A DNA stretch of 64,000 bases from Tropicimonas marinistellae. Its GTDB lineage: Bacteria > Pseudomonadota > Alphaproteobacteria > Rhodobacterales > Rhodobacteraceae. The notes under the pieces were generated by a model that was not told the origin of the DNA, did no database searches, and was given only the letters and a program-made list of their open reading frames with translations. Location: the NCBI RefSeq assembly GCF_001509585.1, contig NZ_LNCI01000005.1:186001-250000 (forward strand), read 5' to 3'. Positions 1-64,000 of the stretch are shown here, one piece after another (positions within the stretch are counted from its first letter, which is position 1; each line of letters starts with the position of its first letter). Both the position numbers and the translations under genes were made by a program.

Positions 1-1156
1 TGCGATCGATTCCGCCGAGACGCGCCCGGTCGAACGCCCTGCGCCGTCGATCATCGAACGGGACCTGGTTTCGGCCCCGGTCGAGACCGGCGTGCTGGTG
101 ATCGACAGCCTGTTCGCGGTTGGGCGTGGTCAACGCGAACTCCTCGTCGGCGACCGCGCCACCGGCAAAACCGCCCTCGCGGTCGATACGATCATCAACC
201 AGAAAAACTCCGACATCATCTCGGTCTATGTCGCAATCGGTCAGCGGGCGACCGCCGTCGAACGCGTGATCGCGGCAGTGCGGGAGCACGGCGATCCCGG
301 CCGCTGCATCGTCGTCGTCGGTAGTGCGGCCGATGCGCCGGGCTTGCAGTGGATCGCGCCCTTCGCCGGCATGACGATGGCGGAGTATTTTCGGGACCGG
401 GGCGGCCACGCGCTGATTGTACTGGACGATCTCTCCAAACATGCCGCGACCCACCGTGAACTGGCGCTGTTGACACGCGAACCGCCTGGGCGCGAAGCCT
501 ATCCGGGGGATATCTTCTACCTTCACGCGCGTCTGCTCGAACGGGCCGCGAAGCTGTCGTCCGAGTGTGGCGGCGGTTCGCTCACCGCGCTGCCCATCGC
601 CGAAACCGATGCCGGCAACCTTTCTGCCTATATCCCCACCAACCTGATCTCGATCACCGATGGGCAGATCGTATTCGACACCCACCTATTCGCGGCTGGC
701 CAGCGCCCTGCAGTCAATGTCGGCCTGTCGGTTAGCCGGGTTGGCGGCAAGGCCCAGGCACAAGCAATGCAGGCCGTGTCGGGCCGGGTCCGGCTCGACT
801 ACGCGCAGTTTCTCGAGCTCGAAATGTTCACGCGGTTCGGTGGCATCTCCAACGCGCGGGTGTCCGCCCAGATCGTGCGCGGCGAACGCGTCCGGGCATT
901 GCTGAACCAGCCGCGCTACTGCGGGCTGAGGCTCGTCGACCAGGTTGCCCTGCTTGCCGCGCTCGCCGAGGGCGCTTTGGACGCAGAGATCCCCGGCAGG
1001 CTTCCGGCCCTGCGCACACGCCTGGCCACCTGGCTTGATGCCCATGCGCCCGACGCGGTCGCCGAGGTGCAGGCCGACGGGATGCTCAGGGACGAGGCCC
1101 GCGTGGCGCTGGTGAGCGCCGTTGCGGCGCTGGTCGCCGATGGGGGCATGTCATGA
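1..1156 (+). CDS. atpA: F-type ATPase alpha subunit, N-ATPase type (5' end outside window)
   Basis: Nucleotide-binding alpha subunit of a membrane F1Fo ATPase. The frame is open from base 2, so about 384 residues are seen and roughly the first quarter of the protein lies upstream. The P-loop GDRATGKT (bases 149-172) replaces the GDRQTGKT of housekeeping alpha subunits. LIVLDDLS (Walker B) and VSRVGGKAQ (the motif with the catalytic-site arginine) follow in the expected order. The stop overlaps the start of the gamma gene by 4 bases (ATGA). Alpha followed directly by a terminal gamma gene is the gene order known for N-ATPases (atpDCQRBEFAG), an alternative and often ion-pumping F-ATPase that lacks delta. 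The type assignment is inference because the upstream genes are not visible. Confidence 0.93.
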
Positions 1157-2001
1157 GCGGACGCCTTGCCGATATCGAAACCCGGATCGGCACGGTCCGG
1201 AAACTCGCCGCGGTCGTCGCGGCGATGCGTGGGATCGCCGCCTCGCGCGCACGGGAGGCGCGCGGCCATGTCGCTGGAATCCGCACCTTCGCCGACACGA
1301 TCGGCGAGGCAATCTCGCAGTCGCTCGCACTTCTGCCCGACCAAGGTCGCGACGGTGATCGCGGCAACACGGGGCGTCGGGCAGTCGTGCTTCTGGCGGC
1401 CGAACAGGGCTTCGCTGGCGCGTTCAACGAGACCGTCTTCGACGCCGCGGCGCCGCTGCTCGGCGATCCGCATGAACTGATCCTCGCCGGCGATCGCGGA
1501 TTGATTGTGGCCGAGGAACGCGGTCTCGATGTCGACTGGTCGGCACCGATGATCGCCCATGCAGGTCAGGCCACGAGCCTCGCCGTCCGGATCACGGAGG
1601 CGATATACGAACGCCTCGCAGCAGGGAATGTCACCTGCGTAACTGTCGTCCACGCCGCGCCCGACGGCCCGACAACTGGCGACGTGGTGGTCCGGCCGCT
1701 CGTTCCATTCGACTTTTCCCGCTTCCCTGCGCCCCTCCACGGAGCCGCGCCGCTAATCACCCTGCCCGCCGAAGACCTGCTTACCCGTCTGGCCGAGGAA
1801 TATGTTTTTGCCGAGATCACCGAGGCAATCATGTTGTCCTTCGTCGCCGAGAACGAGGCGCGCACGCGAGCGATGATCGCGGCTCATGACAACGTAAGCA
1901 AATCGCTCGACCAACTCGTCGCTCAATCGCGCCTGTTGCGGCAGGAAGAGATCACGGACGAGATTACCGAACTTGCGACGTCAAGCCTGCCGATCCGTTG
2001 A
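1153..2001 (+). CDS. atpG: F-type ATPase gamma subunit, N-ATPase type
   Basis: Central-stalk rotor subunit, 282 aa, near the usual 285-300. The N-terminal helix ([18 protein letters not shown]) and the C-terminal helix (about residues 205-275, [15 protein letters not shown]..) form the antiparallel coiled coil of the family. The Rossmann-like middle begins at [17 protein letters not shown], where housekeeping gamma has a similar SDRGLCG-like loop. It is translationally coupled to atpA by an ATGA overlap. No beta or epsilon gene follows, which differs from the standard alpha-gamma-beta-epsilon order and supports an N-ATPase operon ending here. Confidence 0.9.
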
Positions 2002-2191
2002 ACGGGCTGCGAAATACGAGGCCGGATAACGAAACACGAAGCCGGTTTCACCCGCGAAACCGACAAAAAAAACGTCGCTCGTCACGAACGACCGCTCTAG
2101 CGACGAACCATCAAAAACGTAGCCACTGCAGCGACCCTCCAACTCCTGCTGATGCAGTCGTGAATAGCCTATGGATTGGAGTAAAGCCTCT

Positions 2192-2560
2192 TTATTCCAT
2201 ATCGGTATTGGGGCCAGGAGGGTTTGGTTTATTGGCCGCGCTCATTCGGACCCGTTTGAACGTGTCACCAATCTGGTACTGGATGCCCACTGCCTGCACA
2301 CGGGCCGGGTAGATTGCCTGCGCGATGCGCAGCACCTACAACCCGACCCGAGCAGCGGACCTGAGGTCATAGCCCCACGCCGTGCAGGTAGATCGTAAGG
2401 AACTCTTTCCCGCCATCCTCCATGTTCTCCATCTTGGATCTGAGTTATGCAGTCTGGGCCATCTTGAAGATGAAGGCCCAGAGAAACGTGGCGAACAATT
2501 AGCCGCGCTTGCACACCGCCATACGCACGTCAATGTATGGGGCGGGTGTTGTGGCACTGA
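2192..2560 (-). pseudogene. Unidentified decayed gene
   Basis: On the minus strand, several short stretches read like protein but are split by stops and a frame change. The stretch LFATFLWAFIFKMAQTA, a stop, then LRSKMENMEDGGKEFLTIYL lies in one frame (about 2380-2500). A clean run of 48 codons ends at base 2192 in another frame (VLRIAQAIYPARVQAVG ... NPPGPNTDME). I do not recognise the family. It is presented as a relic because the composition is protein-like only when the frames are joined; it may not be one gene. Confidence 0.25.
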
Positions 2561-2833
2561 CGCCCGGCCTCTTCCGGACGCGAAACCATCATCCGAGCAT
2601 TTCAATCAGTTGACCCTCATGTCGGCCAAACTTGCCGATCTCGGCCAGACTTGGCCGAGGCGGGTGGTTCGCTCGGTTTCCTGCGCAATGCGGCCGTTGG
2701 ACCGACTTCACGTCACGCCCGTTGTTGTTTTGCTGCTCAGGTAGCGGTGTTCTGCGCCACACCAAAGCTGATCGCGCACGCAAGGTCTGTTCTCTTCGGG
2801 GTCAAACCTGCATACGGTAAAATCACCTACCGT

Positions 2834-3256
2834 CTAGTCCTCACGCAACCGGCGCCGGATTTCTCTGCGGAATGCGGCCGCCCGCTTCTGCTGCGCATTA
2901 AGCAGAACACCCATGAAGTAAGCCGTCAGTGCCGCTCCCATGAGGGCGACACCTCCTTCGAACACGATCTCTGAGATAAAGCTCTCAACACCTTGTCCCA
3001 CCAGGTTTTCGAACGGCAGCCAAGACAAGAGCCTTGAGGCAGCGACCGCGAGTATCCCAAGCACCATGCCCACCCAAAGGAAAAACCTATGGACCCTTGT
3101 ATTCGCGGTTACTTCGTCGATCTCCTCTGGATGCTCTCGAAAGTAGGCCATTGCCTGGTCGGACACCTCGACTCTCTCAGACGCAAGCATTTGTAGAAAC
3201 AGGCTCTCGCGGTCCACCTCTCGATCAAGGCCGATTTTTCCGTCGCGTTTCGGCAT
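2834..3256 (-). CDS. Hypothetical membrane protein with two transmembrane segments
   Basis: 140 aa from an ATG preceded by GGAG seven bases upstream. An in-frame ATG at 3295 would add 13 residues but has no clear ribosome site. A charged, soluble N-terminal half (residues 1-50, rich in Glu/Asp/Arg) is followed by hydrophobic segments at about residues 56-77 (FFLWVGMVLGILAVAASRLL) and 98-117 (GVALMGAALTAYFMGVLLNA). The basic tail contains AAFRREIRRRLRED. I do not recognise the family. It is the only clearly intact gene between the ATPase and the FG-GAP gene, and it sits among transposase relics. Confidence 0.6.
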   Translation of the reverse strand: MPKRDGKIGLDREVDRESLFLQMLASERVEVSDQAMAYFREHPEEIDEVTANTRVHRFFLWVGMVLGILAVAASRLLSWLPFENLVGQGVESFISEIVFEGGVALMGAALTAYFMGVLLNAQQKRAAAFRREIRRRLRED

Positions 3257-4120
3257 CCTTGTCTCCAGAAGCCAGTTCACCAAATCTGTAGGCATACCGT
3301 ACGAGGTGATCCCGGATGGATGCCAGTGAATGTTGGAGGGGCGTCCGCCATCGACCAAGACCATCGGTTCCAAGGGGCGCGGCCACCTCACGGGAGAGCC
3401 AAGCAAACGCTTTCTGGTTGGAATGAACGCGTTCGTCTTCGTGTTGCGGCGTTCGCGCTCCGCTCGCGGTGGGTGCCACAAACAGGGCAGTCATTCTCAG
3501 GCAATTACCAGAGACGCGACGGTAGCCGTTCCAGGTCTGGCCGAAGAAACGGCGCGTTTGAGATGTCTACCTCGTGCAGCTTGTGCTCCGTATTCGTTGA
3601 GGAATTTCCGGGTCCGGCGAACGGACTGTCCGGTTGCGTGGATCGGAGATATCGCGTTGAACGCCGTACTACCGAGCATGACCGCTTTATCGGCCAAGTT
3701 GCCGCGATGGGCGGATCAGAACCGATCCGCTGGTCATGTCGGCTCACTGCGTAAAGCAGTTGTTTGGCCGCTTGCGACCAAAGTCAGGTCTGCAGACCCC
3801 CCGGAAACTGAAGGGCTTTCCGCTTGCACGGCCCACCCGATGCCGATTGATGAACCCGACGTCTAGGACGCCTCCCGGGACCAGAAAGTCCGGACACTTT
3901 ATGGAAGCCAGAGGCGCTACCGGCAGAGAACGGGATATTGGAATTGCTCGTCGTGTAGTCCAGTCGAGCAAGATGCTTGGTGCAGGTTGGAGGGGCCGTT
4001 AACGTGGGTTGCTGAGATTGGGCTTCCTCGCGGTTGGCTATCGCGATGAGTGCGTGCTGCTCTGTTGCACAACTCCGGCGAGGGTTTCATATCGTGAATC
4101 CAGCGTGGTCGCTGGGATGC
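3257..4120. other. Stretch without a recognisable gene
   Basis: Several open frames exist on both strands (for example 3330-3866 plus and 3497-3697 minus), but none has a convincing ribosome site, family motif or plausible composition. The neighbours are transposon pieces, so this is probably eroded accessory DNA. Confidence 0.5.
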
Positions 4121-4360
4121 ATGAGCAGACCGACGCCCACGACCCACAGGACCAGGAACTGTCCGGGCGACAATGAGGCGCTCAAGCGCCGGGGCTCGCT
4201 GACGATTTGGTTCGACCCCGAGATGAGTTGGGATGCCGTGCCGACAGGCAGGCGCGGCCGCCAGCAGACTTACAGCGATGCCGCGATCCAAACGTGCCTT
4301 TCGGCGAAGGTGCTGTTTGGCATGGCGTTGCGACAGCGACCGGCTTCGTGGAGAGCCGGT
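4121..4360 (+). pseudogene. IS5-family transposase, N-terminal fragment
   Basis: From ATG 4121 the frame reads NEALKRRGSLTIWFDPEMSW and later GRQQTYSDAAIQTCLSAKVL, the standard N-terminus of IS5-type DDE transposases (RGSLTIWFD and YSDAAIQTCL are hallmark phrases). After LFGMALRQ the match moves to another frame (TGFVES) through a small indel. It is then lost by about base 4360, so the catalytic DDE domain is absent. It is a dead fragment of a mobile element. Confidence 0.8.
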
Positions 4361-4422
4361 CGTGCACCGGTTCGATCCCGGCAGTCCTTTTCCTCGTTGT
4401 CTCATAATCAGCGCCGAAGTTT

Positions 4423-4785
4423 TCAGGTGGCGGCGCGGTAGGGCTCACCACTTCGAAACACGGCCCAGATCGTCCGTGCGATCTTGTAGGAGACCGCAAC
4501 CGTAGCTCGGTTGTAGCCTCGCCGCCCCCGAAGGTCGTTAACCCAGGCGTTCATCTGGTCGTTCTTGCTTGGCGCAGTCCGGACGACCGCTCTCGCTCCG
4601 TGGGCGAGCAACGTGCGGGGATGCGGGCTTCGTAGTTTCGAGATGCGCATAATGGTCCTCTTGTCGCCGTTAGAGTGCGGTCTGGGGAAAAGACCGAGCC
4701 AGGTGGCCCAATGTCTCCCGCTATGGAACTCCGTTCCGTCGCCGCTTGTGGCAACGGTCCGCTTTGAGCTCGCTGATCGTTAGTT
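4423..4785 (-). pseudogene. IS110-family transposase, C-terminal fragment
   Basis: The minus strand reads FHSGRHWATWLGLFPR, then HSNGDKRTIMRISKLRSPH, RTLLAHGARAVVR and RRGYNRATVAVSYKIARTIW, ending at FRSGEPYRAAT. This is the transposase-20 domain that closes IS110-family enzymes (the usual text is GR.FAAWLGL.P....GGK.RLG.ISK.G...LR.LLV.GA.AV). The frame is intact for about 120 codons and is preceded by an in-frame stop, so the N-terminal DEDD domain is missing. Confidence 0.85.
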
Positions 4786-5168
4786 GACTGCTACCGCAGT
4801 ACAAAGGTCTTGAGATTTGACCTTTCTAACGCGGGTACAGAAAATGGCCGTTCGTTACCTACCCACCGAAGTCGGGTCGGAAATGGAAGGTTATGCGGAC
4901 AACGCGTTTACGCGCTTTGGCCGGTCAAACATTCACTGCGGGCAAGACTCGCACCAATAGCTCGATCCAACCGCCAACCACACGAGACACGCCCAGTCCG
5001 ACCCATTCCCCACGACCGGCATGGCCGACGGCATCGCGGAGCTTCGCTGCAACTGAAGTGTTTGCGACCCTGTTCACCCTGTGCGAGTGTATCGCAGATC
5101 TCAAGGGTATCGGACTTCCGTTGACCGGCCAGAAACGAGAAAGCGTCGTTCTTCGACGAGGTGCACAG

Positions 5169-6749
5169 ATGGCCACGCCAGAACGCTCTTCTGGAAGGAA
5201 CGCCCGGGTCAAAATGCATGGCCACACCTTCTCCAAATTGCTTAGAGGCATCGTCATCGCGGTAAGCGTACTGCTCGTAGAATCCGGGGTCGCACCCTTG
5301 ATGGCGAAGGCTCCACACGGCGCGGACAATGCGCCAGAAACACGCGCAGGCCTGTATCCCACGAATCCGATGGTTTTTGAACTCGACGTTCCGATTGATC
5401 CAATGGGACTAGGGGCACTCTTCGCTCACGACCTTACCGGGGACGGCCAGATGGATTTCGTTGTCACATCCCCGGGCCATGTCGCGGCCTACTCCAGCGC
5501 GGGCGCGCAGCTCTGGCACGTCCGCGATGAAATCGCCCTCAACCGTGCGGACCGCGGATCCGGGTATCCGGGGCTCCACGCGCCCGGCGCGATCGCCGGC
5601 GATATGGATGGCGACGGTCGGGAAGAAGTGGCTTACTTGCTGTCAGACGGCATGTTGATTGTCCGGGATGCGCGGAACGGCAAGACTGAGCGGAGCTTCC
5701 ACTTCCCTGGCGCCCTTGCCCTTGCCATCGCAGACTTTCGCGGAAAAGGCGAGCGCGACGCCGTGCTTCAATACAGCCAGCGCGAGCTTCGCGCGATAGA
5801 TCTCGAGAATGGTCAAACACTCTGGCATGTCACGGATTGGTGGGGTGTCGAGCACAGCGTGGTCCGGACGATAGACCTCGATGGCGATGGCCATGACGAA
5901 GTCGTCGGGCCCATCCTTCTCGACCGAAACGGAACGCTTTTACAAACTGCCGCGCACGAAGGTACGCGGATGGACGCCTTCGACAGCCTCGCCGTCGGGG
6001 ATATTCTGCCCGAGCCCGGGCTCGAGATCGCGCTCGCCGAGCAACATGGCAACGAAGAGACGATCGTTCTGAGTCCGTCGGGCGCGGGCTGGACTGCCCA
6101 CCACGAACCGGGCGGCGTCTGGGCGATCGGCGAGTGCCGCTACAACCAAGATCCCGACAAGCTCGCTGTGGGCGACTTCGACACCGACCATCCGGGGCAA
6201 GAAGTCTTTGCACGGTCGTCTTGCGGCAACCACCCGTGGTTGATGAGTCGTGAGGGGGAGGTCATTGGGACCTGGTCGGTCGGCCGAAGTGCACCGCCTG
6301 GTTGGTGCCATGTCGGCGATTGCCGGGCCGAGTCAAAGGCCGGCGTTATCGAGCGGATTGTAGACTGGATTCGGGTCGATTTCCGCGGTGGTCGCAGTGC
6401 TCAGAGAGGAGAATACGGCATCGACATTGCGAGGCCGGTTCACTGGGACGGGACTGGCCGACAACTCCTCTTCGTGACTGAGCGTCATGTAGATGGCCAA
6501 ATCGCGCTCGTCGATGCCCGGAACGGACTCTTCCTTCGCGTTTGGCCTGCCGAGGCGGCACGGACCTACGCCGCCGACGTAGCGGGAGATTTCCGCGAAG
6601 AGCTCATCGTACTGGAGGCACGTCGTGACGGGTCGGTTCTGAAGATCTTCTGGAACGACGCGGAGGCGACAGGACAACCGCGCGCGTCGCTATGGGACGA
6701 TCAGCATTACCGCCGGACCCGGCAGAACTGGAACTACTACTCACCTTAA
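5169..6749 (+). CDS. Secreted FG-GAP / VCBS repeat beta-propeller protein
   Basis: 526 aa from ATG 5169, which has GAGG seven bases upstream; an ATG at 5214 is an alternative that places the signal peptide at the very N-terminus. A hydrophobic signal segment (LLRGIVIAVSVLLVESGVAPL) is followed by calcium-loop repeats of the FG-GAP type: DLTGDGQMDF (about residues 88-97), DMDGDGREEV (about 145) and DLDGDGHDEVV (about 237), with degenerate copies later. Such propellers act outside the cytoplasm in binding or polysaccharide processing; the substrate cannot be told. The C-terminus is aromatic (NWNYYSP). Transposase scars lie on the left and a nuclease pseudogene on the right, so lateral acquisition is likely. 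Confidence 0.75.
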   Translation: MATPERSSGRNARVKMHGHTFSKLLRGIVIAVSVLLVESGVAPLMAKAPHGADNAPETRAGLYPTNPMVFELDVPIDPMGLGALFAHDLTGDGQMDFVVTSPGHVAAYSSAGAQLWHVRDEIALNRADRGSGYPGLHAPGAIAGDMDGDGREEVAYLLSDGMLIVRDARNGKTERSFHFPGALALAIADFRGKGERDAVLQYSQRELRAIDLENGQTLWHVTDWWGVEHSVVRTIDLDGDGHDEVVGPILLDRNGTLLQTAAHEGTRMDAFDSLAVGDILPEPGLEIALAEQHGNEETIVLSPSGAGWTAHHEPGGVWAIGECRYNQDPDKLAVGDFDTDHPGQEVFARSSCGNHPWLMSREGEVIGTWSVGRSAPPGWCHVGDCRAESKAGVIERIVDWIRVDFRGGRSAQRGEYGIDIARPVHWDGTGRQLLFVTERHVDGQIALVDARNGLFLRVWPAEAARTYAADVAGDFREELIVLEARRDGSVLKIFWNDAEATGQPRASLWDDQHYRRTRQNWNYYSP

Positions 6750-7012
6750 CTGGGCGCTGAACAGCAACGGAACTCGTGTGGGAAGCATGGCTCGCAAGGC
6801 TTGCTAGCACCGGTGGGTGAACTCAATCGGTTGATTAGCGAATGGGCTTCTTGGATTCAATCTCCGCTCGGAAAAAACGATCCCTGCCCCGCCGGCCCCT
6901 TGGACAGCCGAAATCGTCTCTGACACTCCCCCCACATCACGCTACTTGGCGAGCGGCACGCCCGTATGAGAATTCGATGGGTACACGCTGGAGCTGAATG
7001 TGTGTCAGCAGA
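6750..7012. other. Intergenic stretch, nothing recognised
   Basis: About 260 bases between the FG-GAP gene and a nuclease pseudogene. I see no gene, clear terminator or repeat. Confidence 0.5.
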
Positions 7013-7375
7013 TCAATTGTTGCGGCGCCAAGTCCATGGCATCTCGAACGTGGCACTCCAGATGCCAAGGTTTTCCCTCTTGGCTTGCTGTTGCTCGCCA
7101 ACGTAGTCGCAGCTTTAGTCCGTGTAGGTCAACGCCCAGCCGTTGCGAACGAGCTGGGCGTTGGTGTGTTGGTTACCTTTCCCGCAAACGGCGACGAGCC
7201 GGCCATTGCGATCGACGTTCCGTAATTCGCAGTCGATCGATGGTCGAGCGACGTTGTCCGCCAGAGCGAACGCAGAATCCTTACCGCGTTTCCACGCGCT
7301 GCCGTCGTAGAGCATGAAATTCTGCCTGCTCTCGATTGCATCGATCTCTACGAGATGCCTGTCTGAGACGCGCTA
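7013..7375 (-). pseudogene. Thermonuclease (SNase-like) fragment with an in-frame TAA
   Basis: The minus strand reads VEIDAIESRQ, LADNVARPSIDCELRNVDRN, GRLVAVCGKGN and LVRNGWALTYTD. It then meets a TAA at 7115-7117 and continues in the same frame as SCDYVGEQQQAKRENLGIW ... FEMPWTWRR to a TGA at 7013. This is the C-terminal two thirds of an SNase/thermonuclease domain; functional homologues normally have an aromatic residue where the TAA is. The N-terminus with signal peptide is missing: an in-frame stop lies just upstream of the matching region. It is a truncated gene carrying one further nonsense mutation. Confidence 0.8.
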
Positions 7376-7404
7376 ACACCGATCGAGTAATCTCAACGCT
7401 TACT

Positions 7405-8025
7405 CGATAACGGGTCAGCGCGGGCAAGGTCGGCCACTACGGGTTTTGCAACTTTCTGGGGTGGCAACTCACCAAGGCCGTCTATGTCGCGAAGGCCGCC
7501 GGGTTCCGCGCGGCGGTCACCCTGCCGGCCCAATACAATCTGCTGGTCCGCGACATCGAATTCGAGATCGTGCCGGCAGCACTCGATGCCGGCATCGGCC
7601 TTCTGCCGTGGTCGCCTCTGGGTGGCGGCTGGCTCAGCGCCAAGTATCGGCGCGACGAGATGCCGAACGGCGCCAGCCGGTTGGGCGTACAGCCCTAGCG
7701 GGGCATGGAGGCCTGCACCCCGCGCAACGCCCAGGAAAGGACCTGGGCCGTCATCGAAGCCGTCAGGCAGGTCCCCGAGAGGCACAACCGCTCGTTGGCA
7801 CAGGTGGCGCTGGCATGGCTGGCAGAAAGGCCGGTGGTCACGTCCGTCCTCGTCGGAGCACGCAACCAGACACAACTTGCGGACAATCTCGGGGTCGCCG
7901 ATCTGCGACTGTCTACGGAGGATCTGGAATTCTTGAACGCCGTCAGCGCCCCGCAGCACAACGTCTATCCTTACGGTGACCAGGTAGACCAGCAACGACA
8001 CCGGAAGATCTCCGGCGGCCGATAG
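7405..8025 (+). pseudogene. Aldo/keto reductase, C-terminal part with an in-frame TAG
   Basis: The frame reads VGHYGFCNFLGWQLTKAVYV, VTLPAQYNLLVRDIE, GIGLLPWSPLGGGWLSAKY, a TAG at 7696-7698, then RGMEACTPRNAQERTWAVIE, SLAQVALAWLAERPVVTSVL and VGARNQTQLADNLG up to a TAG. These are the C-terminal barrel strands and the cofactor-binding GARN.QL.DNL motif of the aldo/keto reductase family (YghZ/YajO-like subgroup). The N-terminal half with the catalytic Asp-Tyr-Lys is gone. Frame and composition are otherwise intact, so the decay looks recent. Confidence 0.8.
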
Positions 8026-8103
8026 TCTCCGCGCGGCGGCGCCCCCAATCTGACCTGACGCCAGATTTCCGGGCGTCTCGTCCATCTTTTTCCGGGAACG
8101 GCT

Positions 8104-8922
8104 TTACTCAGTGTCCCAGACCGGGCACCACGGCCCGTCGACCAGTCGGCGGCCTTCGTCGAGGCCACGGATCGTGACGATCTCGGAGTCAGTGAGAACG
8201 ATGTCCTTCGCCGCGAAATTCTCGGCGATCCTTGCCGGGTTTCCGGAGGACGGGATCACGATGAATCCTTCGGCCATGAGGAAGGCGAGCGAGACCTGCG
8301 CTGCGGTGGCCCCGTGGGACATCGCAATCTCCTTCAATGCTGTGTTTTTGTTCACGCAGCCGCGCCCGAGCGGTGAATAGGCCGTCAGCGGAATTCCCTT
8401 CGCGCGGCAATATTCGACGATCGGGCCGTTCTGCATCAGCGGGTGGATTTCCACCTGGTTTGTGGCAATTGGCCGGTCGCCAAGCAGATTCAGCGCGCGG
8501 TCGATATAGCGTTTGGTGAAATTCGACACGCCGATCCGGTCGGCCAACCCCGCGTCGAAGACGTCGGCAAATTGCGCCATGTAATCCTCGATCTCGTATT
8601 CGTCCTGGATCGAGGGATAGTGGAGCAGCAGAAGGTCGACCTTCTCGACGCGCAGCTTCTCCAACGAGGTTCGGACGTGGGGCATGATCTGTCCCGGCCC
8701 GAAGCTCTCAGGGGCGACCTTGGTGGTCAGGAAAATCTCGTCGCGCGGGATTCCGCTGCCGGCAATTGCCGCGCCGACAAACTCCTCGTTGTTGTAGCCC
8801 TCGGCCGTATCGATGTGCCGGTAGCCCACATCGAGCGCCCGGCGCACCCCGTCATAGGCGTCCTGACCGTCACGGTTCCAGGTGCCGAAACCAACCTGGG
8901 GGATGCTGTCGAATGTTGTCAT
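8104..8922 (-). CDS. Aldo/keto reductase (2,5-diketo-D-gluconate reductase-like)
   Basis: 272 aa cytoplasmic NADPH-dependent reductase of carbonyl groups. The tetrad is visible as D38, Y43, K68 and H101 within HIDTAEGYNNEE, FLTTK and LLLLHYP. The signatures GVSNF and IPSSGNPARIAENFAA (cofactor phosphate binding) follow. Length and motifs fit the DkgA/DkgB subgroup. It lies 67 bases downstream of the epimerase gene on the same strand, so the two probably form an operon for a sugar or sugar-acid pathway. It is not closely similar to the neighbouring pseudogene, so this is not a simple duplication. Substrate unknown. Confidence 0.88.
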   Translation of the reverse strand: MTTFDSIPQVGFGTWNRDGQDAYDGVRRALDVGYRHIDTAEGYNNEEFVGAAIAGSGIPRDEIFLTTKVAPESFGPGQIMPHVRTSLEKLRVEKVDLLLLHYPSIQDEYEIEDYMAQFADVFDAGLADRIGVSNFTKRYIDRALNLLGDRPIATNQVEIHPLMQNGPIVEYCRAKGIPLTAYSPLGRGCVNKNTALKEIAMSHGATAAQVSLAFLMAEGFIVIPSSGNPARIAENFAAKDIVLTDSEIVTIRGLDEGRRLVDGPWCPVWDTE

Positions 8923-8989
8923 TTGTCACCTCTCCCGACTTCCGGACAGCGCTCGTTTGCGATGAAGTCGACCATCTTCCGTCCGTGTG

Positions 8990-9886
8990 TCATGTCCCGT
9001 CCTCAACGACGTACTTGCGCCAGTCGTGCTCCTCCTCGAAACCCAGCACTTCCCGGATCTTCCGGTTGGAATAGAGCGCTTCGTTTTCGCCGAGGTCTTC
9101 TGCCACCGGCACTCCAGGAAAGAAGCGCTCGGCAATCTCGCGTGCGGGCAGGTTGACCGAATTGGTATCATTGCCCGCATTGAAGATCTGGAACCCCAAC
9201 CCGTTGGCCTTTAGGCATCGATCCACGATCTGCCCGAGGTCCCGCGCATCAATGTAGCCGAACATGTTCCGTCGCCGCACCGCCGGATCGGCAAAGAACC
9301 CGGGGAAGCGCGCGTATTCATGCGGCTCCATCACGTTGCCGATCCGAAGCCCGTAGATGTCGAAGCCGGAGCGGCGCTGGAAGGCGCGGCCGGTCTTTTC
9401 GTTGACCACCTTGGAGAGTCCGTAGCTGTCCATCGGGTTGGTGTCGTGGTCCTCATCCACGGGCAGGTAGTCGGGGTCTGCCACACCATCGGCGAAACAG
9501 ACGCCATAGGTCGTCTCCGACGAGGCGAAGACGATCTTGCGGATGCCCAGTTTCACCGCCGCCTCGATCACGTTGTAGGTGCCGATCGTGTTTATTCGGA
9601 ACGTCTCGTGATCGGGCTTGATCAAAATCCGCGGGACGGCCGCAAAATGAACAACCGCGTCAAAAACCGGCACGCCAATGCCGTTCTCCAGCTCGTCAAA
9701 ATCGGCATAGCTCGTCATGACATTGAACATTGCACCGCTGTCAACAATGTCGGCGATCAGATTGTCGATGCCAGGTTCGTCGAGCGGTTTGAGGTCGACA
9801 TTGACCACCCGGTGCCCCTGGTCCCTGAGATACCGACAGACGTGGCGGCCGGCCTTGCCCGACCCACCTGTGAACAGAATACGCAT
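8990..9886 (-). CDS. NAD-dependent epimerase/dehydratase (extended SDR)
   Basis: 298 aa. The N-terminal nucleotide-binding motif TGGSGKAG (residues 6-13), the acidic residue closing beta-2 (VVNVDLKP), a HFAAVP segment, the catalytic Ser region (FASSETTYG) and YGLSK supply the Ser-Tyr-Lys set of extended SDRs. The ATG follows GGAGG (5'-GGAGGCAACCC). The size and the absence of a dTDP/UDP-specific signature suggest a uronate-dehydrogenase-like or free-sugar enzyme; this is inference. It is the first gene of a probable two-gene operon with the aldo/keto reductase. Confidence 0.85.
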   Translation of the reverse strand: MRILFTGGSGKAGRHVCRYLRDQGHRVVNVDLKPLDEPGIDNLIADIVDSGAMFNVMTSYADFDELENGIGVPVFDAVVHFAAVPRILIKPDHETFRINTIGTYNVIEAAVKLGIRKIVFASSETTYGVCFADGVADPDYLPVDEDHDTNPMDSYGLSKVVNEKTGRAFQRRSGFDIYGLRIGNVMEPHEYARFPGFFADPAVRRRNMFGYIDARDLGQIVDRCLKANGLGFQIFNAGNDTNSVNLPAREIAERFFPGVPVAEDLGENEALYSNRKIREVLGFEEEHDWRKYVVEDGT

Positions 9887-10160
9887 GGGTTGCCTCCTGG
9901 TGCGGGACGATCGCTGCTCGTCGCAAAGTCTCTAAAACAACGGTGCGCCCCCGAGCGCACCATTCATATGCAGAAGACGGCCTGTTTCAATAGTAATGAG
10001 GCGACGGACGGCGACATTGCCAAGGATCAAAGACTTCAACGAGCGGTGGCGTCAGAATACAAAGCGGCATAATGAAACAGCTGTGCCTCGCTGGTAAATG
10101 ACGATGGTGGCTGTGTTCGATCTTCGGTTCAAAAGCGGCAATGGCCGCTAGTTATCGCTC

Positions 10161-10430
10161 TTGGCACTTGCAGTCTTGGCGTTCCCTGTCGTGTTGTGGC
10201 TCATCGGCTACTTGGGTGACGGCTTGGCAGGCTCTTCGGTCGCCTACTGCAACAAAATACCTGACTTCTTTGCGAGCGCTCTGTTCGCCTTCTACGTGTT
10301 CCTAGTTTTGAGTGGCTGGATCATTTTGGCAATACTCGTTGTTTCCGTAGTGGCAGTGCTTGTCCGTCGTCAGAGTTTTTCGGAGAGCGTGAGGCGTTTT
10401 CGTGGCCCGGGTTCCGGTTCGCTTTCTATT
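10161..10430 (+). pseudogene. Small membrane protein fragment
   Basis: A frame beginning at TTG 10161 encodes two strong hydrophobic segments (LALAVLAFPVVLWLIGYLG and FAFYVFLVLSGWIILAILVV) followed by a basic stretch (RRQSFSESVRRFRG). An in-frame stop lies just upstream and an ATG in another frame at 10141, so the N-terminus appears shifted. The reading frame then runs into the IS3 relic at about 10430. It is probably a gene truncated by that insertion; family unknown. Confidence 0.35.
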
Positions 10431-10435
10431 TGGGG

Positions 10436-11027
10436 TTATTCGGCGGCACTGTCGTGGTGCAAGCGGCGGGTCCGGATGGTCTGTTTCCTGATCTCCTCTC
10501 TCATGGACAGGATCTGAGCGCCTCGTCCGCGATAGACGTCAGCGGGTGCCAGGTTGCCCAGGCTCTCGGGGTCGCGGCGGTTGTTGTAGTTTTCGACGAC
10601 GGCTTCGATTTTTCGTTCCCGGTCGCCGGGCAAATAGTAGTTTTCCAGCAGAATCCGGTTCGTCATGGTTTGGTGCCAGCGCTCGTTGGGTCGAGTGCTC
10701 TTGTCCCAGAACTCATCTGCGGCGCGGATGTCGACATGGGCTGGCGCGGTGATCCGGTCGGCGGCCTTGAAGATACGGTAAGCCGATGATTCTCACACAA
10801 AGTATTGCTTCTCGTCGGTGTATTTGACCGCCAGTTCCCGAGGTGTCAGGTCCTCGTGCTCCGGGGCGAACTCAACGGCATCTTCGCGGATATCGTCGGG
10901 AGTGCGATTCCACAGCCAGCACGACGCGGATCTTCTCTTCCGAGGAGTAATGCTTGCTGGTCTTTCGCTTGATCGATCTGAACAACCTGTCAGCGGCATC
11001 CTTCGATGTTCCGAGTGTCTTGTTCAT
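10436..11027 (-). pseudogene. IS3-family transposase (orfA/orfB) with internal deletion and an in-frame TGA
   Basis: An OrfA start (ATG at 11027) reads MNKTLGTSKDAADRLFRSIK and HYSSEEKIRVVLA, typical of IS3-group OrfA. It then drops into OrfB text in another frame: DIREDAVEFAPEHEDLTPRE, KYTDEKQYFV, a TGA near 10791, ESSAYRIFKAADRIT and RPNERWHQTMTNRILLENYY, closing with DPESLGNLAPADVYRGRG. Most of OrfA and the DDE core between the HTH and the C-terminal RPNE..H motif are deleted. The element is dead. Confidence 0.85.
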
Positions 11028-11206
11028 CTTCGCCCCCTAGCGGCTTCGATGAACTCAAACCCTCCGTTGCTCAAACCGCTAATTCGCTCCGATGGGCGCC
11101 GACGTCAGACATGGGCGCGCTGAAACACAATTTCGAGCAAGCGCGGGCTTCGCCGATTGCACGGACGATGAGCTGGCCGTGCGGTTTCTCGACGTTTGAG
11201 AGAGCT
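11028..11206. other. Short spacer between the IS3 relic and the FAH gene
   Basis: No gene is recognisable here. It marks the boundary between the eroded region to the left and intact modules to the right. Confidence 0.4.
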
Positions 11207-11893
11207 TCAGGTTACTGAGAGCGACAGCGTACCGAGCCCTTCAACAGATGCTTCCATGGAATCGCCGCGTGCGACAGGGCCAACGCCCGAGGGGGTGCCC
11301 GACAGGATTACATCTCCCGCCGACAGTTCGAAGTATTCGGACAGATAGGAGATCATTTCCGGGACCTTCCAGATCATCTGGTTCAGGTCTCCCTCTTGCC
11401 GAACTTCTCCGTTTACCTTCAGCTGGACGAGACCCGAGGTTGGGTGCCCGACTGCCGAGACCGGGTAAACCGGGCCCGCCGGCGCGGACCGCTCAAAGGC
11501 TTTCCCGATCTCCCAAGGGCGGCCCATCTTCTTCATCTCGCCCTGCAGATCACGTCGCGTCATATCAAGCGCCACGCCGTAACCGTAGACATGATCGAGC
11601 GCGTCGCCGAGCTGGATGTTGCGCCCACCGGACTTGAGGGCGACGAGCATCTCGACCTCGTGGTGCACATCGTTGGAATGATCAGGGTACGGAAACTCAC
11701 CGGACACATCGAGATTGTCGGGATTCTTCTGGAAAAAGAACGGAGGCTCCCGATCCGGATCGTGACCCATCTCGATGGCGTGCGCCGCATAGTTTCGTCC
11801 GATGCAATAGACGCGCCGCACGGGAAAACTGGCCTCGCTTCCTGCAACGGGAAGCGAGGCGACCGGTGGTGTTGGGATCACGAAATTCGGCAT
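11207..11893 (-). CDS. Fumarylacetoacetate hydrolase family protein (fumarylpyruvate hydrolase-like)
   Basis: 228 aa from an ATG with GGAGG five bases upstream; a longer frame to 11965 runs through the control region and is not favoured. It shows the family phrases RRVYCIGRNYAAHAIEMG, FFFQKNPDNL and the metal-binding acidic cluster in DVHHEVEMLVAL. YGYGVALDMTRRDLQ and DVILSGTPSGVGPV follow. The size is that of single-domain fumarylpyruvate/acylpyruvate hydrolases, cytoplasmic Mg-dependent enzymes cleaving C-C bonds in aromatic-acid breakdown products. It is divergent from a GntR regulator that heads an ABC transporter, so the transported compound is probably a precursor of its substrate (inference). 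Confidence 0.88.
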   Translation of the reverse strand: MPNFVIPTPPVASLPVAGSEASFPVRRVYCIGRNYAAHAIEMGHDPDREPPFFFQKNPDNLDVSGEFPYPDHSNDVHHEVEMLVALKSGGRNIQLGDALDHVYGYGVALDMTRRDLQGEMKKMGRPWEIGKAFERSAPAGPVYPVSAVGHPTSGLVQLKVNGEVRQEGDLNQMIWKVPEMISYLSEYFELSAGDVILSGTPSGVGPVARGDSMEASVEGLGTLSLSVT

Positions 11894-11933
11894 GGGTTCC
11901 TCCGGATTTTTGATGGACGGACAATATCTTTGC

Positions 11934-12028
11934 CTGCAACCAATAGGGAGATCAATTGCAACCAATCAAGCAGAAGTCAACAATTCCCTTGACTGGTCGC
12001 CGATTGGGTGGCGATATTTGCAACCAAT
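11934..12028. promoter_or_regulatory. Three direct repeats TTGCAACCAAT/TGCAACCAAT, probable GntR operator
   Basis: The motif TGCAACCAAT occurs at 11935-11944, and TTGCAACCAAT at 11956-11966 and 12018-12028, all in the same orientation. A partial copy (CCAACCAAT) is at about 12042-12050, and an opposed ATTGG is at 12003-12007. They fill the space between the divergent FAH and GntR genes. FadR-type GntR proteins commonly bind TTGGT..ACCAA-like half-sites, so these are good candidates for autoregulation and control of the flanking units. The binding itself is inference. Confidence 0.6.
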
Positions 12029-12751
12029 ATGAACAATCTCGCCAACCAATTATCCGACCGCACGGCCGACGTGGAACCGCCTACCCCGCGAGGAGAGGCG
12101 GAAATGAAACTGCGCAAGCTGATCGCGGACGGTGCCTACGCACCGGGGGACCGGCTTCCGCCGGAGCGGGAATTGATCGTAACACTGGGCCTGTCCCGCG
12201 CGCGGCTGCGCAAGGCGCTGGAGACACTGGAGAACGAAGGCCGGATCTGGCGCCACGTCGGCAAAGGCACTTTCGTTTCCAGCGAGGCCGAGGGTGCGGG
12301 CGTCGGCGTTCTGCATGAACTCGCCCGGCAGATTTCACCGTTCAAGATGATGCGCGCCCGAATGGCCATCGAACCGGCGATCGCCCGGGAAGCCGCGATG
12401 AACGCGTCGGCCAGCGCCCTGTCGCGGATCGACCATACGCGTGAAAAGGCGGTGAACGCCCCCACATGGGACGAATACGAGGAATTCGACGACTTGCTTC
12501 ACCGCCAGATCGCGCTGGCGACGGACAACGCACTATTGGTTTCGATGTTCGATCAGCTCAATCAGGTGCGCCGCGCGGTCGCCTGGGGCAATGTCGTGCG
12601 CGCCTCCGTCCGTCCGCCGCAGGATCATACGAGCTTTGCGGAACACGACCGGATCGCCGAAGCCATCGCAGCGCGGGATCCGATTGCGGCACAGGACGCG
12701 ATGCGCGCGCATCTCGCTTCGGTCGCGTCACGACTCTTCGGGGAGGTTTGA
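12029..12751 (+). CDS. GntR-family (FadR subfamily) transcriptional regulator
   Basis: 240 aa from ATG 12029. A GTG at 12008 would extend it by seven codons, but those codons overlap the third operator-like repeat. The N-terminal winged helix-turn-helix (about residues 20-85) contains LRKLIADGAYAPGDRLPPER, SRARLRKALETLENEG and WRHVGKGTFV. The C-terminal FCD ligand domain (about 100-235) includes EFDDLLHRQIA and AEHDRIAEAIAARDPIAAQD, with His and Asp residues that often bind a metal. FCD regulators usually sense carboxylic acids. It lies immediately upstream of the ABC transporter genes on the same strand and divergent from the FAH gene. Confidence 0.9.
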   Translation: MNNLANQLSDRTADVEPPTPRGEAEMKLRKLIADGAYAPGDRLPPERELIVTLGLSRARLRKALETLENEGRIWRHVGKGTFVSSEAEGAGVGVLHELARQISPFKMMRARMAIEPAIAREAAMNASASALSRIDHTREKAVNAPTWDEYEEFDDLLHRQIALATDNALLVSMFDQLNQVRRAVAWGNVVRASVRPPQDHTSFAEHDRIAEAIAARDPIAAQDAMRAHLASVASRLFGEV

Positions 12752-12838
12752 GACACCGAGCACAGGACCGGTCAACGAGGCGAAAGACCCCGGACGAGGC
12801 CGGCAAATGCAGACTGACATTTGTCAAGGGAGGACACC

Positions 12839-13804
12839 ATGAGACATCTGCTCAAGCACGCTGCAATCGCCGCGTTTGCCGTAGGGATCGCGGCACCCGC
12901 CGCGCAGGCGGATACGATCCGTATCGCGCTTGCCGAGACACCATCAGACGAGTTGGCCGCCTTCTTCGTGGCGCTGGAACGTGCGAAGGCAAATGGCCTC
13001 GAATACGAATGGACAGCCTTTTCCGATGAAGAGCTGGCCATTCAGGCAGTGCTGAGCGGCCAGATGGATATCGGGTTCGGCACGCCCTACGCGGCCATGC
13101 AACGTTCCAAGGCACCGATCAGGATCGTTTTCCAGCTCTCGAAGCTGAAGTTCTTCCCGGTAACCTCTCAAAAATACGAAAAACTGGAGGATCTCGATGG
13201 CGAGCCGATCATGCTCCATTCGCGGGGCGGCGGTACGGATTCGATCGCCAACGTCATCGAGGGCAAATATGACATAACCTTCGGCGAACGCTCCTACGTG
13301 CCCGGATCAGCGAACCGGATCGTGGCCCTCATGGCCGGGCAGACCGACGCGACGATCGTGGATCTTTCCAACAAGAACAAGCTGATGAAACAGGCGGGCG
13401 ACAAGTTCAACGTCCTGCCGATGTTCGAGGTAGAGGCGAGTGACGAGGCGCTCTTTGCCAATCTCGACTGGATCCAGAACAACGAGGAAGCGGTCAACAC
13501 CTTCGTGGCGGCTTTGGCAAGTACCTGGAAGGATATGTCCGAGGACCCGACGATCATCAGCCGCGAAACCAACCCGGACGGTCCCATCGGCCAGCTTCCG
13601 GCGGAGATACTCGGCAACCTCGACACTTTCTACACCGATGCCGTCGAAGGCGGGCTCTATGACCCCGACGGTGGTGGCCGGAAGGCGGCCGAGGCCGACA
13701 TGGAGTGGTACTCCGCAGCCGGTCAGCTTGAGGGCGACCCAGGCGACCTAAACATCGACGATTTCTGGTATATGGCGCCGCTCGACGCGGCGACCGGGAA
13801 CTGA
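12839..13804 (+). CDS. ABC transporter substrate-binding protein, NitT/TauT (SsuA) type
   Basis: 321 aa periplasmic protein. The ATG is preceded by GGGAGGA. A Sec signal peptide (HLLKHAAIAAFAVGIAAPAAQA) is followed by mature sequence DTIRIALAETPSDELAAFFV. The text QAVLSGQMDIGFGTPYAAMQ and LMAGQTDATIVDLS matches the NMT1/OMP-like fold that binds nitrate, sulfonates, taurine, pyrimidine precursors or small aromatics. It starts a four-gene transporter operon with two permeases and one ATPase. The specificity is unknown, and the linked FAH enzyme suggests an organic acid. Confidence 0.88.
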   Translation: MRHLLKHAAIAAFAVGIAAPAAQADTIRIALAETPSDELAAFFVALERAKANGLEYEWTAFSDEELAIQAVLSGQMDIGFGTPYAAMQRSKAPIRIVFQLSKLKFFPVTSQKYEKLEDLDGEPIMLHSRGGGTDSIANVIEGKYDITFGERSYVPGSANRIVALMAGQTDATIVDLSNKNKLMKQAGDKFNVLPMFEVEASDEALFANLDWIQNNEEAVNTFVAALASTWKDMSEDPTIISRETNPDGPIGQLPAEILGNLDTFYTDAVEGGLYDPDGGGRKAAEADMEWYSAAGQLEGDPGDLNIDDFWYMAPLDAATGN

Positions 13805-13878
13805 CTCAGCATTGCAGCGGCCGGACCGGAACCCCGGGCCGGCCAATGCCGCATCACCCTTTACCGGAGGCATATCGG

Positions 13879-14640
13879 ATGCTCACGCGCCCGACCCTTC
13901 TCAAGATCCTTTCCACGCTGATCCTGTTCGGCGCATGGGAGATCGCTGGCCGCATTCCGGTCAGCTACGCCTTCCCGACGTTCATCGAATCTATGCAGGC
14001 GCTGGCCCGCATGACCTTCGACGGGACGCTTTTTGTTGCCTACGGAGAAACGCTCAAACCGCTCGTCATCGGGATCCTGATCTCGACTGTTCTTGGCATA
14101 ACCATCGGCCTTTTCATCGGGTTGAGTGGATGGTTCGACTGGCTGATGTCGCCCATCTTCATCGTCATGCAGGCTGCACCACTCGCTGCGCTTATCCCGC
14201 TTCTCGTCATGGCCTACGGGATCGGGCTGACGTCCAAGGTCTTTGTTGTCTGCATCATGGCGATGCCGGTAATCGTGCTGAACACGTCCAGTGCTGTCCG
14301 CAATACGCCGGGCTCGCTGAAGGAGATGGGGCGCTCCTACCTTGCCAGCGACACCGAGATCATCACCAAGATTATCATTCCCTCGGCATCGCCGCTCATC
14401 TTCTCCGGCTTGCGCCTGGGCATTTCCGCCGGGTTCATCGGGGCGATCCTTTCTGAGCTCAAGATCACCCCGACGGGCGTGGGCGACATCATCACTTTCA
14501 GTCGCTCAATTGCGGACTACCCGTCGATGTACGCGGCGATCTTCTCGATCATCCTGCTTGCAGTGCTTTTTCTTAATCTTCTGGAATCAATAGAAAACTA
14601 CCTGTTCGAAGGGAACAACCGTGGATATGTCTCAGACTAA
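13879..14640 (+). CDS. ABC transporter permease, NitT/TauT type (first)
   Basis: 253 aa inner-membrane permease from an ATG with GGAGG upstream; an upstream in-frame start at 13846 lacks a ribosome site. It has six hydrophobic segments. The cytoplasmic EAA-type loop lies near residues 145-175 (EMGRSYLASDTEIITKIIIP), typical of the binding-protein-dependent transport family. Its 3' end overlaps the ATPase gene by 20 bases, consistent with translational coupling. Confidence 0.88.
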   Translation: MLTRPTLLKILSTLILFGAWEIAGRIPVSYAFPTFIESMQALARMTFDGTLFVAYGETLKPLVIGILISTVLGITIGLFIGLSGWFDWLMSPIFIVMQAAPLAALIPLLVMAYGIGLTSKVFVVCIMAMPVIVLNTSSAVRNTPGSLKEMGRSYLASDTEIITKIIIPSASPLIFSGLRLGISAGFIGAILSELKITPTGVGDIITFSRSIADYPSMYAAIFSIILLAVLFLNLLESIENYLFEGNNRGYVSD

Positions 14641-15427
14641 GAGCGCATTCGGGCAGGCTGCTTCGCTCGATACCGAGCACGCCGTCATTACGCGCAATAT
14701 TTGCAAGAACTACGGGGCCGTCGAGGCTCTCAAGGACTTGTCTCTTGAGTTTCCGAGGGGGCAACTCACCTCCCTGCTCGGCCCGTCCGGTTGTGGCAAG
14801 ACCACGTTGTTGAAGATCATTGCCGGGCTTCTGGAACCCACTTCCGGCGAGGTGGAGGTCAACGGGAGGCTGATCAACGGGCCTGGACCGAACCGCGCCT
14901 TCGTGTTTCAGGATTTCGCGCTGCTGCCCTGGGCCTCCGTCATGCGCAATGTCGCCTTCGGTCTGGAACTCCGCGGTATGCCGAAATCCGAACGTGAGGC
15001 GATTGCGGAGAATTACATTTCGGCCGTTGGTCTCTCGGGTTTCGAAAACAGCTATCCGCACGAGCTTTCCGGTGGAATGAGGCAGCGGGTCGGCCTCGCC
15101 CGGGCACTATCGGTCGATGCTAAGGTGCTGCTGATGGACGAGCCCTTCTCTGCCGTTGACGAACAGACCCGCCGCAAGTTTCAAGAGGACTTGCTGGGCC
15201 TCGTTCAAAACGAAAACAAGACATTCATCTTTGTGACACACTCGATCGAAGAGGCGGTCTATGTCTCCGACCAGATAGCGATCCTTTTGCCGCGACCGAG
15301 CCGTGTGAGCGAAATCATCCGACCCAGGGCGCTGCATGGAAAGGACGTTTCCAACATCCGCCGCGATCCGGAATATCTCGATATCGTCGACCAGATCTGG
15401 GCCTCGCTGCGCAGCTATGTGGAGTAA
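14621..15427 (+). CDS. ABC transporter ATP-binding protein, NitT/TauT (SsuB) type
   Basis: 268 aa cytoplasmic ATPase. Walker A GPSGCGKTT, Q-loop VFQDFALLPW, signature LSGGMRQRVGLARAL, Walker B VLLMDEPFSAVD and H-loop FVTHSIEEAVY are all intact. The GTG at 14621 has AAGGG seven bases upstream; ATG 14627 is the alternative. SsuB/TauB-type proteins energise import of sulfonates, nitrate and related small anions. It is the third gene of the operon, between the two permease genes. Confidence 0.9.
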   Translation: MDMSQTKSAFGQAASLDTEHAVITRNICKNYGAVEALKDLSLEFPRGQLTSLLGPSGCGKTTLLKIIAGLLEPTSGEVEVNGRLINGPGPNRAFVFQDFALLPWASVMRNVAFGLELRGMPKSEREAIAENYISAVGLSGFENSYPHELSGGMRQRVGLARALSVDAKVLLMDEPFSAVDEQTRRKFQEDLLGLVQNENKTFIFVTHSIEEAVYVSDQIAILLPRPSRVSEIIRPRALHGKDVSNIRRDPEYLDIVDQIWASLRSYVE

Positions 15428-15430
15428 GTC

Positions 15431-16183
15431 ATGAAAGTCGGAAATATCCAGCTTCCGGGCATGTCCTCGCTGCTCCTGTGGGGGCTGATCTGGGAAATCG
15501 TCGGCCGCTCCGGGCTCACCTTCTTCGTGCCCCCGTTGTCCGAGGTTATAGCGACCCTCTTTTCGGTAATCGGCACCCCGGCCTTCCTGACGGCATTGTC
15601 GGAAACCGCATATGCCTTCTTCCTCGGCGTCTTCTTTGCCATCGTCATCGGGGTGCCGGTGGGCATTCTGATGGGCAAGAACCGACTTGCGGACGAACTC
15701 CTATTGCCCTGGGTCAACATATTCCTGTCAGCACCACTGACCGCGCTGGTGCCGGTTCTCATGGTCCTCTTCGGCTTCGGCATGAAGTCCATCATTATCA
15801 CCACCACGCTCTTTGCGATCTGGATCATCATCCTGAACGCACGCGCCGGTGTGAAGCAGATCAACCGGTCTCTGGTCGACATGGCGAAGAGTTTCCTTGC
15901 CACGCCGTGGGACGCATTCTTCAAGATCTACATCTGGGCGGCACTGCCGGAAATCCTCGGGGGCATCCGGATCGGGGTGATCCGTGCCGTGAAAGGGGTC
16001 ATCATCGGCCAATTGCTGATCAGTATCGTCGGCTTCGGGGCGCTGTTCGAACTTTATTCCTCGAACTTCCTGATGGGGCACTTCTGGGCCGTGCTGATTG
16101 TCCTGTTCGCTATGGCCTTCGCGGTCTCCGAACTCCTGGCCTATCTTGAACGCAGAGTGTCTTACTACGCTGCCACAAGGTAG
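15431..16183 (+). CDS. ABC transporter permease, NitT/TauT type (second)
   Basis: 250 aa inner-membrane permease starting three bases after the ATPase stop. The EAA-type loop is visible as LVDMAKSFLATPWDAFFKIY, followed by IWAALPEILGGIRIGVIRAV. It differs clearly in sequence from the first permease, so the channel is probably a heterodimer rather than the homodimer of SsuC/TauC systems. It is the last gene of the operon. Confidence 0.88.
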   Translation: MKVGNIQLPGMSSLLLWGLIWEIVGRSGLTFFVPPLSEVIATLFSVIGTPAFLTALSETAYAFFLGVFFAIVIGVPVGILMGKNRLADELLLPWVNIFLSAPLTALVPVLMVLFGFGMKSIIITTTLFAIWIIILNARAGVKQINRSLVDMAKSFLATPWDAFFKIYIWAALPEILGGIRIGVIRAVKGVIIGQLLISIVGFGALFELYSSNFLMGHFWAVLIVLFAMAFAVSELLAYLERRVSYYAATR

Positions 16184-17067
16184 ACCTGATCTTCAGAAAC
16201 GACGGAGAACCACCACCCAAGTTATAGAAATAGTAACTGGCGGAGGGGACGGGCTTCGAACGTCAGATCCGGAAGCCGCTCCGGGCCCTTCTGCTGCGCG
16301 GCGGCCGGACGCGGGGAGCGCGGAGCTCCATGTTCCAGAAATTTCGAGGGGGGCGATCACTTCAGCGGACAGCAGAGACGACCTCCCGTGCCTTCGAACA
16401 ACCGCCACTGACTTGGCTTGCGGCGAGACCCCGCACTCCGACGTTATGGATCATCTGCTTGGACCCTTCGACCATCGCGAACGGCCCACAGCTGCCATTC
16501 GTGCGAGCCGCACAAACGAGTGATTTGCCGACATTGCCGCCGTTTGTTGTAAACGCGAAGAGACAGATTGCGCGGAAGTGGTGGCGGTATCAACGTGGCG
16601 GGGAACTGAAGCCCGTTGGCGATAAGATGAACCGCTTCGTCCGCACAAGTTTGAGACACTCAGAGACGCACCATGGAAAGGCAACCAGTGTGGTGTGTTA
16701 GCCGAAGCCTCAAGTTCGAGCCGGCTATCGTTGATTGTTGGGAAGGTGGCGCCATTCCGTTGTGGGCGGCGCTAAGCTACGATTGTTTCTTTTCGCGAAC
16801 TTCAAGCGAAAAACCAGCATCGAACCTACAGCAATGAAAGGCGGTACCCTGCGCGACCGTTAGGTGCAGACTTTTGACGGCCAGCCAATTGTGTATTCAC
16901 AATTTATATTTTAAATACAGTTGCTTGCAAGGAGATTGTGCCGATTTGCCCACTATGTGGCGTGTCACATTCTTGTTACTTTCGTGTTATGGGATTTGAG
17001 AAACTCCCGGCGTGGACGCGCAGCGAGCGTACCGAGTCCCCCTGACACAACAACGGAAGGTGGACAG
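16184..17067. other. Long stretch without a recognisable gene
   Basis: Nearly 900 bases between the ABC operon and the cytochrome cluster. It contains a tRNA-3'-end-like sequence (16238-16261) and an AT-rich patch around 16885-16920 that is a plausible promoter zone for the cytochrome genes. Open frames here have no recognisable content. Confidence 0.5.
16238..16261 (-). other. tRNA-Ser-like 3' end fragment (possible att site)
   Basis: On the minus strand the bases read GTTCGAAGCCCGTCCCCT then CCGCCA, which resembles a T-loop (TTCGA), a T-stem and an acceptor 3' strand ending in CCA, as in Ser-type tRNAs. The sequence farther 5' does not form the rest of a tRNA. Such displaced tRNA 3' ends are commonly left by tRNA-targeting integrases. 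No integrase gene is seen in the window, so this is suggestive only. Confidence 0.4.
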
Positions 17068-18234
17068 ATGACACTTGTATTGCGTGCCACCGTTTTGGCG
17101 GCAGTTATCGCCGGCCTCGGCATGGTTGGCGGACTGACAGGTTCAAACGCTCAGGAGACTGAAATCACTCCGGCAACCCTGATGCCGGAAATCCCGGCAC
17201 TGGAGGCCTGGCGGTCCTCACCCCACGCGGACATCACGAAGGAAGCCTTTCGCCATTGGGACGAGGAAGAAGACAAGCTTATCCCGGAGACCTGCGCCAA
17301 ATGCCACTCGACGGCTGGCTACCTCGACTATCTCGGGGCGGACGGTACCGAGGCCGGCGTCGTGGATACAAAACATGCCACCGCTGCAGCCGAAGCGCCT
17401 GGTGTCGCCTGTATGGCGTGCCACAGTTCGGAGGCCCGAAATCGGACCGTCGTGACGTTCCCGTCCGGCGCCGCGCAGGAAGTCTTTACCCCAGATGTGC
17501 GCTGCATGACATGCCATGGCGGCCGTGCATCGACCGTTCAGGTCAACGCAAAGTTCGAGGAACTCGGTCTCACAGATGCCGATACCGGCCATGAGGAGCT
17601 TGGATTTATCAATGTGCACTACCGCCCCGCGGCCGCGACCCGTTTCGGTGGCGAGGTACAGGGCGGATACGAGTACGACGGCAAGGAATATGCGGGATTC
17701 TACTTCCACGATCGTGACTCGCAGACCTGCAACGACTGCCACTCTCCACATACGCTGAAGGTGAAGGTCGCGGCATGCACCGACTGCCATGACGAGGTCG
17801 ATGCGGCAAATGCCGAGACAATGCGGCTCGTGCGCAGCTCCAAGGCGGACTATGATGCCGATGGCGACGTGGCCGAAGGTATCGATGCCGAAATCACCGC
17901 GCTTCAGGAACAACTCTATGCAGCGATCGTCGGATATGCGGACGGTGTCCTCGGCAAGCCCGTCGTCTTCAAAGGCACCAATTACCCGTATTTTTTCAAC
18001 GACCTCAACGGGAACGGCGAGGCGGATGAGGATGAAGTGAAATATCCGAACCGCTATCAGTCCTGGACGCCCCGCATGCTGAAGGCCGCCTACAACTACA
18101 ACTACGTCTCGAAGGACCCGGGGGCCTACACGCACAACCCGTTCTACTCGCTCCAGCTCAGCTACGACTCGGCCGTTGACCTGGCCGAGGGTGGTAGCGG
18201 TGTAGACGTGATTGGGGAGCGCCCGGAAGAGTAG
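17068..18234 (+). CDS. Periplasmic pentahaem cytochrome c
   Basis: 388 aa from ATG 17068; a longer frame to 16921 is not favoured because the signal peptide (VLRATVLAAVIAGLGMVGGL ... NAQ) begins here. Five CXXCH haem-attachment motifs occur at residues 76-80 (CAKCH), 115-119 (CMACH), 146-150 (CMTCH), 221-225 (CNDCH) and 237-241 (CTDCH). The last 140 residues lack haem motifs and carry an acidic, EF-hand-like stretch (NDLNGNGEADEDEVKYPN). Role: periplasmic electron carrier or catalytic partner, inferred from linkage to the tetrathionate-reductase-family cytochrome and cytochrome b downstream. I do not recognise a named family for the whole protein. Confidence 0.88.
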   Translation: MTLVLRATVLAAVIAGLGMVGGLTGSNAQETEITPATLMPEIPALEAWRSSPHADITKEAFRHWDEEEDKLIPETCAKCHSTAGYLDYLGADGTEAGVVDTKHATAAAEAPGVACMACHSSEARNRTVVTFPSGAAQEVFTPDVRCMTCHGGRASTVQVNAKFEELGLTDADTGHEELGFINVHYRPAAATRFGGEVQGGYEYDGKEYAGFYFHDRDSQTCNDCHSPHTLKVKVAACTDCHDEVDAANAETMRLVRSSKADYDADGDVAEGIDAEITALQEQLYAAIVGYADGVLGKPVVFKGTNYPYFFNDLNGNGEADEDEVKYPNRYQSWTPRMLKAAYNYNYVSKDPGAYTHNPFYSLQLSYDSAVDLAEGGSGVDVIGERPEE

Positions 18235-18266
18235 AGAACCCCGGCATCCAAATCCCTGAGTTCCGC

Positions 18267-18291
18267 AACCGGCCGCGATACGCGGCCGGTT
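18267..18291 (+). terminator. Strong hairpin between the two haem cytochrome genes
   Basis: A perfect 11-bp stem (AACCGGCCGCG) with the three-base loop ATA. It is followed by TTCCATC rather than a run of T. It lies 33 bases after the first cytochrome stop and may act as an intra-operon attenuator or an mRNA-stability element as much as a terminator. Confidence 0.6.
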
Positions 18292-18328
18292 CCATCATTC
18301 GGATCACGATCTGCAAAGGACGACATCA

Positions 18329-20035
18329 ATGGCTCTGCCATGGCTTCGCACCCTGATCCTTGCGCTCCTATTGGCAGGATTGACTGTGCCGGTTGCAATT
18401 TCCCAGACGGACATTGCAACGGTGTCCTCGTCGACGGCCGATCACAGCCAATTTGAAGACCTTCAGGGGCCGTTCAGGTCCGCCAGCGAGGTCAGCGACG
18501 CTTGCCTCGGATGCCACAACACCGGATCGGAGCAATTGCACGGGTCCATTCACTTCACCTGGACGGCACCGCAGGTGGAGAGCGACGCCCGGGACCTCGG
18601 AATGCTCCATGTGTCCAACGGGTTCCTGCTGTCCGTGCCGTCTAATCTTGACGCGTGTACCTCTTGCCATATTGCCGGAACACGGCTCGACGATATGGCG
18701 ATGCTCGATGCGTCAAGCGATCCGGTGGCGCCGGTTGATTGCCTCACTTGCCACGAGCCTACAGGGCAGTGGACCGTTGCCAATTTTCACGAAAACGGCT
18801 CGGCCTGCACGATGTGCCACGATGAGAGGTTAAGGGGGGACACGCCCGAGGTGGAGGACCTTGCAGTGGCAGCCCGTTCTGTCGGTGCCACCACGCGCGC
18901 CGCTTGCGGGACCTGCCATTTCGACGCAGATGGAGGCCCGGGCGTCAAACATGGCGACCTGAACGCCGACCTGATCGCCCCTTCTGCGGACTTGGATGTC
19001 CACATGTCAGCCAAACCGGACGGCGCGGGTTTTACCTGCGCCACCTGCCATACAACGCGCGACCATGTCACGACCGGCAGCCGGTACACCGGGGCGCCGG
19101 GCGACAAACCCGATCGCCCTGCGCTGGCCGGTGCGGCGGCATCCTGCCAAAGCTGCCACAGCCCGACTCCCCATGCCGACCTCGGAAGTGGCGCGAGGCT
19201 CGACCGGCATATCGACAGCGTAGCCTGCGAGACTTGCCACATCCCCTCCTTTGCCCGTGGCGACACCCAGACTCGCGTGCTGTGGGACTGGTCGAGCGTG
19301 GGCGAATTGGACCGCCGTCGCCAGCCATATGTCGACAAGGAGAAGGACGGGACGGTCGCCTATGCCTCGGAGAAAGGCCACTTTGCGTGGGCGCGGGAAG
19401 TCGAACCGACGCTGATCTGGTCGGACGGAAAGCTTGTGACCCATCGGCCTGGGGACGTGGTGTCAGGCATTGCCACCGACGACGCGGACGAGCTTGATGA
19501 TGACGCCCGCGAAGGGGATCTTGAGTCTATCGCAGCAGCCTTCGCCGAGGCCCCGTGGATCGCGCTTTATGGAGGCGAACCTGCTGCTGCGGACTCCCGT
19601 ATCGCTCCGGTAAAAGTAATGAACTCGGTTATTCCGATCGACCAAGAAAGCCGCGCGCTTGTCTCCGTCCTGCTCGCCGGCCGCAGTCGCGACGCACTTT
19701 GGAACGACTTCCGCTGGGAAGATGCCGTCGAAGCTGGAATGGAAGAGGCCGATGCCCGGTTCAGCGGCGACGTGGCTTTTGCACGCGTCCGCCAGATGAT
19801 CCCGGTCAATCACATGGTTGCCCCGGCAGAGCAAGCGCTCGAATGTGTGGACTGCCATGCCACAGACGGCGTTATCTCCGACCTTCCCGGCGGCTTTGTA
19901 CCGGGGCGAGACCGCATTGGATGGCTGGACGCGGCAGGTTTGGCACTCATAGGCGCGACTTTGGCAGCGGCCTTCGTTCACCTGATCCTACGGCTCGGCT
20001 TCGGGCTCTTCCACAGGAAAAACCGTCATGGCTGA
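18329..20035 (+). CDS. Octahaem tetrathionate reductase family cytochrome c, with nine CXXCH motifs and a membrane anchor
   Basis: 568 aa. A signal peptide (LRTLILALLLAGLTVPVAIS) precedes CXXCH motifs at residues 59 (CLGCH), 110 (CTSCH), 138 (CLTCH), 160 (CTMCH), 193 (CGTCH), 237 (CATCH), 273 (CQSCH), 300 (CETCH) and 506 (CVDCH). Family phrases CGTCHFDADGGPGVKHGDL, ACETCHIPSFARGDTQ and HMVAPAEQALECVDCHATDG identify the octahaem tetrathionate reductase (OTR) type. A transmembrane helix (about 535-556) and a basic tail anchor it. The motif at 160 is additional to the eight expected. OTR enzymes reduce tetrathionate, nitrite or hydroxylamine in vitro; the physiological substrate is open. It overlaps the cytochrome b gene by 8 bases. 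Confidence 0.9.
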   Translation: MALPWLRTLILALLLAGLTVPVAISQTDIATVSSSTADHSQFEDLQGPFRSASEVSDACLGCHNTGSEQLHGSIHFTWTAPQVESDARDLGMLHVSNGFLLSVPSNLDACTSCHIAGTRLDDMAMLDASSDPVAPVDCLTCHEPTGQWTVANFHENGSACTMCHDERLRGDTPEVEDLAVAARSVGATTRAACGTCHFDADGGPGVKHGDLNADLIAPSADLDVHMSAKPDGAGFTCATCHTTRDHVTTGSRYTGAPGDKPDRPALAGAAASCQSCHSPTPHADLGSGARLDRHIDSVACETCHIPSFARGDTQTRVLWDWSSVGELDRRRQPYVDKEKDGTVAYASEKGHFAWAREVEPTLIWSDGKLVTHRPGDVVSGIATDDADELDDDAREGDLESIAAAFAEAPWIALYGGEPAAADSRIAPVKVMNSVIPIDQESRALVSVLLAGRSRDALWNDFRWEDAVEAGMEEADARFSGDVAFARVRQMIPVNHMVAPAEQALECVDCHATDGVISDLPGGFVPGRDRIGWLDAAGLALIGATLAAAFVHLILRLGFGLFHRKNRHG

Positions 20036-20660
20036 CACGCGACAGCAGAGCGCTAAAGGCGTCTTTCTGTTTCCCCTGTTTGAACGATTCTGGCACTGGT
20101 CACAGGCAATGCTGATAATCGGCCTCATGGTCACCGGAGCCGAGATACGTGGTTACTGGGCCTTCGTCGGCTTCGAAAAGGCGTTGAACCTGCATATCAT
20201 CGGCGCGTTTTCCCTGATCGTTCTGTGGACTTTTGCTATTTTCTGGCATGTCGTAACGGGCCAATGGCGCCACTACGTGCTTACCACCAAGGGTCTCTGG
20301 AAGGTTGTCCTGTTTTATGCGTCGGGAATATTCCTTGGCTCGCCGCATCCGTTCCGCCCTTCTCCCAAACGCAAGCACAACCCGATGCAGGCAATGGCAT
20401 ACCTGACGTTCCATCTGTTGATGGCTCCGGCAATCTGGATTTCGGGCGTGATCTTGTGGATCTACGGCAGGTACCCCGCGCTGTACCCCGACGCCGTTCC
20501 AGTTATCTGGATTAACGGCGTCCACGTCGCCGCGGCTTTCCTGATCGGGGCGTTCCTGGTCGCGCATCTCTACCTGATCACAACAGGAGAGACTGTCTTT
20601 GCACAACTTCGCGCAATGATCACTGGCTGGGACAATTTCGGAAAGGTCGAAGAAGACTGA
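20028..20660 (+). CDS. Membrane cytochrome b (formate dehydrogenase gamma / Ni-Fe hydrogenase cytochrome b type)
   Basis: 210 aa, four to five transmembrane segments. Candidate haem b ligands are histidines in FLFPLFERFWHWSQAMLIIG, LNLHIIGAFSLIVLW and FWHV, and in a second set near the C-terminus (INGVHVAAAFLIGAFLVAHL). These proteins exchange electrons between quinol and periplasmic partners. It is translationally coupled (8-base overlap) to the nine-motif cytochrome, so a quinol-cytochrome b-multihaem c chain is the simplest reading. It is the last gene of the cluster. Confidence 0.88.
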   Translation: MADTRQQSAKGVFLFPLFERFWHWSQAMLIIGLMVTGAEIRGYWAFVGFEKALNLHIIGAFSLIVLWTFAIFWHVVTGQWRHYVLTTKGLWKVVLFYASGIFLGSPHPFRPSPKRKHNPMQAMAYLTFHLLMAPAIWISGVILWIYGRYPALYPDAVPVIWINGVHVAAAFLIGAFLVAHLYLITTGETVFAQLRAMITGWDNFGKVEED

Positions 20661-21118
20661 ACTGCCTGCAATCAGGGATCTGATTTCTTTTGAGGCAGGT
20701 TGAGAAAGAGGCGCACGGCTGCACTTGCGTCGATCCACACGCGGGAGTGCATCGCCTTAGTCAGTAGATCATCGCCGATGTCCTCGGCTCAGGTCATGCT
20801 GCACACACGAAATCACCGCGCATTTACGTTATCAGCAATGCGTAAGTCGCGGCCGCTCGCGATTTTTGTCGAATGACGGTAATGTCCGAAGTGCAGAACG
20901 CAGTACATTCCGCTGCGAATGGCAGAAATCCGCCCTTCCTGAAGACTTGAGCGTCCGCGAAGCGCAGCACTCCAGCCACCGGCAAGAACCACGGTGCATG
21001 GCACCAAGCCGCCATTCGTGGAGGATTCAGAGAACGGCCGTAGCCAACCAAGACCAATCGTTGCTCCCGAACGATCGACCAACCGCAAGACAACATAGTA
21101 AGGGGCCAGCTTAGCAGA
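20661..21118. other. Intergenic stretch, no gene recognised
   Basis: About 460 bases between the cytochrome operon and an arylsulfatase relic. Only short shadow frames are present. I see no clear Rho-independent terminator after the cytochrome b gene. Confidence 0.5.
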
Positions 21119-21590
21119 TTACTCGACCTCGACCTTCACGGCCACGACACGACCGGTGAATCGGGACTCCGCTTCAGCACCAATCTCCTCCACGACTGCT
21201 ATTGCAAGGTCGATACCGACATCGGCGGTTTCGTCGGGCGAGAAGATCGTCGGTTGGGTCCGGTCTATCCGGCCCGTTGCGGGCGGGATGTCATCGACAT
21301 AGAGCGCACCGTCGCCGCCATTTCCCGCCCTGCCGCCGTCATAGGCGAACTCGAAGCGGGTTTCGCGTGTACCTTCCGTGAGCGGTTCATTCGCTGCGAC
21401 CGTGTAGCTTACGAAGCTCTCCTGTGGCCTCGATACCGGCGGGCCAATGGATCCCCATGCCGACCTTGGTGCCGCCAAAACCCGAGCCGACCTGATTCAA
21501 CCATTTATGCGGCGTGTCGAAGGTCACAGCCCAACCCGCGACATAGCCACGGCAACAAGCGTTGACAGTATTGGCCTCATGCTCTCCTCC
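21119..21590 (-). pseudogene. Arylsulfatase, fused C-terminal fragments
   Basis: Two frames on the minus strand carry arylsulfatase text. Upstream is VAGWAVTFDTPHKWLNQVGS plus FGGTKVGMGIHWPAGIEATG (the DTP..W.KQ..S.FGGT..G...HWP.G block). Downstream is RFEFAYDGGRAGNGGDGALY, IFSPDETADVGIDLAIAVVE and RFTGRVVAVKVEVE, the closing beta-sheet domain. The sulfatase N-terminal active site (CxPxR) and about 150 intervening residues are missing. It is a deleted, frameshifted remnant. Confidence 0.75.
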
Positions 21591-23185
21591 CTTCGCGGGA
21601 CCTTTTTTGGGACGGTTGTTCCACTTGCGGTGCACCATGGCTCAAACGTGACAGCGCGCCTCTGGAACACCGGTGGCAATTCAGTCGTTGATGCGTATTG
21701 CAACGAAGGACCGGTATCCGCTCATCTTGGGATTGCCGCGCTCGCGAAGATCAACGTATCTCGCTCGCAGCGAAGCTCTGGTATTTCGGCAGGCCGGCCG
21801 ATCGGGCCGTTGTACTCGATAGCGCCACCCGTAAGAGTCACCGCGGGTCGATACACTGGCATCACTCCAATTCGGGCTCCCCGAAGTTTTCTTGTCTGGA
21901 AGCAAACTTGGATGCCTATTGCCACCGGAGAGGCCTCACCCACTGGGGTCCTGGCACTGCAATCCCCCTGCCCGCCAATATGGGACAGCGTTTCGAGTAT
22001 CACAGCTAAACCCCGCCTGGAGACGAGGGCGCCGACACGTCTGCCTGAGACGATCTCTGAGGTGGCAGGTCACTGATCGGCTTCTTGATCGCCCCACATT
22101 CGATCCCACGTTCGGGAGAATTGATCCGTCACACGCGTCCGTTTGGTTGATTTTTTGCTAGAAGGAGGTGTTGCCGCTAAAGCGAAGACCTTTAGGTATC
22201 TGATATTAAGCACTTGTTTTTACAATCCCACACCCCCATTGCCGAGAACCATTGGCCCCGGCGCGCGACCTCCTATTGGCACGAATACTCTCCATTGCGG
22301 GAAAAAAACTTCGGATGAGGGTATAGACGGGTTCGTGAGATCAGACCCGTAGACTATTGACCCGCCCCCTCCCATTTGCGGGGCGGCATTCAATGCTCGA
22401 GAGTTTCCCCGATGGAACGGATGGAAGACGAGTAGGCCAGTTTCCCATGGATCTCGCCGAGAACAGGCAGGGTCAATGCCATTATCCTACAAACTTTGCA
22501 TATATCTTTTACTCTTAATGACTTGCCTAGTTCACCGGGCTTTGTGGAAATCTGGTCTTCCTGGTCTTCCTGGTCTTCCTGGTCTGCCCGTCATCCTCGC
22601 GGGTAGGACACGCGCCGAACGTCTCCCGCCCGACATTGGCTTAGGCCGCGCGCCACCCAGCCCGATGTCGCGCGTCCGACCCCGCATATTCACGGGAGTC
22701 AGGGAAACAAGAAGAAACAACAGGAACAGCTAATCATCGTATCCAATTGATAAGGCGACTAAATTGGAACCACATCAAACCGTCAGAAATACCGATTCGA
22801 CGGGCTGTCTCTCCGCCATAAATCCTTGTCAGGCAACCGATCTTGATCAGAGAATTCTGCCGCCAGATCGAATACCCTACCCCCCTTACGCAACGTGCAA
22901 AAAACCAAACGACCGAAATTTGGGAGTTGGTCCGCTCGGATACGCACGCAATTCGTATCCATCTCGGCAGTGACGACCGGCGATTCGTCTTTTGGCAGAT
23001 GACCGGCCGAAACGCACTGATCGCTGACCCTTCGGTACGGCTCCTCCATGCGGGACTAAACGGGTTGGATCGCGAACGCGTGTGTGTACGGTTATGCTCT
23101 TGCGACTACACAACGCCCGCTCAGCACGATACCACCAGTATACACCTGTTCCGGGAACAACGTTGGATTAGGATCGCAACAACTG
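21591..23185. other. Long stretch without a supported gene
   Basis: About 1.6 kb, partly less GC-rich than its surroundings. A minus-strand frame at 21722-22003 (93 codons, containing ARIGVMPVYRPAVTLTGGAI) looks protein-like but matches nothing I know and has no clear start. A short tandem repeat lies at 22551-22584. The rest contains only short frames; likely an eroded accessory region. Confidence 0.45.
22551..22584 (+). repeat. Short tandem repeat, 9-base unit CTGGTCTTC
   Basis: The unit CTGGTCTTC is repeated three times and followed by a partial fourth (CTGGTCTGC). Read in one frame it gives a Gly-Leu-Pro tripeptide run, but the surrounding 85-codon frame has no other sign of being a gene. 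Probably a slipped-strand microsatellite. Confidence 0.7.
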
Positions 23186-23887
23186 ATGACGATTTCCAAA
23201 TCGCAAGCCGTAATCATCGGGGTCGGTGACGGGCTGTCCGCGTCCTTGGCGCGGGAGTTGATGGTCGACTACGACCTCACGCTGGCAGCGCGCAGCGGCG
23301 ACAAGATGCAGTCCTTGGCCGAGGAGACCGGTGCGCGGACCGTTCTGCTGGATGCAACGGATGAAAGCGCGGTTTCGGCGCTCTTCAGCGAATTGTCCGA
23401 GCCACCGAGGGTGGTAATCTACAATCCTTCAGCGCGTGTTCGGGGGCCAATCACAGAATTGTCGCTCGACGATGTCCGCAGGGCCATCGAGGTCACGGCA
23501 ATCGGGGCCTTCCTGGCTGGGAAGCATGCTGCAAGACGGATGTTGGATGCCGAACCGATCGATGGGAAACGCGGGACCATCCTGTTCACCGGGGCTTCCG
23601 CCGGGGTAAAGGGGTTTCCACAATCCGCGCCTTTTGCCATGGGCAAGTTCGCGCAGCGGGGCCTCGCCGAGAGCATGGCCCGTGAACTCCACCCGAAGGG
23701 TATCCACGTGGCGTGGGTCAACATCGATGGCGGGATTCTCAATCCCGGTCGCGTCGAACCGGAGGACAGTCCGGGTTCGATGCTCCGGCCGGAGGCGATT
23801 GCCCGAACGTATCGCCACCTGATCGAGCAGGACCGCAGCGCCTGGTCGAACGAGATTGCCGTGCGCCCCTGGGTCGAACGGTTCTAG
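23186..23887 (+). CDS. Short-chain dehydrogenase/reductase-like protein with Phe at the catalytic Tyr position
   Basis: 233 aa from ATG 23186 (AGGA about ten bases upstream). The N-terminal cofactor motif is GVGDGLSASLA (residues 12-22) in place of the usual TGxxxGIG. The Ser of the active site is present (TGASAG, S138). The YxxxK motif reads F150-A-M-G-K154, so the proton-donating Tyr is Phe. The C-terminal text ARELHPKGIHVAWVNIDGGI is shared with an alphaproteobacterial SDR subgroup of this kind. It may be non-catalytic or use a different mechanism. It stands alone in eroded surroundings. Confidence 0.82.
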   Translation: MTISKSQAVIIGVGDGLSASLARELMVDYDLTLAARSGDKMQSLAEETGARTVLLDATDESAVSALFSELSEPPRVVIYNPSARVRGPITELSLDDVRRAIEVTAIGAFLAGKHAARRMLDAEPIDGKRGTILFTGASAGVKGFPQSAPFAMGKFAQRGLAESMARELHPKGIHVAWVNIDGGILNPGRVEPEDSPGSMLRPEAIARTYRHLIEQDRSAWSNEIAVRPWVERF

Positions 23888-24067
23888 GGACTTGGCTCAG
23901 TTCCTGCGAAGCGGATTTCGGCATGACCACCAGTGTGGCGACCGGTGCGCACTGGTGGCGCCTATTGGCGACACGCCTTCTGTTTGCGGTAGGTCTTCAC
24001 CCCCTCGACGTGGCCCTGCGGAGCGCATTTCGGACGATCTCCGCGGCCTCGGCGACGGGGCGAATGG

Positions 24068-25264
24068 ATGACGCGCCCGCTTTTGGATAATCAAACTGCC
24101 CGCCGCCTGTTTCTGGACCGGCACCTGCTGGTGCGCCCCGGATCGGGCCCCGGGAACAATGATGATCTGGACGGCGTGCTTCACGGACTCGGGTTCGTCC
24201 AGGTCGACAGCGTCAATACGCTCGCCCGCGCCCATGACCTGATCCTGTGGTCGCGCCGGGGCCGCTACCGGCCGGAGGCGCTCGAGCGTCTCGTCTCGCA
24301 TCGTCGGACCGCATTCGAACATTGGACACACGACGCCGCGGTCATCCCGATGGAGTTCTACCCGATGTGGCGCCTGAAGTTCGCGCGCGACGAGGCACAC
24401 ATGCGGGCGCGCTGGCCGGCGGCGCGGCGCGACGGTTGGGAGGCCGAAACCGAATCCGTGCTTCGGCACATCGGCGACCATGGTCCGGCATGTTCAAACG
24501 ATCTCGGCGGTGACGAGAAGAAGGGATCGTCGGGGTGGTGGGACTGGCATCCGTCCAAGACGGCGCTGGAATTCCTCTGGAGGTCCGGTCAGTTGGCGAT
24601 CTGCCATCGCCGGGGGTTCCGCAAGTTCTACGACCTGACCGAGCGCGTCATCCCGGCAGATCAACTCACCCGGACACTTAGCGCTGGCGAAACCGTTGAC
24701 TGGGCAATGTCGGAGGCGCTTCGGCGGCTTGGTTTTGGCACGAGCGGCGAGCTGGCGGCGTTCTTCGACATCGTGACGCGAGATGAAGCGAGAGACTGGT
24801 GCGCGCGGGCATTATCCGCCGGGCGCATCGTCGAGGCGGACATCGAAATGGCAGATGGCTCCCGGCGGCGCAGCTTCACGAGCGAGGCTCATCTCGACAG
24901 CGTACCCTCGCTTCCGGATCCATCGTCCCGCGCACGGCTTCTGTCGCCGTTCGATCCGGCTTTGCGGGACCGTGCACGCGCCGAACGCCTGTTTGGCTTC
25001 CATTTCCGGATCGAGATCTTCGTCCCGGAAGCCAAGCGCAGATATGGGTATTACGTCTTTCCGGTTCTGCAGGGCGATCGCATGATAGGGCGGCTTGACG
25101 CCAGGCGTGCCGGCAATGCTCTCGTCGTCAGCGCATTCTGGCCGGAACACGGCGTGCGGATGGGCAAGGGGCGGACGTCCGGCCTGATCGCCGAACTCCA
25201 ACGGGTCAGGACCCTGGCCGGCGTCGATTCCGTCGAATTCGCAAATGGGTGGTTGCGGGCCTGA
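24068..25264 (+). CDS. YcaQ/AlkX-type DNA glycosylase (HTH_42 family)
   Basis: 398 aa winged-helix protein of the HTH_42 family, whose characterised members (E. coli YcaQ/AlkX, Streptomyces AlkZ) excise bulky or crosslinked N-alkyl bases. The catalytic QxD motif is present in FVQVDSVN (Q45, D47). Other family landmarks are ARAHDLILWSR, AFEHWTHDAAVIP, WDWHPSKTALEFLWRSGQL, RARLLSPFDPALRDR, RAERLFGFHFRIEIFVP, GYYVFPVLQGDRMIGRLDAR and the closing ANGWLRA. The length is normal. The gene converges on a DUF3604 pseudogene whose read-through frame overlaps its 3' end. Confidence 0.85.
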   Translation: MTRPLLDNQTARRLFLDRHLLVRPGSGPGNNDDLDGVLHGLGFVQVDSVNTLARAHDLILWSRRGRYRPEALERLVSHRRTAFEHWTHDAAVIPMEFYPMWRLKFARDEAHMRARWPAARRDGWEAETESVLRHIGDHGPACSNDLGGDEKKGSSGWWDWHPSKTALEFLWRSGQLAICHRRGFRKFYDLTERVIPADQLTRTLSAGETVDWAMSEALRRLGFGTSGELAAFFDIVTRDEARDWCARALSAGRIVEADIEMADGSRRRSFTSEAHLDSVPSLPDPSSRARLLSPFDPALRDRARAERLFGFHFRIEIFVPEAKRRYGYYVFPVLQGDRMIGRLDARRAGNALVVSAFWPEHGVRMGKGRTSGLIAELQRVRTLAGVDSVEFANGWLRA

Positions 25265-25299
25265 TCCCCATGTCTGTCAATCAGAGCGCGTCCCGCGAA

Positions 25300-26293
25300 C
25301 TGGATTGCGCCAAACCAAACGGTCTTTTGGCCCGGTGTGCACCAGATTTGCGAGGTATGGGCGCGTTCCTGCTGGCTTGCGTCCACGGTGTCCGGCGGGT
25401 CGATACCGAAAAAGACACACTCATACGTCGTCCAGCGCGACGTCGGTATCTCGAGCACGCGGACGTAGTAGAAGGCGCGCTGCGTGGGGTCGACCTCCGG
25501 GTCCTCCCAGAAAGCGTCGAGATACGGCGCGCCAATCGCGTTCGTGTAGATGGCCGTCTGCGGGTCCACCGCATTGCCCACCGGGGGGCAAGTTGCCGTC
25601 GGCGTCGGGCTGGCGATTGCCCGACCAAGCCACATCCAAGACGCGTTCCTGTTCCCCATCAGCCGATGTCCAGCCCTTCACCACTCGGATACGGTCGATA
25701 TTGGCGCCGTCAGGGTCGCGTACCGCACGGATCAGCAGCCTTGGCGTGGCGCCCTTGGGCGGGGCGCTCAGATCAGCGCCCATTGGAACGCCCGCCTCGT
25801 AGCCGTGCGCAGCGAAGTCCGAGCGGGTCACGTCTGCTTCCTCGGACTCCCAGCCGGCGAAGACACGGACTCGTAGGCGCGTGCCCGTGGTCGCGAAAAC
25901 CTCCTTTCGATTCATCGCATCCCAAAGCGCCTCGCGCGTGTTCTCCCGCGCCCAGACCGCCGCAATCCCGGAGGCGATCGCTTCGGCATGGATCAGGTCG
26001 TCGGAGGGGTCGTCCGGCGTCGCGCGGCCGGTGATCGTCTCCTCGTAGCGGATCGGATAGCCTGTCGGCTCGACGAGCGCGACCTTGCCGAAGAAGTTGT
26101 CCTCCACCGCGGTCGACAGACCCGTATGCGCGTCCGTGGAGCAGACCAGGCCGAATTTGAACGGGTTGCTACCAAGGTCTGCTTCGTCGGCAAGACCACG
26201 TTTCAAGGCGGAGCGGGCGTACTCCTTCGGCAACATCTCGGGTGTCTTCGGGTCGGGGCCGAAACTGCCCTTGAGCGTGACCGAAATCATCAC
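25300..26293 (-). pseudogene. DUF3604 protein, truncated at both ends and frameshifted in a C6 run
   Basis: The frame from 26293 reads LPKEYARSALKRGLADEADL, NPFKFGLVCSTDAHTGLSTA and later RIRVVKGWTSADGEQERVLD, the C-terminal half of DUF3604. At a run of six C on the minus strand (about 25584-25589) homology moves by one base to PVGNAVDPQTAIYTNAIGAP, RAFYYVRVLEIPTSRWTTYE and ERAHTSQIWCTP; five C would restore the frame. Homologues stop soon after this point, but here no stop occurs and the frame runs on into the convergent gene. The N-terminal half and signal peptide are absent. Confidence 0.8.
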
Positions 26294-26310
26294 CGGCAGG
26301 TAAAAGCGGG

Positions 26311-26937
26311 TCAGTTTTCCTGCATTACCCGAACGGCGACCTCTTCCAGCGCCGCTTCAATGTCCACACCCATGCACTCGAGGTTCTGTTTCTTGTCGAT
26401 CAGCAGGAATGACAGGCCATGCACGAACGTCCACAGAAGGAATGCGCGGCGAACGACATCCTCGTCGATTTCCTCGCGCTTCAGGATGGCAGCGACCTCC
26501 CTCTCCACCACTTCGAGGGGCCGCAGTTCGCTGACGATTTCAGACTTCGTCTCGTCGAGTTCGCCTTTACTTCCGAAGATGAGTCGAAAGACGCCCGGCT
26601 CGCGCTGCGCGAAACCGACGTAAGTCCGCCCAAGGGCGCGAATCCGGTCGAGCGTCGCGGGTTCGTAGTCTTCGACGCTGGCGCGCATTGCATTGAAATG
26701 GCGCTGCATCCCATCGGCGAGCACCGCGGCGAGCATGTCGTCCTTGGTCTTGAAATGCCTGTAAGGCGCTGCGGTCGAGACGCCAGCGCGGCGGCAGGCC
26801 TCCGACACCGAAAAGTGATCGGGCCCGACCTCCTCTACAAGTTGTCTTGTAGCTTCAACGAGTTGCGCGCGGAGGTCTCCGTGATGGTACCGTTCCTTCC
26901 GGGGCAGATCTTTCGCGTTTTCCATGACCTGCGTCAT
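26311..26937 (-). CDS. TetR-family repressor of the adjacent efflux operon
   Basis: 208 aa; ATG 26925 is an alternative start. The N-terminal helix-turn-helix is clear: LVEATRQLVEEVGPDHFSVS then EACRRAGVSTAAPYRHFKTK (about residues 20-65). The C-terminal ligand domain contains GRTYVGFAQREPGVFRLIFG, common in TetR regulators of RND pumps and stress genes (TetR_C_13-like). It is divergent from the membrane fusion protein gene, with two palindromic operators between, so it most likely represses both units until a toxic ligand binds. Confidence 0.9.
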   Translation of the reverse strand: MTQVMENAKDLPRKERYHHGDLRAQLVEATRQLVEEVGPDHFSVSEACRRAGVSTAAPYRHFKTKDDMLAAVLADGMQRHFNAMRASVEDYEPATLDRIRALGRTYVGFAQREPGVFRLIFGSKGELDETKSEIVSELRPLEVVEREVAAILKREEIDEDVVRRAFLLWTFVHGLSFLLIDKKQNLECMGVDIEAALEEVAVRVMQEN

Positions 26938-26962
26938 GCCATTGAATGAGGGTCTTGTCAAA

Positions 26963-26996
26963 GTTAGAAGCTCTAACATATGTTAGAGGCTCTAAC
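26963..26996. promoter_or_regulatory. Two tandem palindromic TetR operators
   Basis: GTTAGAAGCTCTAAC (26963-26977) and GTTAGAGGCTCTAAC (26982-26996) share the same 15-base palindrome GTTAGA-n3-TCTAAC and are separated by four bases (ATAT). Their centres are 19 bases apart, close to two helical turns, so two dimers could bind side by side on one DNA face. They sit 25 bases from the TetR start and 26 bases from the MFP start, covering both promoters. Confidence 0.85.
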
Positions 26997-27022
26997 ATTG
27001 AGAATCGGCCATGGAGTCCGGT

Positions 27023-28189
27023 ATGTCAAAAATTTCCCGTCAAAGGCCTCTCCGCCGCAGATTGCTGACAGGTATTTCGTCCATCGCATTCACCGCGCTG
27101 ACCTTTGCCGTCGCCGGAGTCGCAATCGTTCAGGGTGCCGACACGATAGCCCATCGCGCCGAAGCCGCCGCACCGCCACCCGTCGCGGAGGCGCTCCCGG
27201 TGACGGTTTCCTCCCTTCAGATCGAAACCGGGTACGAGACCGTCCGCAGTTTCGCTGGAAAAATCGAACCAGTTCAGGAAAGCGACCTGAGTTTCGAATT
27301 CGGCGGTCGCATAATCGAGATCCTCGTCGATGAAGGCGATCATGTCCGGGAAGGCGACGCTGTTGCCCGTCTCGACATTTCACTCCTTGAGGCAGAACTT
27401 GCACGTCTGAACGCAGCGCGTGACGCGCTGGAGGCGAACCTGTCTTTTGCAGCGCTTTCCGTGGAGCGGCGGCAGGCGTTGCAGGAACGTGGGTTTACGT
27501 CCATCGAGACCCTCGACCGCGCCCGCTTCGACCGCGATGTGCTTGCGGCGCAAATCTCGGAAACAGATGCGACCATACGGTCGGTGAAGCTCCGTATCGA
27601 GAAATCCGAGCTGCGGTCGCCATACAGCGGAACCGTAGGTGCCCGCACCATCGACGTCGGAACCTCGGTCGCGGCTGGTGTGCCGGTTGTTCGGCTCATG
27701 ACGGATGGCGTGGCCAATGTGCGCGTCGGCGTGCCGCTCTGGCTGGAACCCGGTGAACTGCAGCGCGCGACACTGCACAGCGAGGGCCGCATGCTGCCCG
27801 CACGCCTGAACTCGGTCCGGCCGGACATCGATCCGTTGACCCGAACCCGCACCGCAATCTTCCGGGTCGAGTCGACCGACCTCCCCTTCGGCTCCACGAC
27901 ATCTGTGCGCGTTCCCCGCACGGTGTCGCAACGCGGCGCCTGGGTCGATGTCCGCGCCTTGCGCGAGGGGGCATCGGGCGTTTGGACCGTCCTTGTCATT
28001 GATGCAGAGGACCGCGCCCGGCATCTTGCCGTGGAAGTGCAGGAGGTTCAGGGGGATCGTGCTTTTGTGTCCGGGGACATCGCGCCCGGGCTTCGGTTCC
28101 TGACCGAAGGGCCGCAGCGTGTCGTGCCCGGACAGCTTGTCAGGCCGATCGAGGCAAATTCCATCCAGCTTTCGATGGGGGAGAAATGA
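27023..28189 (+). CDS. RND efflux periplasmic adaptor (membrane fusion protein)
   Basis: 388 aa from ATG 27023 with GGAG six bases upstream (ATG 27011 is possible). The N-terminal membrane anchor is ISSIAFTALTFAVAGVAIVQ. The lipoyl halves are GKIEPVQESDLSFEFGGRII, with VDEGDHVREGDAVARLD, and IEKSELRSPYSGTVGARTID. They flank an alpha-helical hairpin (about 115-165), and beta-barrel and membrane-proximal domains follow. It links the inner-membrane pump to an outer-membrane channel, which is not encoded here. It is two bases from the pump gene and controlled by the divergent TetR. Confidence 0.9.
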   Translation: MSKISRQRPLRRRLLTGISSIAFTALTFAVAGVAIVQGADTIAHRAEAAAPPPVAEALPVTVSSLQIETGYETVRSFAGKIEPVQESDLSFEFGGRIIEILVDEGDHVREGDAVARLDISLLEAELARLNAARDALEANLSFAALSVERRQALQERGFTSIETLDRARFDRDVLAAQISETDATIRSVKLRIEKSELRSPYSGTVGARTIDVGTSVAAGVPVVRLMTDGVANVRVGVPLWLEPGELQRATLHSEGRMLPARLNSVRPDIDPLTRTRTAIFRVESTDLPFGSTTSVRVPRTVSQRGAWVDVRALREGASGVWTVLVIDAEDRARHLAVEVQEVQGDRAFVSGDIAPGLRFLTEGPQRVVPGQLVRPIEANSIQLSMGEK

Positions 28190-28190
28190 C

Positions 28191-31100
28191 ATGCCCCGCT
28201 CTCTCGCCACACTGACCTTCCGCCAGCCGCGCCTCGTGGCGCTGATCCTGCTCGTCCTTGTCTCGGCGGGTTTGTCATCGCTGCTGTCACTCGGGCGGCA
28301 GGAAGACCCGACGATCACCAACCTCTTCGCGACCGTCACGACCAGTTTCCCCGGGGCCGATCCCGCCCGGGTGGAAGCGCTCGTTACTGCACGGATCGAG
28401 GACGAACTGCGGGAGATCGCTGAGGTCGACACGGTCTCCTCGGTCTCCGGGCAAGGCATCTCGGTGGTGTCGGTCGAACTGCTGGAGACGCTTGACGACA
28501 CCACCATCCAACAGGTCTGGTCGGAGGCGCGCGACGCCGTGGCCGACGCCAGCCAATCCTTCCCGGCAGGGGTCGGGACGCCCGAATTCGATGCCGAAGG
28601 GATCTCCGCCTATTCTGCGGTGATCGGCGTCATCGCGGAAACCGAGGCAACCCCGACAACCGTACTCTCGCGCCACGCCGAAGCGCTCGCAGAAAGGCTG
28701 CGCAGCATTCCCCAAACCCGAGCAGTGGATTTGTTCGGCGCCCCGGAAGAGGAGGTGCACGTCACTCTGGATGCCATGGCGCTGGCCGCCGTCGGCATCA
28801 CTGTGGACCAAGTGTCTGCCGCGATCACGGGAGCGGACGGCAAGGTCCAGGCCGGTCGCCTTCAGGATCGGGACACGAACCTTGCAATTGGTATTTCGGG
28901 CGAGGTCGAGGCCCTTGACCGCCTCCGTGGCATCCCGCTCCGCCAGGGAGCCGACGGGGCGGTCCTAAAACTGGGCGACGTGGCCGAGATCAGCCGCGGA
29001 CCGCGTGCGCCGGCAGAAGAGCTGGCGCTCGTTGACGGACGTCCGGCGGTTCTGGTCGGTGTGCTGGCGCAGGACGGCGTGCAGATCGACCGCTGGTTGG
29101 CGTTCGTCCGGCAGGAACTTGCCGCGAGCGCCGATTCCGTACCGGTCGGCATCACGGAGACACTGCTCTTTGACCAGTCGACCTACACGCTCGACAGGTT
29201 GGCCGACGTCGGCACGAACATGGCAATCGGGGTCGCCATCGTCGTGGGCGTGCTGTTCCTCACCCTCGGCGTGCGCGCCGCCGCCATCGTCGCGATCGTG
29301 CTGCCCGTGGTGAGCCTGGCGACGCTTGCGACCATGAACATCATCGGCCTGCCGATCCACCAGATGTCCGTGACCGGGTTGATCGTCGCCCTCGGCCTGC
29401 TGGTTGACGCGGCAATCGTCATGACCGACGAGGTCCGCAAGCGGCTGGAGGGCGGGATGCCCCGCGCCAATGCAGTCGGCGATGCCGTGCAACGGCTCAT
29501 CGCCCCTCTCATCGCCTCGACCGTGACGACGGCCCTTTCCTTCACGCCGATGATCCTGCTGCCTGGTCCGCCCGGTGACTTCGTCGGCGCGATTGCTATT
29601 GCGGTGGTTTTGATGCTGCTGTGGTCGCTTTTTGTTGCCCTGACCGTCACGCCGGCGCTGGCCGGGTGGCTGCTTTCGGCGCCTCGCTCCGAGCGGAAGT
29701 CGGTGCCATCCGGTGATGTTTTCGGTCGGATCTTTGCTGCCTCGCTTCGCTGGTCGGTGGCTCACCCGCTCAAGAGCATTGCCTTGTCGTTGATCCTTCC
29801 CCTTCTGGGCTTTGCCAGTTTTCCCACCCTGACCGCGCAGTTCTTTCCCGGCGTAGAACGCAACCAGTTCTACATCGAATTGGATATGCCGGCAGGCACC
29901 GCAATCGACGCCACCCACGCTGTCGCCAGGGAAATCGACGCGCAGCTTGCTGCCATTCCCGAAATCAGTAAGGCCTACTGGACGATCGGAAAGTCCGGCC
30001 CGGCGTTTTACTACAACATCACCGGGGGGCGCAGTCGCGAACCCGGATATGCGCAGGCGATGGTGACCACGACAACCGAAGAGGCCGCCGCACGCCTTGT
30101 GCCGATCCTCCAGCAGCGGCTGGACACGGATTTCACCGAAGCGCAGGTCATCGTGCGCGGCCTCGTGCAGGGCCCGCCGGTTGCGGCGCCGATCGAACTT
30201 CGTTTCGTCGGGCAGGATGTCGAGGTGCTGCGCCAGATCGGCGACGACGCCCGTGCGGTGATTGCAGGGCTCGACTTCACGACGCAGGTTCGCACGACCT
30301 CCAGCGGTGGTGCGCCGCGCCTGCGCTACGAGATCGACGAAATCAAAGCACGGCAATTCGGCGTCTCACTGACCGACATCGCCCGCCAGCTCGAGGTCGC
30401 GCTGGTCGGTGCCACCGGTGGGTCCATGGTCGAAGGCACAGAGACCCTACCGATCAGGGTCCGTTTCGATGCCCGTCTGCGCGGCGACACGCTGGGTATC
30501 TCGGACCTGCCCATCCTCCCGCCAAACGCGGCCGATCTTGCCGCTCAGGGCTCGTTTCCCGGCGTACCGCTTTCCGAGCTCGCGACGCTTCGCCTGGAAC
30601 CCTCCGAGAGCCCAATTGTGCGGCGCAACGGAGAACGTACAAACACAGTGCAGGCGTTTCTCGTACCCGGCCTGCTGCCCGAAGAGGCGCTGCAGGGCGC
30701 CCTGGCCGCGCTTGACGCTTCCGGGTTCGACTTGCCCGCCGGCTACCGCCTCGAACTTGGCGGCGACAGCGATGCCCGGTCCAACACGGTCGGCAACCTC
30801 ATGGCCTCCGTGGGGCTCATCGTGACCCTGACCATCGCCACCATTGCGCTGACCTTCAACAGCTTCCGCCTCACGGCTGCGGCTCTGGTCGTCTGCGTAC
30901 TTTCCGCCGGGCTGTCCATCCTGTCGCTCGCGATCCTTCAGCATCCCTTCGGCATCACCGCGATCATCGGCGTGATCGGTTCTATCGGCGTGTCGATCAA
31001 CGCCGCGATCATCATCCTGACCGGGTTACAGGGCGATAGGCGTGCGGCCGCGGGGGACCGCGCCGCGATGGCCGAGGTCGTCGCGAACTCGGCGCGGCAC

Positions 31101-31331
31101 ATCATTTCGACGACGGTGACTACTTGCGGTGGTTTCCTTCCGCTGATCCTCGAAGGCGGTGGTTTCTGGCCTCCGTTCGCAACCGCGATTGCCGGCGGCG
31201 TATTGCTCTCGACCGTGGTGTCCTTCTACTTCACACCGGCGCTTTTTGCCTTGATTTCCCGGCCGACCTCCGCCGCCGAGACAGGGCATACCCTGCCCTC
31301 CCCTGTGGCGTTACGCGTTGCGGCGGAATAG
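28191..31331 (+). CDS. RND-family efflux transporter permease
   Basis: 1046 aa inner-membrane proton-driven pump of the AcrB/MdtC superfamily. Start ATG 28191 immediately follows the MFP stop. The N-terminal GRQEDPTITNLFATVTTSFP and PGADPARVEALVTARIEDEL motifs, the TM4 block GLLVDAAIVMTDEVRKRLEG and the second-half TM10-12 block (FGITAIIGVIGSIGVSINAA) are all present. In TM4 only one of the two AcrB aspartates is kept (D406, followed by Ala407). The AcrB TM10 lysine is not evident in SINAAIIIL. The substrate is unknown. No TolC-type gene is adjacent. Confidence 0.9.
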   Translation: MPRSLATLTFRQPRLVALILLVLVSAGLSSLLSLGRQEDPTITNLFATVTTSFPGADPARVEALVTARIEDELREIAEVDTVSSVSGQGISVVSVELLETLDDTTIQQVWSEARDAVADASQSFPAGVGTPEFDAEGISAYSAVIGVIAETEATPTTVLSRHAEALAERLRSIPQTRAVDLFGAPEEEVHVTLDAMALAAVGITVDQVSAAITGADGKVQAGRLQDRDTNLAIGISGEVEALDRLRGIPLRQGADGAVLKLGDVAEISRGPRAPAEELALVDGRPAVLVGVLAQDGVQIDRWLAFVRQELAASADSVPVGITETLLFDQSTYTLDRLADVGTNMAIGVAIVVGVLFLTLGVRAAAIVAIVLPVVSLATLATMNIIGLPIHQMSVTGLIVALGLLVDAAIVMTDEVRKRLEGGMPRANAVGDAVQRLIAPLIASTVTTALSFTPMILLPGPPGDFVGAIAIAVVLMLLWSLFVALTVTPALAGWLLSAPRSERKSVPSGDVFGRIFAASLRWSVAHPLKSIALSLILPLLGFASFPTLTAQFFPGVERNQFYIELDMPAGTAIDATHAVAREIDAQLAAIPEISKAYWTIGKSGPAFYYNITGGRSREPGYAQAMVTTTTEEAAARLVPILQQRLDTDFTEAQVIVRGLVQGPPVAAPIELRFVGQDVEVLRQIGDDARAVIAGLDFTTQVRTTSSGGAPRLRYEIDEIKARQFGVSLTDIARQLEVALVGATGGSMVEGTETLPIRVRFDARLRGDTLGISDLPILPPNAADLAAQGSFPGVPLSELATLRLEPSESPIVRRNGERTNTVQAFLVPGLLPEEALQGALAALDASGFDLPAGYRLELGGDSDARSNTVGNLMASVGLIVTLTIATIALTFNSFRLTAAALVVCVLSAGLSILSLAILQHPFGITAIIGVIGSIGVSINAAIIILTGLQGDRRAAAGDRAAMAEVVANSARHIISTTVTTCGGFLPLILEGGGFWPPFATAIAGGVLLSTVVSFYFTPALFALISRPTSAAETGHTLPSPVALRVAAE

Positions 31332-31412
31332 TCCGCCGACTCCGCCACGGGCCAATGCTCAAAGCCGCAAGGTCCCTGCCGGCGGTCGACGGATGGCAAA
31401 AAGCGCCGCCGG

Positions 31413-32177
31413 TCAGAACATCATGCAATCGGCCCCGGGGGGCAAAGGGGCCGACCCTTCGGGCAACGTGGGCGTGTAGTCGAAGCTCACTATCTGCGCA
31501 TCGGTGTCGAAGGCAATGAAAAGCTGGTTCGACCCCGGACGAACTGCGACCCCTTCCGGGTCCAACCCGTATTCGTGCAGCGGCGCCGTCGCCAGCAGCT
31601 CGCCGTTTTCGTCGAATTCGTAAAGGCTATTCGTGCCCTCGAGGTCATCCACGATCAGCAAATGCCCGGTTCGTGGATCGCGGGCGATGCCCTGGGCCTC
31701 GCTCAGCGGTGGCGTCATCGTCATCGTGTCGATACGGCGCAGGATACGTCCATCAGGCGCGAGCCAGCTCAGGTATTCCGGATCGTCTTCCACGGTGATC
31801 AGGGAGCCATCCCGATCGATGGCAATGCCCTCCGTGTCGGCCCACCCGCCTTCGATTTGGAATGGCGCACCGACTTGCTCGCCGTTCTTGGTCAGACGCT
31901 GGAACATCCCTGCCCCATCGGCCACGAGCAACCCATCGCCTTCGATCGAGATGGCCTTGATCCTGTTGAGGGCAGAACCTATGCGCCTCAACTCGTCGCC
32001 TTCGAGCGTGACCAGTATGGCCTCGGGCCCCTCGTTGGCGATCCAGAGGCCGCAGAAAGTCGGATCGTAGTCGATGCTGGCCGGTCGATTCAGGAAATAG
32101 CTATTCGTCTTGCGAAGATCCAACGCCGAACCCGGCGAGGCGATCAGGACCAACAGTATTGGCAAAACTCGGTGCAT
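31413..32177 (-). CDS. SdiA-regulated / esterase-like phytase-type secreted propeller
   Basis: 254 aa from an ATG with GGAG seven bases upstream. A signal peptide (HRVLPILLVLIASPGSA) is followed by propeller-like repeats: IDYDPTFCGLWIANEGPEAI, IKAISIEGDGLLVADGAG, GIAIDRDGSLITVEDDPEYL, GIARDPRTGHLLIVDDLEGT and PEGVAVRPGSNQLFIAFDTD. This fits the SdiA-regulated family (a YjiK-like extracytoplasmic propeller of unknown activity). Two Cys (in FCGL and ADCM) might form a disulfide. It converges on the RND pump gene and is probably monocistronic. Confidence 0.75.
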   Translation of the reverse strand: MHRVLPILLVLIASPGSALDLRKTNSYFLNRPASIDYDPTFCGLWIANEGPEAILVTLEGDELRRIGSALNRIKAISIEGDGLLVADGAGMFQRLTKNGEQVGAPFQIEGGWADTEGIAIDRDGSLITVEDDPEYLSWLAPDGRILRRIDTMTMTPPLSEAQGIARDPRTGHLLIVDDLEGTNSLYEFDENGELLATAPLHEYGLDPEGVAVRPGSNQLFIAFDTDAQIVSFDYTPTLPEGSAPLPPGADCMMF

Positions 32178-32657
32178 GGCGCATCTCCGGTTGTCGCCGG
32201 CCGATTGTGGCATCAAGTGCGGCGTCGTCAAAGAAGTACGAGGTTCGTCCTTGGCGTCAAATGAGGAATCAAATGGCGTTCGTCAGTCTGGCGAGCCCTT
32301 GTGGATTGAGTTGGCGTTCCTTCGGTCGCCGTCAAACCAGCCAAGTCACCCTTAACGACAGGCTGCGGAGTTCCTCGAGGGGCTTGTGCGCCCCAAAAAC
32401 CAATCCGGTAAAGTTGTTCACGACGGCATCACGCCGTCTCAAAGGCCCCTTCAGGTTTATCCACCTCCCACACTTCGCGCCTCAGAACGTGGTGACAGCC
32501 CTCGTCCCCATCTCGATTGCGCTAGCGAAGCATCGCCGCGATCGTACCACCCATTAATCGGGTGTTCGGTGGGGGGCGACCCTCCTCGCCATCCGCTCCG
32601 ACCTGCGACCTGCGACCTGCGACCTGCGACCGTTCGTATCCTGCATACGCCCGTGAT
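32178..32657. other. Intergenic stretch, no gene; contains a 7-base tandem repeat
   Basis: About 480 bases upstream of the SdiA-regulated-type gene. Apart from the repeat at 32599-32632 I see no gene or structure I can name. Confidence 0.45.
32599..32632 (+). repeat. Tandem repeat, 7-base unit CGACCTG
   Basis: CGACCTG is repeated four times and followed by a partial unit (CGACC). Because 7 is not a multiple of 3, it would shift a coding frame, which agrees with a non-coding location next to a helicase relic. Confidence 0.8.
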
Positions 32658-33146
32658 CTAGGTCGCGAACCAAAGAAATCGGGTCGCCAACCACGAGACT
32701 GCCAAGTTATGCCTTGCGAAAATGGAGATTGCCGCGTCGGCCCTCCATGTCGCGCACAAGACGTGCTGCGGGAAACACTGAACCCGGTTCTCCTCACGCC
32801 GCAGGAGCTTTGACTCTTCAAGCCAAGCCACAGCCGTCTTCGCTCTTGTGTCGTCCGTAGCGTCGTCCCGCTGGAAATCGCGGTCCTTCTCCCTCTTCAG
32901 GATCTCGCCCGGTGTCGCAACGATCTCACCGCTCTTCCGCGTTCGGGTATCTAGCCGCCGCAAGGCTTTCAGGATTGTCGCGATCTCGTGTCGGGAAAAT
33001 CGAAACCGAGCACTCAGCCCAAACCGGCGATCCACGTCTTCCGTGTTGAGAGAAAGCACATACCTGGCTGGGCCCCGATCTCGACCGGCGCGGCGGGCTT
33101 CTCGAAAGTAGATTTCAAGCGAGCCAGTCACCTCGCCAATGCACAT
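32658..33146 (-). pseudogene. RecQ-family DNA helicase, internal fragment
   Basis: The minus strand reads GSLEIYFREARRAGRDRGPA, then YVLSLNTEDVDRRFGLSARF, ATILKALRRLD, SGEIVATPGEIL and TDDTRAKTAVAWLEESKLLR. REARRAGRDR corresponds to helicase motif VI (usually QE.GRAGRD). The following text is the middle domain of long RecQ-like helicases, often part of DNA repair or phage-defence loci. After ENRVQ the homology moves to another frame (VFPAARLVRDMEG) and ends. Motifs I-V and the C-terminus are absent. Confidence 0.75.
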
Positions 33147-33259
33147 TCGAAGATCTGATCAACTAGCAGCCTTGGACGGCGTGGCATCGGCGGCTAGGGT
33201 CGGTTTGGCGAAACTCGGGGGTCGGAAACACCGGTGGCAAGACGAGGGGCACGCGAGAG

Positions 33260-34534
33260 ATGACGGTTGGGAAGAATACGGCATGGTCCCGGTGGGTGGG
33301 TGTGTTGATCGCCATCGCATGTATGGCCGTTGTCTTCCCATTCGCCGCGCAGGCACAAGATCGAAGTGCCGTCGAGCGCCAGTTCCAGGCGTGGCTCGAA
33401 GCGACCGTCTGGCCGCGTGCACGGGCGGAAGGTGTCTCCCGCCGGACCTTCGATGCGGCGTTTTCCGGCGTGAGCCTGAATTGGGAACTGCCTGATCTCG
33501 TGCCGCCCGGCGCGCCCCGCAGAACGCCCAAGCAACAACGGCAGGCCGAGTTCGGATCGCCGGGCCGATACTTCAGTCGCGGCGGCATTGATGGCGCGAC
33601 TTCTGTCGGACGAGCCATGGCGAAGCGCCATGCAACGACGCTGGCTGCCGTTGAGCGGAGCACTGGCGTACCTGCGCGGATCATCCTCGCGATCTGGGGG
33701 CGCGAAAGCGGGTATGGACGGGTGGACATTCCGCACAACGCCTTCGAGGTGCTCGGGACCAAGGGCTTCATGAGCACCCGAGCGGATTACTTCACCGGAG
33801 AACTTATTGCAGCTTTGGTGATTGCGGAGGCGCAGCATGTCCCCGCCGGGAGGATGAAAAGCAGTTGGGCCGGCGCTCTTGGTCAACCTCAGTTCATGCC
33901 TTCGAGTTTTCTGTCCTACGCGGCCGATGGTGACGGCGACGGTCATGCCGATATCTGGCGGTCGGACGCCGATACCATCGCGTCGATTGGAACCTACCTC
34001 GCGCGGCACGGCTGGGTGTCAGGCAGAGACTGGGGCTTCGAGGTGAGAGTGCCGGAAACGCTCTCTTGCGCGCTGGAGGGCCCGGATCAAGGCCGGCCAA
34101 TCCGGGACTGGGAGGCAATGGGCTTTGCACGTGTGTCGGGCCGGCCATTTCCGGAGCACGAACGGGGTTCAGAAGGCTACCTCCTGATGCCGGCAGGACG
34201 CCACGGGCCGGCGTTTGTCGTCACGCCGAACTTCTACGTCCTGAAGGAATACAACATGAGCGATCTCTACGCGCTCTTCGTGGGTCACGTCGGAGATCGC
34301 ATTCAGTTCGGGGTTGGAGATTTTGCACGGGGTTGGGACGACGTGGGACGTCTCTATCGTTCAGAAATCGCGACCATCCAGCAGGCGCTCGAGGCGACGG
34401 GGCATGACGTGGGCGGTGTCGACGGTCTCCCGGGCTTCAAGACCCGTCGCTCGATTGGACGTTGGCAGGAGGCAAATGGCCGACAACCGACATGTTTTCC
34501 GACGGCAAGCCTGGTTTCGGCTTTCTCGAAATGA
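33260..34534 (+). CDS. Lytic murein transglycosylase (MltB/SltB type) with peptidoglycan-binding domain
   Basis: 424 aa periplasmic enzyme cleaving the glycan strand to 1,6-anhydro-muropeptides. The signal segment is WVGVLIAIACMAVVFPFAAQ. The SLT_2 catalytic domain (about residues 35-330) shows RIILAIWGRESGYGRVDIPH, whose Glu in GRESGYG is the catalytic acid. GALGQPQFMPSSFLSYAADG and WGFEVRVPE follow. A PG_binding_1 domain closes the protein (ATGHDVGGVDGLPGFKTRRS with RWQEANG). The length is normal for the alphaproteobacterial form. It is monocistronic. Confidence 0.92.
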   Translation: MTVGKNTAWSRWVGVLIAIACMAVVFPFAAQAQDRSAVERQFQAWLEATVWPRARAEGVSRRTFDAAFSGVSLNWELPDLVPPGAPRRTPKQQRQAEFGSPGRYFSRGGIDGATSVGRAMAKRHATTLAAVERSTGVPARIILAIWGRESGYGRVDIPHNAFEVLGTKGFMSTRADYFTGELIAALVIAEAQHVPAGRMKSSWAGALGQPQFMPSSFLSYAADGDGDGHADIWRSDADTIASIGTYLARHGWVSGRDWGFEVRVPETLSCALEGPDQGRPIRDWEAMGFARVSGRPFPEHERGSEGYLLMPAGRHGPAFVVTPNFYVLKEYNMSDLYALFVGHVGDRIQFGVGDFARGWDDVGRLYRSEIATIQQALEATGHDVGGVDGLPGFKTRRSIGRWQEANGRQPTCFPTASLVSAFSK

Positions 34535-35294
34535 TCCACGATCTTGGAAGATTGGAAGCAAGTCGCCCCGCACGCAATTGAAACGAGCGGGTTGGCACGT
34601 ACAGCCCCATCAAGCTGAACTCCCCATCGCCGAAACACTCGCATCGTTTCAAATATCGAACTGATCAGCCATTTTTTCCGATAGTGTTTCCAGACACTGA
34701 AACGACTGTTGATCATTCAACCAGGCCGCAGCACGCGTCGAGCCGGCGATCTTGCGTGGTTCTGCACGGAGGGCCACGTGCATTTTTCCGCCCGTCCCTG
34801 ACTGCGGCGCGGCGCCTTGGCGACAAGCCGCGCTGCTGCAAAACGCGAAAGCCGTCGTTGCTTGCATTGCCGAGCATCAGTGCGACGGCGTTCCTTCGTG
34901 CATGACGTGATGCTGACAGCGACAGCCCACCCTTGGTCGCGAGCGGTGACTTCATCCGAGGCTCATTGGACGGACGAATCCGGATCGAACGTAGTTGAGG
35001 TCAGGTCGTCAGGTCGCCTCTGTAACGCACCGTTTCGGCGCGTCTGGTCGCCGTCTCGTCAAAGCTCAGAGGACCGCGAATCGTAGCTTGAGCCGGTGTC
35101 CGGTTTCTGGGTGTGTGGCTTAGAGAAACGATGGTGGTAATGCTCGTGAATTGTTCGAAATCACATGGAGAATTCGACACAAAATCTCCCTAAAATGATC
35201 GAAAATTAGGGTGACTAATTTTTCATTAGTATTTATGATGAGTGTGCAGGTAACGAGTATGTATGTTTCCGATTGTAGCGAAGAAGGGTGTGAG
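34535..35294. other. Stretch without a supported gene; AT-rich palindrome near the right end
   Basis: A minus-strand frame ending at 34649 reads protein-like (MHVALRAEPRKIAGSTRAAA ... LSEKMADQFDI), but I cannot assign it and its upstream part is not convincing. At 35214-35230 an inverted repeat ACTAAT-TTTTC-ATTAGT lies in an AT-rich patch 65 bases upstream of the next gene; it may be a regulatory site. Confidence 0.4.
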
Positions 35295-35636
35295 ATGAGT
35301 GTTGTAACGAGTTTGGCCGCAGTGGCACAGTCTGTTCTTCCCGTGCCGCAAGGGGCGAGAGTTTTGATCCGTCCCACTGTTTACGAAGGATCCGAGGGCG
35401 CATGGAAGGCCGGGCTATGGTTTGTTGGCATACGGCGCATCCGGGCCGTTGTCATGCCGCTGGACGGCGGGAAACCAATTGCCCTGGCTCAGGATCTGTC
35501 GGACGCAAAGGAAGCATCCGACCTGGCAAGATCCTATGCACAAGTTGCCGCAGGAATTGACCTGCCGCCGGTAACTCCACCGACTCAAAATACCGAAACC
35601 CTCGTGGATCATTCCGAAGAAGCAGCGACGCACTGA
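35295..35636 (+). CDS. Hypothetical small protein
   Basis: 113 aa from ATG 35295, chosen because AGGG lies eight bases upstream; in-frame ATGs at 35211 and 35259 would extend it. The middle contains VPQGARVLIRPTVYEGSEGA and WKAGLWFVGIRRIRAVVMPL, a likely beta-rich fold. An Ala-rich helix (DAKEASDLARSYAQVAAG) and a polar tail follow. No signal peptide or membrane segment. I do not recognise the family. The AT-rich upstream region differs from the surroundings. Confidence 0.5.
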   Translation: MSVVTSLAAVAQSVLPVPQGARVLIRPTVYEGSEGAWKAGLWFVGIRRIRAVVMPLDGGKPIALAQDLSDAKEASDLARSYAQVAAGIDLPPVTPPTQNTETLVDHSEEAATH

Positions 35637-35928
35637 TTTAGTGATCCGCGGATGCAAGTCGTTTCGATTGCCCGGTCACGATTTGAGAAGCAGATTGCGG
35701 TATCGGTGTTCGCGCTTTTGAAGAGAGCCACAGCCCGGGCAACCACCGTATGGCGACCGGGTTTCGGGAGAAGAACCTGCCTTGTCTCGACAAGACGCCC
35801 GATCATGCCTCGTTTGGGCGTCGAATGGGGCTGAAGGAGATCTCTGGACGCGTCTTGTCCAGTATCCGCCGCCTTATCTGACTACTCTCGCGCCGCGAAC
35901 CAGACCGTCTGGGACGTCCGGTATTAGC
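35637..35928. other. Intergenic stretch, nothing recognised
   Basis: About 290 bases between two convergent genes. No gene or obvious Rho-independent terminator is seen. Confidence 0.4.
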
Positions 35929-37710
35929 CTAGAGTGGCCATACGAGCAGGATCATCGGGACGCCGACAATGACGACGATGATTTCGAGCGGGAGTCCCAT
36001 GCGCCAGTAGTCGCCGAAAGTATAGCCGCCCGGGCCGAGGATCAGCGTGTTGTTCTTGTGCCCGATTGGAGTCAGGAAGGCGCAAGAGGCAGCAACCGCG
36101 ACGGCCATGAGGAAGGGGTCTGCGCTAACCCCCAGGCTGCTTGCCATCTGTATCCCCACCGGCGCAGCGACAACGGCCGTTGCGGTGTTGTTGAGCACGT
36201 CCGAGAGCGTCATGGTGACGATCATGAGCAGGGTCAGGAGCGCCCAGGCCGGCCATCCCAGCCCTATGCCGACAAGGGCATTCGCGATCAGTGCCGTACC
36301 GCCGGCACCGTCGAGCGCGGCGCCGAGCGGGATCATCGAGCCCAGCAACACCACGACGGGCCACTCGATGTGGTCATAGAGGTCCGAAACCGACAGGATT
36401 CCTGTCAGGACATAGGCGACGACGACAATGCCCAGAGCCACCGGGAGGTAGAGCAACCCAAGCGCCGCCAGCGCGACCGCCATGCCGAAAATACCGATGG
36501 CGAGCCAGATCTTGGTGAAATCCGTGACAAGGAGTCCCCGGTCGGCGAGCGGTAGAACGCCAATCCAGTCTGACACGGCTTCTTCGTCGCCATCAGGGGT
36601 CAGGAGAAGCAGGATGTCACCCGGGCGGACGACCGTCCGGCGCACCTCCTTGGTGATCCGGCGCCCCTCCCGCGAAATTCCAAGCAGGACCGTCCGTTGC
36701 CGCAAGGCAAGTCCGAGACTGCGGGCCGTCTTTCCGACGATGCGGGCGCTCTCGGGGACGACAGCCTCGACGATGGTCAGGCCCTCGCCCGCGATCCCAA
36801 GGCGTTGCCGTTCGTCGTCGTCAGTAAACTCCAGCGAAAGCGCCGCGCGAAATTCGTCGAGAGCTTCTGGACGCGCCTCGAGGACAATCGCGTCGCCCTG
36901 CTTCATCAATGTGTTCCGCTGCAATCCGTAGCGACGGTTGCCATCGCGGGTCAGCCCGAGAATGGCGACATCGTTCTTCTCCGCGGTCTCGTAGACCTCG
37001 AAAAGCCTCTTCCCCTCCAAATCTGAGCCGGCCGGAATCTTCAGTTCAGCCACGTAGTCCTTTACCCGCTCGCGCGCTTCGGCAAGAGCTCCGTCGCCGC
37101 TTGCCTTCGGAACCAACCGCCACCCGATCAGTGCCACGAAGCCCAACCCCGCAACGGCGATGACGCCGCCGACAGGCGCAAAGTCGAACATCCTGAAGCC
37201 TTCGCCTAATTGATCCCTGCGAATCCCGGCGATGATGATGTTGGGAGGCGTGCCAATGAGTGTCACCATGCCGCCCAGGATTGTGCAGAACGACAGAGGC
37301 ATCAGCGACAGGCGCGCCGGGCGCCCGGCTTTCCTGGCTGTCTGGATGTCCACCGGCATCAGCAGCGCCAACGCCGCGACATTGTTCATGAACGCTGAGA
37401 GGACGGCCCCGATCCCTCCCATGAATGCGATGTGGCCCGCGAGGCCGCGCGAGGTATCGACAAGGTTCCGGGTAATGAGGAACACCGCGCCAGACCGGAC
37501 CAGGCCCGCGGAAACAACCAGAACAAGAGCCACGACGACCGTGGCAGGATGACCGAAACCGGCAAAGGCGTCTTCTGCGGGAATAACTTGCAACACGACC
37601 GCGGCGAGGAGTGCCGAGAAGGCGACGAGATCGTAGCGAATACGCCCCCACAAAAGTAACGCGAAGACCGCGCCGAACAGGGCGAAGAGGATGGTCTGGT
37701 CGGCTGTCAT
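35929..37710 (-). CDS. SLC13-family permease with two RCK_C (TrkA-C) domains
   Basis: 593 aa inner-membrane carrier of the divalent anion:sodium symporter/CitM superfamily. The N-terminal bundle includes VLSAFMNNVAALALLMPVDI and ILGGMVTLIGTPPNIIIAGI (the SNNAA and GTPPN substrate/Na motifs). Two cytoplasmic RCK_C domains (about 205-290 and 295-385) follow, with QGDAIVLEARPEALDEFRAA and VRPGDILLLLTPDGDEEAVS. The second bundle has SDVLNNTATAVVAAPVGI and LTPIGHKNNTLILGPGGY. Such carriers import sulfate or organic dianions, and RCK_C domains suggest ligand gating. Substrate unknown. Confidence 0.88.
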   Translation of the reverse strand: MTADQTILFALFGAVFALLLWGRIRYDLVAFSALLAAVVLQVIPAEDAFAGFGHPATVVVALVLVVSAGLVRSGAVFLITRNLVDTSRGLAGHIAFMGGIGAVLSAFMNNVAALALLMPVDIQTARKAGRPARLSLMPLSFCTILGGMVTLIGTPPNIIIAGIRRDQLGEGFRMFDFAPVGGVIAVAGLGFVALIGWRLVPKASGDGALAEARERVKDYVAELKIPAGSDLEGKRLFEVYETAEKNDVAILGLTRDGNRRYGLQRNTLMKQGDAIVLEARPEALDEFRAALSLEFTDDDERQRLGIAGEGLTIVEAVVPESARIVGKTARSLGLALRQRTVLLGISREGRRITKEVRRTVVRPGDILLLLTPDGDEEAVSDWIGVLPLADRGLLVTDFTKIWLAIGIFGMAVALAALGLLYLPVALGIVVVAYVLTGILSVSDLYDHIEWPVVVLLGSMIPLGAALDGAGGTALIANALVGIGLGWPAWALLTLLMIVTMTLSDVLNNTATAVVAAPVGIQMASSLGVSADPFLMAVAVAASCAFLTPIGHKNNTLILGPGGYTFGDYWRMGLPLEIIVVIVGVPMILLVWPL

Positions 37711-38181
37711 CCGTAATTTCTATTTGTTTCCGGACGACTGGTCCACTGGAGGCTGCGAAGAACGGGACCAAGTGTTCTTTTCTGCGTCGGTTTCTTACGC
37801 GGCTGATATCGAGAAATTGCAAACACCGGCTGGCCGACCTCAGGCGTGGTAAGAGCAACCTTTGGGGTGCGACCGTTTCCGCAGTCTTTTGCCCGCCATG
37901 ACCGAGTCCGCTAGTCAACTACGAGTGCTGGTCCATCGGTAAAATGCAGCAGTGTCGGGCGGCAGTGCGGAATCCGGAACATCCGGCGATGGTGGTCCGG
38001 AGTCATTCGTCTATCGCGACAAGGTGGCTCGTTTCTGAAGAGCAGAGTCCGATTGCGACCTTCGTTGAAAGATAGGCACATGGGCATGCGGTAGGTATGC
38101 CCGCGAGACGGGTTGGATTGGGGGAGTAGCCTCCGGCGCAAACGCGCGCACCCCATTGATAAATAAGTTCTTCTCTGAAGT
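37711..38181. other. Intergenic stretch between the SLC13 gene and tRNA-Leu
   Basis: About 470 bases. Minus-strand frames here and through the tRNA are shadows. No further RNA gene or integrase is seen. Confidence 0.45.
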
Positions 38182-38267
38182 TGGTGCCCGAGGAGAGACT
38201 CGAACTCTCACGCCCGTGAAGGCGGGGGATTTTGAATCCCCTGCGTCTACCATTCCGCCACTCGGGC
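38182..38267 (-). tRNA. tRNA-Leu (CAA anticodon)
   Basis: The 86-base gene starts GCCCGAG and ends CTCGGGC-A-CCA on the minus strand, giving a perfect 7-bp acceptor stem with encoded CCA. The D-arm lies in GTGGCGGAATGGTAGACGC, the anticodon stem-loop is GGGGA-TTCAAAA-TCCCC with anticodon CAA, a long class-II variable arm (CGCCTTCACGGGCG) follows, and the T-arm is GAGAG-TTCGAGT-CTCTC. Leu anticodon CAA reads UUG. Confidence 0.97.
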
Positions 38268-38435
38268 CACCGGTGGCCTGTGTACCCGTCGTGGAACGGA
38301 TATGCCAGCCCCATTCATACACTCGCCGCCGCCACGTCCGACCGATCGACAGGCAGGCAATGGCCCCGACATGCCGTCGCCAGAGACCGGACTCGACAAT
38401 TCGCCGATGTGGCCGCTCCACGCGTATAGGCGCGC

Positions 38436-39725
38436 TCAGTCCCCGGCCGGTGCGATCACAGGTGCGTTGGAAACCGGACCGATAATGGACGGTTGGGCAT
38501 TGATCTCTTCCACGGTCAAGCCGGTCGCCTTTTTGTAGCGATCGGAGAATTCGCGGCGCTCGGCTTCGCTCATCACGGTGTCGATATCGTCGAACCCATC
38601 CGGAGCGCGGTCTGCCACGGCATCGAGTACGGCGTCCGGCCCCTCGTTGCGGTTGGCGAGGATGATGCTGTTGACGGGGTTCCGGCGGATCCGGTCGTAG
38701 CTCCAGAGTGCGTCGGGAATTGCACCCATCTGACCGACCTCGCGCGCCAGAACGCGGGCGTCGAGGATACCCTGCGACGCGCCATTTGATCCGATGGGGT
38801 ACATGGGATGCGCAGCGTCGCCCAGCAATGCGACCCGGCCCTCCGTCCAATGGGGCAGCGGGTCACGGTCCACCATTGGCCATTCCCAGACATCGGTTGT
38901 GCTGCCGATCAGCGCCGGTATGTCGAGCCAGTCGAATTTCCAGTCCGCGAAACTCGGAAGCACGTCGTCGATGCTACCTTTGCGGCTCCAGTCCTGGCTG
39001 TCGTAGTCGCGGTCAGGCGTTAGCGGAAGGTCCGCGATCCAGTGGACAAAGCTTTGTGTTTTACCCCTATCTCCAATTGGATACGCGACAAACTTCATTC
39101 CCTTCGTTCCGGAGATCGTCATTGTACGCCCGTCCAGGAACTTCATTGCCCGCGCCACGCCCCGCCACATCATCGACTTGCGCCAGTTTGCAGCGCCGGC
39201 ATCGGGGAAGAGGACTTTCCGCGTATGGGACCGCGCGCCGTCGCTGGCAACCAGCAGGGAGCCCCGCAACCGGTCAATCTCGTAACCGTACTGCCGGTCG
39301 GTGAGCACAACTTCCAGCCCGCGGGGTGTTTCGGACCACTCAGATACCTTTGCACCGGCCAGGATAACCTTGGGGCCACAGCGCTCCACCAGGGTTTCAT
39401 GCAGCATCATCTGCAATGCGCCCCGGTGCACCGATATCTGCGGATAGTCGTACCCCGCAGCGCGCCCGCGCGGTTCCGACCAGACTTCCTGACCTCGGTT
39501 ATTGAAATAGCTGGTACGCTCCGTCAGGACCCCGCTGCGCTCCAACTTGTCTTTCAGGCCGAGGTCATAGAGCTCCCGCACAGCGTGCGGTTGCAGGTTG
39601 ATCCCGAAGCCGAGCGGGCGAAGAACGGCAATGGCCTCGATGATCCGGAACGGCACGCCGACCTGGTGAAGAGACAACCCCAAGGTGAGGCCGGCAACGC
39701 CGGCGCCGCATATCAGGACTGTCAT
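38436..39725 (-). CDS. FAD-dependent monooxygenase (PhzS/salicylate hydroxylase-like)
   Basis: 429 aa class A flavoprotein hydroxylase. The N-terminal FAD-binding GAGVAGLTLGLSL (GxGxxG at residues 7-12), the middle DG motif LLVASDGARSHTRK and the C-terminal GRVALLGDAAHPMYPIGSNG motif are all intact. The text PLGFGINLQPHAVRELYDLG is shared with the flavin-dependent oxidoreductases that resemble 5-methylphenazine-1-carboxylate 1-monooxygenase. It is predicted to hydroxylate an aromatic acid with NAD(P)H and O2. No pathway genes are adjacent; substrate unknown. Confidence 0.88.
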   Translation of the reverse strand: MTVLICGAGVAGLTLGLSLHQVGVPFRIIEAIAVLRPLGFGINLQPHAVRELYDLGLKDKLERSGVLTERTSYFNNRGQEVWSEPRGRAAGYDYPQISVHRGALQMMLHETLVERCGPKVILAGAKVSEWSETPRGLEVVLTDRQYGYEIDRLRGSLLVASDGARSHTRKVLFPDAGAANWRKSMMWRGVARAMKFLDGRTMTISGTKGMKFVAYPIGDRGKTQSFVHWIADLPLTPDRDYDSQDWSRKGSIDDVLPSFADWKFDWLDIPALIGSTTDVWEWPMVDRDPLPHWTEGRVALLGDAAHPMYPIGSNGASQGILDARVLAREVGQMGAIPDALWSYDRIRRNPVNSIILANRNEGPDAVLDAVADRAPDGFDDIDTVMSEAERREFSDRYKKATGLTVEEINAQPSIIGPVSNAPVIAPAGD

Positions 39726-39865
39726 AGGTGATTTCCCCCAGTTGGTTTCATGCGTTCAACGCCTCCACCCTATGCGTTCGGCCTGCCCGAGATTGCAACC
39801 GCGGTTTGCGATTTTCTTCGCGAGGCATGAAGCAGGTGCATATCCGCTTCCGGATCAGTGGCGGC

Positions 39866-40723
39866 CTATAACCGATCCGTTCCAAACGTGTCGCATGCCG
39901 TCAAATCGCCGGTTTCGACACCAATGGCGAACCAGCGCTGGCGCTGCTCGGAGGTGCCATGTGTGAATGTATGGGGTCGTGGCACCCTGCCCGCTTCGCG
40001 TTGCAGCGTGTCATCCCCGATTTCGCGCGCCGCCACCAAAGCCTCCTGCAAATCGCCCCGTTCCAACGTACCCAGTTGTTCGTGAGCGGCCCGCGCCCAC
40101 ACGCCTGAATAGCAATCGGCCTGCAGTTCAATCCGAACCGAAATCGCATTCGACTCGGCCTGGCTGACTTGCGCGCGGATCTGGTTTGCCTGGCTGAGAA
40201 TACCAAGTTCGTTCTGCACGTGGTGAGCGATCTCATGTGCCACGACATAGGCCGCTGCAAAATCACCGCTGGCGCCGAAACGATCGCGCAGCTCGGCGAA
40301 AAAAGCCGTGTCCAGGTAGGCCTTCTGATCGACCGGGCAATAGAACGGCCCGGTTGCGCCGGAGGCATTGCCGCAGGGCGATTGCGTCACGCCGGAGAAC
40401 AGCACCAGCACAGGCGGCTGGTAAGGTGTTCCGACCTGCGTTTCGAAGATATGCGACCAGACTTGCTCGGTATCCGCCAGAACCACCGAAACAAACTGCG
40501 CTGCCGCCTCCTCTTCCGCGGAGCCGGTATAGCCGCCGGTCGTGCCCGGGTTCCCCTGGCCGGCCGGACCCACAAGTGCGGAGGTGTCGATGCCCAGAAG
40601 CCAGCCAATGCCGAGGATGAGCAGCAAGCCGATGCCACCAACGCCGCCAACCGTCCGGGCCGTGCCAGATCTGCCACGCCTGTCCTCAATATTGCGGCTT
40701 CCGCGCCGGCCTTGCCACTTCAT
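39866..40723 (-). CDS. Neutral zinc metallopeptidase, YpfJ family
   Basis: 285 aa from an ATG with AGAAGG five bases upstream; the longer frame to 40864 crosses the divergent gene. The N-terminus WQGRRGSRNIEDRRG and a single membrane helix (GGIGLLLILGIGWLLGI) are typical of the family. The catalytic zinc motif is HEIAHH in AAYVVAHEIAHHVQNELGIL, followed by IELQADCYSGVWARAAHEQL, whose Glu is the probable third ligand. CGNASGATGPFYCPVDQKAY carries conserved Cys. It is membrane-anchored with the catalytic domain probably periplasmic. Function unknown. Confidence 0.9.
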   Translation of the reverse strand: MKWQGRRGSRNIEDRRGRSGTARTVGGVGGIGLLLILGIGWLLGIDTSALVGPAGQGNPGTTGGYTGSAEEEAAAQFVSVVLADTEQVWSHIFETQVGTPYQPPVLVLFSGVTQSPCGNASGATGPFYCPVDQKAYLDTAFFAELRDRFGASGDFAAAYVVAHEIAHHVQNELGILSQANQIRAQVSQAESNAISVRIELQADCYSGVWARAAHEQLGTLERGDLQEALVAAREIGDDTLQREAGRVPRPHTFTHGTSEQRQRWFAIGVETGDLTACDTFGTDRL

Positions 40724-40794
40724 AATACCTTCTCCCGCTTGACCCCGGGGACCACCCGTGATGTTTGCACATTGACTATAACAGGAACACGACT

Positions 40795-41373
40795 TTGCTT
40801 CGCGGATTATACGACTGGACGATCTCTCTCGCAGCCGGAAAACACGCGATGTGGGCCCTGGCAATCGTCGCTTTCATTGAAAGCTCCTTCTTTCCCATCC
40901 CTCCAGACGTGCTGATGATCCCCATGATCCTCGCCACGCCGCACAGGGCTTTCCGCATTGCGATGGTGGCGATGGTCGCCTCCGTGCTCGGCGGCATGCT
41001 CGGTTACGCCATTGGCGCATTTGCTTTCGAGCAGATCGGCAAACCGATTCTCGAGCATCTCGGCAAGGCGGACAAGATGGAAGCCTTCAACGAGCGATTC
41101 AACGACTTCGGATTCTGGGCAGTGCTGATCGCCGGGCTAACGCCATTCCCCTACAAGGTCATCACCATCATGTCGGGCTGGACCGGCCTGCCCTTCTGGA
41201 CATTCATGGTAACTTCCATCATCGCGCGCGGAGGGCGGTTCTTCCTCGTGGCAGGTCTGCTGTGGAAGTTCGGTGAGCCAATCCGCGACTTCATCGAGAA
41301 GCGCCTCGGGCTGATGCTCACGCTGTTCGTCATCCTGTTGCTCGGCGGGTTCTATCTCGTGAAATACCTATGA
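40795..41373 (+). CDS. YqaA-type inner-membrane protein of the DedA/VTT superfamily
   Basis: 192 aa from TTG 40795, chosen because AGGA lies about eight bases upstream and family members start near LRGLYDWTISLAAGKHA; a TTG at 40765 is the alternative. It has hydrophobic segments and the conserved FIESSFFPIPPDVLMIPM, GGMLGYAIGAFAFEQIG and GLTPFPYKVITIMSG motifs of the VTT fold. DedA-superfamily proteins flip lipids or maintain membrane homeostasis. Its stop overlaps the dsbB-like start by 4 bases (ATGA). Confidence 0.85.
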   Translation: MLRGLYDWTISLAAGKHAMWALAIVAFIESSFFPIPPDVLMIPMILATPHRAFRIAMVAMVASVLGGMLGYAIGAFAFEQIGKPILEHLGKADKMEAFNERFNDFGFWAVLIAGLTPFPYKVITIMSGWTGLPFWTFMVTSIIARGGRFFLVAGLLWKFGEPIRDFIEKRLGLMLTLFVILLLGGFYLVKYL

Positions 41374-41834
41374 CGCGCCGGGGCTACCTGCTCGTTGCCC
41401 TCGCGGGATCGGTGCTCAGCCTCGCGGGTGCATTTTTCTTCCAGTACGTCATGGCGATCCTGCCATGCCATCTCTGTATTCTCCAACGCTGGCCCCACGC
41501 GGTCATGGTGGCAGTCGCAGCCGTGGCGCTCTTCCTGCCGAAGACGGTTTTCATGCTTGCCGGCGCGTTGGCGGCAGTGGTGAGTACCGCGTTGGCCATC
41601 TACCACAGTGGTGTCGAGCGCAAACTCTGGGCGGGTCCGAGCGATTGTACCGGCGGGCAGGACTTGTCGGGACTGACCGGCGCTGACCTCCTCAGCACCG
41701 ATATAACCATCGGCGTGGTGCAATGTGACGAGATCTCCTATTCGATCCTTGGTCTCAGTTTCGCGAACTACAACATCCTTCTGTCGCTGGGCCTGGTGGT
41801 GATCTGGGGGCTCGCGGCCCGGTCCCGGGCATAG
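41370..41834 (+). CDS. dsbB: Disulfide bond formation protein B-like
   Basis: 154 aa, four transmembrane segments. It has the periplasmic redox Cys pair in LPCHLCILQRW (CxxC). A second Cys pair lies farther apart in the later loop (SDCTGG and VVQCDE). It oxidises DsbA-type thiol oxidases and passes electrons to quinone. The gene is coupled to yqaA through an ATGA overlap. This short DsbB form is common in alphaproteobacteria. Confidence 0.88.
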   Translation: MTRRGYLLVALAGSVLSLAGAFFFQYVMAILPCHLCILQRWPHAVMVAVAAVALFLPKTVFMLAGALAAVVSTALAIYHSGVERKLWAGPSDCTGGQDLSGLTGADLLSTDITIGVVQCDEISYSILGLSFANYNILLSLGLVVIWGLAARSRA

Positions 41835-41909
41835 CCGAACGAGGCACCCGCTGCTTGCAGGCAAGGGCTTGCAGATGCTTCCAACCAGCCCTTTCCGAGG
41901 ATGCTCCGG

Positions 41910-42344
41910 TTACGGGTCCATCGCGCCGTCCCAGTCGTAAACGACGATGTGCTCCGTCTCCCGACCGCCGATCCCCCGATAGAGCGCCCGTGCCGCTTCG
42001 TTCTCCATTTCTGTGGCAAGCCAGATGCCCTTGCACCCTCGATCCCGCGCGATCTCGATCAGACATTCGCACAGGGACGTACCGATCCCGCGGCGCCGCA
42101 TATCCGCGTTCACACCCACTTCGTTGATAAAGAACGCGGGTTGCTTGTCCGGATGGAGGAGAACGTTTCCGGACGCGAACCCGACAACTTTGTCTCGGAC
42201 CGTTGCGAAGACGAGCTCGTGACCCGGATCGTCCAGGAATGTCGCCAATTGCAGGTCGTCGACAGCGTTGTCGAAAACATCGGCGCCAAGCAATTGCGAA
42301 GCGTTTCCCTTGTTCAGAACGTGATATCGGATGGCATCAGTCAT
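41910..42344 (-). CDS. GNAT-family N-acetyltransferase
   Basis: 144 aa from ATG 42344; a frame to 42380 exists but no start is strongly marked. The acetyl-CoA pyrophosphate loop is visible in INEVGVNADMRRRGIGTSLC (R-x-x-G-x-G/A variant RRRGIG). ENEAARALYRGIGG follows as the family's helix 4 and beta-6. Resemblance to aminoglycoside acetyltransferases is limited to the fold; the substrate is not predictable. It is convergent with dsbB. Confidence 0.85.
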   Translation of the reverse strand: MTDAIRYHVLNKGNASQLLGADVFDNAVDDLQLATFLDDPGHELVFATVRDKVVGFASGNVLLHPDKQPAFFINEVGVNADMRRRGIGTSLCECLIEIARDRGCKGIWLATEMENEAARALYRGIGGRETEHIVVYDWDGAMDP

Positions 42345-42504
42345 CTGCCACGCATAGCGGTCCATCCGTGGGCCTCGCAACCATTGCCCTTGCTCCCTGG
42401 GCGTTGTCTATTGGCCAGTGCGATCCACGTGAGGAGCGTTCCGGATGTCGGCGCTTTATCGGTACGCGCTGTCTTCGTTCCGGAGAAGCGCCAGCGGCGT
42501 CGCT

Positions 42505-42771
42505 TCAGTTCAACAGAAACTCGCCATGAACGTTGCGCCATTCGCCCGGTCCGATTTCTTTTCGATGAACGAAGCGAACGGAATGCAGTGGGCCTTCGAT
42601 CTTCTCCTGCCAAAACTCTATGAAGCGAAATAGCCGCGGGTGATCGGGCGCTAGGTCATAGTCCTGCCAGATGAACGTGTTCAGCACGTTTCGGTAGTCC
42701 GGCATCCGGTAAAAGAATTCCGCTGTCGTCAGCCCGTATCCCGATAGCATGAGTTCGGTTTCGCGCGTCAT
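42505..42771 (-). CDS. Usg family protein
   Basis: 88 aa. The text [20 protein letters not shown] and [20 protein letters not shown] is the signature of the small Usg family found in alphaproteobacteria, often near trp or gyrA. The function is unknown. The gene is divergent from gyrA, sharing about 190 bases of upstream region. Confidence 0.9.
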
Positions 42772-42962
42772 TCGTGTACTCCTGTCATTGCCTGTGCCAA
42801 ATAGGATGCAGCGACAAACATCTTTCCCAAAGAAAACAATCTGTTGGCACTCTCTTGCAATGGCTGATAGGGGATTTGCGCCGCCGCCATTGCACCCGAT
42901 ATGGCGGATCGGCTAAGATGCGCCAACAAGATATAGCGGTGCGCGCAAATCGCAGGCAGAGA

Positions 42963-45722
42963 ATGACCGACACTCCGGAACCCCCTGAAAACCAAGAAGA
43001 AGATCGCCCAGAGCGCCCGGCATTCGATGGGCCGACGATTTCGATCTCCGATGAGATGAAAAACTCCTACCTCGATTACGCGATGAGCGTGATCGTGGCG
43101 CGCGCGATCCCGGATCTGCGCGACGGTCTCAAACCGGTGCATCGGCGCATCCTCTACGCGATGCACGAGACGGGAAACACGAGCGATAAGGCGTACCGGA
43201 AATCCGCGCGGCCGGTTGGCGACACCATGGGAAAATACCACCCACACGGCGACGGTGCGATCTATGACGCATTGGTGCGGATGGCGCAGGATTTCTCCAT
43301 GTCGCTGCCGTTGCTCGATGGTCAGGGCAATTTCGGATCCATGGACGGCGACGCACCGGCAGCGATGCGTTATACCGAAGTCCGAATGGACAAGCCGGCC
43401 AATTTCCTGCTGGCCGACATCGACAAGGACACTGTCGATTTCCAGGACAACTACGACGGCAAGGACCAGGAACCCTCCGTCCTGCCGGCGCGGTTCCCCA
43501 ACATGCTGGTCAATGGCGCTGGCGGTATTGCGGTGGGGATGGCGACCAATATTCCCCCCCACAACTTGGGCGAAGTCGTTGATGCAACACTCGCGCTGAT
43601 CGAGGAGCCCGATCTCTCGACCGAAGACCTAATCCAGTACATTCCGGGGCCTGATTTTCCCACAGGCGGCGTCATGCTGGGCCGTTCCGGCGCTCGAAAA
43701 GCGTACCTGGAGGGGCGCGGCTCGGTGATCCTTCGGGCCAAGACGCGGGTGGAAGAGATCCGCAAGGATCGTTACGCTATCGTGCTGGACGAGATTCCCT
43801 ATCAGGTCAACAAGGCCTCGATGATCGAGAAGATCGCGGAGATGGTCCGCGACAAGAAGATCGAGGGTATTTCCCATGTCGCGGACGAATCTGACCGCGT
43901 GGGGGTTCGCGTGGTCATCGAGTTAAAGCGGGATGCGACCCCGGACGTCGTGTTGAACCAACTCTGGCGTTTCACGCCGATGCAAACCTCCTTTGGCTGC
44001 AACATGCTAGCGCTGAATGGCGGCCGTCCTGAGCAACTTACGCTGCGCCAGTTCCTGACCGCCTTTGTCGACTTCCGCGAGGAGGTCGTTGCCCGCCGGA
44101 CCGCGTTCGAACTACGCAAGGCACGAGAGCGCTCCCATATCCTTTGCGGCCTCGCCGTCGCTGTTTCCAACGTCGACGAAGTTGTGGCGACCATCCGGTC
44201 GTCGGCCGATCCGGCCGAGGCCCGCGAAAAGCTGATGACCCGGCGGTGGCCAGCCGAGGACATCGCGGATTACATCCGGCTGATCGACGATCCGACCCAC
44301 AAGATGAACGAGGACGGGACCTACAACCTCTCCGAGACGCAGGCGCGCGCGATCCTGGAACTGCGGCTCCAGCGGCTCACGGCCATGGGGGTCAAGGAAG
44401 TCACCGACGAGTTGGAGGAACTGGCCGCGAAGATCGTCGATTATCTCGACATTCTGCGCTCGCGCGACCGGATCATGAAGATCATTTCAGACGAGTTGCG
44501 CGAGGTGCGCGAGCAGTTTGCCGTGCCGCGCCGCACCGAGATCGTCGACTGGTCCGGCGATATGGAGGATGAAGACCTCATCGAGCGCGAGGATATGGTC
44601 GTCACGGTGACGCAGTCCGGCTATATCAAGCGGACACCACTTACCGATTTCCGTGCGCAGAGGCGCGGCGGCAAGGGGCTCTCCGGCGGCGGGTTGAAGG
44701 ACGACGACGTGGTCACCACGCTCTTCGTCGCCAACACGCATACGCAGCTCCTGTTCTTCACCACCGACGGGATGGCCTACAAGCTCAAGACCTGGCGCCT
44801 GCCCTCGGGCGGCCGTGCGGCGCGTGGAAAGGCCATCGTCAATATCCTGCCGATCCCCAATGGCGTCTCCGTGGCGGCCATCATGCCGGTGGACCGGGAC
44901 GAGGAGGATTGGGACGATCTTCAGATTGTTTTCGCAACCTCCGCAGGGACGGTGCGTCGCAACAAGCTGTCGGATTTCACCAATGTCATGCGCAATGGCA
45001 AGATCGCGATGAAATTCGAAGGCGAGCACGAAGATACTCAGCTCATCGACGCCCGGATCTGCTCGGAAGACGATGACATCATGCTCGTCACCGACAGCGG
45101 CCGGGCGATCCGTTTCCCGACCACGGATGTTCGTGTGTTCAACAGCCGGGCGTCTGTAGGCGTGCGTGGGATCAAGCTCAACAACGGTGACCGCGTGGTT
45201 TCCATGTCGGTCATCCGCCACTTCGAGGCGAGCCCGCAGGAGCGCGCGGCTTATCTCAAGCAACGGCGTTTGGTTGCAGGCGCAACCGAGGAAGTCGAAG
45301 CGGACGAGGACGAGGCCGAGGTGGAAGCAGGTCAGCTTTCGCCGGAGAGATACGCGGAGATGTCGGCGTCCGAGGACCTGATCCTCACCATTACCGCCGG
45401 CGGCGCGGGCAAGACGAGTTCGAGCCACGACTACCCGGTGCGCGGACGCGGAGGTATGGGTGTGGCGGCTATGGACCGCGCAATGCGCGGCGGGCCGCTC
45501 GTCGCTTGTTTCCCAGTGGAGGTGGACGATCAGATCATGCTTGCCACGTCGACCGGGCAATCCATTCGCTGCCCGATCGATGGCATCTCCTTCCGCTCGC
45601 GCGGGGCTGGGGGCGTGCGTGTTTTCCACACCGCCGAAGGCGAACAGGTCGTCTCTGTTGCGCGGATCGCGGAACAGGGATCTGACGAGGATGCCTTGCC
45701 CGAAGACGATGCCGAAACCTGA
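42963..45722 (+). CDS. gyrA: DNA gyrase subunit A
   Basis: 919 aa DNA-breakage-reunion subunit of gyrase. Start ATG 42963; a longer frame to 42774 has non-protein-like text. The catalytic Tyr is Y137 (AAMRYTEVR). In the quinolone-resistance-determining region [12 protein letters not shown], the position equal to E. coli Ser83 is G98 and Asp87 is D102. The GyrA box QRRGGKG (about residue 566) and the C-terminal pinwheel repeats complete the protein. An acidic tail ([12 protein letters not shown]) is typical. It is followed by a hairpin terminator. Confidence 0.97.
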
Positions 45723-45735
45723 GCAATCTGGGCCA

Positions 45736-45761
45736 TTCGGGGGCGCAATTGTGCCCCCGAA
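45736..45761 (+). terminator. Hairpin downstream of gyrA
   Basis: A 9-bp stem TTCGGGGGC / GCCCCCGAA with an 8-base loop, starting 14 bases after the gyrA stop. The downstream tract is not T-rich (GTAAAC), so termination strength is uncertain. Confidence 0.65.
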
Positions 45762-46003
45762 GTAAACAGTCTGTACCGAGTTCCCTTAGAAATAGTGCGA
45801 TTCTGCATCCCGGTCCGGTGGGGCGGAAACAGTTTGTCTCCAACCTCAACCACATTCATTGACCGGAAATTCCTCTTTTCATCCCCGTCATCGCCGCAGT
45901 TCGGCACAATCCTGTCACCGGACCGGAATTGTCGCTTCGGGGGTCGGATGTGCCATTCATGCGCAGCGAATGCCGCCACGCGACGGAATGCGGGAATGAA
46001 TCG

Positions 46004-46594
46004 ATGTACAACATTGCGAGGGATAGATTGGTACTGAGTTCTGCGGGGCAAAACCTGCTCCGGATCCTGATTGCATCCTATTTTCTGGCCGGAGCAATCG
46101 GAATAATCCCGGGAACGGATCTGACACCGATGTTCCTCCGTTTCCTGCCCATGCCCCTCGCCGGGCTTGCGAGCGGCAGCCTCGTTTTCCTGCTGTCTTA
46201 CCTCGTGATGATCGGGGTCTGGCTCCGTGGTGCCGCTCTCACACTGGGAATTCTCACCTTCTGGTCGAGCTACCTGCGCATGCTGGATCTCGGCATCGTC
46301 GACGAACTCGGCGGGTTCTGGCGGGATCTGGCACTGATTGCAGCGCTTATGCTGACCTATGCCGAAACCGATCCGCGCAACCACGGCAAGCGCTCTCCCC
46401 TTCGGCGCAAGATCGCGCCGCGCACGGTCGACCCGCGGGCGGTCGTCATCCCGGAAGAGGACGAGAAGCAACCGCTCACCGCCCAACGGGCCCGGATCGC
46501 GGATCGCCGCCGGGAGCACATGCGCGAACCGGTATCGGTGGAAGAACTCGAGGACATTTTCCGCGAGGAATTCGAAATCGCTCGCTCGAACTGA
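46004..46594 (+). CDS. DoxX-like membrane protein
   Basis: 196 aa from ATG 46004; earlier in-frame starts have no better ribosome site. Four hydrophobic segments (LLRILIASYFLAGAIGIIPG; LAGLASGSLVFLLSYLVMIG; GAALTLGILTFWSSYLRML; FWRDLALIAALMLTYAETD) match the DoxX/DoxD four-helix fold. A long charged cytoplasmic tail (RRKIAPRTVDPRAVVIPEED ... EELEDIFREEFEIARSN) is an addition specific to related alphaproteobacterial proteins. The function is unknown. It ends at a clear terminator. Confidence 0.75.
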   Translation: MYNIARDRLVLSSAGQNLLRILIASYFLAGAIGIIPGTDLTPMFLRFLPMPLAGLASGSLVFLLSYLVMIGVWLRGAALTLGILTFWSSYLRMLDLGIVDELGGFWRDLALIAALMLTYAETDPRNHGKRSPLRRKIAPRTVDPRAVVIPEEDEKQPLTAQRARIADRRREHMREPVSVEELEDIFREEFEIARSN

Positions 46595-46630
46595 CCGCAA
46601 CTGCGTTCGACATACGGGCACACAATGAAG

Positions 46631-46656
46631 AACCGGACCAGCATTGGTCCGGTTTT
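46631..46656 (+). terminator. Rho-independent terminator
   Basis: A perfect 10-bp stem AACCGGACCA / TGGTCCGGTT with loop GCAT, followed by TTC. It sits 36 bases after the DoxX-like gene and ahead of trmFO. Confidence 0.8.
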
Positions 46657-46782
46657 CTGCTTTCAGCGCGTACGGTGCGCAGGCACACGGGGCGCCATTC
46701 ACCGAAAAGCGCATTGCCGGAACACGCGGAATCCACGACCCTGTGCCTTTTCAAACCGCAGGCTATCCCCTAGATCGCTTGC

Positions 46783-48165
46783 ATGACACGCGCAATTCAC
46801 ATCGTCGGAGGCGGAATGGCCGGCTCCGAAGCCGCCTGGCAAGCCGCACAGGCCGGTGTTCCGGTCGTTCTGCATGAAATGCGGCCGAGCGTCGGCACAT
46901 TTGCCCACCAGACCGGCAACCTTGCCGAGATGGTCTGTTCCAATTCCTTCCGCTCGGACGACGACGAGAACAATGCCGTCGGCCTGCTACACTGGGAGAT
47001 GCGGGCGGCCGGCGGGCTCATCATGACAACCGCTGACGCACATGCCCTGCCCGCCGGTGGTGCGCTGGCGGTGGACCGCGATCCGTTCTCCGAGGAGGTT
47101 ACGCGAAAGCTGCGCGCGCATCCGCTGGTGACGGTCAAGGAAGGTGAGGTCACCGCCCTGCCCGGCCCCGACGACGGCCCAGTCATCATCGCCACGGGCC
47201 CGCTCACGTCCGGCGCGTTGGCTGATGCGATTGCCGCGGAAACCGGCCAAGAGAGCCTCGCGTTTTTCGATGCCATCGCTCCCATCGTCTACTTTGACTC
47301 CGTTGACATGGGCACAGCCTGGATGCAGTCGCGCTACGACAAGGGCGAAACAGAGGAAGAGCGCACCGCCTACCTCAACTGCCCCATGACCCGCGACCAG
47401 TACGAGGCGTTTATCGACGCCCTGCTCGTCGCAGAGAAAACCGAGTTCCACGACGGTGAAACAGCTCGGTACTTCGACGGTTGTCTGCCAATCGAAGTGA
47501 TGGCGGAGCGCGGCCGGGAGACACTGCGGCACGGGCCTATGAAGCCGGTCGGGCTTACCAACCGGCACAAACCGGACGAGAAGGCCTACGCGGTGGTCCA
47601 GCTCAGGCGCGACAATGCGCTCGGGACACTCTACAACATCGTGGGCTTTCAAACGAAGATGAAGTACGGCGCGCAAGCAACTGTATTCCGGATGATTCCC
47701 GGCCTGGAAAACGCGCGTTTTGCGCGTCTGGGTGGCATTCATCGAAATACATTCATCAATTCACCTACGCTGCTTGACGGTGAAATGCGCCTGCGCAGCA
47801 AACCCCATATTCGACTTGCCGGGCAAATCACCGGCGTAGAGGGGTACGTCGAAAGCGCCGCAATGGGCCTATTGGCCGGGCGCATGGCGGCGGCCGAAGT
47901 TCTGGGCCACGTCTTGCCGCCCGTGCCCGTCGACACCGCCATGGGCGCGCTGGTGACACATATCACCGGTGGCGCAGACGCTAAGACGTTCCAGCCGATG
48001 AACGTCAATTTCGGGCTTTTCCGCCCTGTGGAAGCCAAGGGCGGGCGGCGCGGTCGAAAGGTCCGTTACAAGCTCTACACAGACCGTGCGAAAGAGGCCT
48101 GGCGCAATTGGCTGGAAACCGTCACGCCGCCCGAATCCGCCGAACGAGAACCTGTAGCACCGTGA
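46783..48165 (+). CDS. trmFO: Methylenetetrahydrofolate-tRNA (uracil-54-C5)-methyltransferase, FAD-dependent
   Basis: 460 aa enzyme forming ribothymidine at position 54 of tRNA with methylene-THF and FADH2. The FAD-binding [20 protein letters not shown] is at the N-terminus. Landmark family text includes [28 protein letters not shown], the Cys-containing [40 protein letters not shown] and [32 protein letters not shown] comes near the end. The length is normal. Its stop overlaps the GTG of the small membrane protein gene (GTGA). Confidence 0.97.
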
Positions 48166-48350
48166 ATTACGTTCTTGCCCTCCTGCTACCACCGCTTTCG
48201 ATCATGCTGGCTGGACGTCCATTTGTCGGGATCATCGTCTTCCTGATCTGGGTGCCAGCGATCATTTTTTCCGGCGGGCTCACCCATCCCATGTTCATCT
48301 TGCTGGCCTGGCTGCTAATTCATCAGAGCAGCGTCGCGCGCGACCGCTGA
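48162..48350 (+). CDS. Pmp3/YqaE (UPF0057) family small membrane protein
   Basis: 62 aa from a GTG that overlaps the trmFO stop (GTGA), indicating translational coupling. Two hydrophobic helices ([17 protein letters not shown] and [17 protein letters not shown], then [10 protein letters not shown]) with the PP motif match the Pmp3 proteolipid family, linked in other organisms to cation stress and membrane potential. Confidence 0.75.
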
Positions 48351-48504
48351 CGCATTCGCGGTTCCTGTTTCCGGTTCCATCCGGATTGAGGATTGGCTGA
48401 TTCATGAAGAGTAGACATCCGGCGACGCCCCGCGACGACCGCTTCACGGCGAGGTTTCCCAGATCAACGTTGGCGAGCGCCCGATGTCGCGATACGAACA
48501 CGGG

Positions 48505-49356
48505 ATGATCACGCGTTTCGCACCTTCGCCGACAGGACCGCTCCACCTCGGCCACGCGTATTCAGCGGTTCTGGCCTATGAACTTGCGCGCGAAGCCGGT
48601 GGGACCTTTCTTTTGCGGATCGAAGACATCGACCGCAGCCGCGCGCGGCAGGAATGGGAGAGTTTGATCTATCGGGACCTTCATTGGCTTGGTCTCGACT
48701 GGCCGGTCCCCGTGCTCCGTCAATCCGAGCGCCAGCGTGCCTACCGCGACGCGCTGGACGGGCTTTGGCGACGCGGTCTTCTCTATCCGTGTCGCTGCCG
48801 CCGACGGGACATCGCCGAGGCAAGCCGGGCACCGCAGGAAGGCGCTGGCCCGATTGTCGGACCCGACGGGATCGTCTATCCCGGCACCTGCCGGAATCGC
48901 CCGCGCCGCGGTTTCCTGCCTGACGATGCGCTCCGTCTTGACATGGAAAAGGCCGTCGAAATCGTTGAAACTGTTTCATTCATTGAAGATGGGCGTGGAA
49001 GCCACGGGGAAACCGGCGCATTTTCGATTTCGGCGACACACTTGATCGAGCATATCGGCGATATCGTATTGGCTCGGCGCGACATGGGAACATCCTATCA
49101 CCTCGCTGTCGTGCTCGACGATGCCGCTCAGGCGATCACCCACGTCGTGCGCGGAGAGGATCTGTTCCCGGCCACCGCAATCCACGTGCTATTGCAGAAG
49201 CTCATGAACCTTCCGACGCCCCGTTATCATCACCACCGCTTGATCCGTGACGATTCTGGCAAGCGGCTCGCCAAACGCGACGACGCGCGGGCAATATCGA
49301 AATACCGCGACGACGGAGTGTCGCCACTGGAGGTCCGCCACATGGTTGGCCTATAG
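48505..49356 (+). CDS. gluQ: Glutamyl-queuosine tRNA(Asp) synthetase
   Basis: 283 aa from ATG 48505 (family starts MITRFAPSPTG); ATG 48484 would add seven residues. It is a truncated GluRS-like enzyme that attaches Glu to queuosine-34 of tRNA-Asp. It has the HIGH variant in GPLHLGHAYSA and the KMSKS-like GKRLAKRD. The zinc-site cysteines are in LYPCRCRRRD and YPGTC. The anticodon-binding domain of GluRS is absent, as in the family. The gene is convergent with hisI. Confidence 0.92.
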   Translation: MITRFAPSPTGPLHLGHAYSAVLAYELAREAGGTFLLRIEDIDRSRARQEWESLIYRDLHWLGLDWPVPVLRQSERQRAYRDALDGLWRRGLLYPCRCRRRDIAEASRAPQEGAGPIVGPDGIVYPGTCRNRPRRGFLPDDALRLDMEKAVEIVETVSFIEDGRGSHGETGAFSISATHLIEHIGDIVLARRDMGTSYHLAVVLDDAAQAITHVVRGEDLFPATAIHVLLQKLMNLPTPRYHHHRLIRDDSGKRLAKRDDARAISKYRDDGVSPLEVRHMVGL

Positions 49357-49387
49357 GGCGTTGCGCCATTCGAGGCGCACTACCATC

Positions 49388-49747
49388 TCATGCCATCGGG
49401 GTGAGGATTTCGACCTCGTCACCCTCTCTGATCGCCGTGTAGAAGCAACTTCGGCGGTTGGTATGGCAAGCCGGCCCGGTTTGACGAACGATCACCAGAA
49501 GGCAGTCGCGGTCGCAGTCGACCCGCATCTCCACCAATTCCTGCACATGTCCGGAGGACTCCCCCTTGATCCAGAACGAACTTCTGGATCTGGACCAATA
49601 CGTTACACGGCCGCTTGCAAGTGTCTTCTCAACGGCCTCGGCGTTCATCCACGCCATCATTAGCACCTCACCGGAGCCTTCTTGCTGCGCAATTGCGGGG
49701 ATGAGCCCCTGTGCGTCAAAGCACAGGCTCTGCGGATCGAAGGCCAT
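49388..49747 (-). CDS. hisI: Phosphoribosyl-AMP cyclohydrolase
   Basis: 119 aa from an ATG with AAAGGAG upstream; the long frame to 50278 is not real beyond this start. It is the third step of histidine synthesis and opens the adenine ring of PR-AMP. The family motifs MMAWMNAEAVEKTLASGRVT, YWSRSRSSFWIKGESSG and the metal/zinc site VDCDRDCLLVIVRQTGPACH are intact. It is separate from hisE, as usual in alphaproteobacteria. Confidence 0.95.
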   Translation of the reverse strand: MAFDPQSLCFDAQGLIPAIAQQEGSGEVLMMAWMNAEAVEKTLASGRVTYWSRSRSSFWIKGESSGHVQELVEMRVDCDRDCLLVIVRQTGPACHTNRRSCFYTAIREGDEVEILTPMA

Positions 49748-49813
49748 CGGATGCTCCTTTGCATTTGTAGCCGCACCGGATATGAAGAGATCTACCGCTC
49801 CGGAGGACAGGCA

Positions 49814-50260
49814 ATGGCCGCCGAAACCGATCTCGTCAAGCTCTATTCCGGACGCATTCTTGCGTTGGCGGCCGACATCCCGCACCTCGGTCGGCTGGAC
49901 GCCCCTTCTGCAACGGTTGTGAAGCGGGCGCCGCTCTGTGGTTCGACCGTTACGGTGGACCTTGTCGTGCGTGGCGGTCGCGTTGCCGAATTTGCCCAAG
50001 ACGTGAAAGCCTGCGCACTCGGGCAGGCATCTGCGGCAATTCTTGGCTCTCAGGTGATCGGTCGAGACCGCGCCGAGATTGAACGTGCGAGAAACCAGTT
50101 GGCCGCCATGTTGCGGCAAGGTGGCCCCGTGCCGGACGCGCCTTTCAATGGGCTTGAAGTTCTGCTTCCGGCACGTGACTTCACGAACCGACATGCTTCT
50201 ATCCTGCTGGCCTATGACGCAACGCTTGAGGCGCTGGTCGAAGCGGAGAAGGCGGCCTGA
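49814..50260 (+). CDS. IscU/NifU-N-like Fe-S scaffold family protein, two of three Cys kept
   Basis: 148 aa from an ATG with GGAGG eight bases upstream. The first Cys region (VVKRAPLCGSTVTVDLVV) and second (VKACALGQASAAIL) align with the IscU/NifU N-terminal fold. At the third Cys position the text is FTNRHASILLAYDATLEAL, with no Cys. This divergent family is found beside hisI in alphaproteobacteria. The two-Cys pattern argues against a standard IscU scaffold role; it may bind a cluster differently or serve as a target protein. It starts 66 bases from the hisI start, divergent. Confidence 0.8.
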   Translation: MAAETDLVKLYSGRILALAADIPHLGRLDAPSATVVKRAPLCGSTVTVDLVVRGGRVAEFAQDVKACALGQASAAILGSQVIGRDRAEIERARNQLAAMLRQGGPVPDAPFNGLEVLLPARDFTNRHASILLAYDATLEALVEAEKAA

Positions 50261-50407
50261 GGCCTGCACGGCGCCCAAGGCTGCCTTGCACGCCCGACTT
50301 CGCTGTTGCCGAGGTGCCTCCGCGGGCGTAGAGCGGGCACGATGGGGCTCGCCGCACGTGCGTGAACTTCCGGTCTACGACAGCGGCAAGTACGGCGACG
50401 GGTTCCG

Positions 50408-50421
50408 TTGACTTTGGTCAA
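50408..50421. promoter_or_regulatory. FNR/CRP-type palindrome upstream of ubiT
   Basis: TTGAC-TTTG-GTCAA is a perfect 5-4-5 palindrome with the spacing of FNR/DNR-family sites (consensus TTGAT-n4-ATCAA). It is centred 40 bases upstream of the ubiT start codon. O2-independent ubiquinone genes would be expected under such control. Binding is inferred, not shown. Confidence 0.65.
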
Positions 50422-50454
50422 GGTTGCCCCGCCCATGTGTGATAGCTGCGTGTC

Positions 50455-50976
50455 ATGACGCCGACTGCCCCCGAAAACAGCGCCACGACAGACCAACGCG
50501 TGCCGTTCCGTCTTGCCGATGTTCCGGTGCCACTCCTGCCGTTGCAACCGATATTGTACCGCATTGTGCGGCGCATAGCGCGGATGCACCCGGAGGTCTT
50601 CGATCGGCTGGGGGCTCATCAACGCACGGATTTCGTGATCGACCTCACTGATTTGCCGCTGGCGCTGCACTTGCGGCCCAATCCTCGCGCGCTCGTCTTC
50701 CGGGCGGTTCGAAAAGACCGCCTTCCGCCTCACAAAGCGCATATCGCGGGCGACGTGCTGATGCTCCTTCGGATGCTGGATGCGGAAATCGACGGCGACG
50801 CGATTTTCTTTTCGCGCGATCTGCTGATCTCCGGCGACACGGAAGCAGTGGTGACGTTGCGCAATGCGCTCGACGACGTCGAAGGTTCGATTGCCGAGGA
50901 TGTGGCCGACATGTTCGGCGCGCCAGGACGGCTCGCACTTCGACGACTACGCGCCTTGGCCGAAAACTCCGAGTGA
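50455..50976 (+). CDS. ubiT: O2-independent ubiquinone biosynthesis accessory factor UbiT (SCP2 domain)
   Basis: 173 aa lipid-carrier protein of the SCP2 sterol-binding fold. Family text includes VPLLPLQPILYRIVRRIARM (hydrophobic helix), DRLGAHQRTDFVIDLTDLPL and HKAHIAGDVLMLLRMLDAEI, closing with DGDAIFFSRDLLISGDTEAV. UbiT holds quinone intermediates for the UbiU-UbiV hydroxylases. Its stop overlaps a GTG upstream of ubiU. It is the first gene of the ubiT-ubiU-ubiV operon, behind an FNR-type palindrome. Confidence 0.88.
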   Translation: MTPTAPENSATTDQRVPFRLADVPVPLLPLQPILYRIVRRIARMHPEVFDRLGAHQRTDFVIDLTDLPLALHLRPNPRALVFRAVRKDRLPPHKAHIAGDVLMLLRMLDAEIDGDAIFFSRDLLISGDTEAVVTLRNALDDVEGSIAEDVADMFGAPGRLALRRLRALAENSE

Positions 50977-50996
50977 CAGAAACGAAGGCAATCGAA

Positions 50997-51995
50997 ATGA
51001 CGACAGGTGAACTCGTCTGCCCTGCTGGTACACCGGCCGCGCTGCGAACAGCGGTGGATGCCGGAGCGGACTCGATCTACTGCGGATTTCAGAACGCAAC
51101 CAATGCACGAAATTTCCCAGGATTGAACTTCACGCCCCAAGAGCTTGGAAAGGCGGTCCAATATGCGCACGAGAAGGGTGCGAAGGTACTTCTCGCGCTC
51201 AACACCTACCCGCCCGAAGGTAAGTTCGGCCTGTGGCGCGAAGCGGCCGACCTGGGGGCCGACCTCGATGTGGATGCCTATATCGTGGCCGACATGGGTG
51301 TTGCCGCCTATGTCGCAGACAACCATCCGGACAAGCGGCTTCACCTGTCGGTGCAGGCGGCGGCCGCCAGCCCTGATGCGATCCGCTACTACGTGCGCGA
51401 ATTCGGTGTAAGGCGGGTGGTGCTGCCGCGGATACTGACGATCCCTGAGATCCGCGAGATCAAGCAGGAGATCCCTTGCGAGATCGAAACCTTCATCTTT
51501 GGCAACCACGGGCTGATGGTGGAAGGCCGGTGTTCGCTGACCAATTACGCTACTGGCTTGTCGACCAACATGGACGGCGTCTGCTCCCCCGCGCATCTGG
51601 TCGAGTACCGCCGCGACGCCGAAGGAGGCATGGCGACGCGCCTTGGCCCCTTCACCATCGACCGCTTCGGACCGGACGAAAGCGCCGGCTACCCCACGAT
51701 CTGCAAGGGGCGGTTCTGCAATTCGGAGCATCCTGAAGGATACTACGCCTTTGAAGAACCGATAAGCCTGAACCTCTCGCGCCTTTTGCCTGAACTGATG
51801 GACGCCGGCGTCAACGCGTTCAAGATCGAGGGCCGCCAACGCAGCCGCGCCTACGTGAAAAAGGTAGTCGCCGCATTCCGCGCGGCGGTGGACGATATCC
51901 GCGACGGCCTAGAGCCTGCCCTGTCCGATCTCGCGGCACTGACCGAGGGACAAAAGCAGACCGAAGGCGCGTACAAGACGAAGAAATGGCGGTAG
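50997..51995 (+). CDS. ubiU: O2-independent ubiquinone hydroxylation protein UbiU (U32 family)
   Basis: 332 aa; ATG 50997 has AAGG eight bases upstream and gives the family start ELVCPAGTPAALR, while GTG 50973 would add eight residues. It has the peptidase-U32 barrel with NATNARNFPGLNFTPQELGK and FIFGNHGLMVEGRCSLTNYA. Cluster-ligand candidates are C179, C196, C236 and C241 (GRCSL, GVCSP, TICKGRFC). The segment aligned with E. coli C169 reads GNHG without Cys, so the ligand set may differ. With UbiV it hydroxylates ubiquinone precursors using prephenate instead of O2. Confidence 0.9.
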   Translation: MTTGELVCPAGTPAALRTAVDAGADSIYCGFQNATNARNFPGLNFTPQELGKAVQYAHEKGAKVLLALNTYPPEGKFGLWREAADLGADLDVDAYIVADMGVAAYVADNHPDKRLHLSVQAAAASPDAIRYYVREFGVRRVVLPRILTIPEIREIKQEIPCEIETFIFGNHGLMVEGRCSLTNYATGLSTNMDGVCSPAHLVEYRRDAEGGMATRLGPFTIDRFGPDESAGYPTICKGRFCNSEHPEGYYAFEEPISLNLSRLLPELMDAGVNAFKIEGRQRSRAYVKKVVAAFRAAVDDIRDGLEPALSDLAALTEGQKQTEGAYKTKKWR

Positions 51996-51999
51996 CAGC

Positions 52000-52923
52000 A
52001 TGACACCCGGACTGACGATCGGCCCGATCCACTACTTCTGGGCGGCGGAGAAGAAGCGCGATTTCTATGCCCGGATTGCCGACGAGGCGCCGGTCGACAC
52101 GGTCTACCTGGGCGAGGTGATCTGCTCCAAGCGTCAGCCGTTTTTTGACCAGCATCTGCCCGAGGTGGCGGAGCGGCTGTCGCGTGCAGGCAAGCGGGTC
52201 GTATTCAGCGGGTTGGCCGAAGTCATGCTGAAGCGCGAACGCAAGGCCTGCGCCGAGCTGGCCGGACAAAACGAGTTGGAGATCGAGGTCAACAACGCAG
52301 CGGCGCTGTTCCATCTGCCACCTGGGCGCAGGCACCGCATTGGCCCGTTCATGATGGTCTACAACGGCGAAACCCTGGCCCATCTGGCGGAGCGCGGCGC
52401 AACCCATGTCACGGTTCCAGTGGAGATGCCCGCAACATCCGTGGCCGGCATGGCGCAGCGCGCGGCTGCACTCGGGGTTGGGCTGGAGGTGCAGGTCTTC
52501 GGCCGCGCTGGTCTCGCGACCTCGGCCCGCTGCTATCATGCGCGAGCCTATGGGCGCACGAAGGATAATTGCCAATTCGTTTGCGAAGAGCACTCCGATG
52601 GACTCCCGCTCGACACCCGCGATGGCGAGGCCTTCCTACGGGTAAACGGCATCCAGACCCTGTCGCATTCCTATGTGAACCTCTTTGCCGAAGTTCCCGC
52701 AATGGCGGAAATCGGTGTGACGGATCTGCGGCTGTTGCCGCAGGACACCGACATGGTCGCCGTCGCCAGCGTGTTCGACGACATACGGAATGCTCGCATT
52801 GACACGACGGAGGCCGAGGCGCGTTTCGACGAGATCCCGATAGAGGCGCCATTCTCGAACGGCTTCTGGTACGGGGAAGCCGGGCACCGCCGGATCGAAG
52901 CCAACGCACGCCCGCTGGCCTGA
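52000..52923 (+). CDS. ubiV: O2-independent ubiquinone hydroxylation protein UbiV (U32 family)
   Basis: 307 aa partner of UbiU, four bases downstream of it. It shows FWAAEKKRDFYARIADEAPV, DTVYLGEVICSKRQPFF, GRAGLATSARCYHARAYGRT and DNCQFVC. The four Cys C42, C178, C191 and C195 reproduce the C-n-C-x12-C-x3-C pattern that holds the [4Fe-4S] cluster in E. coli UbiV. It is required for anaerobic ubiquinone synthesis. It is the last gene of the operon. Confidence 0.92.
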   Translation: MTPGLTIGPIHYFWAAEKKRDFYARIADEAPVDTVYLGEVICSKRQPFFDQHLPEVAERLSRAGKRVVFSGLAEVMLKRERKACAELAGQNELEIEVNNAAALFHLPPGRRHRIGPFMMVYNGETLAHLAERGATHVTVPVEMPATSVAGMAQRAAALGVGLEVQVFGRAGLATSARCYHARAYGRTKDNCQFVCEEHSDGLPLDTRDGEAFLRVNGIQTLSHSYVNLFAEVPAMAEIGVTDLRLLPQDTDMVAVASVFDDIRNARIDTTEAEARFDEIPIEAPFSNGFWYGEAGHRRIEANARPLA

Positions 52924-52961
52924 GACGGAACAGCCGACCGCGACCGCTCCCGCCCGTCGTG

Positions 52962-52980
52962 GGCGCATCCCAGATGCGCC
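52962..52980 (+). terminator. Hairpin downstream of ubiV
   Basis: An 8-bp stem GGCGCATC / GATGCGCC with loop CCA, followed by TCCTTCCTTC. It lies between the convergent ubiV and guaB genes and could serve both strands. Confidence 0.65.
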
Positions 52981-53052
52981 TCCTTCCTTCGGGCCCGCCC
53001 GCGCGTGTTCCAAGCGCCTGCGAACGGTCAAGCCGGTGGTGTCTTCGTCACG

Positions 53053-54866
<1,814 letters not shown>

Positions 54867-55649
54867 ATGACGGATATCACCGACCACGGTCAAACCACGA
54901 TCAACGCACTGGCCCAATCCCATGGCCTGTCGACGCAGGCGGTGGAGCAGATGGCGCGTGCTGTCGCCCAGGGAGGCGGCACCATGGCGCAGTTCAATAT
55001 CCCCGAGTTGGGCGGCTCCGGCCAATGGATGGCTGGTGGCATGACCATGGTTGGAGATATGTTCAACAACGGTCTCAAGTACCAGGTCGAGACGCTGTGT
55101 AACGACCTCACAAACGCGATGTCCGTCGCGCCGTTTTTTGCCGTTCCGCAAACCATTGCCGGCAGCGCCTGGTGGCCGGCGGATCTGGGTCAACCGGCGT
55201 CGGTTGGCGGGCAGAACCAGGTGCGCTATGCCTATTTTCCGCAGGCGCGCCGCATCGCCTTCGACCCCGGCACGGGCGCACCCATCGTGTTGCTGGACAC
55301 GCTGGATCATCAGATCGGCGGCTGGGGACAACAACAATCCGGTCCGGGAGATCCCTACGCTGGCATCAGCTTCTCCAGCCAGTATGGCCAGTTCGCACTC
55401 TCGTCTCTGCCGAAGGCTGGCGATACGCCCACTGCCGGTCCGGATGTTGGCACGCCTGTCGCGCAGCCTTCTGCTCCGCAACCGACGCAATACGTCGAAC
55501 CAGCCGTTGAGGCGCCCTCCGGCGCGCCGAACACCGCAGGCGATGATCCGTTCGCACTGCTTGAAAAGCTCGGAAGCCTCAGGGACGCGGGGGTCCTGAC
55601 AGACGAGGAATTCAATCAGAAGAAAGCCGAGATCTTGGCCCGCATCTGA
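54867..55649 (+). CDS. SHOCT-domain protein
   Basis: 260 aa. The N-terminal helical part contains DHGQTTINALAQSHGLSTQA and a Gly/Met-rich segment (GGSGQWMAGGMTMVGDMF). A beta-rich middle includes YAYFPQARRIAFDPGTG. A Pro/Ala-rich linker (about 185-225) leads to a C-terminal SHOCT domain (DPFALLEKLGSLRDAGVLTD then EEFNQKKAEILARI). SHOCT is an oligomerisation or membrane-association helix pair at the ends of many proteins; the function here is unknown. No signal peptide is obvious. Confidence 0.8.
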   Translation: MTDITDHGQTTINALAQSHGLSTQAVEQMARAVAQGGGTMAQFNIPELGGSGQWMAGGMTMVGDMFNNGLKYQVETLCNDLTNAMSVAPFFAVPQTIAGSAWWPADLGQPASVGGQNQVRYAYFPQARRIAFDPGTGAPIVLLDTLDHQIGGWGQQQSGPGDPYAGISFSSQYGQFALSSLPKAGDTPTAGPDVGTPVAQPSAPQPTQYVEPAVEAPSGAPNTAGDDPFALLEKLGSLRDAGVLTDEEFNQKKAEILARI

Positions 55650-55677
55650 TCGGACAGACCGGGCCAACCGGCCTCAT

Positions 55678-56772
55678 TTAACGGTAGAGCAGCGAGATCC
55701 CGTCGAGGAACACGTGCACCTTCTCGGGCGCCGCGGCGAGGTTCAGCGTCTGACCTTTCAACCCACGGTGGATGCCCGGAAGCTTGGCGATGACAGGCTC
55801 CATCCCCTCGGAGTCGGGCACGAAGAAGAGGAGCGTGACCTCGCCGAGGTTCTCCTGCACGTCGACCTTGCCGGAGTAGGACTCCACGGTCTCATCGGTC
55901 AGTTGCAGATCCTCTGGCCGGATACCGACATTGACCCGTGCGCCCATGTCGCCGGCTTTCGACGGATATGCGGATTGCACGATACCGTGCCCACCGTCGA
56001 GGCGTACCTTGGTGTGTTCGCCGGTCTCGACGATCTCCCCGGGGAAAAGGTTCATCGCCGGAGAGCCGATGAACTGGGCAACGAACTCGTTCTGTGGCTT
56101 TTCGTACAGCTCCAGCGGCGTGCCGACCTGGCTGATGCCCTTGTTCGCCAGGACCACGATGCGCGAGGCGAGCGTCATCGCTTCCACCTGGTCGTGGGTG
56201 ACGTAGATCATCGTGCGGTCCGGCATGCTTTCCTTGAGCTGGGCAATCTCCAGCCGCGTGGCAACCCGCAGGGCCGCGTCGAGGTTGGAAAGGGGTTCGT
56301 CGAACAGGAACACCTTGGGATCGCGCACAATGCAGCGTCCGATCGCCACCCGTTGCCGTTGACCGCCCGAGAGCGCCTTGGGCAAGCGGTCGAGATAGGG
56401 GGTGAGTTGGAGGATGTCGGCGGCCTTGTTCACGGCCGTATCGATCTCCGCTTTGCTCATCTTGGCCAGCTTCAGGGCGAAGGCCATGTTGTCACGTACG
56501 GTCATGTGCGGATAGAGCGCGTAGGACTGGAACACCATCGCGATGCCACGTTGCGCTGGTGGGACGTCGTTCACGACCTGCCCATCGATCTGTAGCTCGC
56601 CGCCGGTAATTTTCTCCAGTCCGGCAATCATGCGCAGCAGCGTGGACTTGCCGCAACCCGAGGGTCCGACGAAGACGATCAACTCGCCTGCGTCGATGTC
56701 GAGGTTGATGTCCTTGAGCACGGAAACGTCGCCGTAGCTCTTCGCGACGTTGGTGAGTTTCAATCCGGCCAT
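55678..56772 (-). CDS. aglK: Alpha-glucoside ABC transporter ATP-binding protein
   Basis: 364 aa MalK/UgpC-type ATPase. Walker A GPSGCGKST (residues 36-44), Q-loop VFQSYALYPHMTVRDNM, signature LSGGQRQRVAIGRCIV, Walker B VFLFDEPLSNLDA and H-loop YVTHDQVEAMTLA are intact. The C-terminal TOBE/MalK regulatory domain (about 240-360) includes VNVGIRPEDLQL. It is the last gene of the aglEFGAK operon and energises uptake of maltose, sucrose or trehalose-like alpha-glucosides. The assignment rests on the operon layout known from Sinorhizobium. Confidence 0.92.
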   Translation of the reverse strand: MAGLKLTNVAKSYGDVSVLKDINLDIDAGELIVFVGPSGCGKSTLLRMIAGLEKITGGELQIDGQVVNDVPPAQRGIAMVFQSYALYPHMTVRDNMAFALKLAKMSKAEIDTAVNKAADILQLTPYLDRLPKALSGGQRQRVAIGRCIVRDPKVFLFDEPLSNLDAALRVATRLEIAQLKESMPDRTMIYVTHDQVEAMTLASRIVVLANKGISQVGTPLELYEKPQNEFVAQFIGSPAMNLFPGEIVETGEHTKVRLDGGHGIVQSAYPSKAGDMGARVNVGIRPEDLQLTDETVESYSGKVDVQENLGEVTLLFFVPDSEGMEPVIAKLPGIHRGLKGQTLNLAAAPEKVHVFLDGISLLYR

Positions 56773-56790
56773 GTCCTGCGTCTCCCCTGC

Positions 56791-58461
56791 TCAAACGGTC
56801 CGTTCGACGGCAAAGGCCGCCTGGTAAGGCGGCAAGGTGATGCCGCCCGCATCGAATGTCGAGACGAAGGGTGCACCTTCGTCCTGGGCCCAATTCCCCG
56901 TCGGCAGAGCGACCTGCCGCTCGCCATCGGTGAGATTGAACGCGCAGAATACCCGCGTATTGCCATGGGTCCGAACGAACGACAGGAATGCCTCGTCGGC
57001 CTCGACCGTCTCGAAACTCCCCTTGGCCAATGCTTCGTGAGTCCGTCGGAAGCCGATCATTCGGCGGTAGAAGGCAAGCATGCTATCGCCGTCCACCTCC
57101 TGAAGGTTCACCGCATGGTTGAGGTGTTCGACCGAGACAGGCAGCCAGGGCTTGCCCTCCGTGAAGCCACCATTGAGATTGTCACGGTTCCACGGCATCG
57201 GCGTCCGACACCCGTCGCGACCACGGAACTTGGGCCAGAACCGCTTGCCGTACGGGTCCTGAAGTTCCTCGAATGCAACATAGACTTCTTCCAGTCCGAG
57301 TTCCTCGCCCTGATACAGGCAAACCGACCCGCGCATACACAGCAGCAGCGCTGCCAGCACCCGGTTCTGCTCCGACGTCAGCCCCCAGCGGGACACATAG
57401 CGTGGCACGTCGTGATTTGAGAACGCCCAGCATGCCCAACTGTCCGGTGCGATCTCATTGAACTTTTCAAGTGTCTCGGACACGAATGTTCCGGACGGAA
57501 AGGTGTTGGAAAGAAACGCAAAATCGTAGCACATGTGCAGCCGATCGGTACCGGCGGTATACTCCGCTTGCACTTCCATGCCACGTTGGCTTTCGCCCAC
57601 TTCTCCGACCGAGGTAATGGCGTCGTACTGATCCATCAACGTGCGCAGCCGGGCGAGGAATGCCAGGTTCTCGGGCTGGGTCTTGTCGTAGAGATGATCC
57701 TGGAAGTTGTACGGGTTTACGGCCGGCGCGGTCTTGTCATTGATATCTTCGGGCGCCAGCGGAGGATTGTCCCGCAACGCCTTGTCGTGGACATAGAAAT
57801 TCACCGTATCCAAGCGGAACCCATCGACCCCGCGATCGAGCCAGAAGCGCGCCACGTCGAGCAAGGCATCCTGAACGGCGGGTTCATGGAAATTGAGATC
57901 GGGCTGGTCGATCAGGAAGTTGTGCAAGTAGTACTGCATCCGCTCCCCATCCCATTCCCAGGCAGAGCCGCCAAAGATGGAAAGCCAGTTATTGGGCGGG
58001 GTCCCGTCGGGCTTGGGGTCGGCCCATACATACCAGTTGGCGCGCGCGTTTTCCCGGCTCTGACGGCTCTCCTGGAACCAGGGATGCTGCGAGGAGGTAT
58101 GCGAAAGCACAAGGTCGATCAGTACCTTCAGTCCAAGTTCGTGCGCACGCTCGATCAGTGCATCGAAATCGCCAAGCGACCCGAACATCGGATCCACATC
58201 GCAGTAGTCCGAGACATCGTAGCCAAAATCCAACATCGGAGACCGGAAGAAGGGCGATATCCAGATCCCGTCCACGCCGAGCGACGCGATATGGGGCAGC
58301 CTGTGGATGATCCCGGCAAGGTCGCCGATCCCGTCGCCGTTCGTGTCCTGGTAGGAGCGCGGATAGATCTGGTAGATCACCGCGCCGCGCCACCAGTCGG
58401 GGTCGGTCGTCATGGCCCTCGGCGCTGCGGCGGCGTCGGGATGGGTGTCAACGAAGCTCAT
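56791..58461 (-). CDS. aglA: Alpha-glucosidase, GH13
   Basis: 556 aa cytoplasmic hydrolase of alpha-glucosides. The GH13 regions are clear: region I DLVLSHTSSQHPWF, region II DGFRLDTVNFY with nucleophile D218, region III SVGEVG with acid/base E287, and region IV FSNHDVPR with D351. The length is normal for the AglA/oligo-1,6-glucosidase group. It sits between the permease and ATPase genes of the agl transporter (19 and 18-20 base gaps), so the imported sugar is cleaved directly. Confidence 0.95.
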   Translation of the reverse strand: MSFVDTHPDAAAAPRAMTTDPDWWRGAVIYQIYPRSYQDTNGDGIGDLAGIIHRLPHIASLGVDGIWISPFFRSPMLDFGYDVSDYCDVDPMFGSLGDFDALIERAHELGLKVLIDLVLSHTSSQHPWFQESRQSRENARANWYVWADPKPDGTPPNNWLSIFGGSAWEWDGERMQYYLHNFLIDQPDLNFHEPAVQDALLDVARFWLDRGVDGFRLDTVNFYVHDKALRDNPPLAPEDINDKTAPAVNPYNFQDHLYDKTQPENLAFLARLRTLMDQYDAITSVGEVGESQRGMEVQAEYTAGTDRLHMCYDFAFLSNTFPSGTFVSETLEKFNEIAPDSWACWAFSNHDVPRYVSRWGLTSEQNRVLAALLLCMRGSVCLYQGEELGLEEVYVAFEELQDPYGKRFWPKFRGRDGCRTPMPWNRDNLNGGFTEGKPWLPVSVEHLNHAVNLQEVDGDSMLAFYRRMIGFRRTHEALAKGSFETVEADEAFLSFVRTHGNTRVFCAFNLTDGERQVALPTGNWAQDEGAPFVSTFDAGGITLPPYQAAFAVERTV

Positions 58462-58481
58462 GTCGGCCTCTTGTATTCAGG

Positions 58482-59627
58482 CTACTTGACCGAACCGGCC
58501 AGCAGGCCGCGGACGAGATAGCGTTGCATGGCAAAGAACACGGCAATGGGGACGGCCATGGAGATGAAGGCCGCCGTCGCCAGGATTTCCCAGTTGCCGC
58601 CACGGGTGCCCAACAGTTCGACGATCTGCTTGGTCATAACGGTCGTTTCTCCCGTCGCGTCCACAAGGAACACCATGGCAACCAGCAGGTCGTTCCAGGT
58701 CCAGAGGAACTGGAAGATGGCAAAGGACGCGAGCGCCGGGAACGACAGTGGCAGGATGATCTTCACGAAGATCTGGAAGTCGGTCGCGCCGTCCACCTTT
58801 GCGTTCTCGATGATGTCGCGCGGAAGGCCGACCATGTAATTCCTGAGCAGATAGATCGCCAGCGGCAATCCGAAGCCCGTATGCGCGAACCACACGCCGA
58901 GGTACCCCTTTCCGATACCTATGGCATTGTGGAATTTCAGCAGCGGAATCAATGCAAGCTGCAAGGGCACCACGAGCAGCGCCACCACGGCCGCGATCAA
59001 AAGCGCGCGGCCCGGGAAATCCATCCAAGCCAGTGCATAGGCCGCGAAGGCGGCGATCAGGATTGGGATGATCGTGGAGGGAATCGTGACTGTGAGCGTG
59101 GAGAAAAACGCTTTCGACATGCCCTCCCGGTTGGACGGGTTAAAGAGCATGTTTTGGTAGTTTTCGGTGGTGAATTGCGGCGGCGTTGTCGCCGTCGCGA
59201 ACACCCGTTGTCCGCGTGAGCCGGTAAATTCCTCCTCGCTCTCGAAGCGATATGTGCCGTCCGCTTGCACGGTTATGCGACCGTCCTTGATTTCGGCGGT
59301 TTCGCCCGGCTGATAGGCATCAATTGCACGCGACGACGTGCCCCACTGCGAGATATCGCCGGCGTCGAGGCCTTCGAAGAGGTCCCCCTCGAGAACGTAG
59401 AGCCCATCCTGCTGGACCTGTTCGGAGGGTGGTGCCGTCCGTACGACGAGGTTCTGCTCGGTTGCGAACATCGAGCGCCACCAGCCGGAGGACGCGATCT
59501 GGTCCGCCGTGCGGAACGAGGAGACGAAGAGCCCGACCGTTGGGAAGAGCCAAAGGATGACGAGGAACGCAACGGAGAGATGCACCGCCCAGGTCAGACC
59601 GGATTTCGTACCAGCGATATTGTCCAT
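58482..59627 (-). CDS. aglG: Alpha-glucoside ABC transporter permease, MalG type
   Basis: 381 aa from ATG 59627. After the first transmembrane helix (VHLSVAFLVILWLFPTVGLF) comes an unusually long periplasmic segment (about residues 40-155), then the usual five helices. The EAA loop IIENAKVDGATDFQIFVKII and IILPLSFPALASFAIFQFLW are typical of MalG. Ordinary MalG-type permeases are about 280 residues. The extension is a trait of AglG proteins and may interact with the binding protein. Confidence 0.92.
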   Translation of the reverse strand: MDNIAGTKSGLTWAVHLSVAFLVILWLFPTVGLFVSSFRTADQIASSGWWRSMFATEQNLVVRTAPPSEQVQQDGLYVLEGDLFEGLDAGDISQWGTSSRAIDAYQPGETAEIKDGRITVQADGTYRFESEEEFTGSRGQRVFATATTPPQFTTENYQNMLFNPSNREGMSKAFFSTLTVTIPSTIIPILIAAFAAYALAWMDFPGRALLIAAVVALLVVPLQLALIPLLKFHNAIGIGKGYLGVWFAHTGFGLPLAIYLLRNYMVGLPRDIIENAKVDGATDFQIFVKIILPLSFPALASFAIFQFLWTWNDLLVAMVFLVDATGETTVMTKQIVELLGTRGGNWEILATAAFISMAVPIAVFFAMQRYLVRGLLAGSVK

Positions 59628-59638
59628 CTGCCTGCCCC

Positions 59639-60844
59639 CTACTTCATTTCCTTGCGCGCATTGCGCACGTTCCAGACCAGGATTGGCGTCACCAGCAGCA
59701 TGATGATCATGGCAGAGGCCGAGCCCACGCCCCAATCGTTGGCGCGGAACAACTTGTCATACATGTAGTTGGCCAGAACCTGTGTGCCCCATTGACCGTT
59801 GGTCATGGCGTAGACGATGTCGAAGACCTTGAGCACGACGAGTGTGATCGTCGTCCAGACGACCACGATGGTCGGCATGATCTGGGGCACCTTGATCTTG
59901 AAGAAGATCGCAAATGGCCCCGCTCCGTCCACGATGGCAGCTTCGACCGTCTCTTCGGGGATGCCGCGCAGCGCAGCCGAGAGGATGACCATGGCAAAGC
60001 CAGTCTGGATCCAGATCAGTACCGCCATGAGGAAGAAGTTGTTCCAGAACGGCAGCGTCAGCCAGAGCTGTGGTTCGCCTCCGACACCGACCCAGAGCGC
60101 GTTCAGGATACCGATCTGGTCCTGATCCGCCGGACGGAAGTCATAGACCAGTTTCCAAATGACCGATGCACCCACAAAGGAAATCGCCATCGGCATGAAG
60201 ATGAGCATCTTGGCGATGTTTCCCCAGGAAATGCGATCGGTCAGCTGCGCAACGATCAGGCCGAAGACGGTGGACATGGCCGGCACAACGATCAACCAGA
60301 ACATGTTGTTCCGCATGGCTTCCCAGAACTTCGCCTCACCGAACATCTGAGTGTAGTTGTCGAAACCGACCCATTCATATCCGCCCGCAACCCGTTGCAT
60401 CATCGACAGGCGCAGCGTTTCGAAGACCGGATAGGTCAGATAAAGGCCGAGCGCGACGATGGCCGGTAGCAGGAACAGCCAGGGCCGGATCATGTTTGCA
60501 TGGGAGATGTTGTGCCCGGCAGACACCGCACCGGTGCCGTACATGAAATCCTTCAGGCGCCACAAACCGAAGATCAGCGCGGCGACGATCAAGAGCCAAA
60601 AAACGGCGGCAAGGCCGAAATCGTTCCTGGTGAAGTAAAGAAGGTACAGAGCCAGGATTACCAAGGCCGGAAGCGCGAAAACGAAAATCGTGCCACTTCG
60701 GCGCCGAACCGCCGCTTCCTCGGCAGAATACGCACGGGCGGGCAGCAAGAACCTGTCCAGAACGAAATTCGAGAAGAAAAAGTACCCGACGCAGCCGCCG
60801 ACACCAATGATGATGGTCACAAGGCCCTGTAGTGCTGGATGCAT
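59639..60844 (-). CDS. aglF: Alpha-glucoside ABC transporter permease, MalF type
   Basis: 401 aa. An N-terminal extension with about three extra hydrophobic segments (residues 5-100) precedes the core permease. The core starts near MIRPWLFLLPAIVALGLYLT and shows the EAA loop GIPEETVEAAIVDGAGPFAI then FKIKVPQIMPTIVVVWTTIT. The sequence around the EAA motif binds the AglK ATPase. The gene lies 11 bases from aglG. Confidence 0.92.
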   Translation of the reverse strand: MHPALQGLVTIIIGVGGCVGYFFFSNFVLDRFLLPARAYSAEEAAVRRRSGTIFVFALPALVILALYLLYFTRNDFGLAAVFWLLIVAALIFGLWRLKDFMYGTGAVSAGHNISHANMIRPWLFLLPAIVALGLYLTYPVFETLRLSMMQRVAGGYEWVGFDNYTQMFGEAKFWEAMRNNMFWLIVVPAMSTVFGLIVAQLTDRISWGNIAKMLIFMPMAISFVGASVIWKLVYDFRPADQDQIGILNALWVGVGGEPQLWLTLPFWNNFFLMAVLIWIQTGFAMVILSAALRGIPEETVEAAIVDGAGPFAIFFKIKVPQIMPTIVVVWTTITLVVLKVFDIVYAMTNGQWGTQVLANYMYDKLFRANDWGVGSASAMIIMLLVTPILVWNVRNARKEMK

Positions 60845-60928
60845 CTTTCTCCCCTCTTCACAACGCGTTAACGGCAGTCGTTGATGCGGGCGGCCCTACG
60901 TGAGCCGCCCGCTTTGGTTCGGAAGACG

Positions 60929-62278
60929 TTATTTCAGCGAGTCCCAGGACTGCTGGATCTCATCGGCCACCGCCTGCGCATCCTTGCCGCCAGAATAGTC
61001 AACCATGCCGGTCCAGAAGGTGCCAGCGCCCACGCCGCCGGGCATCAGGTCCGAGCCGTCGAAACGGAAGACGTCAGCATTCAGGAGAATCTGGTTCATC
61101 TTCTTCAAAGTTGCATCGCCGAACACTTCCTGGTTCGCCGTTTTCAACGGTGTGAGGAAGCCGGTCTGCGCCATCCACACTTCATGAGCGATTTCCGATT
61201 GCAGGAACTTGATGAGTTCATGCGCGCCCGTGCTGTCCTTGGTGATACCGAAGAGCGTGCCGGCTCCAAGCACCGGATTGCCGAGATCCTTCTCCGCATA
61301 GGACGGGAAGTAGAAGAAATCAGCGTCCTCGGGGATCATCGTGCCTTCCGGGAAGAAGGACGGGATGAACGAGGCCATGCGGTGCATGTAGCACTGCGGT
61401 GGCGCGGAGAAGAGACCCTTCGGACTGTCACGGAAATCCGTTGCAGCGACAGCATCGGACCCGCCGGCAACGAAGTCGTTGTTCCGAGCGAACCAGCCGA
61501 ATTCCTCGATCGCGGCGACGACCTTCTCGTCGTTGAACGGCAATTCGTTGGTCGTCCACTGGTCGTAGACCTCCGGCGTCTGGGTGCGGAGCATCATGTC
61601 CTCGACCCAGTCGGTGGCCGGCCAACCAGTTGCCCCTCCGGAACCAAGGCCAATGCACCAGGGCGTTTCGCCATCGGCGACGATCTGCTCGGTCAGAGCC
61701 TTGAGATCTTCCATCGTCTCGGGAATTTCGTAGCCGGCATCCTCGAAATTCTCTGGCACGTACCACACCAGCGATTTCACATCCGCCTTGTAGGGGAAGG
61801 CATAGAAATGCGATTCCCCATCGGCGCCGGGATAGGATCCGAGGTCCACCCAGGATTGCCCGGCCGCGTAGTTCTCGGCCATCCAGGCTGCCGCTTCGTC
61901 GCCAAGCGGTGTCAGGTGGCCGTTTTTGGCAAGGTCGGCGGCAAGGCCGGGTTGTGGGAAGATCGCGATGTTCGGCGGCGAACCGCCTTCCACATCCACC
62001 ACGATCTGCTGTTCGAAGCTGTCAGAGCCGGAGTAGCGAACATCCGCGCCGGTGGCTTCACGGAAGTAGTCTAGAACGCTTTCGACAAGTTCCTGGTCCG
62101 GCCCCAGCCATGGCCCGAACACGGTGATCTGTTCGCCGGAAAGGTCGACGGACTTCAGAGCCTCGTAGCTGTCCCAATTGAAGTCGCCTTCGCCCGGCGC
62201 GAATTTGAGGTCTGCCGCACCTGCTGCTCCGGAAAGCAGTGCAACACTGGCCACGCTGGCCAAAAGTGGAAATCTCAT
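60929..62278 (-). CDS. aglE: Alpha-glucoside ABC transporter substrate-binding protein
   Basis: 449 aa from an ATG with GGGAGG seven bases upstream. A signal peptide (FPLLASVASVALLSGAAGA) is cleaved before ADLKFAPGEGDFNWDSYEAL. Family 1 (maltose-type) solute-binding text includes YSGSDSFEQQIVVDVEGGSP, PNIAIFPQPGLAADLAKNG and WDSLK at the end, with aromatic residues for sugar stacking. It is the first gene of the aglEFGAK operon. An 84-base gap to aglF may contain a stabilising structure that favours high expression of the binding protein. Confidence 0.93.
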   Translation of the reverse strand: MRFPLLASVASVALLSGAAGAADLKFAPGEGDFNWDSYEALKSVDLSGEQITVFGPWLGPDQELVESVLDYFREATGADVRYSGSDSFEQQIVVDVEGGSPPNIAIFPQPGLAADLAKNGHLTPLGDEAAAWMAENYAAGQSWVDLGSYPGADGESHFYAFPYKADVKSLVWYVPENFEDAGYEIPETMEDLKALTEQIVADGETPWCIGLGSGGATGWPATDWVEDMMLRTQTPEVYDQWTTNELPFNDEKVVAAIEEFGWFARNNDFVAGGSDAVAATDFRDSPKGLFSAPPQCYMHRMASFIPSFFPEGTMIPEDADFFYFPSYAEKDLGNPVLGAGTLFGITKDSTGAHELIKFLQSEIAHEVWMAQTGFLTPLKTANQEVFGDATLKKMNQILLNADVFRFDGSDLMPGGVGAGTFWTGMVDYSGGKDAQAVADEIQQSWDSLK

Positions 62279-62352
62279 GAATAGCCTCCCGAATTTGCCG
62301 CTCGGGACTTCAGCCCTTGCGGCGAAGTTTGCCCGCGCTAGGCGACTCTCAC

Positions 62353-62366
62353 CCAAAGCGCTTTGG
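62353..62366. promoter_or_regulatory. LacI-type operator 1, CCAAAGCGCTTTGG
   Basis: A perfect 14-base palindrome with a central CG, the usual architecture of LacI/GalR-family sites. It lies 75 bases upstream of the aglE start codon and is the strongest operator candidate for the divergent regulator. Confidence 0.8.
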
Positions 62367-62473
62367 ACACGACTCACCTAGCCGTTTGCCCCCATCGAGT
62401 CAATGCAGACAGCTTACGCTGATGTTTTCACATTCCGAGTGAAAATCGTCCGTGTATGGCACATTTTTTAGAA

Positions 62474-62487
62474 CCAAAGCCCTTTGA
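62474..62487. promoter_or_regulatory. LacI-type operator 2, CCAAAGCCCTTTGA
   Basis: A near-palindromic second copy of the CCAAAG..CTTTG motif, 53 bases before the regulator start and 121 bases from the first copy centre to centre. It probably mediates autoregulation or loop formation. Confidence 0.7.
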
Positions 62488-62539
62488 CTGGCTCGCGTTT
62501 GAGTCGTAACGTCGATTTCGAAACGTGGAAAACATCCCC

Positions 62540-63571
62540 ATGAACCTCAAAGACCTCGCTGCGAGCCTTGGATTGAGCCAAACCACCGTCAGCCGCGCAC
62601 TGAACGGATACCCTGAGGTCTCGGAGGCGACCCGTAAACGCGTGCGGGAGGCTGCGCGTGTTCACGGGTACCGACCCGACAGCCGTGCGCGCTCCCTCGC
62701 GACTGGCAAGGCGATGTGCATCGGGCTTGTGTTGCCGATCTCGGCCAAGCAGGAAATCGTGAACCCTGTCTTCGCGGACTTCGTCGCAGGCGCTGGCGAA
62801 ACGCTGTCAGCACGCGGTTACGATATCATGCTGTCGCTGGTGAACGAGGAAGACCAGTCTTCGGTCTACCGCTCGATGCTGAAGAAAGGGCGCGTCGACG
62901 GGTTGATCATGCAAGCGCCACTCACCGGTGACGAGCGGATCGCACTGCTGCAAGACGTTGGTTTGCCGTTTGTCGTGCATGGGCGGGTGTCCGATCACGA
63001 TGACACCTATTCATGGATGGACATCGACAACCGACACGCCTTCCACCGTGCGACCGATCACTTGTTGGATCTCGGGCACCGGAGAATCGCGCTGCTAAAC
63101 GGAATCGAGGCCATGGATTTCGCGCACCGACGTCGCGATGGGTTTCTCGATGCCATCGCGTCGCGCGGTTTCAGGGCGGACGAAAACCTCATGGCGAGCG
63201 CGGCGATGACGGAGATCTACGGATACGAGGCGGCAGGCCGAATGCTCGACTTGCCCGAACCGCCAACGGCGTTTCTGGCGTCTTCCCTGCTGGTCGGAAT
63301 GGGCGCTCATCGTGCAATCGAAGCGCGTGGCCAGCGTATGGGTCATGATATCTCTGTGGTGATCCATGACGACGGCTTGTCCTACCTACCCAACGGGTCC
63401 GACAACGTGCCGATCTTCACGGCCACGCACTCACCCGTTCGCGACGCCGGTCACATTTGCGCCGACATGCTGTTGCGCCTGATCCAAAACCCCAAGATCG
63501 GCCCGATTCAAACAAAACTCGAGGCTTCCCTGAGACTCGGCCCGTCGAGCGGGCCTGCCCCCAATCAGTAA
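62540..63571 (+). CDS. aglR: LacI-family transcriptional regulator of alpha-glucoside use
   Basis: 343 aa from ATG 62540; GTG 62525 is an alternative. The N-terminal helix-turn-helix NLKDLAASLGLSQTTVSRAL (N2-L21) and hinge helix text (ARVHGYRPDSRARSLATG) are typical. The periplasmic-binding-like domain (about 60-335) has conserved MDIDNRHAFHRATDHLLDLG and HRRIALLNGIE. The orientation and position divergent to aglE match AglR of Sinorhizobium. It is followed at ten bases by a beta-glucosidase gene, so the two are likely cotranscribed. Confidence 0.9.
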   Translation: MNLKDLAASLGLSQTTVSRALNGYPEVSEATRKRVREAARVHGYRPDSRARSLATGKAMCIGLVLPISAKQEIVNPVFADFVAGAGETLSARGYDIMLSLVNEEDQSSVYRSMLKKGRVDGLIMQAPLTGDERIALLQDVGLPFVVHGRVSDHDDTYSWMDIDNRHAFHRATDHLLDLGHRRIALLNGIEAMDFAHRRRDGFLDAIASRGFRADENLMASAAMTEIYGYEAAGRMLDLPEPPTAFLASSLLVGMGAHRAIEARGQRMGHDISVVIHDDGLSYLPNGSDNVPIFTATHSPVRDAGHICADMLLRLIQNPKIGPIQTKLEASLRLGPSSGPAPNQ

Positions 63572-63581
63572 GGATTCGCAG

Positions 63582-64000
63582 ATGTATAAGCGCAGCGACT
63601 TTCCCGACGGTTTCACCTTCGGAGCCTCAACGGCCGCGTATCAGATTGAAGGGCATTCATTCGGCGGTGCCGGGCGTACCCATTGGGACGACTTCGCAGA
63701 AACGCCCGGAAACGTCATTCGCGCGGAGAATGGCGCGGTCGCATGCGACCATTACCATCACTGGCAGGAGGATCTGGACCTGATCCGCGATGCCGGTTTC
63801 GACGCCTACCGTTTCTCCGCGTCCTGGGCGCGGGTGCTTCCGGAAGGACGCGGCACGGTGAACCCCGAGGGGCTCGATTTCTATGATCGCCTCGTGGACG
63901 GAATGCTGGAACGTGGGATCAAGCCCATGGCCACGCTCTATCATTGGGAACTCCCATCGGCGCTTGCGGACCTTGGTGGCTGGCGAAACCCCGATATCGC
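63582..64000 (+). CDS. Beta-glucosidase, GH1 (3' end outside window)
   Basis: First 139 codons, from an ATG with AAGGA seven bases upstream. The family 1 N-terminus is unmistakable: FPDGFTFGASTAAYQIEGHS, ACDHYHHWQEDLDLIRDAGF, DAYRFSASWARVLPEGRGTV and GIKPMATLYHWELPSALADL. The catalytic glutamates lie beyond the window. In Sinorhizobium and relatives a GH1 enzyme is not part of agl, so its coupling to aglR broadens the regulon to beta-glucosides (inference). Confidence 0.93.
   Translation, partial: MYKRSDFPDGFTFGASTAAYQIEGHSFGGAGRTHWDDFAETPGNVIRAENGAVACDHYHHWQEDLDLIRDAGFDAYRFSASWARVLPEGRGTVNPEGLDFYDRLVDGMLERGIKPMATLYHWELPSALADLGGWRNPDI

Follow-up and report, generated by a model that had tools for sequence, protein, structure and literature searches.

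The window, the whole stretch of 64,000 nucleotides of DNA from the marine bacterium Tropicimonas marinistellae that was analysed, carries three adjoining respiratory genes on the forward strand (17068-18234, 18329-20035 and 20028-20660). The last two overlap by eight bases. The genes and the elements beside them are:

16887..16904, no strand assigned: palindrome AATTGTGTATTCACAATT, 18 bp, upstream of gene 1
17068..18234, + strand: gene 1, soluble periplasmic pentahaem c-type cytochrome, 388 aa, five CXXCH motifs
18267..18291, + strand: hairpin between genes 1 and 2, 25 bases, perfect 11-bp stem
18329..20035, + strand: gene 2, nine-haem OTR-family cytochrome with a C-terminal membrane anchor, 568 aa, nine CXXCH motifs
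20028..20660, + strand: gene 3, cytochrome b561-family membrane protein, 210 aa

Gene 1 was taken to begin with the ATG at 17068 and not with the upstream TTG (16921) chosen by the ORF tool, and a signal peptide on its product was judged by eye. The first-pass annotation had described three linked respiratory genes with 14 CXXCH motifs plus a cytochrome b; the count of five and nine motifs and the eight-base overlap were confirmed. Both numbers lie far above chance: in 20,000 shuffles of each gene, the means were 0.007 for gene 1 and 0.025 for gene 2, and the maximum was two. The product of gene 3, named earlier as a cytochrome b, matched PF01292 (cytochrome b561) with 72.0 bits (cut-off 30.1) and scored 111 bits against PRK15006 (thiosulfate reductase cytochrome b), below the cut-off of 204. 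It is proposed to be a quinol-oxidising module.

Conservation of the trio

The search for the three genes as a unit, suggested by the first-pass annotation, found the trio complete in eight of ten related loci (Tropicimonas, Aliiruegeria and Hoeflea olei), with constant gene order and orientation and varying flanks. Of the two incomplete loci, L036 has a truncated OTR gene and L037 begins within the OTR gene at a contig end. Except for mechanical ORFs from the trio's own DNA, every other neighbour cluster was present in at most five of the ten loci. In the trees, the nine-haem OTR proteins of the trio form a single clade (support 100/100), and so do the trio rows among 59 pentahaem sequences (100/100). 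That the three genes are mere neighbours, each with a function of its own and transcribed separately, would agree with the hairpin that parts gene 1 from gene 2 in eight of the ten loci; the constant arrangement amid differing flanks and the two undivided clades make this very improbable.

Aligned over those eight loci, the hairpin has 92.7% of its cells paired; L034 and L036, which have no comparable stem, are left out of the alignment. It is possibly a partial terminator or a 3'-end stabiliser, and the three products may therefore be made in unequal amounts; gene 1 could be transcribed apart from genes 2 and 3. In 20 non-trio loci, perfect stems of 6-8 bp were found within 100 bases after the pentahaem gene in ten, and perfect stems of at least 10 bp in none. 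The palindrome, which we take to be of the FNR/CRP type, occurs in the window only, and was absent from the 330 bases upstream of gene 1 in the nine other trio loci. An upstream ABC transporter was considered as part of the trio and rejected, the matches in the ten trio loci comprising ABC ATPases of other systems and no binding protein or permease. A partner enzyme may have gone unrecognised among the neighbours, as family libraries were run on part of the neighbouring genes. The literature search returned no paper on the three-gene trio, in keeping with the earlier remark that it was not known as a characterised system.

The nine-haem OTR-family protein

Membership of gene 2 in the OTR family, as first proposed, was borne out by a match to TIGR04315 (407.8 bits, cut-off 375, model positions 1-434 of 440), by PF11783 (139.3 bits) and by homology to the Shewanella OTR structure 1SP3 (E 1.4e-60). 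The two proteins are homologous over most of their length, with eight haem motifs in register. The anchor that had been predicted is a hydrophobic C-terminal helix at about aa 532-561. Four positions were compared with 1SP3:

18626..18628, + strand: Leu100, in the place of 1SP3 Cys64; Leu in 9/9 nine-haem rows, Cys in 41/41 eight-haem rows
18806..18820, + strand: ninth haem motif CTMCH, aa 160-164, inserted in comparison with 1SP3 and its eight haems
18938..18940, + strand: Pro204, in the place of 1SP3 Asp150; P/G/Y/Q/N in 9/9 nine-haem rows, Asp in 41/41 eight-haem rows
18947..18949, + strand: Lys207, in the place of 1SP3 Lys153; Lys in 50/50 OTR rows

The comparison covered 50 rows, nine with nine CXXCH motifs (the window and L028-L035) and 41 with eight; the phylum set contributed 29 rows, exclusive of the window. 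Ordinary members of the family have eight haems, and gene 2 encodes these eight and one more, inserted at CTMCH, which has no counterpart in 1SP3 or in 12 eight-haem OTRs. The nine-haem OTR is a separate clade beside the ordinary eight-haem OTR, from which it differs also in the loss of both the Cys64 and the Asp150 equivalents. We assume that these two residues line the OTR active site and that Lys153 is the haem-ligating lysine on its active-site haem; the literature search on OTR found no paper naming Cys64 and Asp150. Tetrathionate reduction is therefore not to be presumed for gene 2, and the role of terminal tetrathionate, nitrite or hydroxylamine reductase that the first-pass annotation had implied is not supported; as the lysine is retained, the protein may still be an enzyme.

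The same genome carries an eight-haem OTR and cytochrome b pair (G000:C1:206362). Such pairs resemble the trio in that a cytochrome b gene of the same type follows the OTR-family gene, and the family copies of the eight-haem protein are likewise membrane-anchored; unlike the trio, they retain the Cys and the Asp and have no pentahaem gene. The pentahaem gene was absent from 12/12 family loci with such a pair, and across the phylum 25/29 loci have a cytochrome b no more than 1.5 kb from the eight-haem OTR. An eight-haem OTR and its cytochrome b can therefore be self-sufficient, which would suit a reading in which the nine-haem OTR is the terminal enzyme, of altered specificity for its substrate. 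The pentahaem protein would then be a soluble shuttle, either distributing the electrons of the OTR or bringing it electrons from other donors. The TIGR04315 score and the invariant lysine also favour this reading. Against it stand the two lost residues and the distribution of the genes: among 295 family genomes, 49 have the pentahaem gene and 23 an OTR gene, and only five have both, three of these on different contigs. We regard this reading as rather unlikely, and treat the nine-haem OTR below as a relay to the pentahaem protein. The first-pass annotation had counted genes unlinked in relatives as evidence against a joint system, and this was in part observed: the pentahaem gene usually occurs without OTR and the eight-haem pair usually without the pentahaem gene.

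The pentahaem protein and its neighbours in relatives

Family searches with gene 1 returned generic multihaem families only, and records of plasmid-borne copies label the protein as cytochrome c3 family protein, cytochrome C or polyheme membrane-associated cytochrome C. In an alignment of 54 rows, the five haem motifs and H53, H184, H214, H228 and H356 are invariant and the haem-free C-terminus is conserved; six non-motif histidines are conserved, enough to ligate five haems, and neither an open haem nor an active site could be identified. A PDB profile search with the alignment gave weak matches, the best to nonahaem cytochrome c (E 2.1e-5). AlphaFold models were too poor for use, with mean pLDDT 45.4 for the pentahaem protein (alignment of ten close sequences) and 31.2 for the nine-haem OTR (nine close sequences).

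The pentahaem protein has 7.9 kDa per haem and the nine-haem OTR 6.0-6.4 kDa. According to PMC7096707, multihaem proteins above 7 kDa per haem are all catalytic, a rule that is a trend. A soluble shuttle would not usually combine this size with a C-terminus that is invariant and free of haem. The product of gene 1 is proposed to be a terminal reductase or acceptor, probably a reductase.

NrfA, the pentahaem nitrite reductase, resembles this protein in the order of its five haems, in the spacing of haems 1-2 and 3-4 (39 and 75 residues in NrfA, 38 and 73 in the relative L139) and, with weak support, in a C-terminal helix that carries an HNP/HAP motif. It differs at haem 1 (CXXCK in NrfA, CXXCH here) and in the spacing of haems 2-3 and 4-5. 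The window protein had no match to PF02335, the NrfA family, at E 0.1, and one relative reached 19.2 bits (cut-off 24.1). An hhalign comparison with four NrfA sequences gave a probability of 94%, carried by the haem motifs; with these masked it fell to 0.5%, with no significant profile match. As OTR also gives 95%, out of register, the raw value means little. The C-terminal part alone scored 21.4 against NrfA, where 100 column shuffles gave at most 16.1.

Of the 49 family genomes with pentahaem matches, 46 had strong ones. At the 45 non-trio family loci, nqrA or an NQR-like cluster adjoins the pentahaem gene in 31 (head-to-head in 30), and a ferric-reductase/FNR-type gene does so in 11 of the remaining 14; four of five pentahaem genes on plasmid records are nqr-linked. 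When four linkage labels were placed on the 59-row tree, four changes sufficed (shuffled mean 23.2; as low in 0/200). These sequences present the pentahaem protein as the constant and wider element, of which OTR is not the usual companion. Relatives seem to feed it through differing membrane machines, which suggests that it is the key part.

In the linked NqrB proteins, gaps stand at the aligned covalent-FMN motif in 30/30 (motif in 0/30; an FMN-motif-like string lies elsewhere in 2/30), and the linked NqrC proteins retain their motif in 30/30. Motifs in both subunits, by which Na+-NQR is recognised, are thus not found together in these clusters, all of them outside the window. Since NqrC has the motif that NqrB lacks, the endpoint of electron transfer may lie on the periplasmic side. 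Many linked NqrB proteins have a shortened N-terminus; its extent depends on the chosen start, and only the absence of the motif is therefore claimed. A literature search found no paper on the pentahaem-NQR pairing.

Proposed electron path and related systems

The sequences themselves show the genes and how far they are conserved, the other linkages of the pentahaem gene, the lost Cys64 and Asp150 equivalents and the absent NqrB motif. For the trio, we infer the direction of electron flow, the relay role of the nine-haem OTR and catalysis by the pentahaem protein. Quinol would be oxidised by cytochrome b561 (gene 3); from there the nine-haem OTR relative (gene 2), anchored in the membrane, would relay the electrons into the periplasm, and the soluble pentahaem protein (gene 1) would accept them as the probable terminal reductase. 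The chances that this is one self-contained quinol-dependent system appear to us evenly balanced. In relatives, an NQR-type complex whose NqrB is without the covalent-FMN motif would apparently supply the pentahaem protein from NADH, or a membrane protein of the ferric-reductase/FNR type would feed it.

A wider reading is offered tentatively: that the pentahaem protein represents a class of periplasmic reductase not described before, present in Rhodobacteraceae and Hyphomicrobiales and fed by three unrelated membrane modules. These would be an NQR variant without the NqrB flavin, and therefore an NADH:periplasmic-haem oxidoreductase and not a quinone reductase; an NADH module of the ferric-reductase/FNR type; and, in the Tropicimonas group, an OTR turned from enzyme into a nine-haem relay on the quinol side. 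If true, this would be a natural case of a sodium-pump family (NQR) that apparently came to serve a periplasmic haem protein in place of quinone, and of a catalytic multihaem enzyme apparently turned relay, and the search for the substrate would narrow to the pentahaem protein.

Convergence of three unrelated donor types would also be expected of an electron hub that serves unlinked periplasmic, outer-membrane or extracellular partners, by analogy with MmcA for the Methanosarcina Rnf complex; PMC12174285 includes a multihaem cytochrome in that RNF system. We consider such a hub improbable: the pentahaem gene is the sole ORF of at least 100 aa with at least two CXXCH motifs in 44/45 non-trio loci (it is broken in the last, L113), the shared neighbour clusters listed, up to 25 in one of the lists, included no recognised porin or reductase, and in mass per haem the protein falls among the catalytic multihaem proteins.

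As a terminal reductase with interchangeable donors, the pentahaem protein would resemble the respiratory reductases of PMC8238504, in which flavinylation and cytochromes are used in a modular way and one type of periplasmic enzyme takes alternative electron modules; the present case would differ in having an uncharacterised pentahaem protein as the constant partner and a modified OTR with cytochrome b561 as one of the modules. In Na+-NQR (nqrABCDEF-apbE), electrons pass from NADH to FMN in the periplasm, as they would in the pentahaem-linked clusters. For NQR/RNF-like systems, whose NqrB-like subunit is likewise without the conserved Thr, transfer in one direction, towards the periplasm, has already been proposed (PMC8238504 and PMC11334425). 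The type described there has an NqrB-NqrF fusion with an FMN-binding protein; unlike it and Na+-NQR, the pentahaem-linked clusters combine six genes, an NqrB without the FMN motif and an adjoining pentahaem cytochrome.

The trio and the intervening hairpin

A three-gene multihaem respiratory cluster, with a plausible path from quinol to the periplasm, had been proposed in the first-pass annotation; the genes and their motif counts were borne out by open reading frame (ORF) and motif reading of the window:

17068-18234, + strand: gene 1, pentahaem cytochrome, 388 aa, five CXXCH motifs
18329-20035, + strand: gene 2, nine-haem member of the octahaem tetrathionate reductase (OTR) family (TIGR04315), 568 aa, nine CXXCH motifs, hydrophobic helix at the C-terminus
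20028-20660, + strand: gene 3, cytochrome b561, 210 aa, 8-base overlap with gene 2

The mean number of CXXCH motifs in composition-matched shuffled proteins was 0.007 (gene 1) and 0.025 (gene 2). Assignment of gene 2 to the OTR family was confirmed with the curated family model (407.8 bits; cut-off 375) and by homology to the Shewanella OTR structure 1SP3 (E 1.4e-60); generic multihaem models were the sole family matches of gene 1.

A search of the genome collection for short peptide patterns of gene 2 that had to match exactly, a method that can overlook distant copies, yielded ten trio-type loci. The proposed unit held in eight of them (Tropicimonas, Aliiruegeria and Hoeflea olei), which carry all three genes in unchanged order; locus L036 has a truncated, decayed nine-haem OTR (after 9910), and L037 starts within the OTR at a contig end. 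The nine-haem gene is present in 7/9 genomes of the genus, the window's own included. Leaving aside ORFs that were called mechanically within the DNA of the trio, every other neighbour cluster was found in at most five of the ten neighbourhoods. A literature search with thin coverage of subscription journals found no publication that describes the trio or a pairing of the pentahaem gene with an NADH:quinone oxidoreductase-type (NQR) cluster.

Upstream of the trio, the window encodes a GntR/FCD regulator, an NMT1/TauT-type binding protein, two permeases and an ATPase (12008-16183); binding-protein or permease matches were absent near the trio in the ten related loci. At 16887-16904, upstream of gene 1, is an 18-bp FNR/CRP-type palindrome without mismatches, which was not found upstream in the nine other trio loci.

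A hairpin lies 3′ of gene 1 (18267-18291). It was aligned from 8/10 loci, L034 and L036 being left out because they have no comparable stem (the OTR start in L036 is a guess), and 92.7% of cells were paired. Eight cells with changes on both sides and a covariation score of 0.271 were each matched by 0/500 shuffles, which kinship alone can lead related sequences to surpass without structure; the three pairs with both-side change were reached in 208/500 and the nine pair types in 226/500. The hairpin may set the dose of gene 1 above that of the membrane pair.

Nine-haem and eight-haem OTRs

The same genome carries a second, canonical OTR with eight haems (G000:C1:206362-207756), followed by its own cytochrome b gene and without a pentahaem gene, an arrangement found in all 12 eight-haem loci fetched from this genome and its relatives. 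OTRs scored above the cut-off in 45/398 genomes across the phylum; 29 of these loci were read, 25 of which have cytochrome b within 1.5 kb. The nine-haem OTRs form one clade (support 100/100) on a long branch of 2.11 changes per column, in a tree with several rows flagged for odd letter make-up.

Lysine at 1SP3 position 153 is kept in 50/50 OTR rows. At the positions of 1SP3 Cys64 and Asp150, which we take to line the substrate pocket, Cys and Asp were found in 41/41 eight-haem rows (12 + 29) versus 0/9 nine-haem rows; the literature search returned no paper naming these residues. From this conservation and joint loss we argue that the nine-haem OTR would not retain canonical OTR chemistry. 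Thioclava electrotropha has an eight-haem OTR-family protein, and according to a published account no multihaem cytochrome was essential for its oxidative extracellular electron transfer. A decayed OTR gene with stop codons was seen in locus L050 (G002:C125, about 4412-6267).

Distribution and neighbours of the pentahaem gene

Among 295 genomes of the family Rhodobacteraceae, 49 gave pentahaem matches (46 strong) and 23 gave OTR matches (22 above cut-off). Comparison of the two lists placed both in five genomes (G000, the window's own, G007, G101, G145 and G212), on separate contigs in the last three. Strong pentahaem matches (>230 bits) in the phylum sample of 398 genomes were confined to seven, all Rhodobacteraceae, and the ten other matching genomes scored ≤35 bits; plasmid records extend the range to Hyphomicrobiales (Nitratireductor, Shinella).

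All 45 strong family loci outside the trio (L061-L080, L089-L113) were compared. nqrA adjoins the pentahaem gene in 31, head-to-head in 30 and on the same strand in one (L113, broken), as part of an nqrABCDEF-apbE cluster, which in some loci is truncated by the end of the contig or of the stretch read. In 11 of the 14 others, the product of a neighbouring gene combines ferric-reductase, FAD-binding and NAD-binding domains (one scanned in Pfam, the rest grouped with that one by BLAST), and three loci have neither. The pentahaem gene is the sole ORF with at least two CXXCH motifs in 44/45. On plasmids, nqr linkage was found in 4/5 pentahaem records (L115-L118); in the fifth (L114, Defluviimonas plasmid NZ_CP156080.1, 7691-18988), the pentahaem gene is flanked by two two-component systems. 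Near it are genes for PepSY, cytochrome b, DUF2271, PepSY and ApbE, a set that may be a fourth module for electron input.

Linkage types cluster strongly on a 59-row pentahaem tree, requiring four changes (shuffled mean 23.2; as low in 0/200). The trio proteins form a single clade. The nqr-linked type occurs in two separate regions, a pattern compatible with an ancestor linked to NQR, but the root is arbitrary. The L113 locus (G020) is decayed and in pieces; Na+/H+ exchanger-type and CBS-domain genes are sometimes present in nqr-linked clusters.

Proposed electron path and role of the pentahaem protein

In Na+-NQR, according to published accounts, electrons pass from NADH first to NqrC, at its periplasmic FMN, and next via NqrB to quinone. 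The ordinary NqrB of the window's genome, encoded at a separate locus, has SGAT at 227-230; these columns are gaps in 30/30 pentahaem-linked NqrB proteins of the family loci (plasmid copies lie outside this set), two of which have a similar string at another position, and [STA]GA[TS] is kept in 30/30 linked NqrC proteins. On the simplest reading of these alignments, the path would end at NqrC, and the adjacent gene encodes a periplasmic haem protein. The NQR/RNF-like systems described in PMC8238504 and PMC11334425 are likewise proposed to be one-way and likewise lack the NqrB threonine, but differ in build.

Three unrelated electron-donor types adjoin the pentahaem gene. No other periplasmic oxidoreductase was recognised among the shared neighbour clusters listed (one comparison listed at most 25 clusters, from 20 of the 45 non-trio loci), part of the neighbours having been run through family libraries. 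Because the donors converge and no other candidate was recognised among these clusters, our reading is that the path terminates at the pentahaem protein. In the window, electrons would pass from quinol through cytochrome b and the nine-haem OTR to the pentahaem protein; we infer this direction, the relay role of the OTR and a catalytic role for the pentahaem protein.

With the signal peptide set at 27 aa by eye, the pentahaem protein has 7.9 kDa per haem, a value that the scheme of PMC7096707 assigns to catalytic multihaem proteins. Its haem-free C-terminus has nine residues invariant in 54/54 rows (Y290, Y308, D312, Y330, N343, H356, N357, Y360 and D367). Two points count against the catalytic reading: six conserved non-motif histidines (H63 in 50/54 rows, five others in 54/54) could ligate all five haems, and the evidence points to no substrate. 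An NrfA-like plan is possible but weak.
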